Source: a virus. Taken from it: a stretch of DNA of 37,240 nucleotides. Of this stretch, positions 1-37,240 are shown in pieces. The translations under genes and the position numbers were made by a program. The notes below the pieces were generated by a model that was not told the origin of the DNA, did not search any database, and saw only the letters and a program-made list of their open reading frames with translations. The stretch spans positions 1 to 37,240 of IMG/VR virus record IMGVR_UViG_3300027749_000258; one strand, given 5' to 3'. How positions within the stretch are numbered: the stretch's first letter is position 1; every line of letters begins with the position of its first letter.

Positions 1-183
1 GGCAGCGTGTACGTCTGAGCAGCGGTAGCACCAGAACCAACCAACAGGACGCCAGAGGCGACTTGAGCGGCGGTCAGGGTTGCTGTAGCGGTAACAGACT
101 GAGGAGCGGCCTGGTAGCCGAGAATAACTTCATTCAGGTTGCCGTCACCGACTTGGTAACCACCTGCGCCATTAGGGAGAGCC
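1..183 (-). CDS. Decoration-type capsid protein, fragment cut by the contig start
   Basis: This is the N-terminal 61 codons of the gene that is complete at 36770-37177. The ATG at 183 is preceded by an AAGGAAAT ribosome-binding site. The reading frame runs off position 1 without a stop. The translated part starts MALPNGAGGYQVGDG and matches the complete copy except for a few substitutions, such as L for I near residue 22 and Q for L near residue 29. It is 24 bp downstream of the coat stop codon, so on the circular genome the order is coat, then this gene. It should be read as a strain-variant copy of the same gene, not as a second gene. Confidence 0.85.
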
Positions 184-248
184 ATGATATTTCCTTAAAA
201 AGAGGTTCAACCCCAGAGGCGGCAAGCCATCTGTGGACGGATCGTTGA
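1..248. repeat. Left copy of the imperfect contig-end overlap
   Basis: Positions 1-248 repeat positions 36993-37240 in the same orientation. I count 8 mismatches, at about 39, 42, 47, 84, 100, 111, 120 and 122. Positions 123-248 are identical over 126 bp. The repeat lies inside coding sequence (decoration gene 5' part and coat gene 3' end). This fits an assembled circular or permuted genome rather than a physical terminal repeat. Confidence 0.9.
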
Positions 249-1418
249 GAAGCCATACAGAACGTCAATACGACATGGCAGACGGTCGTTATTGATATCG
301 TACTGGCGCACGACACGCAACGAAATACCGTTATGTACTGCGCGAGCAGCCATATCAACACCCTGCGGCAGCAACAAGTCAGCCGTAGCAAACGTGATTG
401 CGTCCTTGTGGTAGACCAAGTTCTGTGGATACTGGGTTGATGCAGTTCCAAGGAACGTGATGGCTGCGCTAGTTGCAGGGAACGAATCAACGGTTGCCAA
501 AGCATTTGCCGACGTATAAAGCGCCGGAGAAATTGCCAAGGTCATTGCAGTACCGGAGGTCACGCTGTTGTCAGCGGTCACAACGAACTGTTGAAGCGAA
601 CCAGTTGACTCACGGGTCTGTGGGTTGACTGCGTACACGCCAGCGATGGTGAAAACGTCGCCTTGCTTGACCGTCTTGGTCCCGCTGGTGAACGTAATAG
701 CGAGGGTCGACTGACCTTCAACAAACGTAGCACTTGAGGAAACAATCGGGGAAGCAGGGAAGTTACCCGTGGTGTGCTGCTTGATCGACTGAGACATATT
801 GATCTCGTCAAACCCAAGAACACCGGTTCCCATCATGCCGTTCTTGAACTGCTTGGAAATCGTGTCCGTAGGATTAAACAGACCTTTCATGCCTTCGACC
901 AGACCTGCGTTAGCAGCGGGGTTAACCGTTGCGTAGCGTGGGTCCATGACAGCAGCGTTTTCGTTCAATTTCTGCTGCGCTTGCAACAGCACCAAAGACG
1001 ACGCTGGAGTCGTGCCGGGAGTGCCGACTGACGAGTAAATGTTCTTGTACGCATTTGCAACGTCAGCATCAATGCTGGAGGCCAACTGGCTGATACGCGG
1101 CTTGAGAACGCGCTCTGCGAAGTCATCCAACTGCATCGTCAATTCGGCAGAAGTGAAGTTCACGCCGATGTGCTTCTGGGTTGAAACGGTCAGGGTGGTG
1201 AACTGCTCGTTGTCGTCCTGAACTTGCAGGGCAGCACCGTCAGTAACCAGAGCGCGGTCAGGCAGACGAATACGCAGGGTCGAACCGATCTTAGCGCCTT
1301 CAACGGCAAAGCTGTCGTCGTACTGGCGGTTGACGTTACGGGTAAGAACCAGATTGTTTTCCAAGATCTCCAGGGCCTTCCTGGTGATCATGTCAATCGT
1401 AAGAATGCTATTTGACAT
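207..1418 (-). CDS. Major capsid (coat) protein, P22 gp5-like
   Basis: This 403-aa protein forms the icosahedral shell. It resembles the P22 coat family: an HK97-type core with N-terminal arm and spine (about 1-220), then a beta-rich insertion at about 221-325 with a GDVFTIAGVYAVNP stretch that lines up with the P22 I-domain segment GDKISFAGVKFL. The core resumes and ends with YGFSTIRPQMACRLWG, close to the P22 coat ending. P22 coat is 430 aa, so the size fits. The ATG at 1418 is preceded by TTTTTAGGAATTACC, a leader shared with two other capsid-surface genes. Scaffold lies immediately upstream and the decoration-type gene downstream. The family assignment is by eye from sequence pattern and gene order. 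Confidence 0.9.
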   Translation of the reverse strand: MSNSILTIDMITRKALEILENNLVLTRNVNRQYDDSFAVEGAKIGSTLRIRLPDRALVTDGAALQVQDDNEQFTTLTVSTQKHIGVNFTSAELTMQLDDFAERVLKPRISQLASSIDADVANAYKNIYSSVGTPGTTPASSLVLLQAQQKLNENAAVMDPRYATVNPAANAGLVEGMKGLFNPTDTISKQFKNGMMGTGVLGFDEINMSQSIKQHTTGNFPASPIVSSSATFVEGQSTLAITFTSGTKTVKQGDVFTIAGVYAVNPQTRESTGSLQQFVVTADNSVTSGTAMTLAISPALYTSANALATVDSFPATSAAITFLGTASTQYPQNLVYHKDAITFATADLLLPQGVDMAARAVHNGISLRVVRQYDINNDRLPCRIDVLYGFSTIRPQMACRLWG

Positions 1419-1436
1419 GGTAATTCCTAAAAAGAG

Positions 1437-2174
1437 TTAGCGATACTGAGCTTGCCGTTTCTTAATCTGCCGCTGCCGTTCTGCTTCAATCCATTCCGAA
1501 GTAGTCATGGTCTTGGTCGACCTAGGATCGGTCGTATCATAACTAGGATTGCCAGCGGTTCTTGCAGTTACAGGTGAAATGGGTGCGGGCGCGGACGTAG
1601 TACGTTTGACTGGGACATCGTTGGCTATTTTAGCCTCAATGCGTCCAATCTCTTTGGCTTGCAAGATCGGGCTAAGACGGGAAATACGATCTGTCTCTTT
1701 TGGATTGGACCCAAGGTAGTAAGCTACATCAGGGCCAGCATCAGAGGCTTGAATCGCTTGCGCCATCACGGTCGTAATCTTGAGAGTCGGGTTGTACGCG
1801 ACTTGTTCAAAGTCATCGTACTTGGTCCGAGCCTCTTCTTCACGCTCGTGATATGCCTCAAGAATCTCCGTCTGTTGGCGGTGCTGTTCGCGCTGCTCGA
1901 TTAACTTGATTGCCTTGGCTTCTGCATACGCATCAACCGAATCAAACTGATCTACAGGCGGGACATCAACGGCAACGGGCGGCGGTGCTTGACGCTCACG
2001 CTCCCACTTTCGCTGTTCTCTTGCTAGACGTTTTTGGATTGCTGCATCAAGCTCTTCTTGTGTGAAGGTCTTGGTCGCAACTTCCGGCGTATCTACAGGT
2101 TCTGGAGTCGCCGTGACATCCAGTTCCGGCGCGGGCGCTACTTCCGCTTCAATCGCTACTACTTCTTCGGACAT
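1437..2174 (-). CDS. Capsid scaffolding protein
   Basis: This 245-aa, highly charged protein is directly upstream of coat, the usual scaffold position. Residues 1-35 are acidic and rich in Pro, Ala and Val. Residues 36-110 form a likely coiled coil (FTQEELDAAIQKRLAREQRK), and the C-terminus is basic (IKKRQAQYR). In P22 a basic helix-turn-helix at the scaffold C-terminus binds coat, which fits this tail. There are no membrane segments. The ATG at 2174 follows AGGATTCAAA. The role rests on position and composition, since scaffolds diverge strongly. It should occupy the procapsid interior and leave before or during packaging. Confidence 0.78.
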   Translation of the reverse strand: MSEEVVAIEAEVAPAPELDVTATPEPVDTPEVATKTFTQEELDAAIQKRLAREQRKWERERQAPPPVAVDVPPVDQFDSVDAYAEAKAIKLIEQREQHRQQTEILEAYHEREEEARTKYDDFEQVAYNPTLKITTVMAQAIQASDAGPDVAYYLGSNPKETDRISRLSPILQAKEIGRIEAKIANDVPVKRTTSAPAPISPVTARTAGNPSYDTTDPRSTKTMTTSEWIEAERQRQIKKRQAQYR

Positions 2175-2216
2175 TTTGAATCCTGAGATTCCCCGGTGAT
2201 CCGCGCCGGTACGGTT

Positions 2217-2244
2217 ATATTACATTATTCGGTTGGGAGTGCAA
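2217..2244 (-). promoter_or_regulatory. Candidate promoter for the scaffold-coat-decoration unit
   Basis: On the minus strand TTGCAC (2244-2239) is separated by 16 nt from TAATAT (2222-2217). This sits just after the stop of the 122-aa gene and about 45 nt before the scaffold start. The -35 match is weak (3 of 6) and the -10 is moderate. With the terminator at 36734-36763 it would bracket scaffold, coat and decoration genes as one strongly expressed unit. Confidence 0.28.
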
Positions 2245-2593
2245 CCCAAGAAGTTGTTGCCTCATCCCATTGATATGGCTGGCCGTCCGTTGGATAGGCG
2301 ACAGGAGGCTCCCACAGACAAGTATCTTCGTTCAAAACCCAAGACGGAAACGGTTGTGGCGGGATAAAAGCATCGCGGGTTGCATCATAAGTGTAACCAA
2401 TGCCAGCGTAGTTCTTGCGAATTTTGGAGTTATAGCTAGTTTGTTTCCAGTTGGAATACCCGCCAGACCAATCTATAAGAAATTGGATGCCTTTGGCTTC
2501 TGATTCAACGCCGTCTTGAAGCAAGTAATTGTTGTCAACAACATTAACTTCAAGCACAACATTGTTTTGATCCAGTTTTGCAAAATGAGCCAT
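2225..2593 (-). CDS. Tail-fibre-associated protein of the aquatic-phage MAHFAKLD type
   Basis: This 122-aa soluble protein starts MAHFAKLDQNNVVLEV and contains RKNYAGIGYTYD, AFIPPQPFPSW and PTDGQPYQWDEATTSW. I recognise this pattern from small proteins of unknown function encoded near tail-fibre genes in cyanophages and other aquatic phages. No biochemical role is known to me. It is rich in Trp and Tyr, as expected for a virion surface or carbohydrate-contacting protein. The start at 2593 has a GAGG site, and the gene lies 8 bp after the glycine-rich adhesin gene. Its place in the fibre cassette suggests an accessory to host recognition, which is inference. Confidence 0.7.
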   Translation of the reverse strand: MAHFAKLDQNNVVLEVNVVDNNYLLQDGVESEAKGIQFLIDWSGGYSNWKQTSYNSKIRKNYAGIGYTYDATRDAFIPPQPFPSWVLNEDTCLWEPPVAYPTDGQPYQWDEATTSWVALPTE

Positions 2594-2601
2594 GTTGTGC
2601 C

Positions 2602-3447
2602 TCAGAACGTAATTGAACCGTTAGCGAGAAAGGTGTAATACCGATAACCACCAGATGTTGTTGGAGAAACACTTGCAGATGCTGCGGGAGCAAACGTCTC
2701 TAAATAACGCACAATCACAATACCGCTACTTCCAGATCCGCCGGTTGTTGAACCACCACCACCACCGCCACCCCTGTTAGCTGGTGATGCGTTTCCACCC
2801 GTGCTAGGAGATTTACCGCCATTCCCGCCAATTGAAGAACCACCACTTCCAGCAGTGCCCGAACTATCGCAACTACCGCCACCGCCGCCAGCATAGAACG
2901 TCCCTAAACTATTCCAATTAAGTCCTGCACCGCCATTCCCACCCGACGTAGAACCATCCGCTCCAACACCGCCCGCACCGCCACCGCCACCACCGCAAAA
3001 TGGCGATGAGTTAGGTCCCCCATTTCCACCTGCATTACCTTGCCCTGAAGTTCCTGCCACTCCCGCGATCCCGTTTGATCCACCGCCACCAGAACCGCCA
3101 GTTAATGGAGCCGGTTGATACGGAGAACTGGAAGCGTGTCCACCCCCACCGCCGCCGCCTGTTGCAGTAATAGAACCAAAAACAGAAGGCGAACCGCTTG
3201 TACCCGTGACTAATGTGGCATTACCTCCGGGTTGACCCCCACCAATAGTTACGTTTATTGGGATTCCTACGGTTACTGCATATCCGGTTGCAGTTAAATA
3301 TCCACCAGCTCCACCGCCTCCGGCGCATCTACTAACAAGGAGATCAGCACCACCACCGCCACCACCAGCAACAACAAGATATTCAACGGTTGAAGGTGCT
3401 ATACTACCAGCTTTCCCACCCAACACAGCAAGCATAATCCCACTCAT
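2602..3447 (-). CDS. Glycine-rich phage adhesin, polyglycine-sandwich-like
   Basis: The protein is 281 aa from the chosen start MSGIMLAVLGG at 3447, whose ATG overlaps the upstream stop as ATGA. An in-frame start at 3471 is possible but would extend into the previous gene. After a short N-terminus comes VEYLVVAGGGGGG, then about 180 residues with at least ten runs of 4-8 glycines separated by short polar segments. A compact end follows: GSSGIVIVRY, then YRYYTFLANGSITF. This architecture is typical of glycine-rich receptor-binding tips, of which T-even S16 gp38, a bundle of polyglycine-II helices, is the structural example. I infer a receptor-binding role. Its neighbours are fibre genes on both sides. 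Confidence 0.7.
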   Translation of the reverse strand: MSGIMLAVLGGKAGSIAPSTVEYLVVAGGGGGGADLLVSRCAGGGGAGGYLTATGYAVTVGIPINVTIGGGQPGGNATLVTGTSGSPSVFGSITATGGGGGGGHASSSPYQPAPLTGGSGGGGSNGIAGVAGTSGQGNAGGNGGPNSSPFCGGGGGGAGGVGADGSTSGGNGGAGLNWNSLGTFYAGGGGGSCDSSGTAGSGGSSIGGNGGKSPSTGGNASPANRGGGGGGGSTTGGSGSSGIVIVRYLETFAPAASASVSPTTSGGYRYYTFLANGSITF

Positions 3448-3875
3448 GACACGTTGCCCGTCAGGACGCAAGTGGTGGCAGAACTAAACAGAACGGTGAC
3501 AACACCTTGGATTGCAATCGTTGCTGACGTTACAGCAGTACCCGTACCACCAGCAAGATAAGCAGTTACTGCCGAGCAAGTAATGCTTTTGGTTGAACTG
3601 GTGTTGTTGTAAATTACAACTAAATCGCCTTCAACAAAAACTGATGCGGGGATGACAATCGCGCCAGAAGTTGTAAGTTGGACATATTTTCCAACATCGG
3701 CAGCAACCAATGTATACGAAGCGCTTTTGGTCCCAACCGGAGGAGCGTTGAGATAACCAAGCGTCTGCCCATCAGCAGTTGGAAGCGTCTGGGTAACCGT
3801 GGTTGAAATATTTGCCGATTGCAAAACTGAAGTACCAGTATTGCTGGCATTGCCTTGAAGTTTGATTGCGCTCAT
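3444..3875 (-). CDS. Small virion or fibre surface protein
   Basis: This 143-aa protein is rich in Thr, Ser, Ala and Val and starts MSAIKLQGNASNTGTSVLQS. The segment ADVGKYVQLTTSGAIVIPAS and a C-terminal run of short beta strands look like the beta-sandwich surface proteins common in fibre cassettes of environmental phages. No catalytic motif or membrane segment is visible. AAAGGATCAATC precedes the ATG at 3875, and the stop overlaps the start of the glycine-rich gene, so the two are probably translated together. It could be a fibre shaft or tip-assembly component. I do not recognise a named family. Confidence 0.6.
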   Translation of the reverse strand: MSAIKLQGNASNTGTSVLQSANISTTVTQTLPTADGQTLGYLNAPPVGTKSASYTLVAADVGKYVQLTTSGAIVIPASVFVEGDLVVIYNNTSSTKSITCSAVTAYLAGGTGTAVTSATIAIQGVVTVLFSSATTCVLTGNVS

Positions 3876-3885
3876 GATTGATCCT

Positions 3886-5598
3886 TTAAGCAGCGATGAG
3901 CCAAACTTGGCCCGTAGGTACAGTTACGGCAACGCCAGTCGCCACAGATACAGGCCCAACACTAAAACCATTAGAGCCAGAGGTTAGGGAATAGTTGGAA
4001 CTGATGGTTTGGTAGGATTCAAGGATGGGGCCAGAAGAACCACCGCCCGTGTATACCGGAATATTAAGCGTAGTACCGTTAAATGTCGCGGCTCCGCTAG
4101 AACCAACTGTTGTAAGCGTAATCGGAGACTGGTAGTCTGTGTTGGCAACAGCAATTGACAACGCTCCAGTAGAGGTTGTTGATTTGACAATACCTGTTGC
4201 AAGGGCGCTTGTACCTGCCGAATAATCCGTACCAGAAGTGGCGGCAGTAAATGCGCTAGTGCCATTACCTTTTAAAACACCCGTAAGTGTGGACGCCCCC
4301 GTACCACCTTGCCCAACCGTAACTGTTGTCCCGCTTTGCAGAATTGTTCCGCTGGCATCTGGCAGCGTTAACGTGCGGCTGGCAGTCAGCGTCGTTGGGG
4401 TAAGCGTTACACCGTAGCTATTCGTTCCACCAGCACGACCTTGCAATGCAACAAAATCTTGTACTGCGGTTGATCGAGCGGTTGCAGTTGTAAATACGCC
4501 GGTTGTTGGCGTTGTTGCACCAACTGTACCGTTGATGTTAATGCTGGCCGTCCCGCTCAGGTTTGTGACCGTGCCGCCCGACGGCGTGCCGAGCGCCCCA
4601 CCGTTAACAACAAAAGCACCAGCAGATCCGGTATTGACACCCAATGCCGTAACAACACCCGTTCCTGTTGTGACTGTTGATGGGGCCGTTCCAGCTCCAC
4701 CACCAACCATAAGCGCGTTAGACGCAAGTGCTGCGCTAGATGCCCAAGTCGTACCGCTTGAAAAGTAAGGGACGCCGCCGCTGGTTCCGGCAACGGTCAA
4801 AGCCAACGTGCCAGACGATATGATTGGCGAACCAGCAACAGAAACAATACCGCCGGTAAACGATTGTGCGACGCTTGTTACGGTTCCAGAACCAGACACC
4901 GTAGCCCAAGACGTTGTTGAACCGTTGGTTGTCAGGTATTTGCCAGAATTGCCCGTTTGGGTTGGGGCAAGCGCATCAAACGCTGCAGTCGCAGACGTTT
5001 GGCCTGTACCACCATTGGCAACTGGCAGCGCAGTACCTGAGTACGTTAGCGCAAGCGTTCCAGATGATATGACTGGTGAACCACCAACAGATAAAAACGC
5101 TGGAGCAGAAATACCAACGCTAGTGACCGTGCCAGACCCGCCGCCGCTGGCGTAATTTGGAATGTTTAGCGTAGTGCCGTTAAACGTAGCTGCGCCGCTG
5201 GTTCCAACAGTTGTCAAAGCAATCGGAGATTGATAGTCTGTATTGGCTACAGCATTTGCCAGCGCCCCACCAGAATTACCTTTAAGAATGGACGTTCCAG
5301 ACGGGGGTACAAGATAATCAGTTCCGGCAGTTGCGGCAGAAATTGCCGAACCGTTGCCTTTAAGAACCCCGGTAACCGTCGTTGAAAGCGTAATTGCTGG
5401 CGTGGTCGTTGAACTAGCAACGGAACCAGCCAGACCGTTTGCAGTAGCAACCGATACGCTGGTGACTGTACCCGAGCCACCACCAATCGCACTAACCGCA
5501 ACCTTTTTAGTTACGCCGCTCTGGACAATAGGAACGACTTCGGTTCCCGCAAGCGGGGTAGTCGCTGACGGTAGTGCCGTAATCGTTGTATTTGCCAT
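3886..5598 (-). CDS. Repetitive phage tail fibre protein
   Basis: This 570-aa protein consists almost wholly of Gly/Thr/Ser/Ala-rich beta repeats. The N-terminus (TTITALPSATTPLAGTE) is of the type that starts many fibres. GTVTSV occurs repeatedly, and VANTDYQSP followed by ATFNGTTLNIP occurs twice (about residues 117-150 and 487-520), mirrored by a diverged DNA repeat at about 5160-5265 and 4054-4158. LPVANGGTGQTSA and TVGQGGTGAST are further classical fibre motifs. The end (VAVTVPTGQVWLIAA) looks like a small folded C-terminal tip. No chaperone or enzyme domain is visible. It sits between portal and scaffold, away from the tailspikes. A side-fibre role is inferred. Confidence 0.75.
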   Translation of the reverse strand: MANTTITALPSATTPLAGTEVVPIVQSGVTKKVAVSAIGGGSGTVTSVSVATANGLAGSVASSTTTPAITLSTTVTGVLKGNGSAISAATAGTDYLVPPSGTSILKGNSGGALANAVANTDYQSPIALTTVGTSGAATFNGTTLNIPNYASGGGSGTVTSVGISAPAFLSVGGSPVISSGTLALTYSGTALPVANGGTGQTSATAAFDALAPTQTGNSGKYLTTNGSTTSWATVSGSGTVTSVAQSFTGGIVSVAGSPIISSGTLALTVAGTSGGVPYFSSGTTWASSAALASNALMVGGGAGTAPSTVTTGTGVVTALGVNTGSAGAFVVNGGALGTPSGGTVTNLSGTASININGTVGATTPTTGVFTTATARSTAVQDFVALQGRAGGTNSYGVTLTPTTLTASRTLTLPDASGTILQSGTTVTVGQGGTGASTLTGVLKGNGTSAFTAATSGTDYSAGTSALATGIVKSTTSTGALSIAVANTDYQSPITLTTVGSSGAATFNGTTLNIPVYTGGGSSGPILESYQTISSNYSLTSGSNGFSVGPVSVATGVAVTVPTGQVWLIAA

Positions 5599-5601
5599 GC
5601 T

Positions 5602-5877
5602 TTACTCAAAGAAAACCGTTGCTGCAACGGTTCCACTAATCACAACATACAGGCCGGAGCTAAAGTAAACCCCACCTTCGTCGCCGGTAAACACATAACT
5701 GGTTGCACCAGTTGGCGTAAATACCCCGACAATCGTGTCGGTCGTGGTAGCGGCTGCGCTGTTGTACACCGTAATCGTAGGTGTACTGCTGGCGGCAGAT
5801 ACGAAGATGCCCTTGAGCTTGCCACCCATCGGCTTGACGTTAGCCGATGCCGTTAAATATTTGTACGTCGCGGCCAT
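5602..5877 (-). CDS. Small beta-rich virion-associated protein
   Basis: This 91-aa protein begins MAATYKYLTASANVKPMGGK. It contains repeated Val/Thr/Ser strands and an aromatic-hydrophobic end (VISGTVAATVFFE). Proteins of this size and look are common beside phage fibre genes, but I know no function. A GAGG site 5 nt before the ATG at 5877 indicates real translation, and the stop (5602) is 3 bp before the fibre gene start. It has no signal peptide or catalytic motif. It could be a fibre-attachment or decoration protein. Confidence 0.6.
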   Translation of the reverse strand: MAATYKYLTASANVKPMGGKLKGIFVSAASSTPTITVYNSAAATTTDTIVGVFTPTGATSYVFTGDEGGVYFSSGLYVVISGTVAATVFFE

Positions 5878-5884
5878 ATTTACC

Positions 5885-6247
5885 TCACGCCAAGAAGCGT
5901 AGTTTGTAGAGGGTTCTCAGATAGACTTCAATGATGTTGTCAATCAACTGCTGCAAAGACATATCAGTCTTGTCGACAACTTCGTAACGAGCAGCTTCAA
6001 TTTCAGCTAACTGAGCTTCCAAGAATTCTATGATGTTAGTCGTTTTCTTGGCTGACATCAACGTGATTGGCCCAATTAGGCCATGCCGCCCCTGATAGGC
6101 TTCGGCAAAATCGTCTGCCGCCTCAATGATCAACTCGTAGAACTTCTGCAACGCCTTGTGCTTGCTAAAACTACGGGTGTTCAAATGCACCGAATGGGCT
6201 ACATCACGCCCTAAGAACAGCAAACCTACAAAATCTGCGGCTTTCAT
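5885..6247 (-). CDS. Small helical protein with a Dps/ferritin-like metal motif
   Basis: This 120-aa, almost entirely helical protein follows portal, overlapping it as ATGA. Residues 18-49 read like the first helix pair of a Dps/ferritin-like protein: H18, H21, H30, then D45 and E49. The spacing H30-(15)-D45-(4)-E49 equals the H63/D78/E82 ferroxidase spacing of E. coli Dps. The context ADDFAEAYQGRHGLIG also parallels the Dps segment around D78-E82. Helices at about 60-85 and 90-118 would complete a short bundle. I recall related unknown proteins in cyanophage and other aquatic phage genomes. Metal binding or DNA protection is inference only, and the second half does not clearly match Dps. Confidence 0.6.
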   Translation of the reverse strand: MKAADFVGLLFLGRDVAHSVHLNTRSFSKHKALQKFYELIIEAADDFAEAYQGRHGLIGPITLMSAKKTTNIIEFLEAQLAEIEAARYEVVDKTDMSLQQLIDNIIEVYLRTLYKLRFLA

Positions 6248-8424
6248 TGCATCATCCCTTGCTGTGGTGCGTACTCAGCCGATTCCGGCAGCATTTCGTT
6301 CGTTTCCCGTCCGGGCATCTCGCTAACCAAATCGCCACTCGTAATCATACCGTGTAGCGTACCCATAACGATGTCTTGAATCTGCTCTTCAGACATACCG
6401 GCTTGGACCGCTGCAATACGCTTAGTTTCAGCGTCAAACGCCTTTATCTTGGCTTCGTAGTCCTTGCGCTCCATGTCCTGCGCTTCCATCGACTTGCCGA
6501 CATTCTGCAACATCTGGTGCAGTTGATCCAACTCTGCCGCCATTGCTTGCATTTGCTGCTGCGCTGCTTGCAATTGTGGGTTATCTTCGGCGTCGCCCAT
6601 GAGTTTGGGGTCAATCGTCTTGGCAAACCGTTTTGCCATTTCCTGTGCACCCGGCCAGTCCATGTTCTTAACAAACAGGTCGCCCGCGACTGTCCACAAC
6701 TGCGGGTTACCCTGCAACAGTTGCGCCATCGCCTCAAGAGCCTCTTGGCGCTTGGTAGCATAGCCCGGACCAGTTGCAACCACTACGTCGTACTTGCCAA
6801 CAGACGGGTTGTAGATCTTGTCGATCACAATCCCTTCTTGATTCTGGATCTTACGCACAGGTTCCTGCTGCGTAGGGTCAATTTTGACCATCTTCGTCTC
6901 GCCATCAATCCCGATAATCCGGGCGATGCGCTGCGTGTCGTAGATTTTCGGGATTAACTCAACACATTGCCGGCCAACGTAGCGAACAGCCCGTGCTAGG
7001 TTGTCTTGGTAGTGGTAAGTGCCTACATCGCCCTCACGTTGGCGGGCCAAAATAGCCCTACCGGAACGCTCGTTGGATTGCTGCCCTAGACTAGCGTTGT
7101 ACTGCCCGGTAGCAGACTTAATGTCTTCCGATGCGCCCAATTTGGCTTGCATCAGACCAGATGACGCCATCGGAGGCTGTGCGCGTTGCGGTAACGGCAG
7201 AATCGCACCCTGGCCGTCCGTTACATCTGGGTTGACCTCCAAATAAGGCCAGTTATTGGTGTTGGCGGTCTTCCATTGGGACTCGTAGCCCTCAAACTGA
7301 CCGCCATAACCAATAAAGGGGGCCTTTGGAGCTAGCGCCAGCATTTCTGCCTCTTGGCTAGTCCAATAGTTGTACATCCGTTGGGCATCTTTGGCGTTAC
7401 GCACCAGCCCGCTGATGTAAATGCGGCCCTCAACCTCGTATTCGTTACCAATTACCCGCACAACAGGGATGCAACTACCGGCCCACTCCTGCTCTTCAAG
7501 GATTTCGTAGCCGTTGATCTTGCACCACTTGATTTTCTTAATATCCGCTTCGCGCGACTTCTTAGGTTTCCCGTAAACCGCCTTTAACTGCTTGTCTTCT
7601 GGCGTTCCCTCAAACGCAGTCACGTTGCCGGGGTACAAATTCAGCGTTTTGCGCTCGTAATCGCAGTAAAAATACTCTGCAATCCGAATCGTGTTGGTAT
7701 TGAGCCATTGGCTCAAGTTCTGGTCACCAACACCAAGCGTTTCCAACGTAGAAAGCGGCGACGCATTCGGGAAAAGCCGGTGGTATTCGTCTTGGCTCAA
7801 GTCCTCGGTGATAAAACACCACTTCGCGTCCGAGCCGCACGGATCTTGAATCAACGGGTCCATGTAGACCGAGAAGCTATTGCGAACGCGGGCGATCTTG
7901 ATGTCTTGGTCAAACGTATCGTCGTCGCAATACTCGGTCAGAATGCGAATGTAGCCCTCGCCATAGGCGACTTGGTTCTCGCAAGCCGTGTCGTATGCCA
8001 CATCCGCATCCGAGATGTACTCAATATGCCGGATCATGCCGTTGTAAATTTCGGCAACCTCAACATCAGCGTTGTCATCAACCGGAATAACTTTGACGCT
8101 AGGGCGGTTCTGGCGTTGGTCGTTGGTAATCTGATGTACGTGCTGCGGCAGCTTGTTTATAGTCAAGCATGGCCGCGCGTTAATCGTCTGCCCTTGCACC
8201 GCACCGCGGGTTGCCAGCACATCGGCGGGCCATTGCCATTGGTTATCGGGCGAGCCAGCGTAAAACCGCAGGTCGTCTAGCTCATCTTCCCGACTCTCGG
8301 AATACGCCGAGATTGCCATTGACAGGCGATCCCGCGCTGTTGACAGCACATCCGAGTCGCTCTTGAGTGGTTTGCCACCCAGTGCGACGTTGCCAACAGC
8401 GTTAATCCCGGTGTAATCGCTCAC
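6244..8424 (-). CDS. Portal protein, P22 gp1-like
   Basis: This 726-aa protein should form the dodecameric ring through which DNA is packaged and ejected. Its length is almost that of P22 portal (725 aa). N-terminal features include DDLRFYAGSPDNQW, INKLPQHVHQITNDQRQNRP and the conserved GEGYIRI region. A stem/wing core follows, and a Gln-rich coiled coil (about 620-680, QAAQQQMQAMAAELDQL) matches the helical barrel of P22-type portals. Translation starts at a GTG (8424) that overlaps the stop of the small upstream gene as GTGA. It lies between terminase and the fibre cassette. Confidence 0.92.
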   Translation of the reverse strand: MSDYTGINAVGNVALGGKPLKSDSDVLSTARDRLSMAISAYSESREDELDDLRFYAGSPDNQWQWPADVLATRGAVQGQTINARPCLTINKLPQHVHQITNDQRQNRPSVKVIPVDDNADVEVAEIYNGMIRHIEYISDADVAYDTACENQVAYGEGYIRILTEYCDDDTFDQDIKIARVRNSFSVYMDPLIQDPCGSDAKWCFITEDLSQDEYHRLFPNASPLSTLETLGVGDQNLSQWLNTNTIRIAEYFYCDYERKTLNLYPGNVTAFEGTPEDKQLKAVYGKPKKSREADIKKIKWCKINGYEILEEQEWAGSCIPVVRVIGNEYEVEGRIYISGLVRNAKDAQRMYNYWTSQEAEMLALAPKAPFIGYGGQFEGYESQWKTANTNNWPYLEVNPDVTDGQGAILPLPQRAQPPMASSGLMQAKLGASEDIKSATGQYNASLGQQSNERSGRAILARQREGDVGTYHYQDNLARAVRYVGRQCVELIPKIYDTQRIARIIGIDGETKMVKIDPTQQEPVRKIQNQEGIVIDKIYNPSVGKYDVVVATGPGYATKRQEALEAMAQLLQGNPQLWTVAGDLFVKNMDWPGAQEMAKRFAKTIDPKLMGDAEDNPQLQAAQQQMQAMAAELDQLHQMLQNVGKSMEAQDMERKDYEAKIKAFDAETKRIAAVQAGMSEEQIQDIVMGTLHGMITSGDLVSEMPGRETNEMLPESAEYAPQQGMMQ

Positions 8425-8570
8425 TTTTTCTTTGCCGTCTTTGCAGACTCTTTGAAGTCTTTAGCGGTTGGCGCATTTTTGCTGCCAACTTTGTTCATCT
8501 TCTCGCCAGAACCAGCAGCGATACGTGCCTGTTTCGCATGGATATTGGCATAAAGTCCGGGCTTACTCAT
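8421..8570 (-). CDS. Small basic protein, 49 aa (GLYANIHAK type)
   Basis: This short gene reads MSKPGLYANIHAKQARIAAG, then GEKMNKVGSKNAP and a lysine-rich end (KTAKKK). I recognise the GLYANIHAK...GSGEKM...PTAKDF pattern from tiny proteins near portal and terminase genes of aquatic podoviruses. No function is known to me. A DNA-binding or virion-internal role would fit its strong positive charge. The start overlaps the stop of the 43-aa gene (ATGA) and its stop overlaps the portal start (GTGA), so it is tightly coupled to both. Confidence 0.8.
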   Translation of the reverse strand: MSKPGLYANIHAKQARIAAGSGEKMNKVGSKNAPTAKDFKESAKTAKKK

Positions 8571-8698
8571 TTCTTTTTCGCCGCTTCACGCTTGGTAGCG
8601 TAGGCAATCGCTACCGCTTGCTTGACCGGCTTACCGGCTTTTACTTCAGTCTTGATGTTTTCTTTGAACGCTTTAGGAGAAGCAGACTTTTTGAGCAT
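8567..8698 (-). CDS. Small basic protein, 43 aa
   Basis: The reading frame encodes MLKKSASPKAFKENIKTEVK followed by AGKPVKQAVAIAYATKR and AAKKK. The GKPxKQAVAIA motif recurs in very small basic proteins of many phages, commonly close to terminase and portal. No experimental role is known to me. The ATG at 8698 abuts the terminase stop (TAA, 8701-8699), and its TGA overlaps the next ATG. The end-to-end arrangement of four genes and the recognisable motif make it a convincing gene despite its size. Confidence 0.78.
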   Translation of the reverse strand: MLKKSASPKAFKENIKTEVKAGKPVKQAVAIAYATKREAAKKK

Positions 8699-10222
8699 TT
8701 ATGCACCCATCCAAGATCCAGACATTGTAGACCCACTAGACCGCAAGGTTCTAGGTGGCTCTTTGTATTCTCGATGCGCCACAGGGTAAGCAAAGGTTAC
8801 GGCCAACGCATCAGCCGCATCGGGACTCGCTAAACCCCTAGACTTCATCTCCTTCTTTCCCTCAAGGAAAATCGTACCCGCGCTGTTGGGCTTTTTCATC
8901 GGGCCAACCAGATCTGCCTTTAACTGCCGATCCTTTGGAATACTCGCAGACCGCAACCAGTCCCGCATAGCACCCCACATCTCTGCCCGCTTATTGCCCC
9001 ACATCACCGGGTTTTTGGCTTTCCAGCCAAAATTGACCCCTCGCACCTTATACCTTTGTTCAACCAATCGGTCAAGTATTCCATACCCCAATCCACCTTC
9101 GTCAATCACCGTCAACGTGGGCTTGTACTCCTCAATCGCGTCAATGACATTGCCAACGGTCGTCATCGTATCGTCGCCCCTAAACCGCTTTATCGCAACA
9201 ATGTCGCGTCCTTGGCGCACCACAATCACCGTTGAATCCAATCCTCCTCGCGCCGGATCAACACCAATGACAATCGGCGCGGTCTGATCCTTGTATTTTT
9301 CCCGCTCCATCGCATCATCCACCAGTCGCGGTCCAATGAACTGGTCGTCCCCACTAGCTGGAAACTCCCCGTATACCTCCACCCGCGCTTGAGGTGAATC
9401 CTCGCCATACTCGGCGATGATCTGCTCATAAGTATTCTTGTCCGTCCCCTCAACCTCCCTGGCATCAATCTGCCGCCCCTTCCAAAAATCCCGCTTGCCA
9501 TGAAATGTCTCAAAGAAGTACCCACTATTTCTCCTTGGGTTACTAAACGCAAACCAATAGCGATCTAGGATGTTCTCGGTAAAGAACCCCGCACCCACCG
9601 CCCAGATCGGGTCCGGTATCCCCGACGCCTCGTCAAAGATCAACATCATCCCGTCGTGGTTGTGAACCCCGGCGTAGGCGTCCGGGTTCTCTTCACTCCA
9701 GAGCTTACCCTCTGCTGCCCAGTAGCGCGTACCTTTTTTAAGATCCCGCTCAACCAGTTCCGTTAGCCACGCCGCCGGTACGATCTTAGTCGCGCTGATC
9801 TCCCACCAATGGCTGTTGATGATCATAGCTTGCCACTTGGTCAACTCGCCCCAGGTCACCGAGCGCAGCTGACTCTCGCTGTTCGCAGACACAATCACCG
9901 TTGAACCAATCCTAGTGGTCAACATCCACAGGATCAGCCAACTCACCAGCGCGGACTTTCCAATCCCCCGCCCGCTCGAGACCGCCTCGCGCAGCGTCTG
10001 CATATTAACCTGGTCTTGGTTCTCCTTGATGTGATTGGCAATATCTCGCAGGATCTCGCGCTGCCACTTCCTCGGCCCGCTGAACTTTGCTAACGGCGTG
10101 TTCGCCTGACCCCACGGGAACGCAAACAACACGAACGCCTCTGGGTTGTCAGCAACCGCCGGCGACCAGAGCTTGGTCATCAGGATTTGTTCGTCTTCGG
10201 CGCTGTACTTGGTTTTTTGCAT
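8699..10222 (-). CDS. terL: Terminase large subunit
   Basis: This 507-aa packaging motor has an N-terminal ATPase with Walker A GRGIGKS (84-90) and Walker B LIFDEA (about 193-198, catalytic Glu 197). An RNase H-like nuclease domain follows: first acid in VIGVDPARGG (D321), second in VIDEGGLG (D373), and the last cluster in SPDAADALAV (D467/D470). It should translocate DNA into the procapsid through the portal and cut the concatemer. The start at 10222 follows AAGGGATAACC. The neighbouring P22-like genes suggest headful packaging, but that is not proven by this gene alone. All expected catalytic residues appear present. Confidence 0.95.
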   Translation of the reverse strand: MQKTKYSAEDEQILMTKLWSPAVADNPEAFVLFAFPWGQANTPLAKFSGPRKWQREILRDIANHIKENQDQVNMQTLREAVSSGRGIGKSALVSWLILWMLTTRIGSTVIVSANSESQLRSVTWGELTKWQAMIINSHWWEISATKIVPAAWLTELVERDLKKGTRYWAAEGKLWSEENPDAYAGVHNHDGMMLIFDEASGIPDPIWAVGAGFFTENILDRYWFAFSNPRRNSGYFFETFHGKRDFWKGRQIDAREVEGTDKNTYEQIIAEYGEDSPQARVEVYGEFPASGDDQFIGPRLVDDAMEREKYKDQTAPIVIGVDPARGGLDSTVIVVRQGRDIVAIKRFRGDDTMTTVGNVIDAIEEYKPTLTVIDEGGLGYGILDRLVEQRYKVRGVNFGWKAKNPVMWGNKRAEMWGAMRDWLRSASIPKDRQLKADLVGPMKKPNSAGTIFLEGKKEMKSRGLASPDAADALAVTFAYPVAHREYKEPPRTLRSSGSTMSGSWMGA

Positions 10223-10231
10223 GGTTATCCC

Positions 10232-10678
10232 TTAAACCGCTTCCCAGAGCGACTTCTGCCCACGCAGAAGTTCGTCAGTATCAATCCTTGGTCTGCTCTT
10301 GACGTTCCAGTTGCCGCCGCCACGCTCGCCAACACAATTCCATCCAGACGCCTTCAGACTAGCGCCACCCTCTGCCGGTAGCGTGTAGGTAATCAACCTT
10401 CTGTACCCCAACGCTTTCGCCGCACGCCAAGCCGCACCGTACAGCATTGAACAAGCGTTCTTGGTTCCGTCCGTACAACATCGGTTTACCTCAAGCACCC
10501 AACCGTTATCCAAATGCCTGGATACCGGCCTACCAACAATCGCCACGCCAACCACCTTATCGCCATCACTCACCGCAATTGAAAACTTATGCCCGACCAC
10601 CGGATTGTGATGCCGATGGTGTATCTCAACAAAGGCGTTGGCCTCTTCAAGCGAGATCGGCGTGATTGATAAAGACAT
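10232..10678 (-). CDS. XF1762-type GNAT-fold protein
   Basis: This 148-aa protein contains EIHHRHHNPVVGHKFSIAV, then DKVVGVAIVGRPVSR and EVNRCCTDGTKNACSMLYGA, followed by ALGYRRLITYTLP and GASLKASGWN. This series matches the XF1762 family, acetyltransferase-fold proteins found in many phages and prophages. The substrate is unknown, so acetyltransferase activity is inferred from the fold. It ends 9 bp before terL. There is no convincing Shine-Dalgarno before the ATG at 10678; the leader is A/T-rich on the minus strand, which is unusual here and could mean weak or special initiation. It is probably not a core virion gene. Confidence 0.82.
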   Translation of the reverse strand: MSLSITPISLEEANAFVEIHHRHHNPVVGHKFSIAVSDGDKVVGVAIVGRPVSRHLDNGWVLEVNRCCTDGTKNACSMLYGAAWRAAKALGYRRLITYTLPAEGGASLKASGWNCVGERGGGNWNVKSRPRIDTDELLRGQKSLWEAV

Positions 10679-10890
10679 TTTTCAAAAAATAAAAAAAATT
10701 CTTGCGGGGCCACCGTTACCGTGACCGGTCGCCCGCCGGCCCTACCCGGCCCCCTCGGCGCGTAGGGGAAAACCCTCGGTCGGACCGTCGGGGCCTGAAC
10801 TTTGACCTTTAAACCGTTGATTTCATTGGACTTTTGCCATCAGCGCTGCGACGCATTGGAATGATGGCGGAGGATGCGTCCGCCATCGGC
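10679..10890. other. 212-bp GC-rich noncoding spacer with a hairpin
   Basis: This is the longest gap without a gene. Its middle (about 10705-10800) is strongly GC-rich. It contains GTTAC plus ACCGGT and CGGCC palindromes near 10715-10760. The edge next to the GNAT gene is A/T-rich (T runs on the minus strand). At 10863-10887 a perfect 9-bp stem (GATGGCGGA/TCCGCCATC, 7-nt loop) lies just behind the stop of the small-terminase-like gene. No U-run follows it, so it may stabilise or process mRNA instead of ending it. No open reading frame with a credible start was seen. Confidence 0.6.
10863..10887 (-). terminator. Hairpin after the small-terminase-like gene
   Basis: It has 9 perfect base pairs around a 7-nt loop and begins 4 nt after the stop codon at 10891-10893. 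There is no T-tract on the minus strand after the stem, so an intrinsic terminator is only a weak call. It may act as a 3' mRNA stabiliser. Confidence 0.35.
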
Positions 10891-11427
10891 CTAGGATTCA
10901 TGCGGGTTTGCGGGGTGTTTTGCATCAATACATACCTTCTCACTTACCGTAACCGCATCCGTAACAGCCGTAACAGGCTCCGTTACGGTCAGTAACGGCG
11001 TATCCATCTCAATGATCTCGGCCTCGATCAAGCGTGCTTGCGCCTGGGCGAGTGCGTCGGTGATGCTGATGTTGCCGCTCAGTTCGATCTGGCGCGGTGC
11101 TTCGGTCCAGCGCATCTGCGTCTTCGTCCACCAGATGAGCGACGCTACGTCGCCGGCCATCGCCTTCTGAAACAGCGTCTTACCGATCCCGGCGCTCGCC
11201 TTCGCCCTGCCGCGCTCAAGCTCGGTCATGAAGTACTTGCGTAGCGTCGTCGTATTTATGCCATCGCCAATCAACGGCGCAATGTGATGCTCAGCCACTC
11301 CCCAGTTCGCCAGCTTCTCAACCATCTCTCGATCCTTATCATTCGGCTCAAACGGATTCCGACCTGCGTTTGGACGAGCGCCTCCATTCTTCTTCTTTTC
11401 TTGAACTGAATTTTCAGTTTTCGCCAT
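10891..11427 (-). CDS. Small-terminase-like DNA-binding protein
   Basis: This 178-aa protein opens with a basic, flexible stretch ending KKKNGGARPNAGRNPF, a form often seen at the N-terminus of phage small terminases and related HTH proteins. Residues 33-75 (REMVEKLANWGVAEHHIAPL, then INTTTLRKYFMTELERG) look like a helix-turn-helix. A helical oligomerisation segment follows (KASAGIGKTLFQKAMAGD, then WWTKTQMRWTEAPRQIEL). The C-terminal 38 residues are Val/Thr-rich low complexity encoded by five GTAAC/GTTAC repeats. It is upstream of terL, separated by the GNAT gene. It would recognise the packaging site. A transcription regulator is the alternative. Confidence 0.65.
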   Translation of the reverse strand: MAKTENSVQEKKKNGGARPNAGRNPFEPNDKDREMVEKLANWGVAEHHIAPLIGDGINTTTLRKYFMTELERGRAKASAGIGKTLFQKAMAGDVASLIWWTKTQMRWTEAPRQIELSGNISITDALAQAQARLIEAEIIEMDTPLLTVTEPVTAVTDAVTVSEKVCIDAKHPANPHES

Positions 11428-11460
11428 TTCCCAATTTTCCCCTCAAGGTGAAACCTTTGC

Positions 11461-11590
11461 GTAACGTAACGCCCCGCATCGTACCGTAACACCGTAACAC
11501 CCTAAAGGGTGTGTTACGTTACGTTACGGTAAACTCGCCTTTGCCGCCGTAACAATGTTACGCCATGTTACGGCGTGTTACGGTTGTTAC
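11461..11590. repeat. Cluster of GTAAC/GTTAC repeats (candidate ori or pac site)
   Basis: Within 130 bp there are 12 copies of the same pentamer in two orientations: GTAAC at 11461, 11466, 11486, 11494 and 11549, and GTTAC at 11513, 11518, 11523, 11557, 11567, 11577 and 11586. Most are preceded or followed by CG or ACG. The centre (11497-11512) forms a 7-bp hairpin ACACCCT-AA-AGGGTGT flanked by inverted GTAAC/GTTAC arms. The cluster lies between the replication gene and the small-terminase-like gene. Five more copies occur inside the latter's 3' end (10949-10996). Function is inferred from structure alone. Confidence 0.75.
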
Positions 11591-13452
11591 GGACTAACTT
11601 TTAGAATGAGTTTAGACCCCAAGACTGTATCTTTAACCAGCCATCCTTTATCGTGCTTGCCTAAAATTTCAGCATCCGTCAGATCCCTGATGATCATCCC
11701 CGGTCTTGCCGATGCCTTGAGGTGCTGGTCAACCGAGTTGGCTTTGACGCCTTGCTCTAACAGAAACGTCTTAAACGCCTCCCTGCTGACGTAGGGCATT
11801 TCATCCACAACTTTCGCACCGCCAACGAACCAAGCGCGTTCCAAGTTGGTTTTGTGTTCTGCTAGTTTGTCCTCCTTAGGAGTAGGCATCCGAAGGTCGC
11901 CCTCGGCAAACATCTCAAACACCGCCCCAGGCAGCGGCATCCCATCTTCGTCCTGCCAACCCAGATCAACTGGGCTTAGACATCCGAACAAGTCCGCTGG
12001 CTCTGGCGCATCTTTCTGCTTGGTGCAAGACACGACGATCTCATGCGTCTTGCCATGAACCAAAATGCTCGCATCCAGTGCCCCGCGCCACGCGCTAGAA
12101 CCGCGCGCACGCTGTTTGGCTTCGTTACTGTGGCCTAAGTGATGGATCAGCATGGTCGTGGCGCTGAGAGCCATTGAGACCACGTTACAGGCATTGATCA
12201 TCGCCCTTGAGTCTTTGGCCGAGTTCTCGTCTCCTGACATATGGTTATTCAAGGTGTCGATGTTGACTAACGCAACTGGTTCCGAGGTCAACGCCCGGAC
12301 TGCCGCGATCACCTGAGTGGCAGCGCCGGGGCCGTCCATGTCAATGGCCTTGTTGCTGATTAGCAAGTTGTCCAGACTGGTCACGTTGTTACGTTTGCAC
12401 CAGCTTGCGATACGCTGGCGCATACCGTAGTTACCCTCACCGGCTAGATACACCACGATGCCGGGCTTGGTTCTAATTCCGTGCCAGTCGATCCCGCTGG
12501 CGATACAACAAGCCATGTCCAGCGCAACGAACGTCTTACCTACCCCAGACTCGCCATACATCATCGTTGTGGCGTATGCCGGAAGCCATCCCTTCACAAT
12601 CCACGGCACAGGGCTTGGTTGGCCCAAGAAGCTCGTCGCACGGGTCAGGAAGTAGTCTCGTGTTTCCTCTTGCGTAAAAAGCGTGTCAAGGGCCGCAGAA
12701 CCGAGCGCGTTACTAGCTGCAACGTCTGCGTCTGGTTCGTACCGCGTGACTGACCTTGCAATCTGCTTGATCTCGCTTGATGGTAATGGGATTTCGCAAC
12801 GTGTCTCATTAGCAACACTAATCGCGGCCAAGATCTCCGCTTCAGTCATCCCAAACGAGCGCATCGCACCGGCCAAACTGGTCAAGCCATCGTTACGGTT
12901 ACCTTGGATCAAATCGCCGTTGGTTGTGGGCGCGACTTTGCGCTGCCCAAGGAGCGGCAACCAATGGGTTGGTATTTCGGTTGGCGCTACACCGTCCAAC
13001 GGATCGCTAGATGCTTCCCACTCGTAGGCGCGGTTCTCGATTGTGGACGGGTAAACGATGAAGTACCTGCCATCGGCCAGCAGGTCTATCCCATCGGCCA
13101 GCTTGCAGGATCGGATGCCGTCCACGTGCTTGGCAACGTAATGCTGCCCGCCACCGGCGGTCATCGCCATCACGCCATCAGGGATCTGGCCGTGATCAGA
13201 GAGCCATTGCTCCCAACTAGCGTCGCCGCCGTTGCGTGGGTCAATGTCAAACACCACGATACCGCTTGCGCTGCCACAAGCAATACCGACGTTCAAGTTA
13301 GGGTTCTGACCCCACCAACGCTGGATCTGGGCCGGGTCTGTCGTTGCATCGTTGACCCCATGGGCGGTGGCTGGAACCTTGCCGTTTGGCACTACTGGTA
13401 GTACTCGCCAACCCCATGAGGCGTAAGTCAGGGCGGCTTCAATCTTGTTCAT
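11587..13452 (-). CDS. Prim-Pol primase and RecA-like ATPase replication protein
   Basis: This is a two-enzyme replication protein of 621 aa from the chosen start MNKIEAALTYASWGW. The N-terminal Prim-Pol domain (about 1-170) shows metal-binding FDIDPRNGG (about 68-76) and TAGGGQHYV with the conserved His. A helical linker of primase C-terminal type follows (GNRNDGLTSLAGAMRS). A RecA/RepA-like ATPase has Walker A GESGVGKT (300-307) and Walker B region PVALVNIDTLNNH. The C-terminus (about 540-621) looks like a winged helix. An upstream in-frame ATG at 13521 is possible, but it overlaps the cro-like gene. The chosen ATG overlaps the cro-like stop by 14 bp, suggesting coupled translation. It probably primes and unwinds DNA at the origin. 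Confidence 0.88.
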   Translation of the reverse strand: MNKIEAALTYASWGWRVLPVVPNGKVPATAHGVNDATTDPAQIQRWWGQNPNLNVGIACGSASGIVVFDIDPRNGGDASWEQWLSDHGQIPDGVMAMTAGGGQHYVAKHVDGIRSCKLADGIDLLADGRYFIVYPSTIENRAYEWEASSDPLDGVAPTEIPTHWLPLLGQRKVAPTTNGDLIQGNRNDGLTSLAGAMRSFGMTEAEILAAISVANETRCEIPLPSSEIKQIARSVTRYEPDADVAASNALGSAALDTLFTQEETRDYFLTRATSFLGQPSPVPWIVKGWLPAYATTMMYGESGVGKTFVALDMACCIASGIDWHGIRTKPGIVVYLAGEGNYGMRQRIASWCKRNNVTSLDNLLISNKAIDMDGPGAATQVIAAVRALTSEPVALVNIDTLNNHMSGDENSAKDSRAMINACNVVSMALSATTMLIHHLGHSNEAKQRARGSSAWRGALDASILVHGKTHEIVVSCTKQKDAPEPADLFGCLSPVDLGWQDEDGMPLPGAVFEMFAEGDLRMPTPKEDKLAEHKTNLERAWFVGGAKVVDEMPYVSREAFKTFLLEQGVKANSVDQHLKASARPGMIIRDLTDAEILGKHDKGWLVKDTVLGSKLILKVSP

Positions 13453-13612
13453 GATCTGCACGCAGCTTTCCCTCGGTTTTAACTTCGATCTCGTACTGTC
13501 GCGCCATCGGCGGGCGTTCACCCCACCTGTAGATCACCTGCGGCCATATCCCAAGCGCATCGGCGAGCTTTTTCAGCCCGCCAAAGTGCTTGATCGCTTC
13601 CTCTGTTGTCAC
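13439..13612 (-). CDS. cro: P22-Cro-like HTH repressor
   Basis: This 57-aa gene starts with GTG at 13612, 5 nt after a perfect AAGGAG. The protein reads (M)TTEEAIKHFGGLKKLADALG, then IWPQVIYRWGERPP, then ARQYEIEVKTEGKLRAD. It aligns by eye with P22 Cro over its length: HFG at the first helix, AxALGI at the turn, VxxW at the end of the recognition helix, and YxxEIxTxGxL at the C-terminus. It should bind operators in the adjoining divergent promoter region and adjust early transcription. It is the first gene of the leftward arm and overlaps the primase start. No CI partner was found. Functional identity with Cro is inferred. Confidence 0.85.
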   Translation of the reverse strand: MTTEEAIKHFGGLKKLADALGIWPQVIYRWGERPPMARQYEIEVKTEGKLRADHEQD

Positions 13613-13639
13613 TTTTTCTCCTTGGGTTGAAACTTTCTG

Positions 13640-13668
13640 TTGACACTCTACGTGGAAACCGTTAATCT
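13640..13668 (+). promoter_or_regulatory. Early rightward sigma70-type promoter
   Basis: TTGACA (13640-13645) is separated by exactly 17 nt from TAATCT (13663-13668). The -35 is perfect and the -10 good. It points into the early operon, whose first ATG is at 13725 with an AAGGAG site. It is the best promoter match found in the window and lies in the cro-like control region. Confidence 0.8.
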
Positions 13669-13673
13669 AGCAA
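13645..13673 (-). promoter_or_regulatory. Candidate leftward promoter for the cro-like gene, overlapping the early promoter
   Basis: On the minus strand TTGCTA (13673-13668) and TAGAGT (13650-13645) are 17 nt apart, giving a leader of about 26 nt before the GTG at 13612. The hexamers are only moderate, but the spacing is ideal and a leftward promoter is needed here. The two oppositely oriented promoters overlap almost completely, so RNA polymerase could occupy only one at a time. GGTT-type half sites at 13625-13633 and 13704-13713 (GGTTCCAACC, an inverted repeat) are possible operators. Confidence 0.45.
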
Positions 13674-13724
13674 CAACTGCACAACCGGATGGCCCGAATG
13701 TGCGGTTCCAACCAAGGAGTAATC

Positions 13725-13832
13725 ATGATTGAACCGAAAGAAGATCCCCCCTGGGTCATTGTGCTGGCGTCAATAGCAGTTGGCGCATCTGCTGCCATCT
13801 GTTTGTTTCTTGCGTTAAGTGGAGGCATCTGA
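13725..13832 (+). CDS. Small single-pass membrane peptide, first early gene
   Basis: This 35-aa gene reads MIEPKEDPP followed by one hydrophobic helix (about 11-31, VIVLASIAVGASAAICLFL) and a short LSGGI end. An AAGGAG site lies before the ATG, about 60 nt after the early promoter. Its stop overlaps the ATPase start (TGATG). The charged N-terminus and single helix predict an inner-membrane peptide. I do not recognise a family. Early small membrane proteins in phages often modify the host envelope or block superinfection, but nothing here shows which. Confidence 0.72.
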   Translation: MIEPKEDPPWVIVLASIAVGASAAICLFLALSGGI

Positions 13833-14506
13833 TGGCAATTTTATTGAAGAGGACAAAGGAGGCCACCGCGCAAGCGGTCAAGCTTCTGGTCTACGGTCAA
13901 GCAGGTGCGGGTAAGACCAGTCTTATCCCAACCTTACCAACGCCGGTCATTTTGAGTGCCGAAGGCGGTTTGCTATCGATTGCAGATACTAACTTGCCGT
14001 TCATTGAGATCACGAGCATGGATGATCTTAGGGAAGCTTACAAGTGGCTGACTAGCAGCACCGAAGCGGCAGAGTTTGAGTCGGTGGCGCTTGACAGCAT
14101 CTCGGAAATCGCCGAGGTGGTGCTGAACGCGGAGAAGAAGATCAACAAAGATCCACGCGCTGCTTACGGCGCGATGCAAGAGCAGATGGCCGACATCATT
14201 CGAGGCTTTCGTGACTTGCCCGGTAAGCACGTCTATATGTCGGCAAAATTGGAAAAGACTCAGGACGAGATGGGCCGCGTGTTGTATGCGCCCTCTATGC
14301 CGGGTAACAAGACCGGCCAGTCGCTGCCCTACTTCTTTGACGAGGTGCTGGCTTTGCGGGTGGAGAAGGATGCCGAAGGGATGACCCGCCGCGCTTTGAT
14401 GACCGATGGCGATGGGTTGTGGCTTGCCAAGGACCGCAGCGGCAAACTTGATGTTTGGGAAGACGCCGATCTCGGCGACATCATTAAGAAAATTGGAGGT
14501 GCGTGA
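13832..14506 (+). CDS. Sak4-like RecA-fold ATPase
   Basis: This 224-aa ATPase has Walker A GQAGAGKT (22-29), SAEGG after the second strand and a Walker B strand ending SVALDSISE (about 83-91). It has the compact single-domain layout of Sak4/AAA_24 phage proteins, which act as single-strand annealing or recombination ATPases. Its neighbours support this: a DUF669 ssDNA-binding protein and a Cas4-like nuclease follow within 2 kb. It is coupled to the membrane peptide upstream (TGATG) and the 56-aa gene downstream (TGATG overlap at 14504-14508). Expected role: annealing and strand exchange during recombination-dependent replication. Confidence 0.85.
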   Translation: MAILLKRTKEATAQAVKLLVYGQAGAGKTSLIPTLPTPVILSAEGGLLSIADTNLPFIEITSMDDLREAYKWLTSSTEAAEFESVALDSISEIAEVVLNAEKKINKDPRAAYGAMQEQMADIIRGFRDLPGKHVYMSAKLEKTQDEMGRVLYAPSMPGNKTGQSLPYFFDEVLALRVEKDAEGMTRRALMTDGDGLWLAKDRSGKLDVWEDADLGDIIKKIGGA

Positions 14507-14676
14507 TGGAGATACACGATTTTTTTGCGGCAGCAGCGTTGATCGGTTTAATCATCCGCAACGAAAACTGTCCCGATGAAAGCGCTGCCCACCAACGGTA
14601 CATAGCTAAGTTGGCTTTTGAGTATGCCGAAGAAATGGTGACTAGAAAATTTGAAATCTTGGAGGAAGAACAATGA
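14506..14676 (+). CDS. Small early protein of unknown function, 56 aa
   Basis: The gene encodes MEIHDFFAAAALIGLIIRNE, then NCPDESAAHQRYIAKLAFEY and EEMVTRKFEILEEEQ. It is mostly helical with a mildly hydrophobic first third, probably not a true membrane span. Its start overlaps the stop of the ATPase gene and its stop overlaps the next ATG, so it is embedded in a translationally coupled chain. A GGAGG site lies inside the ATPase 3' end. Short proteins with this look are frequent in phage early regions. No function recognised. Confidence 0.7.
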   Translation: MEIHDFFAAAALIGLIIRNENCPDESAAHQRYIAKLAFEYAEEMVTRKFEILEEEQ

Positions 14677-15077
14677 GAATCTTTGATGACATCACGCTGG
14701 ACGAACTTGCCGAGCGTTGGATTGGCTACAAGGAAGCCGAGAAGGTTGCCGTTGAGAAACGGCGCGAGATTGAAGACCAGATTGCCGAAAAGGTTCAGTT
14801 TCCCGAGACGTTTGAAGGGACTGAGAACGTGGTGCAAGTCGGGTCACCTTTCGCTATTAAGATTGAAGGTCGAGTTAACCGGACGGTCAACGCTGACAAG
14901 TTGCTGGTCATCGCCCATGAGACGGGGAGTGAAGAGCATCTGTCCACGGTGTTCCGCTGGAAACCCGAGATCAATATGACCGTCTGGAAAGCAACGGACG
15001 AGTCAATCACCAAACCGTTTGCGGCAGCGATTACTGCCAAGCCCGGTCGCCCATCGTTCACCATCACAAGGAAGTGA
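14673..15077 (+). CDS. Early protein of unknown function between Sak4-like and DUF669 genes
   Basis: This 134-aa protein has an N-terminal helical, charged half (RWIGYKEAEKVAVEKRREIE, about 16-35) and a C-terminal half of mixed strands (RVNRTVNADKLLVIAHE, then FRWKPEINMTVWKA) ending PGRPSFTITRK. Proteins of this size and pattern commonly sit between a Sak4-type ATPase and a DUF669 protein in phages, which suggests a role in the same recombination set. The ATG at 14673 has GGAGG upstream and overlaps the previous stop. No catalytic motif is apparent. Confidence 0.72.
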   Translation: MRIFDDITLDELAERWIGYKEAEKVAVEKRREIEDQIAEKVQFPETFEGTENVVQVGSPFAIKIEGRVNRTVNADKLLVIAHETGSEEHLSTVFRWKPEINMTVWKATDESITKPFAAAITAKPGRPSFTITRK

Positions 15078-15078
15078 A

Positions 15079-15558
15079 ATGCTTTTAGACGAAACTTTTG
15101 ACGTTGCCTCGCTACCTCAGTCGGAGCGCAACTTTGAACCACTGCCCGCTGGCTGGTACACCGCAACAATCTCTAACGCAGAAGTGATGCCAACGAAGAT
15201 GGGCAACGGCAAATACATCAAGATCCGTTATGACATCCAAGGCCCAACTCACCAGGGCCGCGTGGTGTTTGGCAACTTGAATGTACGCAACCCCAACCCA
15301 AAAGCCGAGGAGATTGGCCGGCAACAGCTCGGCGAGATCATGCGGGCGATTGGCTTGACATCTCTTAAGGATACGGACCAGATGATTGGCGGCAACCTGT
15401 CAATCAAGTTGGATATTCGGATCTCGGAGCAGTACGGCAACAGCAACGAGGTTAAAGGGTTCAAGTCGTTGTCAGGCGGTGCTGCACCTGCACCAAAGGC
15501 TGCACTAACGGCTCCGGTTGCGGGCGTGAAGGCCGCGCCACCGTGGGCCAAGAAGTAA
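15079..15558 (+). CDS. DUF669-type single-stranded DNA-binding protein
   Basis: The protein is 159 aa from MLLDETFDVASL, with AAGGAAGT before the ATG; a longer frame starting at 15019 would overlap the previous gene and is not favoured. The core has LPAGWYTATISNAEVMPTK, then GKYIKIRYDIQG, GRVVFGNLNVRNPN and IGLTSLKDTDQMIGG, matching the DUF669 family, which is regarded as an OB-like ssDNA-binding protein. The C-terminal third (about 130-159) is Ala/Pro-rich and ends APPWAKK; it is not acidic like the E. coli SSB tail. It should coat single strands for the neighbouring annealing ATPase and nuclease. Confidence 0.85.
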   Translation: MLLDETFDVASLPQSERNFEPLPAGWYTATISNAEVMPTKMGNGKYIKIRYDIQGPTHQGRVVFGNLNVRNPNPKAEEIGRQQLGEIMRAIGLTSLKDTDQMIGGNLSIKLDIRISEQYGNSNEVKGFKSLSGGAAPAPKAALTAPVAGVKAAPPWAKK

Positions 15559-15563
15559 CAGGC

Positions 15564-15594
15564 AAAAAAAATGCCCCGGTGGAGTGCCGGGGCA
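15564..15594 (-). terminator. Intrinsic terminator facing leftward, inside the rightward operon
   Basis: An 8-bp perfect stem TGCCCCGG (15572-15579)/CCGGGGCA (15587-15594) encloses a 7-nt loop and, read on the minus strand, is followed at once by eight T residues (A-tract 15564-15571). On the plus strand there is no T-run after the stem, so early transcripts should mostly pass. It lies in the gap between the DUF669 gene and the nuclease gene. Confidence 0.85.
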
Positions 15595-15620
15595 AATCGA
15601 TACCAAGGAGAGCACACGAG

Positions 15621-16646
15621 ATGAAAATACCTGACGCTCAGTATAGCATCCCCGAGTTAATTGACCAGCACCACGCCAGCAAACCAGAAAGGCCACGCGC
15701 CCATCTTGGCGCAAGCCAGCTTGGTCACGCTTGCGACCGTTGGCTATGGCTGTCGTTCCGCTGGGCGGTGGCAAGTAAGTTTGAAGGCCGCGTGTTGCGT
15801 ATGTTCCGACGCGGGCAAAACGAAGAGGCCACGATTAAGGATGATTTACAGGCCATTGGCATTCAGTTTAAGCCTGGGCGCGCGCAAGAGCGCGTGGACT
15901 TTGGTTGTCACATTAGCGGGAGCATAGATGACATTGCCTTATCTGGAGTGCCGGGAGCGCCACAAAAGAAACACGTTTGTGAGTACAAAACCCACAATAA
16001 AAAATCGTTTGAACAAGTCGAAGACAAGGGTGTGGAACGCGCAAAATTTGATCACTTTGTGCAAATGCAGTCTTATATGCACGGCACTGGTATTGACCGC
16101 GCGTTGTATGTGGCTGTCTGCAAAGATGACGACAGGATATACACCGAAAGAGTGGAGTACGACAAAGGCGTTGCCGAAAACGCAATAGCCCGTGGCAAGC
16201 GCATCGCCTTGTCAGACCGGATGCCCGAGCCTTTAAGCGCAGACCCTAGCTGGTATCAATGCAAGTGGTGTGCCGCGCATGAGTTCTGCCACGGCGACCG
16301 CCTGACAAAAGAAGTTAACTGCCGCACCTGCGCCCATAGTACGGCTACTGAGGATTCCAAGTGGATCTGCGAGCGCCACGCTGGTAACGAGATTCCTGTT
16401 GAATGGCAGCACGAGGGTTGTGGCTCCCATGTTCTACACCCCGATATGGTCCCGTGGCAGCGCAAAGAAGCCGGTGACGAGTGGCAGACCATTTATGTCA
16501 TCAACGGCAAGGAAGTGGTGAACGGCGAGCCAGGTGATGTCGTGTACGGGTCTAAGGAGTTGGTTGCTAACGCTGCCGCTTGCGCTGAGTCTGACGAAGG
16601 GATGATTGAGTTTCGTAAGATGTTTGATGCGCGGGTAGTTGGATGA
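15621..16646 (+). CDS. Cas4/RecB-like PD-(D/E)XK exonuclease
   Basis: The protein is 341 aa from MKIPDAQYSIPEL. AAGGAG lies 11 nt before this ATG; an extension to 15543 would cross the hairpin and is rejected. RecB-family motifs are present in order: LGASQLGHACDRWLW (about 29-43), RGQNEEATIK, GSIDD with the metal-binding Asp (100-104), EYK (121-123, catalytic E-X-K) and the HFVQMQSYMHG helix. The C-terminal part has a Cys cluster (CKWCAAHEFC, CRTC, CERH), recalling Cas4/AddB-type iron-sulphur or zinc sites. It should resect DNA ends to produce single strands for annealing. Its stop overlaps the helicase start (ATGA). Confidence 0.86.
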   Translation: MKIPDAQYSIPELIDQHHASKPERPRAHLGASQLGHACDRWLWLSFRWAVASKFEGRVLRMFRRGQNEEATIKDDLQAIGIQFKPGRAQERVDFGCHISGSIDDIALSGVPGAPQKKHVCEYKTHNKKSFEQVEDKGVERAKFDHFVQMQSYMHGTGIDRALYVAVCKDDDRIYTERVEYDKGVAENAIARGKRIALSDRMPEPLSADPSWYQCKWCAAHEFCHGDRLTKEVNCRTCAHSTATEDSKWICERHAGNEIPVEWQHEGCGSHVLHPDMVPWQRKEAGDEWQTIYVINGKEVVNGEPGDVVYGSKELVANAAACAESDEGMIEFRKMFDARVVG

Positions 16647-18244
16647 TCCTTCGTGACTACCAGCAGCGGGCCATAGATGACCTGTACAACTGGTTTCTTG
16701 CTGGCTATTTGGGTAATCCTTGCCTGGTTTTGCCAACAGGATCAGGCAAGAGCCACATCGTGGCGGCTATTTGCGAAGACGCGCTGACCAAATGGCCTGA
16801 GACTCGCATCTTGATGCTTACCCACGTCAAGGAGTTGATTGAGCAGAACGCCGAGAAGATGTACGCACATTGGCCGGACGCTCCGCTTGGTATCTATAGC
16901 GCGGGTATAGGGCGGCGTGAGTTACACCAGCCGATCACGTTTGCCGGCATCCAATCGGTGCGGGACAAGGCATCGCAAATTGACCACGTTGATCTGGTGA
17001 TTATTGACGAGTGCCATCTGGTTAATCACAAGGACACAGGCGGTTACCGCGATCTGCTGCGCCAACTTCAACGCATCAACCCTAACCTTCGGGTCATTGG
17101 CCTGACCGCCACCCCGTACCGACTAGGCCACGGCATGATTACGGATGAGCCGGCGATCTTCAACGCACTAATTGAACCAGTAACGATTGAAGAGTTGATC
17201 TTTAAGAAGCATCTTGCCCCGCTGCGCTCCAAAGTAACCACAACCAAACTTGATACCAATGGCGTTGCTAAGCGCGGCGGCGAGTTTGTTGAAGGGGAGC
17301 TACAGAAGGCGGTCAACACCAAAGATCAAAACGTGCGCGTGGTCAGCGAGGTCATTGCGCTGGCCGAAGATCGGCAGCATTGGTTGTTCTTTTGTACCGG
17401 CGTATCTCACGCCCAGAACGTTTGTGAGATTTTGAATTACTGGGGCATACCGTCTAAGTGCGTGACTGGAGACACGACCAAGAAAGAACGCGAGAAGATT
17501 ATTGATGAATTTAAGACCGGAAAAATCAAGGCGTTGACTAACGCCAACGTGCTGACCACGGGGTTTGATTACCCAGATATTGACCTGATAGCCATGCTGC
17601 GCCCAACGATGTCCCCTGGCTTGTACATCCAGATGGCCGGTCGAGGAATGCGGCCTAAGAGCCACACCGATCATTGTTTGGTGTTGGATTTTGCCAAGGT
17701 GGTTGCAACGCACGGCCCGATCACTAACGTCCAACCTCCCAAAAAAGGAGGATCTGGTGACGGTGTAGCCCCGGTAAAGGTATGCGACAACTGCAACGAG
17801 ATCTGTGCTTTGGCGGTGCGCGTATGCCCCGCTTGCGGGACGGATTTTCCCGTCGTTGAGCCTAAGAAACTAAAGCTACAGTATGACGACATTATGGGGA
17901 ACAACGGGACCGAGATGGCGGTCACCGACTGGTCTTGGCGGCGGCACGTTAGTCAGGCCAGCGGCAAATTGATGGTATCAATCACTTACTACGGTGGTCT
18001 AAGCGATTCGCCTATCACCGAATATCTTCCCATATTGCATTCTGGGTTTGCCGGTGAGAAGGCGTTGGGTACGTTGTACTACATCGCCAACAAAGCCCAA
18101 GCGGTACTGAACCAGATCAATGAAGTGGCTGAGTCAGACGCGGTTGATTATGTTGTGGCGCAGATGAACCAAGGGTTTCACCCAGTATCCATTGAGTACA
18201 AACGCGATGGAAAATTCTACCGAGTGGTGAGTAGGAAATGGTGA
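16643..18244 (+). CDS. SF2 DEAD/DEAH-type DNA helicase
   Basis: This 533-aa superfamily 2 helicase has Q-motif-like RDYQQRAI (4-11), motif I PTGSGKS (31-37), motif II DECH (122-125), motif III TATPYR (155-160), NVLTTGFDYP (about 302-311, motif V) and motif VI QMAGRGMR (330-337). After the helicase core comes a four-cysteine zinc knuckle, CDNC...CPAC (381-398), and a C-terminal domain of about 100 residues I do not recognise. It overlaps the nuclease gene by 4 bp and the VRR-NUC gene by 1 bp. It should unwind or remodel branched DNA in replication and recombination. Confidence 0.92.
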   Translation: MILRDYQQRAIDDLYNWFLAGYLGNPCLVLPTGSGKSHIVAAICEDALTKWPETRILMLTHVKELIEQNAEKMYAHWPDAPLGIYSAGIGRRELHQPITFAGIQSVRDKASQIDHVDLVIIDECHLVNHKDTGGYRDLLRQLQRINPNLRVIGLTATPYRLGHGMITDEPAIFNALIEPVTIEELIFKKHLAPLRSKVTTTKLDTNGVAKRGGEFVEGELQKAVNTKDQNVRVVSEVIALAEDRQHWLFFCTGVSHAQNVCEILNYWGIPSKCVTGDTTKKEREKIIDEFKTGKIKALTNANVLTTGFDYPDIDLIAMLRPTMSPGLYIQMAGRGMRPKSHTDHCLVLDFAKVVATHGPITNVQPPKKGGSGDGVAPVKVCDNCNEICALAVRVCPACGTDFPVVEPKKLKLQYDDIMGNNGTEMAVTDWSWRRHVSQASGKLMVSITYYGGLSDSPITEYLPILHSGFAGEKALGTLYYIANKAQAVLNQINEVAESDAVDYVVAQMNQGFHPVSIEYKRDGKFYRVVSRKW

Positions 18245-18567
18245 TGCCAACAGAGCATGAAGAGCAACGTGACCTGGTGCGTTGGTTTCGCCAGACGTAT
18301 CCAGACGTTCGCATCTTTGCCATTCCAAACGGGGAAAAGCGCAGCATCAGCGTGGCGGCAAGGCTCAAAACTGAAGGCGTTAGCGCCGGGGTTCCTGACC
18401 TGTTTGTGCCGTCGTGGGGTTTGTGGATTGAGATGAAACGTCAGAAAGGAGGTGTGTTAAGACCAGAACAGAAGGATTGGATTGAATACCTACAAGGCTG
18501 TGGGCATCGGGTCATTGTGGGGTATGGATTTGACGATGCCAAAACCAAAATCGGAGAGCAGAAGTGA
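18244..18567 (+). CDS. VRR-NUC domain nuclease
   Basis: The protein is 107 aa from MPTEHEEQRDLVRWF. AGGA is 7 nt upstream, and the ATG overlaps the helicase stop as TGATG; a start 6 nt earlier (18238) is possible. It has the VRR-NUC core of the PD-(D/E)XK superfamily: IFAIPNGEKRS, then LKTEGVSAGVPDLFVP (catalytic Asp), WIEMKRQKGG (E-X-K) and RPEQKDWIEYLQGCGHRV. Stand-alone phage VRR-NUC proteins are thought to cut branched or flap DNA. With the helicase before it, resolution of recombination intermediates is the likely job. Confidence 0.9.
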   Translation: MPTEHEEQRDLVRWFRQTYPDVRIFAIPNGEKRSISVAARLKTEGVSAGVPDLFVPSWGLWIEMKRQKGGVLRPEQKDWIEYLQGCGHRVIVGYGFDDAKTKIGEQK

Positions 18568-18884
18568 CTAAGAAACAAAAACCAGAGTTCAAAGTAAATT
18601 TCAGTCTTACTGAAATGCTTCAAAGATTTACTGACTACGCGCTAGAACCCGTATTTAGGTTGCCCAACAGCGAGCAAATCGTAGTACCACACTTCATTGA
18701 GCCGCACAAATGGGTGGGATTGGGTGTAGTCACCTACACAACCGAAGAGTTGCTCAACTCCCGTGCGGTCCCAGAGCTTCAATGCCTGTGGTCAAGGCCG
18801 TGGACAGAGAAGATTATTTTCCAAGGTAAAGATCGTTTGTTTAGCAGTTCAGAACTCAAAATCTTGATAAAGGCACGGCTATGA
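18564..18884 (+). CDS. Early protein of unknown function, 106 aa
   Basis: The protein begins MTKKQKPEFKVNFSLTEML and continues with mixed helix and strand, including PHFIEPHKWVGLGVVTYTTE and WSRPWTEKIIFQGK. It has several Trp residues, no cysteine pairs, no membrane helix and no recognised catalytic motif. Its ATG overlaps the nuclease stop and its stop overlaps the next start, placing it firmly in the early operon. No function assigned. Confidence 0.65.
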   Translation: MTKKQKPEFKVNFSLTEMLQRFTDYALEPVFRLPNSEQIVVPHFIEPHKWVGLGVVTYTTEELLNSRAVPELQCLWSRPWTEKIIFQGKDRLFSSSELKILIKARL

Positions 18885-19132
18885 GCAAAACAGAAGCATG
18901 GCGCAAATGGCGGTCTGTATTTCACAAGAATATCCCCATTGGAAGTTATGACCCAAGGGAGGCAACTATGTGGGATGCTTGGGAGGCGGCGTGGGATGAA
19001 GCAACCAAGCAATCTCAAGTTGAGATTAACCATCTTAAAGAGCAGTTGCTGCGAGCTAACACCAATGATGGTGCGTACAAAGCGGCGTTCTTAGCTGGTC
19101 AGATGGCGGCAAGGGGTGGATCGTGGAAGTGA
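18881..19132 (+). CDS. Small early protein of unknown function, 83 aa
   Basis: This 83-aa, mostly helical protein has Trp-rich repeats (WRKWRSVF, MWDAWEAAWDEATKQ) and then a short coiled coil (EINHLKEQLLRAN), ending in GAYKAAFLAGQMAARGG. The WxAWxAAxxxA pattern is common in small phage early proteins whose role is unknown. The start overlaps the previous stop (ATGA), and the 3' end overlaps the Cys-rich gene that follows. Confidence 0.68.
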   Translation: MSKTEAWRKWRSVFHKNIPIGSYDPREATMWDAWEAAWDEATKQSQVEINHLKEQLLRANTNDGAYKAAFLAGQMAARGGSWK

Positions 19133-19317
19133 AGTGTTGTAACGGCAACTGCAACCAAGGACGCGACTGCCCCTATCAAAACGTCAATTGCCAGCAATGC
19201 CAAGTAAACCCTGCAAGCCACAAGGTTCCTTTATCAAGCGGCAAAGGGTTTAGATGGAAATGCGAAGCTTGTTTTAAGCGTCTACACACAAGCGGCTTTA
19301 AGGACAAGATCGCATGA
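19123..19317 (+). CDS. Small cysteine-rich (zinc-binding-like) early protein
   Basis: This 64-aa protein starts with GTG at 19123, 6 nt after an AGGGG site; a second GTG at 19129 is an alternative. Eight cysteines occur: CC, C, C in the first 17 residues (NGNCNQGRDCPY), CQQC near 23-26, and CEAC near 48-51, with basic residues in between. CNQGRxCP is familiar from small phage proteins. The Cys pairs suggest one or two zinc sites, with nucleic-acid or protein binding possible. It overlaps both neighbours by a few bases. Confidence 0.68.
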   Translation: MEVKCCNGNCNQGRDCPYQNVNCQQCQVNPASHKVPLSSGKGFRWKCEACFKRLHTSGFKDKIA

Positions 19318-19460
19318 TCAAGTACGGCATCCTTGACGACGAGGGCAACGTCGTCCGGTGGGTCTGGCATATGCCGCCATACCCGCACATCGTCCAAAAA
19401 ATCAAACGCCAGCGTAAACCAAAGCTGGATCTATCTAACGTACCAGACGCACTATTTTGA
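19314..19460 (+). CDS. Small early protein, 48 aa
   Basis: The gene reads MIKYGILDDEGNVVRWVWHM, then PPYPHIVQKIKRQRKPKLDL and SNVPDALF. The first part resembles a short beta hairpin and the middle is strongly basic. The ATG overlaps the stop of the Cys-rich gene (ATGA), which supports real translation by coupling. The opening (KYGILDDEGNVVRW) is a pattern seen in other tiny phage proteins. No function is known to me. Confidence 0.68.
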   Translation: MIKYGILDDEGNVVRWVWHMPPYPHIVQKIKRQRKPKLDLSNVPDALF

Positions 19461-19467
19461 GGTGAAT

Positions 19468-19722
19468 ATGAGCCAAAAGAAGGTTCTGGATTATTTAAGT
19501 GAACACGGGGAGATGACTAGAAAAGAAATGAACATACCGGGCGTAACGCCCAAAGCATTATTTGGGATATTGAACCGTTTGTGCGCCAATGGTTCTGTCT
19601 CCAAACGTGAAGTTGGAGAAGAAAACAGAAAGTATTTTGTGTTCAACATCGGCCCTTCTCCAATAGAGCCAGAGTATTCGTATATCCTTAGAAACTTACC
19701 AAGAAAGGAATTGCATGGCTAA
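19468..19722 (+). CDS. Small winged-helix DNA-binding protein
   Basis: The protein is 84 aa from MSQKKVLDYLSEHG. GAGG precedes the ATG at 19468; the same frame is open from 19333 but that extension overlaps the 48-aa gene. Residues 1-60 form a typical winged-helix layout: VLDYLSEHGEMTRKEM, PGVTPKALFGILNRLCANG as turn and recognition helix, then SVSKREVGEENRKYFVFN as the wing. The best guess is a transcription regulator for early or middle genes. Its target is unknown. It is close to the downstream end of the early operon. Confidence 0.75.
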   Translation: MSQKKVLDYLSEHGEMTRKEMNIPGVTPKALFGILNRLCANGSVSKREVGEENRKYFVFNIGPSPIEPEYSYILRNLPRKELHG

Positions 19723-19924
19723 CTTTGAAACGTGGCAGTACCAAAACCTTGTGCAGTTTGCCAAGGAAGCGACCAAGCGCATGAACTTGCTGAATGCGGA
19801 GGTTGAGGCGCTAAACGCCGATCTAAAAGCGGCGATTAACGCCTACCGCGACTTACTTCGCCGCGACACCCTTGGATTTCTCGAAACTTCGCATACCACC
19901 GAAGCCGAGAAGACCAGCAAGTAG
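19715..19924 (+). CDS. Last early gene, coiled-coil protein of unknown function
   Basis: This 69-aa helical protein begins MANFETWQYQNLVQFAKEAT and runs into a heptad-like stretch (LLNAEVEALNADLKAAINA), ending polar (HTTEAEKTSK). The ATG overlaps the 3' end of the winged-helix gene. Its last 23 codons overlap, antisense, the 3' end of the holin gene (19853-19924). The real end may be as annotated, since no earlier stop exists. Role unknown. Confidence 0.6.
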   Translation: MANFETWQYQNLVQFAKEATKRMNLLNAEVEALNADLKAAINAYRDLLRRDTLGFLETSHTTEAEKTSK

Positions 19925-20290
19925 AGTCATCAATTGCTCAACCTGAAGGTCTGGCGGTGCGGCCAGACCCTTCGGGATTAGGTCAACGCCCTGCCCAAAC
20001 GCCCAGATCCATTGCATCAGGGGGTAGCCTAAGAACTGGTAAGCCAAGCCAGCAACCCCAACCCAACCCACAGCAGGACGCCAGCCAGAGACAAATACGC
20101 TAGTAGACGCCGCTTCGATCTTGTTGATGTCCACTTGCGCGAGGTCTGTAGCTTGGTCGATACGCTTCTCTTCAAGGTCGAGCTTGCGGTCTTCCAACGC
20201 CATCTGAAGGCGTTCTTTGTCTGTCGTAATGAGGTCGCCCGCGACCTTGCCCACGCCTTCAATGATACTTCCTATTCCAATAAGATCCAT
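19853..20290 (-). CDS. Holin of the 3TM (GTA-type) superfamily
   Basis: The 145-aa protein has an N-terminal amphipathic helix rich in charge (TTDKERLQMALEDRKLDLEE, about 23-42) and then DINKIEAASTSVFVSGWRP, the recognisable family signature. Hydrophobic helices follow at about 70-100 (AVGWVGVAGLAYQFLG, PLMQWIWAFG) and 118-135 (LMTLLAGLLGFGGMRSFEK). It should sit in the inner membrane and let the endolysin out. The ATG overlaps the endolysin stop (TAATG). It is the last gene of the leftward arm and converges on the early operon with a 72-bp overlap. Confidence 0.86.
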   Translation of the reverse strand: MDLIGIGSIIEGVGKVAGDLITTDKERLQMALEDRKLDLEEKRIDQATDLAQVDINKIEAASTSVFVSGWRPAVGWVGVAGLAYQFLGYPLMQWIWAFGQGVDLIPKGLAAPPDLQVEQLMTLLAGLLGFGGMRSFEKSKGVAAK

Positions 20291-20805
20291 TACTTGAGTC
20301 CTGCGAGGGTGCGGTTGAGCCAGCCAAGAAGGAACTTGGACTGGGTACGATTTTTGTTGCAGATGTCAGCGTAGCGCGTGATCTTCGCCAGCGCGTAGGC
20401 TTTTTTGAAGGCTTCAGGTTCAACATTGTTAAACTTCTGCAAGGTCTTGTCGCCAACCGATCCGTCTGGCGTAGCGCCTACGATCAACTGCGCCAGCTTG
20501 ACTGCGACTTTGATGCCGGTGTTTACGCCGAAGTTGAAGATGTTTTCTGCAACAACTTGCTGCGTAATTTCATCCCCTCGTACACGATCCCAAAACTCAA
20601 CTTTATAAAAGTTTCGCACCATCCCAGTAAGGAGTGGATTGTCGATAGCACCATGGTCAATGAGGTTCCAACCGGGCCAGTTAGGATTTGGGTTGCGTGC
20701 AATTCCTGCATAAGTCATTCCCCCGGTATCACCCGGAACAGTGTGTAAAACATAACCGCCTTCATCGACGATCATTTTCTCAAAAGCTGGATTGAAGTCA
20801 GCCAT
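20290..20805 (-). CDS. Endolysin, glycoside hydrolase family 108 muramidase
   Basis: The protein is 171 aa from ATG at 20805, with AGGTG upstream; a GTG one codon earlier is an alternative. The N-terminal GH108 domain has FEKMIVDEGGYV with the catalytic Glu (E15), then PGDTGGMTYAGIARNPN. The C-terminal half (NFGVNTGIKVAVKLAQLIVG, then TPDGSVGDKTLQKFN) matches the peptidoglycan-binding partner domain of this family. No signal peptide is seen, so release depends on the holin next door. It cuts the glycan strands of peptidoglycan at lysis. It overlaps the spanin-like gene by 1 bp. Confidence 0.93.
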   Translation of the reverse strand: MADFNPAFEKMIVDEGGYVLHTVPGDTGGMTYAGIARNPNPNWPGWNLIDHGAIDNPLLTGMVRNFYKVEFWDRVRGDEITQQVVAENIFNFGVNTGIKVAVKLAQLIVGATPDGSVGDKTLQKFNNVEPEAFKKAYALAKITRYADICNKNRTQSKFLLGWLNRTLAGLK

Positions 20806-21110
20806 CACTTCACCTTTTGTTCAAGGATCACAATGCGTTCACGGTTTAGGTGAATAAGTTCTCGATTCTCACCAATCTGCTTTTCCAAATCTTGGCGCAA
20901 CTTTTCCCGAGCCAGTTCTGCGCCGCTGTTGGCGGCTTGCTTGTTGTCGCTGGTGACCACAAGGCTGATCTTGGCGTTGAGAACCGTCACATCGTGTGTG
21001 ATCTTGTCCAACGCGCTCATCAGGTAGACAACGCAGGTAAACAGAATCGGTAAGACGGCAAACGCGGTCTTCTCAATCAACTGCGACTTGGCTTCCAACT
21101 TTTCAGTCAT
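20805..21110 (-). CDS. Inner-membrane coiled-coil protein, i-spanin-like
   Basis: This 101-aa protein has one N-terminal membrane helix (about 14-33, TAFAVLPILFTCVVYLMSAL) followed by a long charged coiled coil (about 60-100: REKLRQDLEKQIGENRELIH, LNRERIVILEQKV). This is the layout of inner-membrane spanins such as Rz, and it lies directly beside the endolysin and holin. No outer-membrane lipoprotein partner (Rz1) was recognised in or near the gene, so it could instead be a holin accessory protein. It is coupled at both ends by 1-4 bp overlaps. Confidence 0.6.
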   Translation of the reverse strand: MTEKLEAKSQLIEKTAFAVLPILFTCVVYLMSALDKITHDVTVLNAKISLVVTSDNKQAANSGAELAREKLRQDLEKQIGENRELIHLNRERIVILEQKVK

Positions 21111-22060
21111 AGTTTGCTCACATCAATAAGTTGACCACGGAAGTTGATGATACCTTCTGCGTGCTTGCTGACTAGCTCCGGCCAGAGCGGTTTGCTGTCT
21201 TTCATCGTTATGACGGCAAACCCGCTGCGCCAGTTGACGGGGCCGTCTTCAAGGTAGTCTATAAACTGCGGCCCATCAATCTCAGCAAGCGTACCAGTAT
21301 CTACACCCCATCGAGTCCCATTATAGTCCCCAAACGGCGTGACCTTGAGACTGTGTAAATGGCCGGTGATAGTCGTGACCCCAGAATTTACGGTGTTGTT
21401 GTGGGTAGCGTGAACGCCGCCCTTGTATCTATGCTTGACTACTACATTATCGGACAGCCAACAAGACCAGCACGGATGCCACTTGGGGAAATGGTCTTTA
21501 AGTGCCGTGCCGCCGACCCCTTCAAATTGCGGTGCGGCCTCTGATAGACGCGATTCAAAGCGCGAATCGTGGTTACCTAGCGGCCAGATCAATTGGGTAT
21601 GATGGCGGGCCTTTTCGCAAGCATCCTCAATCTCTTTGAGCGCGGCTTGGCACGCTTCTAGCTCCTGCTTCACGTTTGGGACCGCGCTCCAATTTATTCT
21701 AGCGTGTCTGCTGATCGAACTTCCATCAAAAATATCGCCGTTGGCTATGACAACGTGCGGTTTAAGTTCGTTTATCGCCCACAGAAGGCCTTTGAAGGCG
21801 GTTGTGCGGATACCGGGCCAGAAGTGGGCGTCAGAGAAGATGATGGCGATGCCATCAGTCAAGCCAGCTTCATGTCTGGCTTTTTGGATGTGGATTGGTT
21901 TGCCAACCGCAAGGTTGACTTTTAATTTGTTTTCTAAAGAACGGCGTCGAGAATGAACACGACGCTCAGAAATGCCTGTTATATTGGCTAGTTTGACTGG
22001 TGATTTATGCTCTTCCCACAACCGCAAGAACTCTTCATCTGTGATTTTTGATGGCTTCAT
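21107..22060 (-). CDS. Calcineurin-type metallophosphoesterase with N-terminal HTH
   Basis: This 317-aa protein begins with a helix-turn-helix-like region (about 6-45: TDEEFLRLWEEHKSPVKLAN, ITGISERRVHSRRRSLE). The dimetal phosphoesterase domain follows, with SDAH (76-79), GDIFDG (108-113), GNHD (162-165), GGVHAT (His 217) and GHLH (233-236). All signature metal ligands appear present. The substrate is unknown; phage members are suspected to act on nucleic acids or nucleotides, and the HTH points to DNA. It lies between the ejection-protein genes and the lysis genes. The ATG at 22060 follows AAGGATGA. Confidence 0.88.
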   Translation of the reverse strand: MKPSKITDEEFLRLWEEHKSPVKLANITGISERRVHSRRRSLENKLKVNLAVGKPIHIQKARHEAGLTDGIAIIFSDAHFWPGIRTTAFKGLLWAINELKPHVVIANGDIFDGSSISRHARINWSAVPNVKQELEACQAALKEIEDACEKARHHTQLIWPLGNHDSRFESRLSEAAPQFEGVGGTALKDHFPKWHPCWSCWLSDNVVVKHRYKGGVHATHNNTVNSGVTTITGHLHSLKVTPFGDYNGTRWGVDTGTLAEIDGPQFIDYLEDGPVNWRSGFAVITMKDSKPLWPELVSKHAEGIINFRGQLIDVSKL

Positions 22061-22117
22061 TCTTCATCCTTGTAGAATGACCACACCAAATAGCACAGTT
22101 TTGTTGCGGCGGGGTGA

Positions 22118-22138
22118 CCCCCCGAGGTTATCGGGGGG
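22118..22138 (-). terminator. GC-rich hairpin behind the acidic-protein gene
   Basis: An 8-bp perfect stem CCCCCCGA/TCGGGGGG with a 5-nt loop lies 9 nt after the stop codon at 22147 and before the metallophosphoesterase gene. No T-tract follows on either strand. It may pause or partly terminate transcription, or protect the mRNA end. Confidence 0.5.
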
Positions 22139-22146
22139 CCAGATCA

Positions 22147-22371
22147 TTACTCGTCGGTCTGTTCGTCAACCTCTTCGGCTTCAACTTCTTCCACTTCTTC
22201 ATCTTCAGCGTGGGCTTGGAAGAGCGCGTCGGCGGTTGAAGAGAAAAGCGAAGACAAGGTGAACTCGTTGATGTTCGATGCTTTGGCAACAAGGAACGCC
22301 ACCGAGAACAGAGCGTTCAGGGCATCAACTGGCTCAGAGTCATTGATCGCGTCAAGAATGTCGTCTTTCAT
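22147..22371 (-). CDS. Small acidic protein of unknown function
   Basis: The protein is 74 aa from MKDDILDAINDSEP. GGAG is 6 nt before this ATG, and a TTG 12 nt upstream is less likely. The first 50 residues are helical and mildly hydrophobic (ALNALFSVAFLVAKASNI). The last 20 are almost entirely Glu/Asp (EDEEVEEVEAEEVDEQTDE), reminiscent of DNA-mimic or chaperone-like acidic tails. It stands between ejection/lysis-type genes and a strong hairpin. No family recognised. Confidence 0.68.
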   Translation of the reverse strand: MKDDILDAINDSEPVDALNALFSVAFLVAKASNINEFTLSSLFSSTADALFQAHAEDEEVEEVEAEEVDEQTDE

Positions 22372-22421
22372 GTCAGGCTCCAAAAAAAGGAATCTTCAGT
22401 TTACTAACTAACCGTGACCGT

Positions 22422-22613
22422 TTAGTGACCCCTAGTCAGTATGGTCAGCAACAACAGGATGATTGACCCGCAGCCGGTGACCAAGATCTGCTCTAGTCGC
22501 TTGATCCGGGCGTGGATACCGCGCGTTTCTTTTTCAATACCTTCGTATCGGATCGCGCAGATGTCAACGTGGGCGTCAATTTTGTGATCAACTTCAGATA
22601 ATGTAACCATCAT
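22422..22613 (-). CDS. XhlA-like tail-anchored membrane protein
   Basis: This 63-aa protein has an N-terminal coiled coil (about 5-42: EVDHKIDAHVDI, then GIHARIKRLEQIL) and one C-terminal membrane helix (about 45-60, GCGSIILLLLTILT). This layout resembles haemolysin XhlA-type phage proteins that accompany holins. Start choice is uncertain: two consecutive ATGs (22613, 22610) overlap the stop of the preceding ejection gene as ATGATG, with no clear ribosome-binding site, so it probably relies on translational coupling. A lysis-accessory role is inferred from layout and neighbourhood. Confidence 0.6.
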   Translation of the reverse strand: MMVTLSEVDHKIDAHVDICAIRYEGIEKETRGIHARIKRLEQILVTGCGSIILLLLTILTRGH

Positions 22614-24373
22614 GGGACCAATTTGTTTTGGTTGGTGGGTGCGAGAGCGTTGAAGGTTGCGGCTTCTTTAGCTTGTTTTTTGGTTCTGTAGTCTTGACGT
22701 AGTTCCGCAACGGTTTTGGCGCCAGGAACACGCAAAGCAATATTTTCTAGCCCACGCATCAACGCGCTAGCGGTGTTGGAATAGTTGACCGCCCCTAGTT
22801 GTTTGACCATTGCGTCCTTGACCGTATCGCGTAGGTCAAGAATTTGCTCGCGGCCATCTTTACCAAACAACTCAGTCAACTTGTCTTCTTTTTCAAGTTT
22901 GTCAACAGCTTTACGGAAACTGTCAAACTTGGTCACACCATTAACGCCGGTTGCCTGACCTTTGAGCCATTGGACCGTCTGGCCTTTTAGTTCATTAATT
23001 GCTTGTTCGCCTTCGGGGCCAGCACGTTTGAGCAACGAAGTAATGTGTTGAATGTCTTCTTTTGAACTGCCAAGCACCACGTTATCAAATACGTCAGACA
23101 ACCGGACAAGCCGATCCTCGCCTTTGCTGCCAACCAGTTTGGCAACTGCTCTAACGTCATCAAACTCTTTGGAAAATTGGCGACGAGCAGCGCGAGCCTC
23201 TTTGTACAGATCCCCTCCCGCGCCTTCGGTTGATTGATCTATTAAATTTTTAAGTTCTTTGCCGTAATTTGAGTTGGGCGTCCCTGGCTGCGCTTTTTTG
23301 CCGATGTTCTGATACACATCTTCAAGCGCCCGAATGGAAATGTTGCCGGTATTTTTTGGATCGTTGATCTTGAGTTGCTCAAGCGTATCTTGCAAAATCG
23401 GAGCAAGCGACGTTCTGGTTGTAGGCGTTTGCTTGTTGATGTAGTCTTTCAAGCTTTGATAGGGAACCTCTTGCAAAGTCTCGCCAGCGTTGTCTGCCGC
23501 GTTGTACTTGCTACGATAATTTGCAATTGACTTCTCGTACTCTGCCATTAAAGGCTTATCAACAAGTTTGCCAACATCACGCAGGTAGATTGGATCAGCA
23601 TCAGCTACGGTTGAGCCGGTGGCTTCGGTCAGTCTTTGGAACTGGCGACCGATTGCTTCTTGTTGCTGTTGCTTTAGATTGGTCAGCGGGGCTACCAACT
23701 GAGGCTTGTTGGACTTGAGCAAATCTTGCTCAAGTTGCTGTTGCGCCAGACTTTGGGTTTGCTCGCCTTTGGTCAGCGGGATGCCCTGACGTTGAGCGCG
23801 TTCTGCCCGCAACAATGCTTCTTGCGTCAACGCTGCGCCACCACCAGACATCTGTGGTTCTGGCGCCCGTACCAAAGCGTTTTGTACAGTTTGAGCTACA
23901 CGTTGTGCTGCTGGTGCAGATCGAGCGGCAAGAGCGTTTACGCCTTGTGCAACCTGTCCTGCCTGACCAACAGCGGGTATAAACGCAGGAATGCCAGAAG
24001 TTAGTTGGCCCAAAGAACGAAGATATTCCTGACCGCTTTCGGTGCGTGGCACATATGTCCCCGCTTCCATCACGCTTTCCATTGCCTTGACGTTTGGGCC
24101 TTGACCTAACCTGCCGCCCAAGATGCCAGCAATTGCCCCAACAGGCATTGCAACCGCACCTGTTATCGTAGACAACGCTGCTTCTGGAATGCCAAGCAAC
24201 CGATCTGCCATAGATGGTTCTTGATATTTTGGCTGCGGCACTGCGCTGGGGATGTCGGCGGCACTAGGTACGCGCATCCGTTTAATTTCAGCGGCCAGCA
24301 TTTTTGCCGCTTCAACGTCCCCCGCAGCGTCAGCGTTTACTAACGCTTTACCAAGTTGTTCAATGGTAGCCAT
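22610..24373 (-). CDS. Ejection (internal virion) protein, gp16/gp20 type
   Basis: This 587-aa, largely helical, Ala/Gln-rich protein is in the third position of the ejection block. The N-terminus (GKALVNADAAGDVEAAKMLA, about 7-26) is a pattern I associate with N-termini of phage internal proteins. Next comes a small-residue hydrophobic stretch (about 70-90, STITGAVAMPVGAIAGILGG) that could insert in a membrane, then Gln-rich helices (LAQQQLEQDLLKSNK, NLKQQQQEAIGRQFQRL). In P22 such proteins are packaged in the head and injected to form a conduit across the envelope. Assignment rests on order and composition. Start and stop overlap neighbours (TAATG, ATGA). Confidence 0.75.
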   Translation of the reverse strand: MATIEQLGKALVNADAAGDVEAAKMLAAEIKRMRVPSAADIPSAVPQPKYQEPSMADRLLGIPEAALSTITGAVAMPVGAIAGILGGRLGQGPNVKAMESVMEAGTYVPRTESGQEYLRSLGQLTSGIPAFIPAVGQAGQVAQGVNALAARSAPAAQRVAQTVQNALVRAPEPQMSGGGAALTQEALLRAERAQRQGIPLTKGEQTQSLAQQQLEQDLLKSNKPQLVAPLTNLKQQQQEAIGRQFQRLTEATGSTVADADPIYLRDVGKLVDKPLMAEYEKSIANYRSKYNAADNAGETLQEVPYQSLKDYINKQTPTTRTSLAPILQDTLEQLKINDPKNTGNISIRALEDVYQNIGKKAQPGTPNSNYGKELKNLIDQSTEGAGGDLYKEARAARRQFSKEFDDVRAVAKLVGSKGEDRLVRLSDVFDNVVLGSSKEDIQHITSLLKRAGPEGEQAINELKGQTVQWLKGQATGVNGVTKFDSFRKAVDKLEKEDKLTELFGKDGREQILDLRDTVKDAMVKQLGAVNYSNTASALMRGLENIALRVPGAKTVAELRQDYRTKKQAKEAATFNALAPTNQNKLVP

Positions 24374-26121
24374 TATCCACCGTATTTTTTAACAAGATCG
24401 TCTACAGCGGGGTTAGATTTTGTTGTTGACTGCCCACGAGGCTCAAAGTTTTTAATTTCTTTAGCGCCTGGGCCAGCTTGGATTTCCATTGCTCGGATGG
24501 CAGTCTGCCTAGCTTGTTTCTTTTGAGCCAAAACGGCATCGCTGTCGCCGCGTTGCGGGAAATATTTTTGATCTTCCCTTGCAAATTCATCTTGACCAAT
24601 CGCCGCGCCGGATTCTTTGCGAAGGATTGCGGTGATAAAATTATTTTTTGCCTGTTGAACTTGCTGTTGTTCTGGACTTGCAGTCAAAAGGTTGACCGCT
24701 GTTCCTATGCCATACGGAGCGCCAGCGCCAACGGCAGATTTGTCAACTCCAGCCTTAGCAAGATCTTCAAGTACGGAATTTGCTTCTTTCATTCGTATGC
24801 CATAGGCAACAGAATTACCTTGAGCTTCATTAAGAGGCTTGCCGGATTCCAACGGTTTGCCGCCAACAGTAATAGGAGTTGCTTTGCCAGAACGCTTGTC
24901 AACCGCAACGAAAACCCCGTCAGCTTCTTTGATTTCTTTTTCTGGATTGTCAACTTTCCATTGTTCAAGCTTTTGCCGATCAGACGCAAGTTTTGCGTTA
25001 AATCTAGCAATTCTTTCTTGTTCAAGATTAGATCTAGCAGTTTCTGCTGCTTGAGCGGCAGAAACGTCCATGACTGGCCTGCCGTTAGCATCTTTAACAA
25101 TTTCCGTTTTGCCAGTAATTTTATCAATCCTGACAACACCAGCAGGGGTGCTTTTGAAATCTGCCGCTGTTTGACGTTCAAACGCTAACCGTTCGGCAGC
25201 AGTTGCCGCATTCTTTTCTTGAGTAATAGCCGTAAACAACCGTCCTTTCTGTTCTTCAAGAGCCTTAATTCTTGCTTGAACACCAGAAAGTCCAGCGGAA
25301 CCAGAACCTTGAAGTCTTGCAATTTCGTCATTGACCGCGTTTAGTTCCCCTTGCAATCCAGACGTTGCGGGCATGGCCGTAACAGCCGGTGTAGGAACGG
25401 CAGAAGTTTGCGGAGGCGCAACCATTGCGTTGGCGACTGGTTGTGCTTGCGGCGCAATAGGGGCCAGAGCATTAGTAGCTGGCGCAGCCATTGGTTGGGT
25501 TGGTGTGCGACCACCAAGGACCGCTTGTTCTTGTTCAGAACGCAACAACTCAGGCATCTTGTCCAACGCAGTTGCGCTTCGCGTAACCAAACGCTGGAAC
25601 CCTCCTGGCTGGGCAAGTTCAGCCATAATTTGGGCGCGAGACTGTTCAGCGGTCACGCCTCGGCTTTTCAAATATTCTCCCAAAACGGGATCAGCATGGT
25701 TGGCTTCATGCCATGCAATGTATTCTTCTGGCGTTCTGACGTTTGCCAACAATGCTTTTGATTGGTCAAACCTTTGGTTGACGACTTTTCCAAGTTGTTC
25801 TTTACGGGCAAGTTGCTCTTTCTCAACTTCGGCAAGTTGCTTCTCAATTGCAAGAAGCTTTGACCCAACACCAGCAGTAGCAATTTTTCCGCGCAATGTA
25901 GGCAAATCAATCTGGCCTGTTTGCGGGTTGTACGCTTCCATGTATGCTTTGTTAAGCGCGTTTTCTGTTTCTTCTCCGCGTCGTGCTGCGGCAAGAGTGT
26001 ACTGAGCCAATGCGTTTTGGTTCTGCGCGTTTTGGATGCCAGCAACCGTGCTGTACATCGCCAACGGATTTTCAAGTTGCAGAGGCCGGACGCCAAGTGC
26101 AATAGATGAGTCAATTGCCAT
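24373..26121 (-). CDS. Ejection (internal virion) protein, gp20-like position
   Basis: This 582-aa helical protein is rich in Ala, Gln and Lys. It opens with GVRPLQLENPLAMYSTVAGI and has coiled-coil sections (about 90-130 and 265-290). An Ala/Pro linker (about 205-255) separates the halves. The C-terminal motif NFITAILRKESGAAIGQDEF followed by YFPQRGDSDAVLAQK is recognisable from many podovirus and siphovirus internal proteins. It should be packaged and injected with the DNA. It is the middle gene of three ejection genes, like P22 gene 20. No lysozyme or transglycosylase motif was seen. Confidence 0.75.
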   Translation of the reverse strand: MAIDSSIALGVRPLQLENPLAMYSTVAGIQNAQNQNALAQYTLAAARRGEETENALNKAYMEAYNPQTGQIDLPTLRGKIATAGVGSKLLAIEKQLAEVEKEQLARKEQLGKVVNQRFDQSKALLANVRTPEEYIAWHEANHADPVLGEYLKSRGVTAEQSRAQIMAELAQPGGFQRLVTRSATALDKMPELLRSEQEQAVLGGRTPTQPMAAPATNALAPIAPQAQPVANAMVAPPQTSAVPTPAVTAMPATSGLQGELNAVNDEIARLQGSGSAGLSGVQARIKALEEQKGRLFTAITQEKNAATAAERLAFERQTAADFKSTPAGVVRIDKITGKTEIVKDANGRPVMDVSAAQAAETARSNLEQERIARFNAKLASDRQKLEQWKVDNPEKEIKEADGVFVAVDKRSGKATPITVGGKPLESGKPLNEAQGNSVAYGIRMKEANSVLEDLAKAGVDKSAVGAGAPYGIGTAVNLLTASPEQQQVQQAKNNFITAILRKESGAAIGQDEFAREDQKYFPQRGDSDAVLAQKKQARQTAIRAMEIQAGPGAKEIKNFEPRGQSTTKSNPAVDDLVKKYGG

Positions 26122-26123
26122 GA

Positions 26124-26840
26124 TTAACCCCAGTCGTAGCCAAGAGAAGGATTTCCCGTATTTGCCATAGAACCATAAGGAGACCCACCATAACCAACAG
26201 AATTGCTTGAAGGCAAACGATTGATTAATGCTTGATTTTGCATATAGTTCAAACCAGTGCCAAGCGCAGATGTAAGTGCGTTGGTTCCACCAACGTAACC
26301 AGATGCGCGAGCATTGGCTATGTTTCCATAACCAGTGGCAAGATTTTGCCCCATTTGCCCAGCGGTTCCAGTCAACGTGTTGGTAGCGGTCTGCCCAACA
26401 CCAGCCAATGATTGCAATGGATTTAGTTGAGCGTTGCGTTCAATCTGGTATCGGTTAAAAGCGTTTTGATATTCTTGCGAAGCAAGATCTTGACCGTAAC
26501 GCGAAGCACCTTTAAGTGTAGCGCCAGACAACAGACCGCCGCGAGCGGCAGCAGTACGGTCAAGCGCTTTCATTCCTTCTGACAATCTGAAAGCGTAACC
26601 TGGGTCTTGCTGAAACTGATCCATTCCAAATTTGGTGTAATCACTAAGTGGAATCAGTTTGTTAAGCGCTCCAATGCCTGCTTGCCGGAACGGTTCTTGC
26701 AGTTCAACTTGTTTGTTGAACATTTGTTGTTGGGCATCAATGCCCTGTTGGGCGGCTTGTGCTTGTGTGCTTGCCGCTCGATTTGAGGCATATCCCCCAA
26801 TAAGCGCACTTCCAACAATTGCCGTTGCAACCCAAGTCAT
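26124..26840 (-). CDS. DNA-ejection protein, P22 gp7-like position
   Basis: This 238-aa protein has an N-terminal hydrophobic helix (TWVATAIVGSALIGGYAS, about 2-19) and then Gln/Ala-rich helices. The strongly recognisable block is PGYAFRLSEGMKALDRTAAA, GGLLSGATLKGASRYGQDLA, then FNRYQIERNAQLNPLQSLAG, common to phage internal proteins near tail genes. The C-terminus is Gly/Asn/Ser-rich. In P22 gp7 is the small ejection protein, and this is the first and smallest of the three here. The ATG overlaps the cupin gene stop (ATGA). Confidence 0.78.
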   Translation of the reverse strand: MTWVATAIVGSALIGGYASNRAASTQAQAAQQGIDAQQQMFNKQVELQEPFRQAGIGALNKLIPLSDYTKFGMDQFQQDPGYAFRLSEGMKALDRTAAARGGLLSGATLKGASRYGQDLASQEYQNAFNRYQIERNAQLNPLQSLAGVGQTATNTLTGTAGQMGQNLATGYGNIANARASGYVGGTNALTSALGTGLNYMQNQALINRLPSSNSVGYGGSPYGSMANTGNPSLGYDWG

Positions 26841-27298
26841 TGCAGTTCTCCTTGCAGGGCTTTCATTTCTCCTGCGATTTTCAATAAATTACTAGAGTCA
26901 AACAACGCCGTGTTGTCAGGCTCAACAAGTTCTGCTTCAATCTCATCAAGATCGGTTTTGTCTGTACGGTGAATAGTAACGCCAATCGCATCAGTCACGG
27001 CCAGCGTTACGCGCTTGGTCCCTGGCTTAGATTCAACAACATCGCCAGCTTGCAGACGCTTCATCCCGTTTTCGGTCCACGCAATTATTTCACCCATCGC
27101 GCACAAAAACAAATGATGGTGCTTGTGAACTTTTCCTACAATCAACGTGCCAGCAGGACGAAAAACCTTCCTGCAATACATCCCAGCTTCTGAGAAATAA
27201 TGCTCAGTTTGCAGATTGGCTTGAGGCATCTTGACCATTTCGGCCTGTAGTTGCTCAATCTGCTCCCGCGATGGGACTATGTTGGCAAGATCGCTCAT
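26837..27298 (-). CDS. Cupin-fold protein in the tail module
   Basis: This 153-aa protein has a central cupin-type beta barrel: CRKVFRPAGTLIVGKVHKHH (about 42-61) with clustered His residues (HKHHH) in the position of the first cupin motif, then FLCAMGEIIAWTENGMKRLQ and AGDVVESKPGTKRVTLAV. N- and C-terminal extensions are helical. Small cupins appear in some environmental podovirus genomes without a known role. Metal binding by the His cluster is plausible. It is coupled by ATGA overlaps to the tailspike gene before it and the gp7-like gene after it, so a virion-assembly role is more likely than metabolism. Confidence 0.7.
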   Translation of the reverse strand: MSDLANIVPSREQIEQLQAEMVKMPQANLQTEHYFSEAGMYCRKVFRPAGTLIVGKVHKHHHLFLCAMGEIIAWTENGMKRLQAGDVVESKPGTKRVTLAVTDAIGVTIHRTDKTDLDEIEAELVEPDNTALFDSSNLLKIAGEMKALQGELQ

Positions 27299-29151
27299 CC
27301 AATCTTCCAGTTCGTACCATCATAGTATACGGGTACGTTATTGCTACCGCCACCAACAACGGTGCTAGCGAACGTCGTAGCGGTAGCGTCCGTTACCATA
27401 GCAACCCATCCCTTGACGGGGCTGGCTGGCAACGTAGCAACGGTGTAGGTCTTGAGTTTGAACGGGATAAGCGAGTCAACAGAATCCGCACCGATATCAA
27501 ATACCTCAACGCCGCCGATGTAGAACCGCAATTTCCTTGGCGACGTTCGATTGTGTACGATGTAATCGTTGGGGTAAAAATTGATCTGCGATGTGCCGTT
27601 GGCAAGCGTCTTGTCGCCGCCAAGGTTCATATAGAAATAGTCATCAACCGCTTGACGAGGCGCAAGATTCCAAACAGCCCCGTTGCTAACGCCGCTGGTG
27701 TTGTCAGTTAAACATACGTTGCCTGACATCAACAAGGGACCAGCGGTCGTGTTGTTGATCCCATAACCTCCGTTAGCGATCAGTTTGCCGCCCGTCACGC
27801 GCACGTTGTAACTGTCAATACTTGGATCAACGTACATTCCATCGCTGACTGCACCTGTGACATACGTCCCTACAAAATCATAGTCCACACCACATTTAAC
27901 TTGAATAGCCGCACCCAACGAATAGTCAACCGCCAGTTGGTTGAATCTACCAATCGCCGGGAAAAACGCTGGTTGGGTTGTGATCGGAGTAGTTGCAACA
28001 GATTGGCTGACAGAAACGGTGTAAGTTGTTGAATTTATTACACTTGCGATAGTAGTGCCAGAAGTTACGCCGGTTCCGTAAACTAACATTCCGACCACAA
28101 TCGGGTTAGTTGGAGAAGTTGTAAGCGTTAAAGTTGTACCGGCAATTGTTCCGCTTGTTACTGACTTGTACCCACCAACCGTGTTTTGGATCACCGCTCC
28201 GTATGAAGTTCTTGTAATTATTCCGCTACTTTCGGTAGCGCAAACAATATCTAAACGGTTTGTACTCAAACTATGACAATTTCCGTCCCATTCAAAACCA
28301 TAGTAGCCAGTACCGGGGCGAAGCACACAAAAATTAAGGGCAAGAATGTCCGACCGTTTGGCGGCGTCGCCGTACCACTTGATGCCCGGGCCGCGAATGA
28401 TGCCCCACATCCATTGCACTTCAACTACATTAGCTTGCTCAACATACAAACCACCAAAAGCGTCATACATATACAGACGCTCAATCGTTACTCGATCTGC
28501 GTTGCTGATGTAGATAGCGTAGCCTGAAGTCTGCCCCGGCGAGTTGAAGTTGAGCGATAATTTAACGCCTTTGCTTGACCCGCCAAGGTTGACACCATTG
28601 ATTGCCCCCGAGGTTTTAAGATAACCGGGGCCACCCAACCATTGGTTGTTTGTGGTAATTGATAGCGCGATGGTGTGCAAGTAGGTTTTGCCAGCCGCAA
28701 AATATACGTCGCGGCCAGTATTGATCGCGTTCTGTAGCGCGGTGGTGTCGTTGGTTGTACCGTCGCCAGCAGCGCCAAAGTCTTCTGGGTAAACGCAACC
28801 CAAACGCAGTTTGCTTTGCACCGTCTGGGTTACTGCACCAGTACCGGATTCAACGTAGGTAATGTTGGCTGAACTGGTCAGGACCGAAATGTTGTCAACG
28901 GTCCATACTTCAACGTCCGTGGATGTGGCGAGTTTGAACTTGTACGAAGACGTACCTAACCAGATGCTGCATTCACCGCGACTGTCCAAAATGACTGGGT
29001 TGGAATTTGCCGTGTTGCCGGTGTAGTCCGTGTAGGTCGTGAGCGGCGTGGTGGTTCCGGCTGTGTAGGTGTAAACCTTACCGCCCGACAACGGCACACC
29101 GTTGTTGTCCAGAAATTGCAGCTTTGGTTGCGGCGAGATGTAAGTTGTCAT
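27295..29151 (-). CDS. Tailspike with head-binding-like N-terminus and beta-helix
   Basis: The protein is 618 aa from MTTYISPQPKLQFLDNNG. An in-frame ATG at 29244 would add 31 residues and overlap the previous gene, but has no ribosome-binding site. The N-terminal domain (SGGKVYTYTAGTTTP, SNPVILDSRGECSIWLG, EVWTVDNI) is the phage-attachment type. A pectate-lyase-like beta-helix follows from about 124 (FGAAGDGTTNDTTALQNAI) and is homologous to the beta-helix of the next gene upstream (shared RGPGIKWYGD, DWDGNCHSL-like, GGYGINN). Residues about 330-393 are an inserted beta domain. The C-terminal 50 residues (TVATLPASPVKGW, VTDATATTF, VPVYYDG) are a common trimerising end. It should bind or cut a surface polysaccharide. 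Confidence 0.85.
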   Translation of the reverse strand: MTTYISPQPKLQFLDNNGVPLSGGKVYTYTAGTTTPLTTYTDYTGNTANSNPVILDSRGECSIWLGTSSYKFKLATSTDVEVWTVDNISVLTSSANITYVESGTGAVTQTVQSKLRLGCVYPEDFGAAGDGTTNDTTALQNAINTGRDVYFAAGKTYLHTIALSITTNNQWLGGPGYLKTSGAINGVNLGGSSKGVKLSLNFNSPGQTSGYAIYISNADRVTIERLYMYDAFGGLYVEQANVVEVQWMWGIIRGPGIKWYGDAAKRSDILALNFCVLRPGTGYYGFEWDGNCHSLSTNRLDIVCATESSGIITRTSYGAVIQNTVGGYKSVTSGTIAGTTLTLTTSPTNPIVVGMLVYGTGVTSGTTIASVINSTTYTVSVSQSVATTPITTQPAFFPAIGRFNQLAVDYSLGAAIQVKCGVDYDFVGTYVTGAVSDGMYVDPSIDSYNVRVTGGKLIANGGYGINNTTAGPLLMSGNVCLTDNTSGVSNGAVWNLAPRQAVDDYFYMNLGGDKTLANGTSQINFYPNDYIVHNRTSPRKLRFYIGGVEVFDIGADSVDSLIPFKLKTYTVATLPASPVKGWVAMVTDATATTFASTVVGGGSNNVPVYYDGTNWKIG

Positions 29152-29188
29152 ATCAAGTTTTCCAACTGGTTTCGTCGAAGACGGTTGT

Positions 29189-29194
29189 ATTATA
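29189..29194 (-). promoter_or_regulatory. Candidate promoter (-10 TATAAT) before the second tailspike gene
   Basis: A perfect TATAAT on the minus strand lies 38 nt before the ATG at 29151, in the 85-nt stretch between the two tailspike genes. No good TTGACA-type -35 stands 15-19 nt upstream, and a TG occurs two bases from the hexamer instead of one. It supports the 29151 start but is unproven. Confidence 0.4.
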
Positions 29195-29236
29195 CGCAGG
29201 GAAAGGACGTAAGCTATTACTCTTTGAATCCAGTTC

Positions 29237-32200
29237 TTAGCCATTTTTGGCTTCTAGTTTTTTCACGCGAGCGGTCAACTCTTGAACTGCTTTGATGAGC
29301 GGGGCGATGAGTTCGTCGTAGCCAATCGACAGAACGTCTTCACCGCCCTTAACGCTATGGTCTTGATACCCACCGAAGTCAATCCCTTGTGCGTCAAGAA
29401 CAGCCTTAACCTCTTGGGCGATCAACCCGTGATGGAATCGAGTGCGTTTCTTGCTGCCGTCATGAGTTAGTGCGGATATTTTAGAAGCTTCGCGCCATGC
29501 CGCCATCGCTTCTTGGTCACTGATGTCTTCAGGCACTGGGGGCCTGTAGTCTTCCCGCATATCCCATTTATAATCGACTGGGCGTAAAGCATTGATAAAC
29601 CCAAGGCCAAGTTGAGTGTCACGAACTTCTGCTTTATCACGAATGTCTGAGCGGTTCTGAACAGCACCATTGGTGTAACAAGTAGTTGAGCCACTACCAA
29701 GTTGGATTTGATTGCTTCCTGTTACGTCTGCGTCTTTCCCTAAAGCAGTTGAATTTGTTGTGGTACTAGCGGCGGTCGCTAGCGTCAAACTACCAATACC
29801 AGTATTACCATTACCGGTTGTTATTGCGTAACCAGCCCCACGCCCAACAAATGTGTTGGTTTGTGCAGTGGTAACAGCCCCGCCACAAAGGTAACCTACA
29901 AAAGTGTTCCCCCCAACTAGCCCGACACCGGGGTCAGTAAATTGTTCACCGGCATAATAACCAACCGCAGTGTTTTGGTCCCCTGCTGTTACAGAACCTA
30001 ATGCCCTAAAACCAACTGCTGTATTGTAACTACCCGTTCCAACTTGTATTGCTTGATAGCCAATTGCTGTTACATACAAACCGCCAGTTGGGGCGTTGAC
30101 CGCACCTGCTTGATACCCTAGTGCCGTCGAATTTCTGTCCACTATTGATGGGGTTCGACCATACACCGTACCTAAAGTTGTAGGTGTTGCTGCCGCCGCG
30201 CCACTACCTCCAGCGGCCCAAGACAAATTCCCAGACCCATCTGTTTGCAGGTAATAGCCGTTAGTCGGAGCGGAAGGCCAAGTGTACGTTGTACTACCGG
30301 CAGTTGCTTGAGCGGCAAATCCAACATACCCAGAGGATGCTCCCCAAAGCTGTAACGGCTTATATGATTGAACAGAGGTTGCGGTTAAACCAAGAACTCC
30401 GTTTCCTGAAATAACAGCATTAAGTTGATTGTTTGTACGATCATAGGAAAAATAGCTTGTTGCTGACCATGCTTGAAGTGGGTTTGAACCAGAAAAAGTC
30501 AAATAATAGTTAGCGCCAACCGTGTATTGAGTTGCGCTAATCGTCCCGGCTGTAAAGTCTCCACTGGCATCGCGTTGAACAAGATAGTTTGCGGTGTTAG
30601 CACTAGCGGCGTTAACAGATATGGTTGGTGCTGTGCCTCCAGATGAAACTACTGGGCCTGTAGCACCGACACTTGTAACGTAAGTTCCTGCGGCTTGCTT
30701 GTTGTTAAACGTGTTCCAATCAGTAGAACTTAGATAGCCATTAGTTGACGAATTGGCTTGAGAAATTGTTATGTTTGGCGTTGTACCACCAGAAGAGAAA
30801 ACCGGGCCTGTTGCCGTAACACTGGCAACCGCCCCCGAAGCCGCAGCCCACGAAAGGTTGCCAGACCCGTCGGTTTTAAGGAAATAATCATTAACCGGGG
30901 AAGAAGGCCATGTATAAGTAGTGCCTCCAGCCACTGCTTGTGCAGCAAAACCAACGTATCCGGATGTTGATCCTTGGATGCGGATTGGTTTGAAAGATTG
31001 AAGCGCGGTAGCGTTTGACGCAAGGACACCGCTGCCACCAATCTGAAAGTTATATTGATTGTTTGTGCGGTCGTATGATAAGTAGTCAGTTGCATCAAAA
31101 GCTATAGTTGCATCCGCTCCTGACAAACCTATATAGTAGTTAGCTCCAGCAACAAACTGAGTTGCAGTAATGTAGCGCCCTGCAAAATCTCCATTAGCAT
31201 CTCGTTGAACAAGATAGTTTGCGGTGTTAGCACTAGCGGCATTAACCGAGATGGTGGGAGTTGTACCGCCAGACGAAACTACTGGGCCTGTAGCGCCGAC
31301 ACTTGTAACGTATGTTCCTGCGGCTTGCTTGTTGTTAAACGTGTTCCAGTCAGTAGAACTGAGATAGCCGTTAGTTGACGAAGTGGCTTGAGAAATTGTT
31401 ATATTTGGCGTCGTACCGCCAGAAGACGAAATTGGACCTGTTGCAGTTACAGAAGTAACCGTCCCTGTTCCTTTATTGTTAAACGTGTTCCAGTCGGTTG
31501 CCGTCAAGTACCCGCTGGCTACGCTACTTGCTTGCGGCAAACTAATAGTTACAACACTTGTCCCAGATGCGTTAAGAGGTGCAACAGCACCAACACTTGT
31601 AACTGTTCCTGCGTTGCCGCTCGCCCAGGTAAGACCTCCAGAGCCATCAGTTTTGAGAAACTGACCGTTACTGCCATCAGAACTTGGCAACGTATAAGTT
31701 GTGCTACCCGCCGCTGCGGGCACAGTCAACCCAACATAACCAGAGGAAGATCCAAGAATGCGAACTGGTTTATACGCTTGTATTGCGGTAGCCGACATAC
31801 TGAAAATGCCGTTACCCGCAATTTGAAAATTATAAGCGTTGTTTGCCCTATCGTAAGACAAAAAATCATTAGTGTCAAACACTAAAGCTGGATTAGCACT
31901 TACTATTTGCATATAGTAAGTTGCATCAGCGTAAAACCCAGTTGCGGTGATGTAGCGCGAACTAAAGTCGCCAGATCCATCACGCTGAACAAGATAACTT
32001 GCGGTATTGGCGCTAGATGCGTTCACCGCTATTACTGGTGCTGAAGATGAACCAGTATTGATAACTGGCGCGGTAACACCTACGCTACTAACACCACCAC
32101 CACCACTAACCGTCGCCCAACTTAATGTTCCAGCGCCGTTGGTGCTAAGAACTTGGTTAACAGTACCGTCTGCGTTAGGTAGTGTATACGTCGTGCTGCC

Positions 32201-34030
32201 AGCAGATGCCGGTACGGTAAACCCAACGTATCCAGACGTTGAACCCATAAGGCGCAACGGTTTATATGTTTGAGTAGCCGTGACAGACAAGCTAAATATT
32301 CCGCTACCAGCGATCTGAAAGTTATAAGCGTTATTTGTTCTGTCGTAAGATAGATAGTCATTAGTGTCAAACACCAGAGTCGGGTTAGCGCCCGCCATCT
32401 GCATATAATAAGTTGCATCAGCGTAGAACCCAACTCCAGTAATGTAATTTCCTGCAAAATCACCAGCCCCGTTGCGCTGCACAAGATACAAAGGCGTGTT
32501 GGCGCTAGTTGCGTTAACACCAATTACAGGCGCGGTAGACGTTCCGGTGTTAACAACCGGAGATGTAACACCGACGCTAGTAACGCCGCCACCACCGCTA
32601 ACGGTCGCCCAAACCAAATTATTAGACCCATCGGTGCTAAGAACTTGGTTAGACGTTCCAACCGTAGTTGGAAGTTTGTACGTTACCGCTGGGCCAGAAG
32701 CGTCTGGAACAAACCCCGTGTATCCAGATGTTGAACCAAGAAGGCGCAATCCAGTTGCGTAGACCGGCACATATGATTGCGTTGCAGCACTTGAAAACGT
32801 AACCGTTCCGCTACCGCCAATCTGAAGATTTAATTGATTAGCCGCTCGGTTGTACGAAAGAAAATCGTTTTCCGCAAAAGTTATGTATGGAGTGTCGCTT
32901 ATTACAGTAGAATAAAAATAGTCATCAATTACATATCTTGGTGATTTTGTCCAAACATCACCGTTAATTTCACCTAATGAATTTGAATATAAAGCGGTGT
33001 TCCCAGAGTATAAAATAACACCGCCAAGGTTGTTGATTCCGTAACCTGTGTTGGCTACTGATTTGCCCCCAGTAATACGAACTTCATAAGCATTGATCCC
33101 GTTGGCAATATGAAACCCATCATAAACCCCAGAATATCCGGGCCATGTTCCACAACCCAAAACATAAGGAATGCAAAAGTCGTAATCTAATCCTGCTTGG
33201 ATTTCTACGCCGTGGCTTGCTGCATAATCAATTTCAATGTGTGCGATTCGGCCAATTGCGGGGATGTACGGGAAAGGTGACCCAGAAGTATTTCTGATAA
33301 TCATGCCTTTTCCGCCGCCACCCCCGCAAACAATCCCTAATTCAAGAACATTTAGGCTATGGCAATTGCCATCCCAATCCATTCCGTACTGGCCTTCGCC
33401 CGGGTCAACTACAACAAACCCAAGATTTAAAACGTCAGACCGATGCGTTGAGTCTCCGTACCATTTTATTCCCGGCCCTCTAAGAGAAGCCCACATCCAG
33501 TCAACCACTACCCAATTAGCTACTTGAACATACAGACCGCCGTATCCGTCAATGATGTTTAATTTACTAATTTTAATGCGGCTACTATTATTGACGTAAA
33601 CCGCCCAACCAGCGGTTTGGGCTGGCGAGTCAAACGTCAGGTCCAACTGGATGCCGGTCACAATTGTAGACGTTGGCGAAATTAGTTCAACGCCATTGAT
33701 TGCCCCAACGATACGCAGAACACCCGGCCCTCCAAACGACTGGTTAGGCGTGGACATCGTAAGCGTTGTGCCAATCGCATAAACCCGTCCGGGCGGCAGG
33801 TAAACGTCATAGCCAGAATCAAGCGCGGCTTGAATGCTGGCTGAATCGTCAACCGCACCGTCACCAACCGCACCATAGTCACCGGGGGTTACCGCGTTGG
33901 CGTTCTGACTGGTCTTGGTGTATTGATTGTTGAGATAGCGATACCACTCACGCGCAATCAAACCCGTGCGGTCATCCGTCAACGGAACCCGCGACGATGG
34001 AATTGTGGTGGTGTTATTGGTAACTGCCAT
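29237..34030 (-). CDS. Giant tailspike/fibre with beta-helix, repeat shaft and S74 chaperone
   Basis: This 1597-aa protein has, in order: an N-terminal anchor (1-45, containing LIAREWYRYLNNQYTKTS); a pectate-lyase-like beta-helix (50-380, DYGAVGDGAVDDSASIQAAL); and a shaft (about 385-1280) of repeated modules, with SGY(V/T)G five times, YLVQR(D/N)..GDF four times and DWNTFNNK three times. A head-like repeat region follows (1295-1420: NTAVGFRALG, NTAVGYYAGE, NTFVGYLCGG). The end is a C-terminal peptidase S74 intramolecular chaperone (1461-1597) with SDIRDK, whose Ser1461/Lys1466 are the expected self-cleavage dyad, HHGLIAQEV and a final coiled coil. The chaperone should trim itself off after trimerisation. 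It overlaps gp10-like and second-spike genes. Confidence 0.92.
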   Translation of the reverse strand: MAVTNNTTTIPSSRVPLTDDRTGLIAREWYRYLNNQYTKTSQNANAVTPGDYGAVGDGAVDDSASIQAALDSGYDVYLPPGRVYAIGTTLTMSTPNQSFGGPGVLRIVGAINGVELISPTSTIVTGIQLDLTFDSPAQTAGWAVYVNNSSRIKISKLNIIDGYGGLYVQVANWVVVDWMWASLRGPGIKWYGDSTHRSDVLNLGFVVVDPGEGQYGMDWDGNCHSLNVLELGIVCGGGGGKGMIIRNTSGSPFPYIPAIGRIAHIEIDYAASHGVEIQAGLDYDFCIPYVLGCGTWPGYSGVYDGFHIANGINAYEVRITGGKSVANTGYGINNLGGVILYSGNTALYSNSLGEINGDVWTKSPRYVIDDYFYSTVISDTPYITFAENDFLSYNRAANQLNLQIGGSGTVTFSSAATQSYVPVYATGLRLLGSTSGYTGFVPDASGPAVTYKLPTTVGTSNQVLSTDGSNNLVWATVSGGGGVTSVGVTSPVVNTGTSTAPVIGVNATSANTPLYLVQRNGAGDFAGNYITGVGFYADATYYMQMAGANPTLVFDTNDYLSYDRTNNAYNFQIAGSGIFSLSVTATQTYKPLRLMGSTSGYVGFTVPASAGSTTYTLPNADGTVNQVLSTNGAGTLSWATVSGGGGVSSVGVTAPVINTGSSSAPVIAVNASSANTASYLVQRDGSGDFSSRYITATGFYADATYYMQIVSANPALVFDTNDFLSYDRANNAYNFQIAGNGIFSMSATAIQAYKPVRILGSSSGYVGLTVPAAAGSTTYTLPSSDGSNGQFLKTDGSGGLTWASGNAGTVTSVGAVAPLNASGTSVVTISLPQASSVASGYLTATDWNTFNNKGTGTVTSVTATGPISSSGGTTPNITISQATSSTNGYLSSTDWNTFNNKQAAGTYVTSVGATGPVVSSGGTTPTISVNAASANTANYLVQRDANGDFAGRYITATQFVAGANYYIGLSGADATIAFDATDYLSYDRTNNQYNFQIGGSGVLASNATALQSFKPIRIQGSTSGYVGFAAQAVAGGTTYTWPSSPVNDYFLKTDGSGNLSWAAASGAVASVTATGPVFSSGGTTPNITISQANSSTNGYLSSTDWNTFNNKQAAGTYVTSVGATGPVVSSGGTAPTISVNAASANTANYLVQRDASGDFTAGTISATQYTVGANYYLTFSGSNPLQAWSATSYFSYDRTNNQLNAVISGNGVLGLTATSVQSYKPLQLWGASSGYVGFAAQATAGSTTYTWPSAPTNGYYLQTDGSGNLSWAAGGSGAAAATPTTLGTVYGRTPSIVDRNSTALGYQAGAVNAPTGGLYVTAIGYQAIQVGTGSYNTAVGFRALGSVTAGDQNTAVGYYAGEQFTDPGVGLVGGNTFVGYLCGGAVTTAQTNTFVGRGAGYAITTGNGNTGIGSLTLATAASTTTNSTALGKDADVTGSNQIQLGSGSTTCYTNGAVQNRSDIRDKAEVRDTQLGLGFINALRPVDYKWDMREDYRPPVPEDISDQEAMAAWREASKISALTHDGSKKRTRFHHGLIAQEVKAVLDAQGIDFGGYQDHSVKGGEDVLSIGYDELIAPLIKAVQELTARVKKLEAKNG
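30554..31462 (-). repeat. Diverged direct DNA repeat inside the giant tailspike gene
   Basis: Two stretches of about 275 bp (30554-30829 and 31184-31462), offset by about 632 bp, are near-copies. Each encodes a GPxxSSGGTTPNITISQA block followed by GYLSSTDWNTFNNK, AGTYVTSVGATGP and ANYLVQRDA. Most differences look like single-base changes. This indicates unequal recombination or duplication of one shaft module of about 210 residues. Confidence 0.85.
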
Positions 34031-35556
34031 TACGCATTCGTCCCGCTAAGATGCAGTTCAGCGCCCATGATGGCAATCTTGACCGGATCTGTGCCGGACA
34101 CTTCATAGACTCGATCACGCAGTTTGAGCGTCATACCAAGGCGACGCCAGAACACTCGCTGTTGGTAGATGCCGATCTTGCCAATTGGTGACCAATGTTC
34201 GTTTGACCAAGTATGACCTCCATCGTCTGACCAACGCAGCATTGCCTTTGGATCAACCCCTACTGTGGCGCTACCCTCATAAGAAATCAGGAAATCACCA
34301 GATTCAGTCGTCAGAAAAAAACCGCTTTCGGTTATCAGATACGTTGGGTCGCTATATTCTGGACCGCTTAACCCAACACCAGACTCGCAGTCTAGTTGTA
34401 GGCTATGGTGTGCTGTACGGTTTAGGTTATTCTGACCCGTTGGCAACGCCCGCCAAGAGCGCAACCATTTTTGGGCGCTACCGTTGTCAGCGTAAACGTC
34501 TAGGTCAAAAGCGTACAGATTGCCATTAGCATAATCGCCAACAACAATCTCGCTGTTGTATGCCATCTGGCAGTTGCTGCGATGCCGCGTAAAGTTGCCG
34601 TTGTCAAAGCCAGCCCGCTCGTGCCACGCTTGTGTAGATACATCGTACACCCAAGTCTTGTCAGCAGACGGGAACGTCAGCACGTAGAAAGAGTGACCTT
34701 CCTGCTGGTACGTGTAAGCAATCGCATCGCTAATGTTGCCGTACTGAGCAATCGCGTACTCAATCGCATGGGTGCTGATCCGCTGGCCCGAGTAGCCTTG
34801 CGAGCGGTAGACAATACCTTGTCCGCGAGCGTCTGAGCCAAGCCAAAACAAACCGTTGTCCAACTTGGCAACCGAGAATGTTGCAGCGCAACCAATCTCG
34901 TTATACGCGCCTTGGATGCGTTGTAGCGGGAAGTCTGCATTGCCAGCATCGTAAAAAACTTCAACCGAGTTAGTCCCAAACAACCAGGCTTCGCGGTGGT
35001 CAACAATCATGCTAACCAAATTGTCTGGGCTACCTTCGGCGCTGGCAAAATCCAGCGGTTCAATTGAAGTACCATCCAGCAGCGTTGTTACCCATACTTT
35101 CTGGCTGTTTGGTTCAATGAATACAAAGTATCCGTCAAGGTAACCAACGGTTAACGCGCCGGGAAAATCTGGATCGGTAATTAGCCCAAACGCGCCCGTG
35201 CTATTGTTGTAGATGTAGCTTGGCCCGCCACAAGCAATGAACAACTGCGTGCCGTTGTCCACCATGCTAACCGGACCTGTACCGGAAACTGTACCAATAA
35301 GTACCGGCGTACCAAATCCGGCCATTGAGTAAAGTTTGTCACCGCTTACGATGTAAGCAACCCCACCGTATGTCCATAGCCCTCGGACTGGGCCTTGACC
35401 GGCGATGGTCAGCAATCGTAGCCCTGGAGCTCGATTCAAAAACGCAGGGTTCTTGCCGGCTTCGGGAACAATCTCAGGAAAGAGATTGACCATTCTGTTG
35501 TCGGCAGCATTGATGCTCCGAGCAACATACGCCGATCCCAAAATCGGCGTTTGCAT
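34030..35556 (-). CDS. Packaged-DNA stabilisation protein, P22 gp10-like
   Basis: This 508-aa, beta-rich protein begins MQTPILGSAYVARSINAADN followed by NLFPEIVPEAGKNPAFLNRA and GLRLLTIAGQGPVRGLW, the recognisable start of the phage stabilisation family. Repeated strands follow (AYIVSGDKLYSM, EAWLFGTNSVEVFYDAG), in keeping with the propeller-like fold reported for gp10. P22 gp10 is 472 aa. It joins the tail under the gp4 ring after packaging and keeps DNA inside. It overlaps the gp4-like gene (TGATG) and the giant spike gene (TAATG). Confidence 0.9.
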   Translation of the reverse strand: MQTPILGSAYVARSINAADNRMVNLFPEIVPEAGKNPAFLNRAPGLRLLTIAGQGPVRGLWTYGGVAYIVSGDKLYSMAGFGTPVLIGTVSGTGPVSMVDNGTQLFIACGGPSYIYNNSTGAFGLITDPDFPGALTVGYLDGYFVFIEPNSQKVWVTTLLDGTSIEPLDFASAEGSPDNLVSMIVDHREAWLFGTNSVEVFYDAGNADFPLQRIQGAYNEIGCAATFSVAKLDNGLFWLGSDARGQGIVYRSQGYSGQRISTHAIEYAIAQYGNISDAIAYTYQQEGHSFYVLTFPSADKTWVYDVSTQAWHERAGFDNGNFTRHRSNCQMAYNSEIVVGDYANGNLYAFDLDVYADNGSAQKWLRSWRALPTGQNNLNRTAHHSLQLDCESGVGLSGPEYSDPTYLITESGFFLTTESGDFLISYEGSATVGVDPKAMLRWSDDGGHTWSNEHWSPIGKIGIYQQRVFWRRLGMTLKLRDRVYEVSGTDPVKIAIMGAELHLSGTNA

Positions 35557-36272
35557 CAGTAATTACCAGCGTAGACGTTGAACCGCTGGCGAGTCGCAAC
35601 CAGCGAGTACGGCATCGCCATCACATCGTCAGGATTGTTAATACGCTTGAGGTTGCGTTTGCTGGTCATGGCGATGCGCTTGACCTGCTCTGATGGTTCC
35701 ACGCCAAACTCAGGCGCGATCTCCATCGCCAAGTTGTAGGTAAACGCACGCAGGTAACCCGGCGGGAAAGCCATAATTGTTGCCAGCGTAGCTGGCGAGG
35801 AAAGCTCTTCAACACTAATGAAGTGCCACTCCAAAACCCGCGTGGGCTTGGGGTAGATCGTCATCGTAATGTTGGGGTATTCCATGTTGATCCACATCAC
35901 CTGTGGATACGTGGATGTCACGGTCTTGACCGCGATGCCGTCATACTGCTGCTGGTTGATGAACTTGATGCCATACGACACGTTTGTTGACGGGTCGCGG
36001 AAGTATGTTGCATCGTCTAACAGGATTGGGCGATTGCCCACAAAGTCGCCAGACGGTCCGAGCGTTTGTGTAATCAGACCGGGCGTCCAAAGATATGTCT
36101 GGTCTTGCGTGTTGTACACCGATAGGCGCTCGGTGTTCCATGAATCAATCATCTGATTCATTGCCATCAATGAATCTTGCATCACCGAAGCCGATGACGT
36201 TTCACCTTCTGCCAGTACACCCAACAGTCGCAGGGCGCGGTTGATCTGCTCACCAGCCGAATATGTTGCCAT
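35556..36272 (-). CDS. Head-to-tail adaptor, P22 gp4-like
   Basis: This 238-aa protein starts with a helical region (TYSAGEQINRALRLLGVLAE), then SLMAMNQMIDSWNTERLSVY and NTQDQTYLWTPG, and YPKPTRVLEWHFISVEEL, ending with FPPGYLRAFTYNLAMEIAPE. This is the P22 gp4/tail-accessory pattern. It binds beneath the portal ring after packaging and gives a platform for gp10 and spikes. P22 gp4 is shorter (166 aa), so extra C-terminal residues are present here. No muramidase motif was identified, although P22 gp4 has been reported to carry such activity. GAGG precedes the ATG. Confidence 0.88.
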   Translation of the reverse strand: MATYSAGEQINRALRLLGVLAEGETSSASVMQDSLMAMNQMIDSWNTERLSVYNTQDQTYLWTPGLITQTLGPSGDFVGNRPILLDDATYFRDPSTNVSYGIKFINQQQYDGIAVKTVTSTYPQVMWINMEYPNITMTIYPKPTRVLEWHFISVEELSSPATLATIMAFPPGYLRAFTYNLAMEIAPEFGVEPSEQVKRIAMTSKRNLKRINNPDDVMAMPYSLVATRQRFNVYAGNY

Positions 36273-36285
36273 CGTAAACCTCAGT

Positions 36286-36307
36286 AGGAGGGGCCGAAGC
36301 CCCGCCT
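36286..36307 (-). terminator. cUUCGg-capped hairpin between the surface-protein and gp4-like genes
   Basis: On the minus strand GGGGC-TTCG-GCCCC forms a 5-bp stem capped by the very stable cUUCGg tetraloop, with three more pairs beyond one mismatch. It fills the 36-nt gap between two genes. There is no T-run after it, so it more likely stabilises the mRNA 3' end or slows polymerase than ends transcription outright. Confidence 0.55.
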
Positions 36308-36308
36308 G

Positions 36309-36722
36309 TTAGCTTGCGCCGTGAATGATGCAGAAATTGATGATAATTGCTTCAGAGTATGAAGTTGCGCTCAAATTACGCAACGTGATTGAAGCAGAAC
36401 CAGCGGACATATTGGAAACATAACTGGTATATACCCCAGCGCTACTACCAGTGGTAACACTAGAAATACACACAGTAATTACGTCATTGGTGGAAATCAG
36501 GCTGTTGTTCAACGTAAATGAAACCGCAGTAGACCCAGCCAAAGCCGCGTTGTTCATGGTAATCCGGCCAGCCGACTTGTTCAATGTGACTGCCGTTGAT
36601 TTGTCGGTTGCTTGCGTAACCGCACCTTGAGCGCCCGCGCTGTAACCAATCTCTTGGCTTGCGTAGCAGGTCGTGAATTCTGGATCGCTATATGCAACCC
36701 CTACTGCTTGCGTATTAGGCAT
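36309..36722 (-). CDS. Small beta-sandwich capsid-surface protein
   Basis: This 137-aa protein begins MPNTQAVGVAYSDPEFTT. Its core has TLNKSAGRITMNNAALAGST, then AVSFTLNNSLISTNDVITV and ASITLRNLSATSYSEAIIIN, short strands typical of an Ig-like or jelly-roll decoration protein; I have seen the KSAGRITMNNAALA block in other phage structural genes. The leader TTTTTTAAGGAATTACC is nearly the same as that of coat, implying strong translation. It lies between the decoration-type gene and gp4-like adaptor. A capsid decoration role is inferred. Confidence 0.68.
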   Translation of the reverse strand: MPNTQAVGVAYSDPEFTTCYASQEIGYSAGAQGAVTQATDKSTAVTLNKSAGRITMNNAALAGSTAVSFTLNNSLISTNDVITVCISSVTTGSSAGVYTSYVSNMSAGSASITLRNLSATSYSEAIIINFCIIHGAS

Positions 36723-36733
36723 GGTAATTCCTT

Positions 36734-36763
36734 AAAAAAGGGGAGAGCTTGTGGCCCTCCCCC
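36734..36763 (-). terminator. Intrinsic terminator after the decoration-type gene
   Basis: On the minus strand a G-rich/C-rich stem (GGGGAG paired with CTCCCC, one extra mismatch near the loop) is followed by six T residues. It begins 7 nt after the stop at 36770. The T-run runs straight into the AAGGAA ribosome-binding site of the next gene, so some read-through is expected. Confidence 0.75.
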
Positions 36764-36769
36764 TTAGAC

Positions 36770-37177
36770 TTAGACGCGGTAAACGACGTAAGTCGAGTCG
36801 CCGGTGCGACGGAACAGGAACCGACCGCTGGCCGTAACAGCAACTGCCACAAGAGCATTGCCGCCATCAGACACGCCAGTACCAACTGCCAAGGTTGCTG
36901 TGCCAGACGACGTACCCAAGTTCACCAACACGAGTTCAAACGTGCTGTTAACTTTGGCGCTGGTCACTAGAGCGTCTAGCGACGCTCCGGTGGGCAGCGT
37001 GTACGTCTGAGCAGCGGTAGCACCAGAACCGACTAACAAGACGCCAGAGGCGACTTGAGCGGCGGTCAGGGTTGCCGTAGCGGTAACAGACAGAGGAGCG
37101 GCTTGGTAGCCAATAATAACTTCATTCAGGTTGCCGTCACCGACTTGGTAACCACCTGCGCCATTAGGGAGAGCCAT
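36770..37177 (-). CDS. Decoration-type capsid protein, complete copy
   Basis: This 135-aa protein begins MALPNGAGGYQVGDG, then ATATLTAAQVASGVLLVGSG, AAQTYTLPTGASLDALV and FELVLVNLGTSSGTATLAVG, ending GRFLFRRTGDSTYVVYRV. It is a compact beta-rich protein encoded right after coat on the circular map (21 bp from the partial coat stop at 37199). Proteins like this follow coat genes in many environmental phages and are thought to sit on the shell. That is context-based; I know no direct proof for this family. The ATG has an AAGGAAATAT leader, and a terminator follows the stop. Confidence 0.75.
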   Translation of the reverse strand: MALPNGAGGYQVGDGNLNEVIIGYQAAPLSVTATATLTAAQVASGVLLVGSGATAAQTYTLPTGASLDALVTSAKVNSTFELVLVNLGTSSGTATLAVGTGVSDGGNALVAVAVTASGRFLFRRTGDSTYVVYRV

Positions 37178-37240
37178 GATATTTCCTTAAAAAGAGGTTC
37201 AACCCCAGAGGCGGCAAGCCATCTGTGGACGGATCGTTGA
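36993..37240. repeat. Right copy of the imperfect contig-end overlap
   Basis: Same 248 bp as 1-248 with 8 mismatches confined to 36993-37114. The remaining 126 bp are identical. It joins the decoration gene back to the coat gene and shows the map is circular. Confidence 0.9.
37199..37240 (-). CDS. Coat protein 3' end, fragment cut by the contig end
   Basis: The last 42 bases encode the coat C-terminus STIRPQMACRLWG and its TGA, identical to positions 207-248. It is not a separate gene; it shows that the coat gene continues across the join. Confidence 0.9.
   Translation of the reverse strand, partial: STIRPQMACRLWG

Follow-up and report, generated by a model that had tools for sequence, protein, structure and literature searches.

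A pentamer iteron array 3' of a primase-helicase gene as the probable replication origin of an environmental phage, with changing iteron words among its relatives

An array of 12 copies of the pentamer GTAAC, lying directly behind the gene of a Prim-Pol/RepA-type primase-helicase, is very probably the replication origin of an environmental tailed phage, with the pentamers (hereafter "words") acting as iterons that are read by the phage's own initiator. The window, i.e. the complete stretch of DNA analyzed here, is an IMG/VR record of 37,240 bases. The computed evidence consists of a constant position and layout of the array in related phages, a hairpin whose arms covary, a covariation of the word with the C-terminal reader domain of the initiator, and an enrichment of DnaA boxes. 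An earlier note on this DNA had proposed that the repeats are either an origin or a packaging (pac) site. Position, conservation, C-terminal covariation and the DnaA boxes of relatives strongly support the first half of this claim, and the second half did not hold up.

The repeat array and its genomic context

On the minus strand, the region from 6.2 to 13.5 kb encodes a P22-like portal, a large terminase, a Mom-like protein, a small-terminase-like protein and a Prim-Pol/PriCT_1/AAA_25 primase-helicase, the proposed initiator (Table 1). A Cro-like reading frame of 57 aa (13439-13612, minus strand) overlaps with the GTG codon listed as the start of the primase-helicase gene, and a Cro-like gene likewise lies ahead of repA in MW202867; the real start may thus be further downstream, at an internal ATG around residue 25. 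An Rfam search of positions 10600-12000 yielded no RNA family. No close cultured relative of the window phage was found, and a scan of bacterial genomes delivered only 23 loci, mostly fragments in MAGs.

Table 1. Coordinates of the array, its parts and the neighboring genes in the window. Single words are given by position and in the sense of the initiator gene.
Feature	Position	Strand	Basis
Prim-Pol/PriCT_1/AAA_25 (RepA-type) primase-helicase, proposed initiator	11587..13521	-	Pfam, PHROGs
C-terminal winged-helix domain, residues 545-644, proposed word reader	11590..11889	-	AlphaFold2, covariation with the word
Recognition helix, residues 594-600	11722..11742	-	Gln599 codon (11725-11727) is the best word predictor
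Main iteron array, 12 GTAAC words	11461..11590	-	Word positions, spacing statistics, spacing kept in relatives
Left set: direct words in ~10-bp steps, one inverted word	11586, 11577, 11567, 11557; inverted 11549		
Linker GGCAAAGGCGAG between both word sets	11534..11545	-	Compared across arrays
Tandem triplet after the linker, 5-bp steps	11523, 11518, 11513		
Hairpin/palindrome ACACCCTAAAGGGTGT between triplet and inverted words	11497..11512	.	Arm pairing in relatives
Inverted words beyond the hairpin	11494, 11486		
Right-flank motif CGATGCGG	11474..11481	-	GATGYRG counts in relatives
Extra inverted pair	11466, 11461		
Small-terminase-like gene, 178 aa, holds the second cluster	10891..11427	-	PHROG 12540 / 309
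Second cluster, five GTAAC words in the 3' end of the small-terminase-like gene	10949..10996	-	Word count, codon test

All 17 GTAAC/GTTAC copies that had been claimed for positions 10949-11590 are present, five of them in the second cluster and 12 in the main array. The spacing between the initiator gene and the small-terminase-like gene is 159 bp and not 130 bp as given in the earlier note, and the last word (11586-11590) includes the stop codon of the replication gene. The central hairpin described there was recovered with its 7-bp stem and a loop of 2 nt. The linker is GC-rich rather than AT-rich; AT-rich stretches lie outside the array.

The main array packs 12 words into 130 bp, whereas none of 300 Markov shuffles had more than 5, and no other pentamer in the window clusters as strongly. 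When pentamer counts were compared with shuffled or expected sequence, as had been suggested, the excess proved to be local to the clusters at 10949-11590. Outside positions 10900-11600, GTAAC was observed 50 times with 51 expected from trinucleotides, and GTTAC, with 44 observed and 33-39 expected, is slightly high. A genome-wide excess of GTAAC in the window was rejected as a separate signal, since the trinucleotide composition accounts for most of it outside the clusters.

A fixed scaffold with a changing word

To be counted as an array, at least 7 copies of one pentamer had to lie within 160 bp just downstream of the gene, and only distinct primase-helicases with enough downstream sequence were considered. 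With these settings, 211 of the 235 distinct relatives carry a single-pentamer array directly 3' of the primase-helicase gene (within 330 bp), as opposed to 13 of 590 random background stretches. In these phages the words lie at set distances from the end of the primase-helicase gene, whose stop codon is included in the first word. Lack of conservation in related phages had been named as grounds for dismissing the repeats; position and layout are in fact kept, and it is the spelling of the word that varies. Besides GTAAC, we found GGAAC, GCAAC, GTAGC, GTCAC, GGGAC, GGTAC, GCCCCT, TGACA, CGTAC, GATAC, CGGAC and others.

Followed in the direction of the initiator gene, the conserved layout starts with three to four direct words in ~10-bp steps and an inverted word, followed by the linker. 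The center is made up of a triplet spaced at 5 bp or a doublet spaced at 9-10 bp and then the hairpin, with CTTTAG, CTATAG or CTTAAG as its core; two inverted words and a flank resembling that of the window form the right part. The hairpin arms vary in sequence and their pairing is kept: arm positions 1-5 pair in 33, 33, 26, 24 and 21 of 34 distinct relatives, while the shuffled means are 18, 13, 11, 13.5 and 13. The linker has the exact form found in the window in 30 of 211 arrays, with TGACAAAACTAAC and other forms elsewhere. GATGYRG is present in 131 of 211 array regions and in 36 of 211 random stretches from the same loci.

In most cases array and initiator gene remain together, even in the many relatives with 0.4-3 kb of genes between array and small terminase, and in some relatives an extra gene has been inserted on the initiator side of the array. 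Cultured phages of Alteromonas, Salicola and Idiomarinaceae have the array at the same place. Their homologue aligns only from the ATPase domain onward; in place of Prim-Pol it has a primase part annotated as TOPRIM or DnaG-like.

Some loci deserve separate mention. The densest array, with 17 CGGAC words behind the gene of a homologous helicase, was found on an Opitutae MAG contig (L446), and some GGGAC phages (L122 and relatives) have a second stretch of words between the initiator stop codon and the canonical array. Genes of the DNA-modification type have a hot spot of insertion between initiator and small terminase (long-gap loci, e.g. L338, L014, L328 and L235), among them ParB_N with a methyltransferase-like part, the PAPS-reductase family and a TET-associated glycosyltransferase. 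In the window, the Mom-like gene lies immediately after the terminase.

Words within the small-terminase-like gene

The Val/Thr-rich tail reported for the terminase-like protein is encoded as described, and the accompanying suggestion that coding and signalling share the same DNA gains support for this tail from Val-Thr codon use and from words in three reading frames. In 32 distinct tails, GTA or GTT is used in 125 of 127 Val-Thr pairs, compared with 7 of 23 in the Prim-Pol (primase) genes; GTA/GTT make up 438 of 1057 Val codons overall. A second cluster of the phage's own word is found in 29 of 51 GTAAC loci and in 1 of 53 other loci. The cluster is thus specific to a lineage. Codon use and frames indicate that the tail words, where present, are under selection as DNA. 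They most likely provide the initiator with a further, accessory place to bind, comparable to the distal iterons that serve regulation in other replicons. In two phages with the word GTCAC (L106 and L113), the terminase tail still contains GTAAC twice (GGGGGTAAC), which was probably left behind when they recombined with a GTAAC phage.

The repetitive VT-rich peptide would also be expected if the words were a functionless tandem-repeat expansion or a repeat at the codon level. We consider this extremely improbable, since the positions and both orientations of the words are conserved across relatives, all words of an array change together, and the tail words are kept in three frames with the above preference for GTA/GTT.

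The word follows the C-terminal domain of the initiator

As the full-length model of the initiator has a mean pLDDT of only 67, we used its C-terminal part alone (AlphaFold2 domain model: pLDDT 87.9, pTM 0.78). The modelled domain shows the winged-helix pattern of a helix-turn-helix, a recognition helix and then a beta-hairpin wing. Foldseek and VIA-align returned generic winged helices only (CRP, ArsR and linker-histone folds), weakly, with Z about 5-6, and a PDB search with the sequence of the reader domain gave no significant match.

Where the nearest neighbor by C-terminal sequence and that by ATPase domain disagree, the word agrees with the former in 25 cases and with the latter in 2; against the neighbor by Prim-Pol part the ratio is 34:2, and in all such counts the pairs are not independent, the sequences being related and recombining. 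Prediction of the word from the nearest neighbor of the C-terminal half succeeds in 87% of cases, not 100%. Among pairs with at least 88% identity in the ATPase domain, the C-terminal halves are on average 83% identical when the word is the same and 60% when it differs. Natural minimal pairs illustrate this. L097 and L106 (GTAGC/GTCAC) are identical at 248 of 251 N-terminal and 213 of 216 ATPase positions and at only 36 of 77 C-terminal ones; for L054 and L056 (GTAAC/CGTAC), the respective values are 249/250, 213/216 and 49/75. L136/L171 is a further such pair, and L126 and L138 share 257 of 265 residues over the N-terminal part, yet have GTAAC and TGACA. Chimeric initiators (L118, L139, L199, L280-L282), in which Prim-Pol, ATPase and C-terminal reader have been exchanged independently between phages, were also observed.

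In an enlarged set, 1542 pairs with at least 75% C-terminal identity share their word and 734 do not. The latter comprise GTAAC/GGAAC (438), GCCCC/CCCCT (294) and GCAAC/GTAAC (2). We took GCCCC and CCCCT for a single word that was cut out in two different frames, and the other two combinations for switches by a few residues. Statistically, the word follows the C-terminal winged-helix domain, and not the small terminase, the Prim-Pol part or the ATPase domain.

This bears on the idea of a P22-like pac site with the small terminase as its reader, to which the five words inside the terminase-like gene, the 12 words just upstream and the P22-like portal of the same genome would lend themselves. 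However, different words (GTAAC, GGAAC, GGGAC, GCCCCT, TGACA, GTAGC/GTCAC) accompany terminases of 91-99% identity, and the small terminase is therefore not the word reader. At 75% terminase identity or more, 143 of 367 pairs differ in word, whereas at the same threshold for the C-terminal half of the initiator only 3 of 390 pairs from the loci of this comparison do so. Moreover, inserted genes mostly come between array and terminase and leave the array next to the initiator gene, some insertions being on the initiator side, and most non-GTAAC relatives have no tail cluster. A pac function is thus very unlikely.

Residue 599 and the switching of words

The 31 GTAAC proteins of one subfamily are told apart perfectly from its 24 GGAAC proteins by a single column, position 599 in the numbering of the window, which holds Gln or Met in the former and Val or Thr in the latter. 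This column carries the full label entropy and is the best of 678, in a test that comprises only 4 well-supported independent pairs. All listed GTAAC signatures of the window's own subfamily also have Gln599, and GCCCCT-type proteins of two subfamilies have Asn599. The C-terminal domains of L305 and L329 (GTAAC/GGAAC) differ only by Q599V, S606A and P607T.

On the tree of the ATPase domain the word changes at least 16 times, and at least 4-5 of these changes are forced by well-supported branches. Relatedness and recombination of the phages mean that the counts for residue 599 and for the tree are, again, not fully independent. L305 and L329 differ in linker and hairpin arms as well as in their words, which would suit the exchange of a block of reader plus array; between L118 and L126 the linker is well conserved and all words differ. 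Both routes of word change, block exchange and mutation, may operate.

Evidence for an origin and a proposed mechanism

Counts of the perfect DnaA box TTATCCACA are 176 for the 550 bp surrounding the arrays (211 in all) and 14 for the other ~1.3 Mb of these loci (1.52 versus 0.011 per kb, about 140-fold). Such boxes lie beside the arrays in 95 of 211 loci. The window's own subfamily has them in 11 of 63 loci, with 12 boxes near arrays and 1 elsewhere, and the window itself contains no DnaA box within 2 mismatches at 10901-11700. The skew minimum that might have been expected at the array is found elsewhere: cumulative GC skew reaches its minimum at 13686, and because this is a divergent gene junction, GC skew is not informative about the origin.

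Covariation of word and initiator would likewise arise from same-word binding at an operator or partition-like site, where the initiator or another regulator controls the late operon or segregates the DNA and has no role in the start of replication. Initiators often autoregulate, and the two genes on either side of the array are transcribed in the same direction. Nevertheless, such a site is improbable: DnaA boxes are concentrated beside the arrays, the array is located 3' of the initiator gene and not in front of it, the hairpin and the two oppositely oriented sets are conserved, and in the precedents of SaPI, PICI and SCCmec the origin is exactly there (PMC7581432, PMC6092414).

For the replication origin that we favor, the following mechanism can be proposed. 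The 5-bp iterons, which flank a small hairpin on both strands just 3' of the initiator gene, would be bound by the C-terminal winged-helix domain of the Prim-Pol/RepA helicase, one domain per word, in steps of ~5 and 10 bp. The two oppositely oriented sets would assemble and load helicase rings, which would open the DNA at or near the linker and hairpin. The fused Prim-Pol (TOPRIM primase in some relatives) would then prime, with host DnaA helping via adjacent boxes in many relatives. In related phages, reader domain and words are exchanged or mutated jointly, which lets one scaffold carry many words. Binding, ring loading and strand opening are predictions of this model, and the mode and direction of replication are what we infer along with them.

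Comparison with known systems

The origins of SaPI and SCCmec elements consist of an iteron array directly 3' of the gene of a self-loading helicase and are bound by the C-terminal domain of this helicase (PMC7581432); PICI origins are at the same place and have two iteron sets (PMC6092414). The phages share the short iterons 3' of an initiator helicase gene, the Cch2 word AAGTG also being 5 nt long, and, on statistical grounds, the specificity set by the C-terminal domain. Two iteron sets are present here as well, but there is no AT-rich melting region between them; a hairpin-bearing linker stands in place of the AT-rich core. The helicases differ too: SaPI Rep proteins belong to the DUF927 or D5/Primase_Cterm families, whereas Pfam gives AAA_25, Prim-Pol and PriCT_1 here, i.e. 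a RecA-like RepA helicase fused to Prim-Pol or TOPRIM. Finally, many interchangeable words are found in these tailed phages, unlike in the satellites.

In the PLE satellites of Vibrio, likewise, only the DNA-binding domain of RepA covaries with the origin and swapping is repeated, with origin-directed nuclease targeting as documented driver (PMC8263062). However, PLE iterons are ~30 bp long, of two types and read by an N-terminal RepA_N domain, in contrast to 5-bp words of over a dozen types, a C-terminal winged helix and switches by as few as three residues. Geminiviruses also have virus-specific iterons of 5-6 nt near a constant stem-loop, which co-evolve with a few residues of Rep (PMC12548392, PMC10653810), but their Rep is an unrelated HUH nuclease for rolling-circle replication, and the phages give no evidence of nicking.

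The alpha protein of phage P4 is a primase-helicase fusion with a C-terminal origin-binding domain, ori/crr iterons and a second, distant cluster, an arrangement similar to that in the window with a different helicase family. To our knowledge, comparable word diversity has not been described for P4 alpha/ori. The system is best read as an iteron origin that would work like those of the SaPI/SCCmec/P4 type, but with a different helicase and extensive word switching.

Implications for the phage family

When an origin-directed nuclease attacks them, PLE satellites replace the DNA-binding domain of RepA jointly with the origin (PMC8263062). Lambda replication is silenced by plasmids with the lambda origin (PMC3349717). 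A similar pressure may plausibly drive word switching in the phages. We tentatively put forward, as a possibility to which we give somewhat less than even weight, that the origin in this widespread environmental phage family is a constant scaffold into which different 5-bp words can be fitted, with a few recognition-helix residues determining which one. Repeated switches of the word, through exchange of the domain or through a few mutations accompanied by a concerted change of ~10 sites, may have served to escape cross-talk with, or sabotage by, elements reading the same word. With spellings that change along with a few residues of the reader domain, the family offers a natural code-breaking set for the recognition of origins by initiators.

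With the reading presented here, an origin and an initiator would be assigned to a large, almost wholly uncultivated phage family, in which many natural experiments tie single initiator residues to single iteron bases. The evolution of replication specificity, the joint change of about ten dispersed sites and the role of origin words as a battleground between phages and satellites would thereby become testable.
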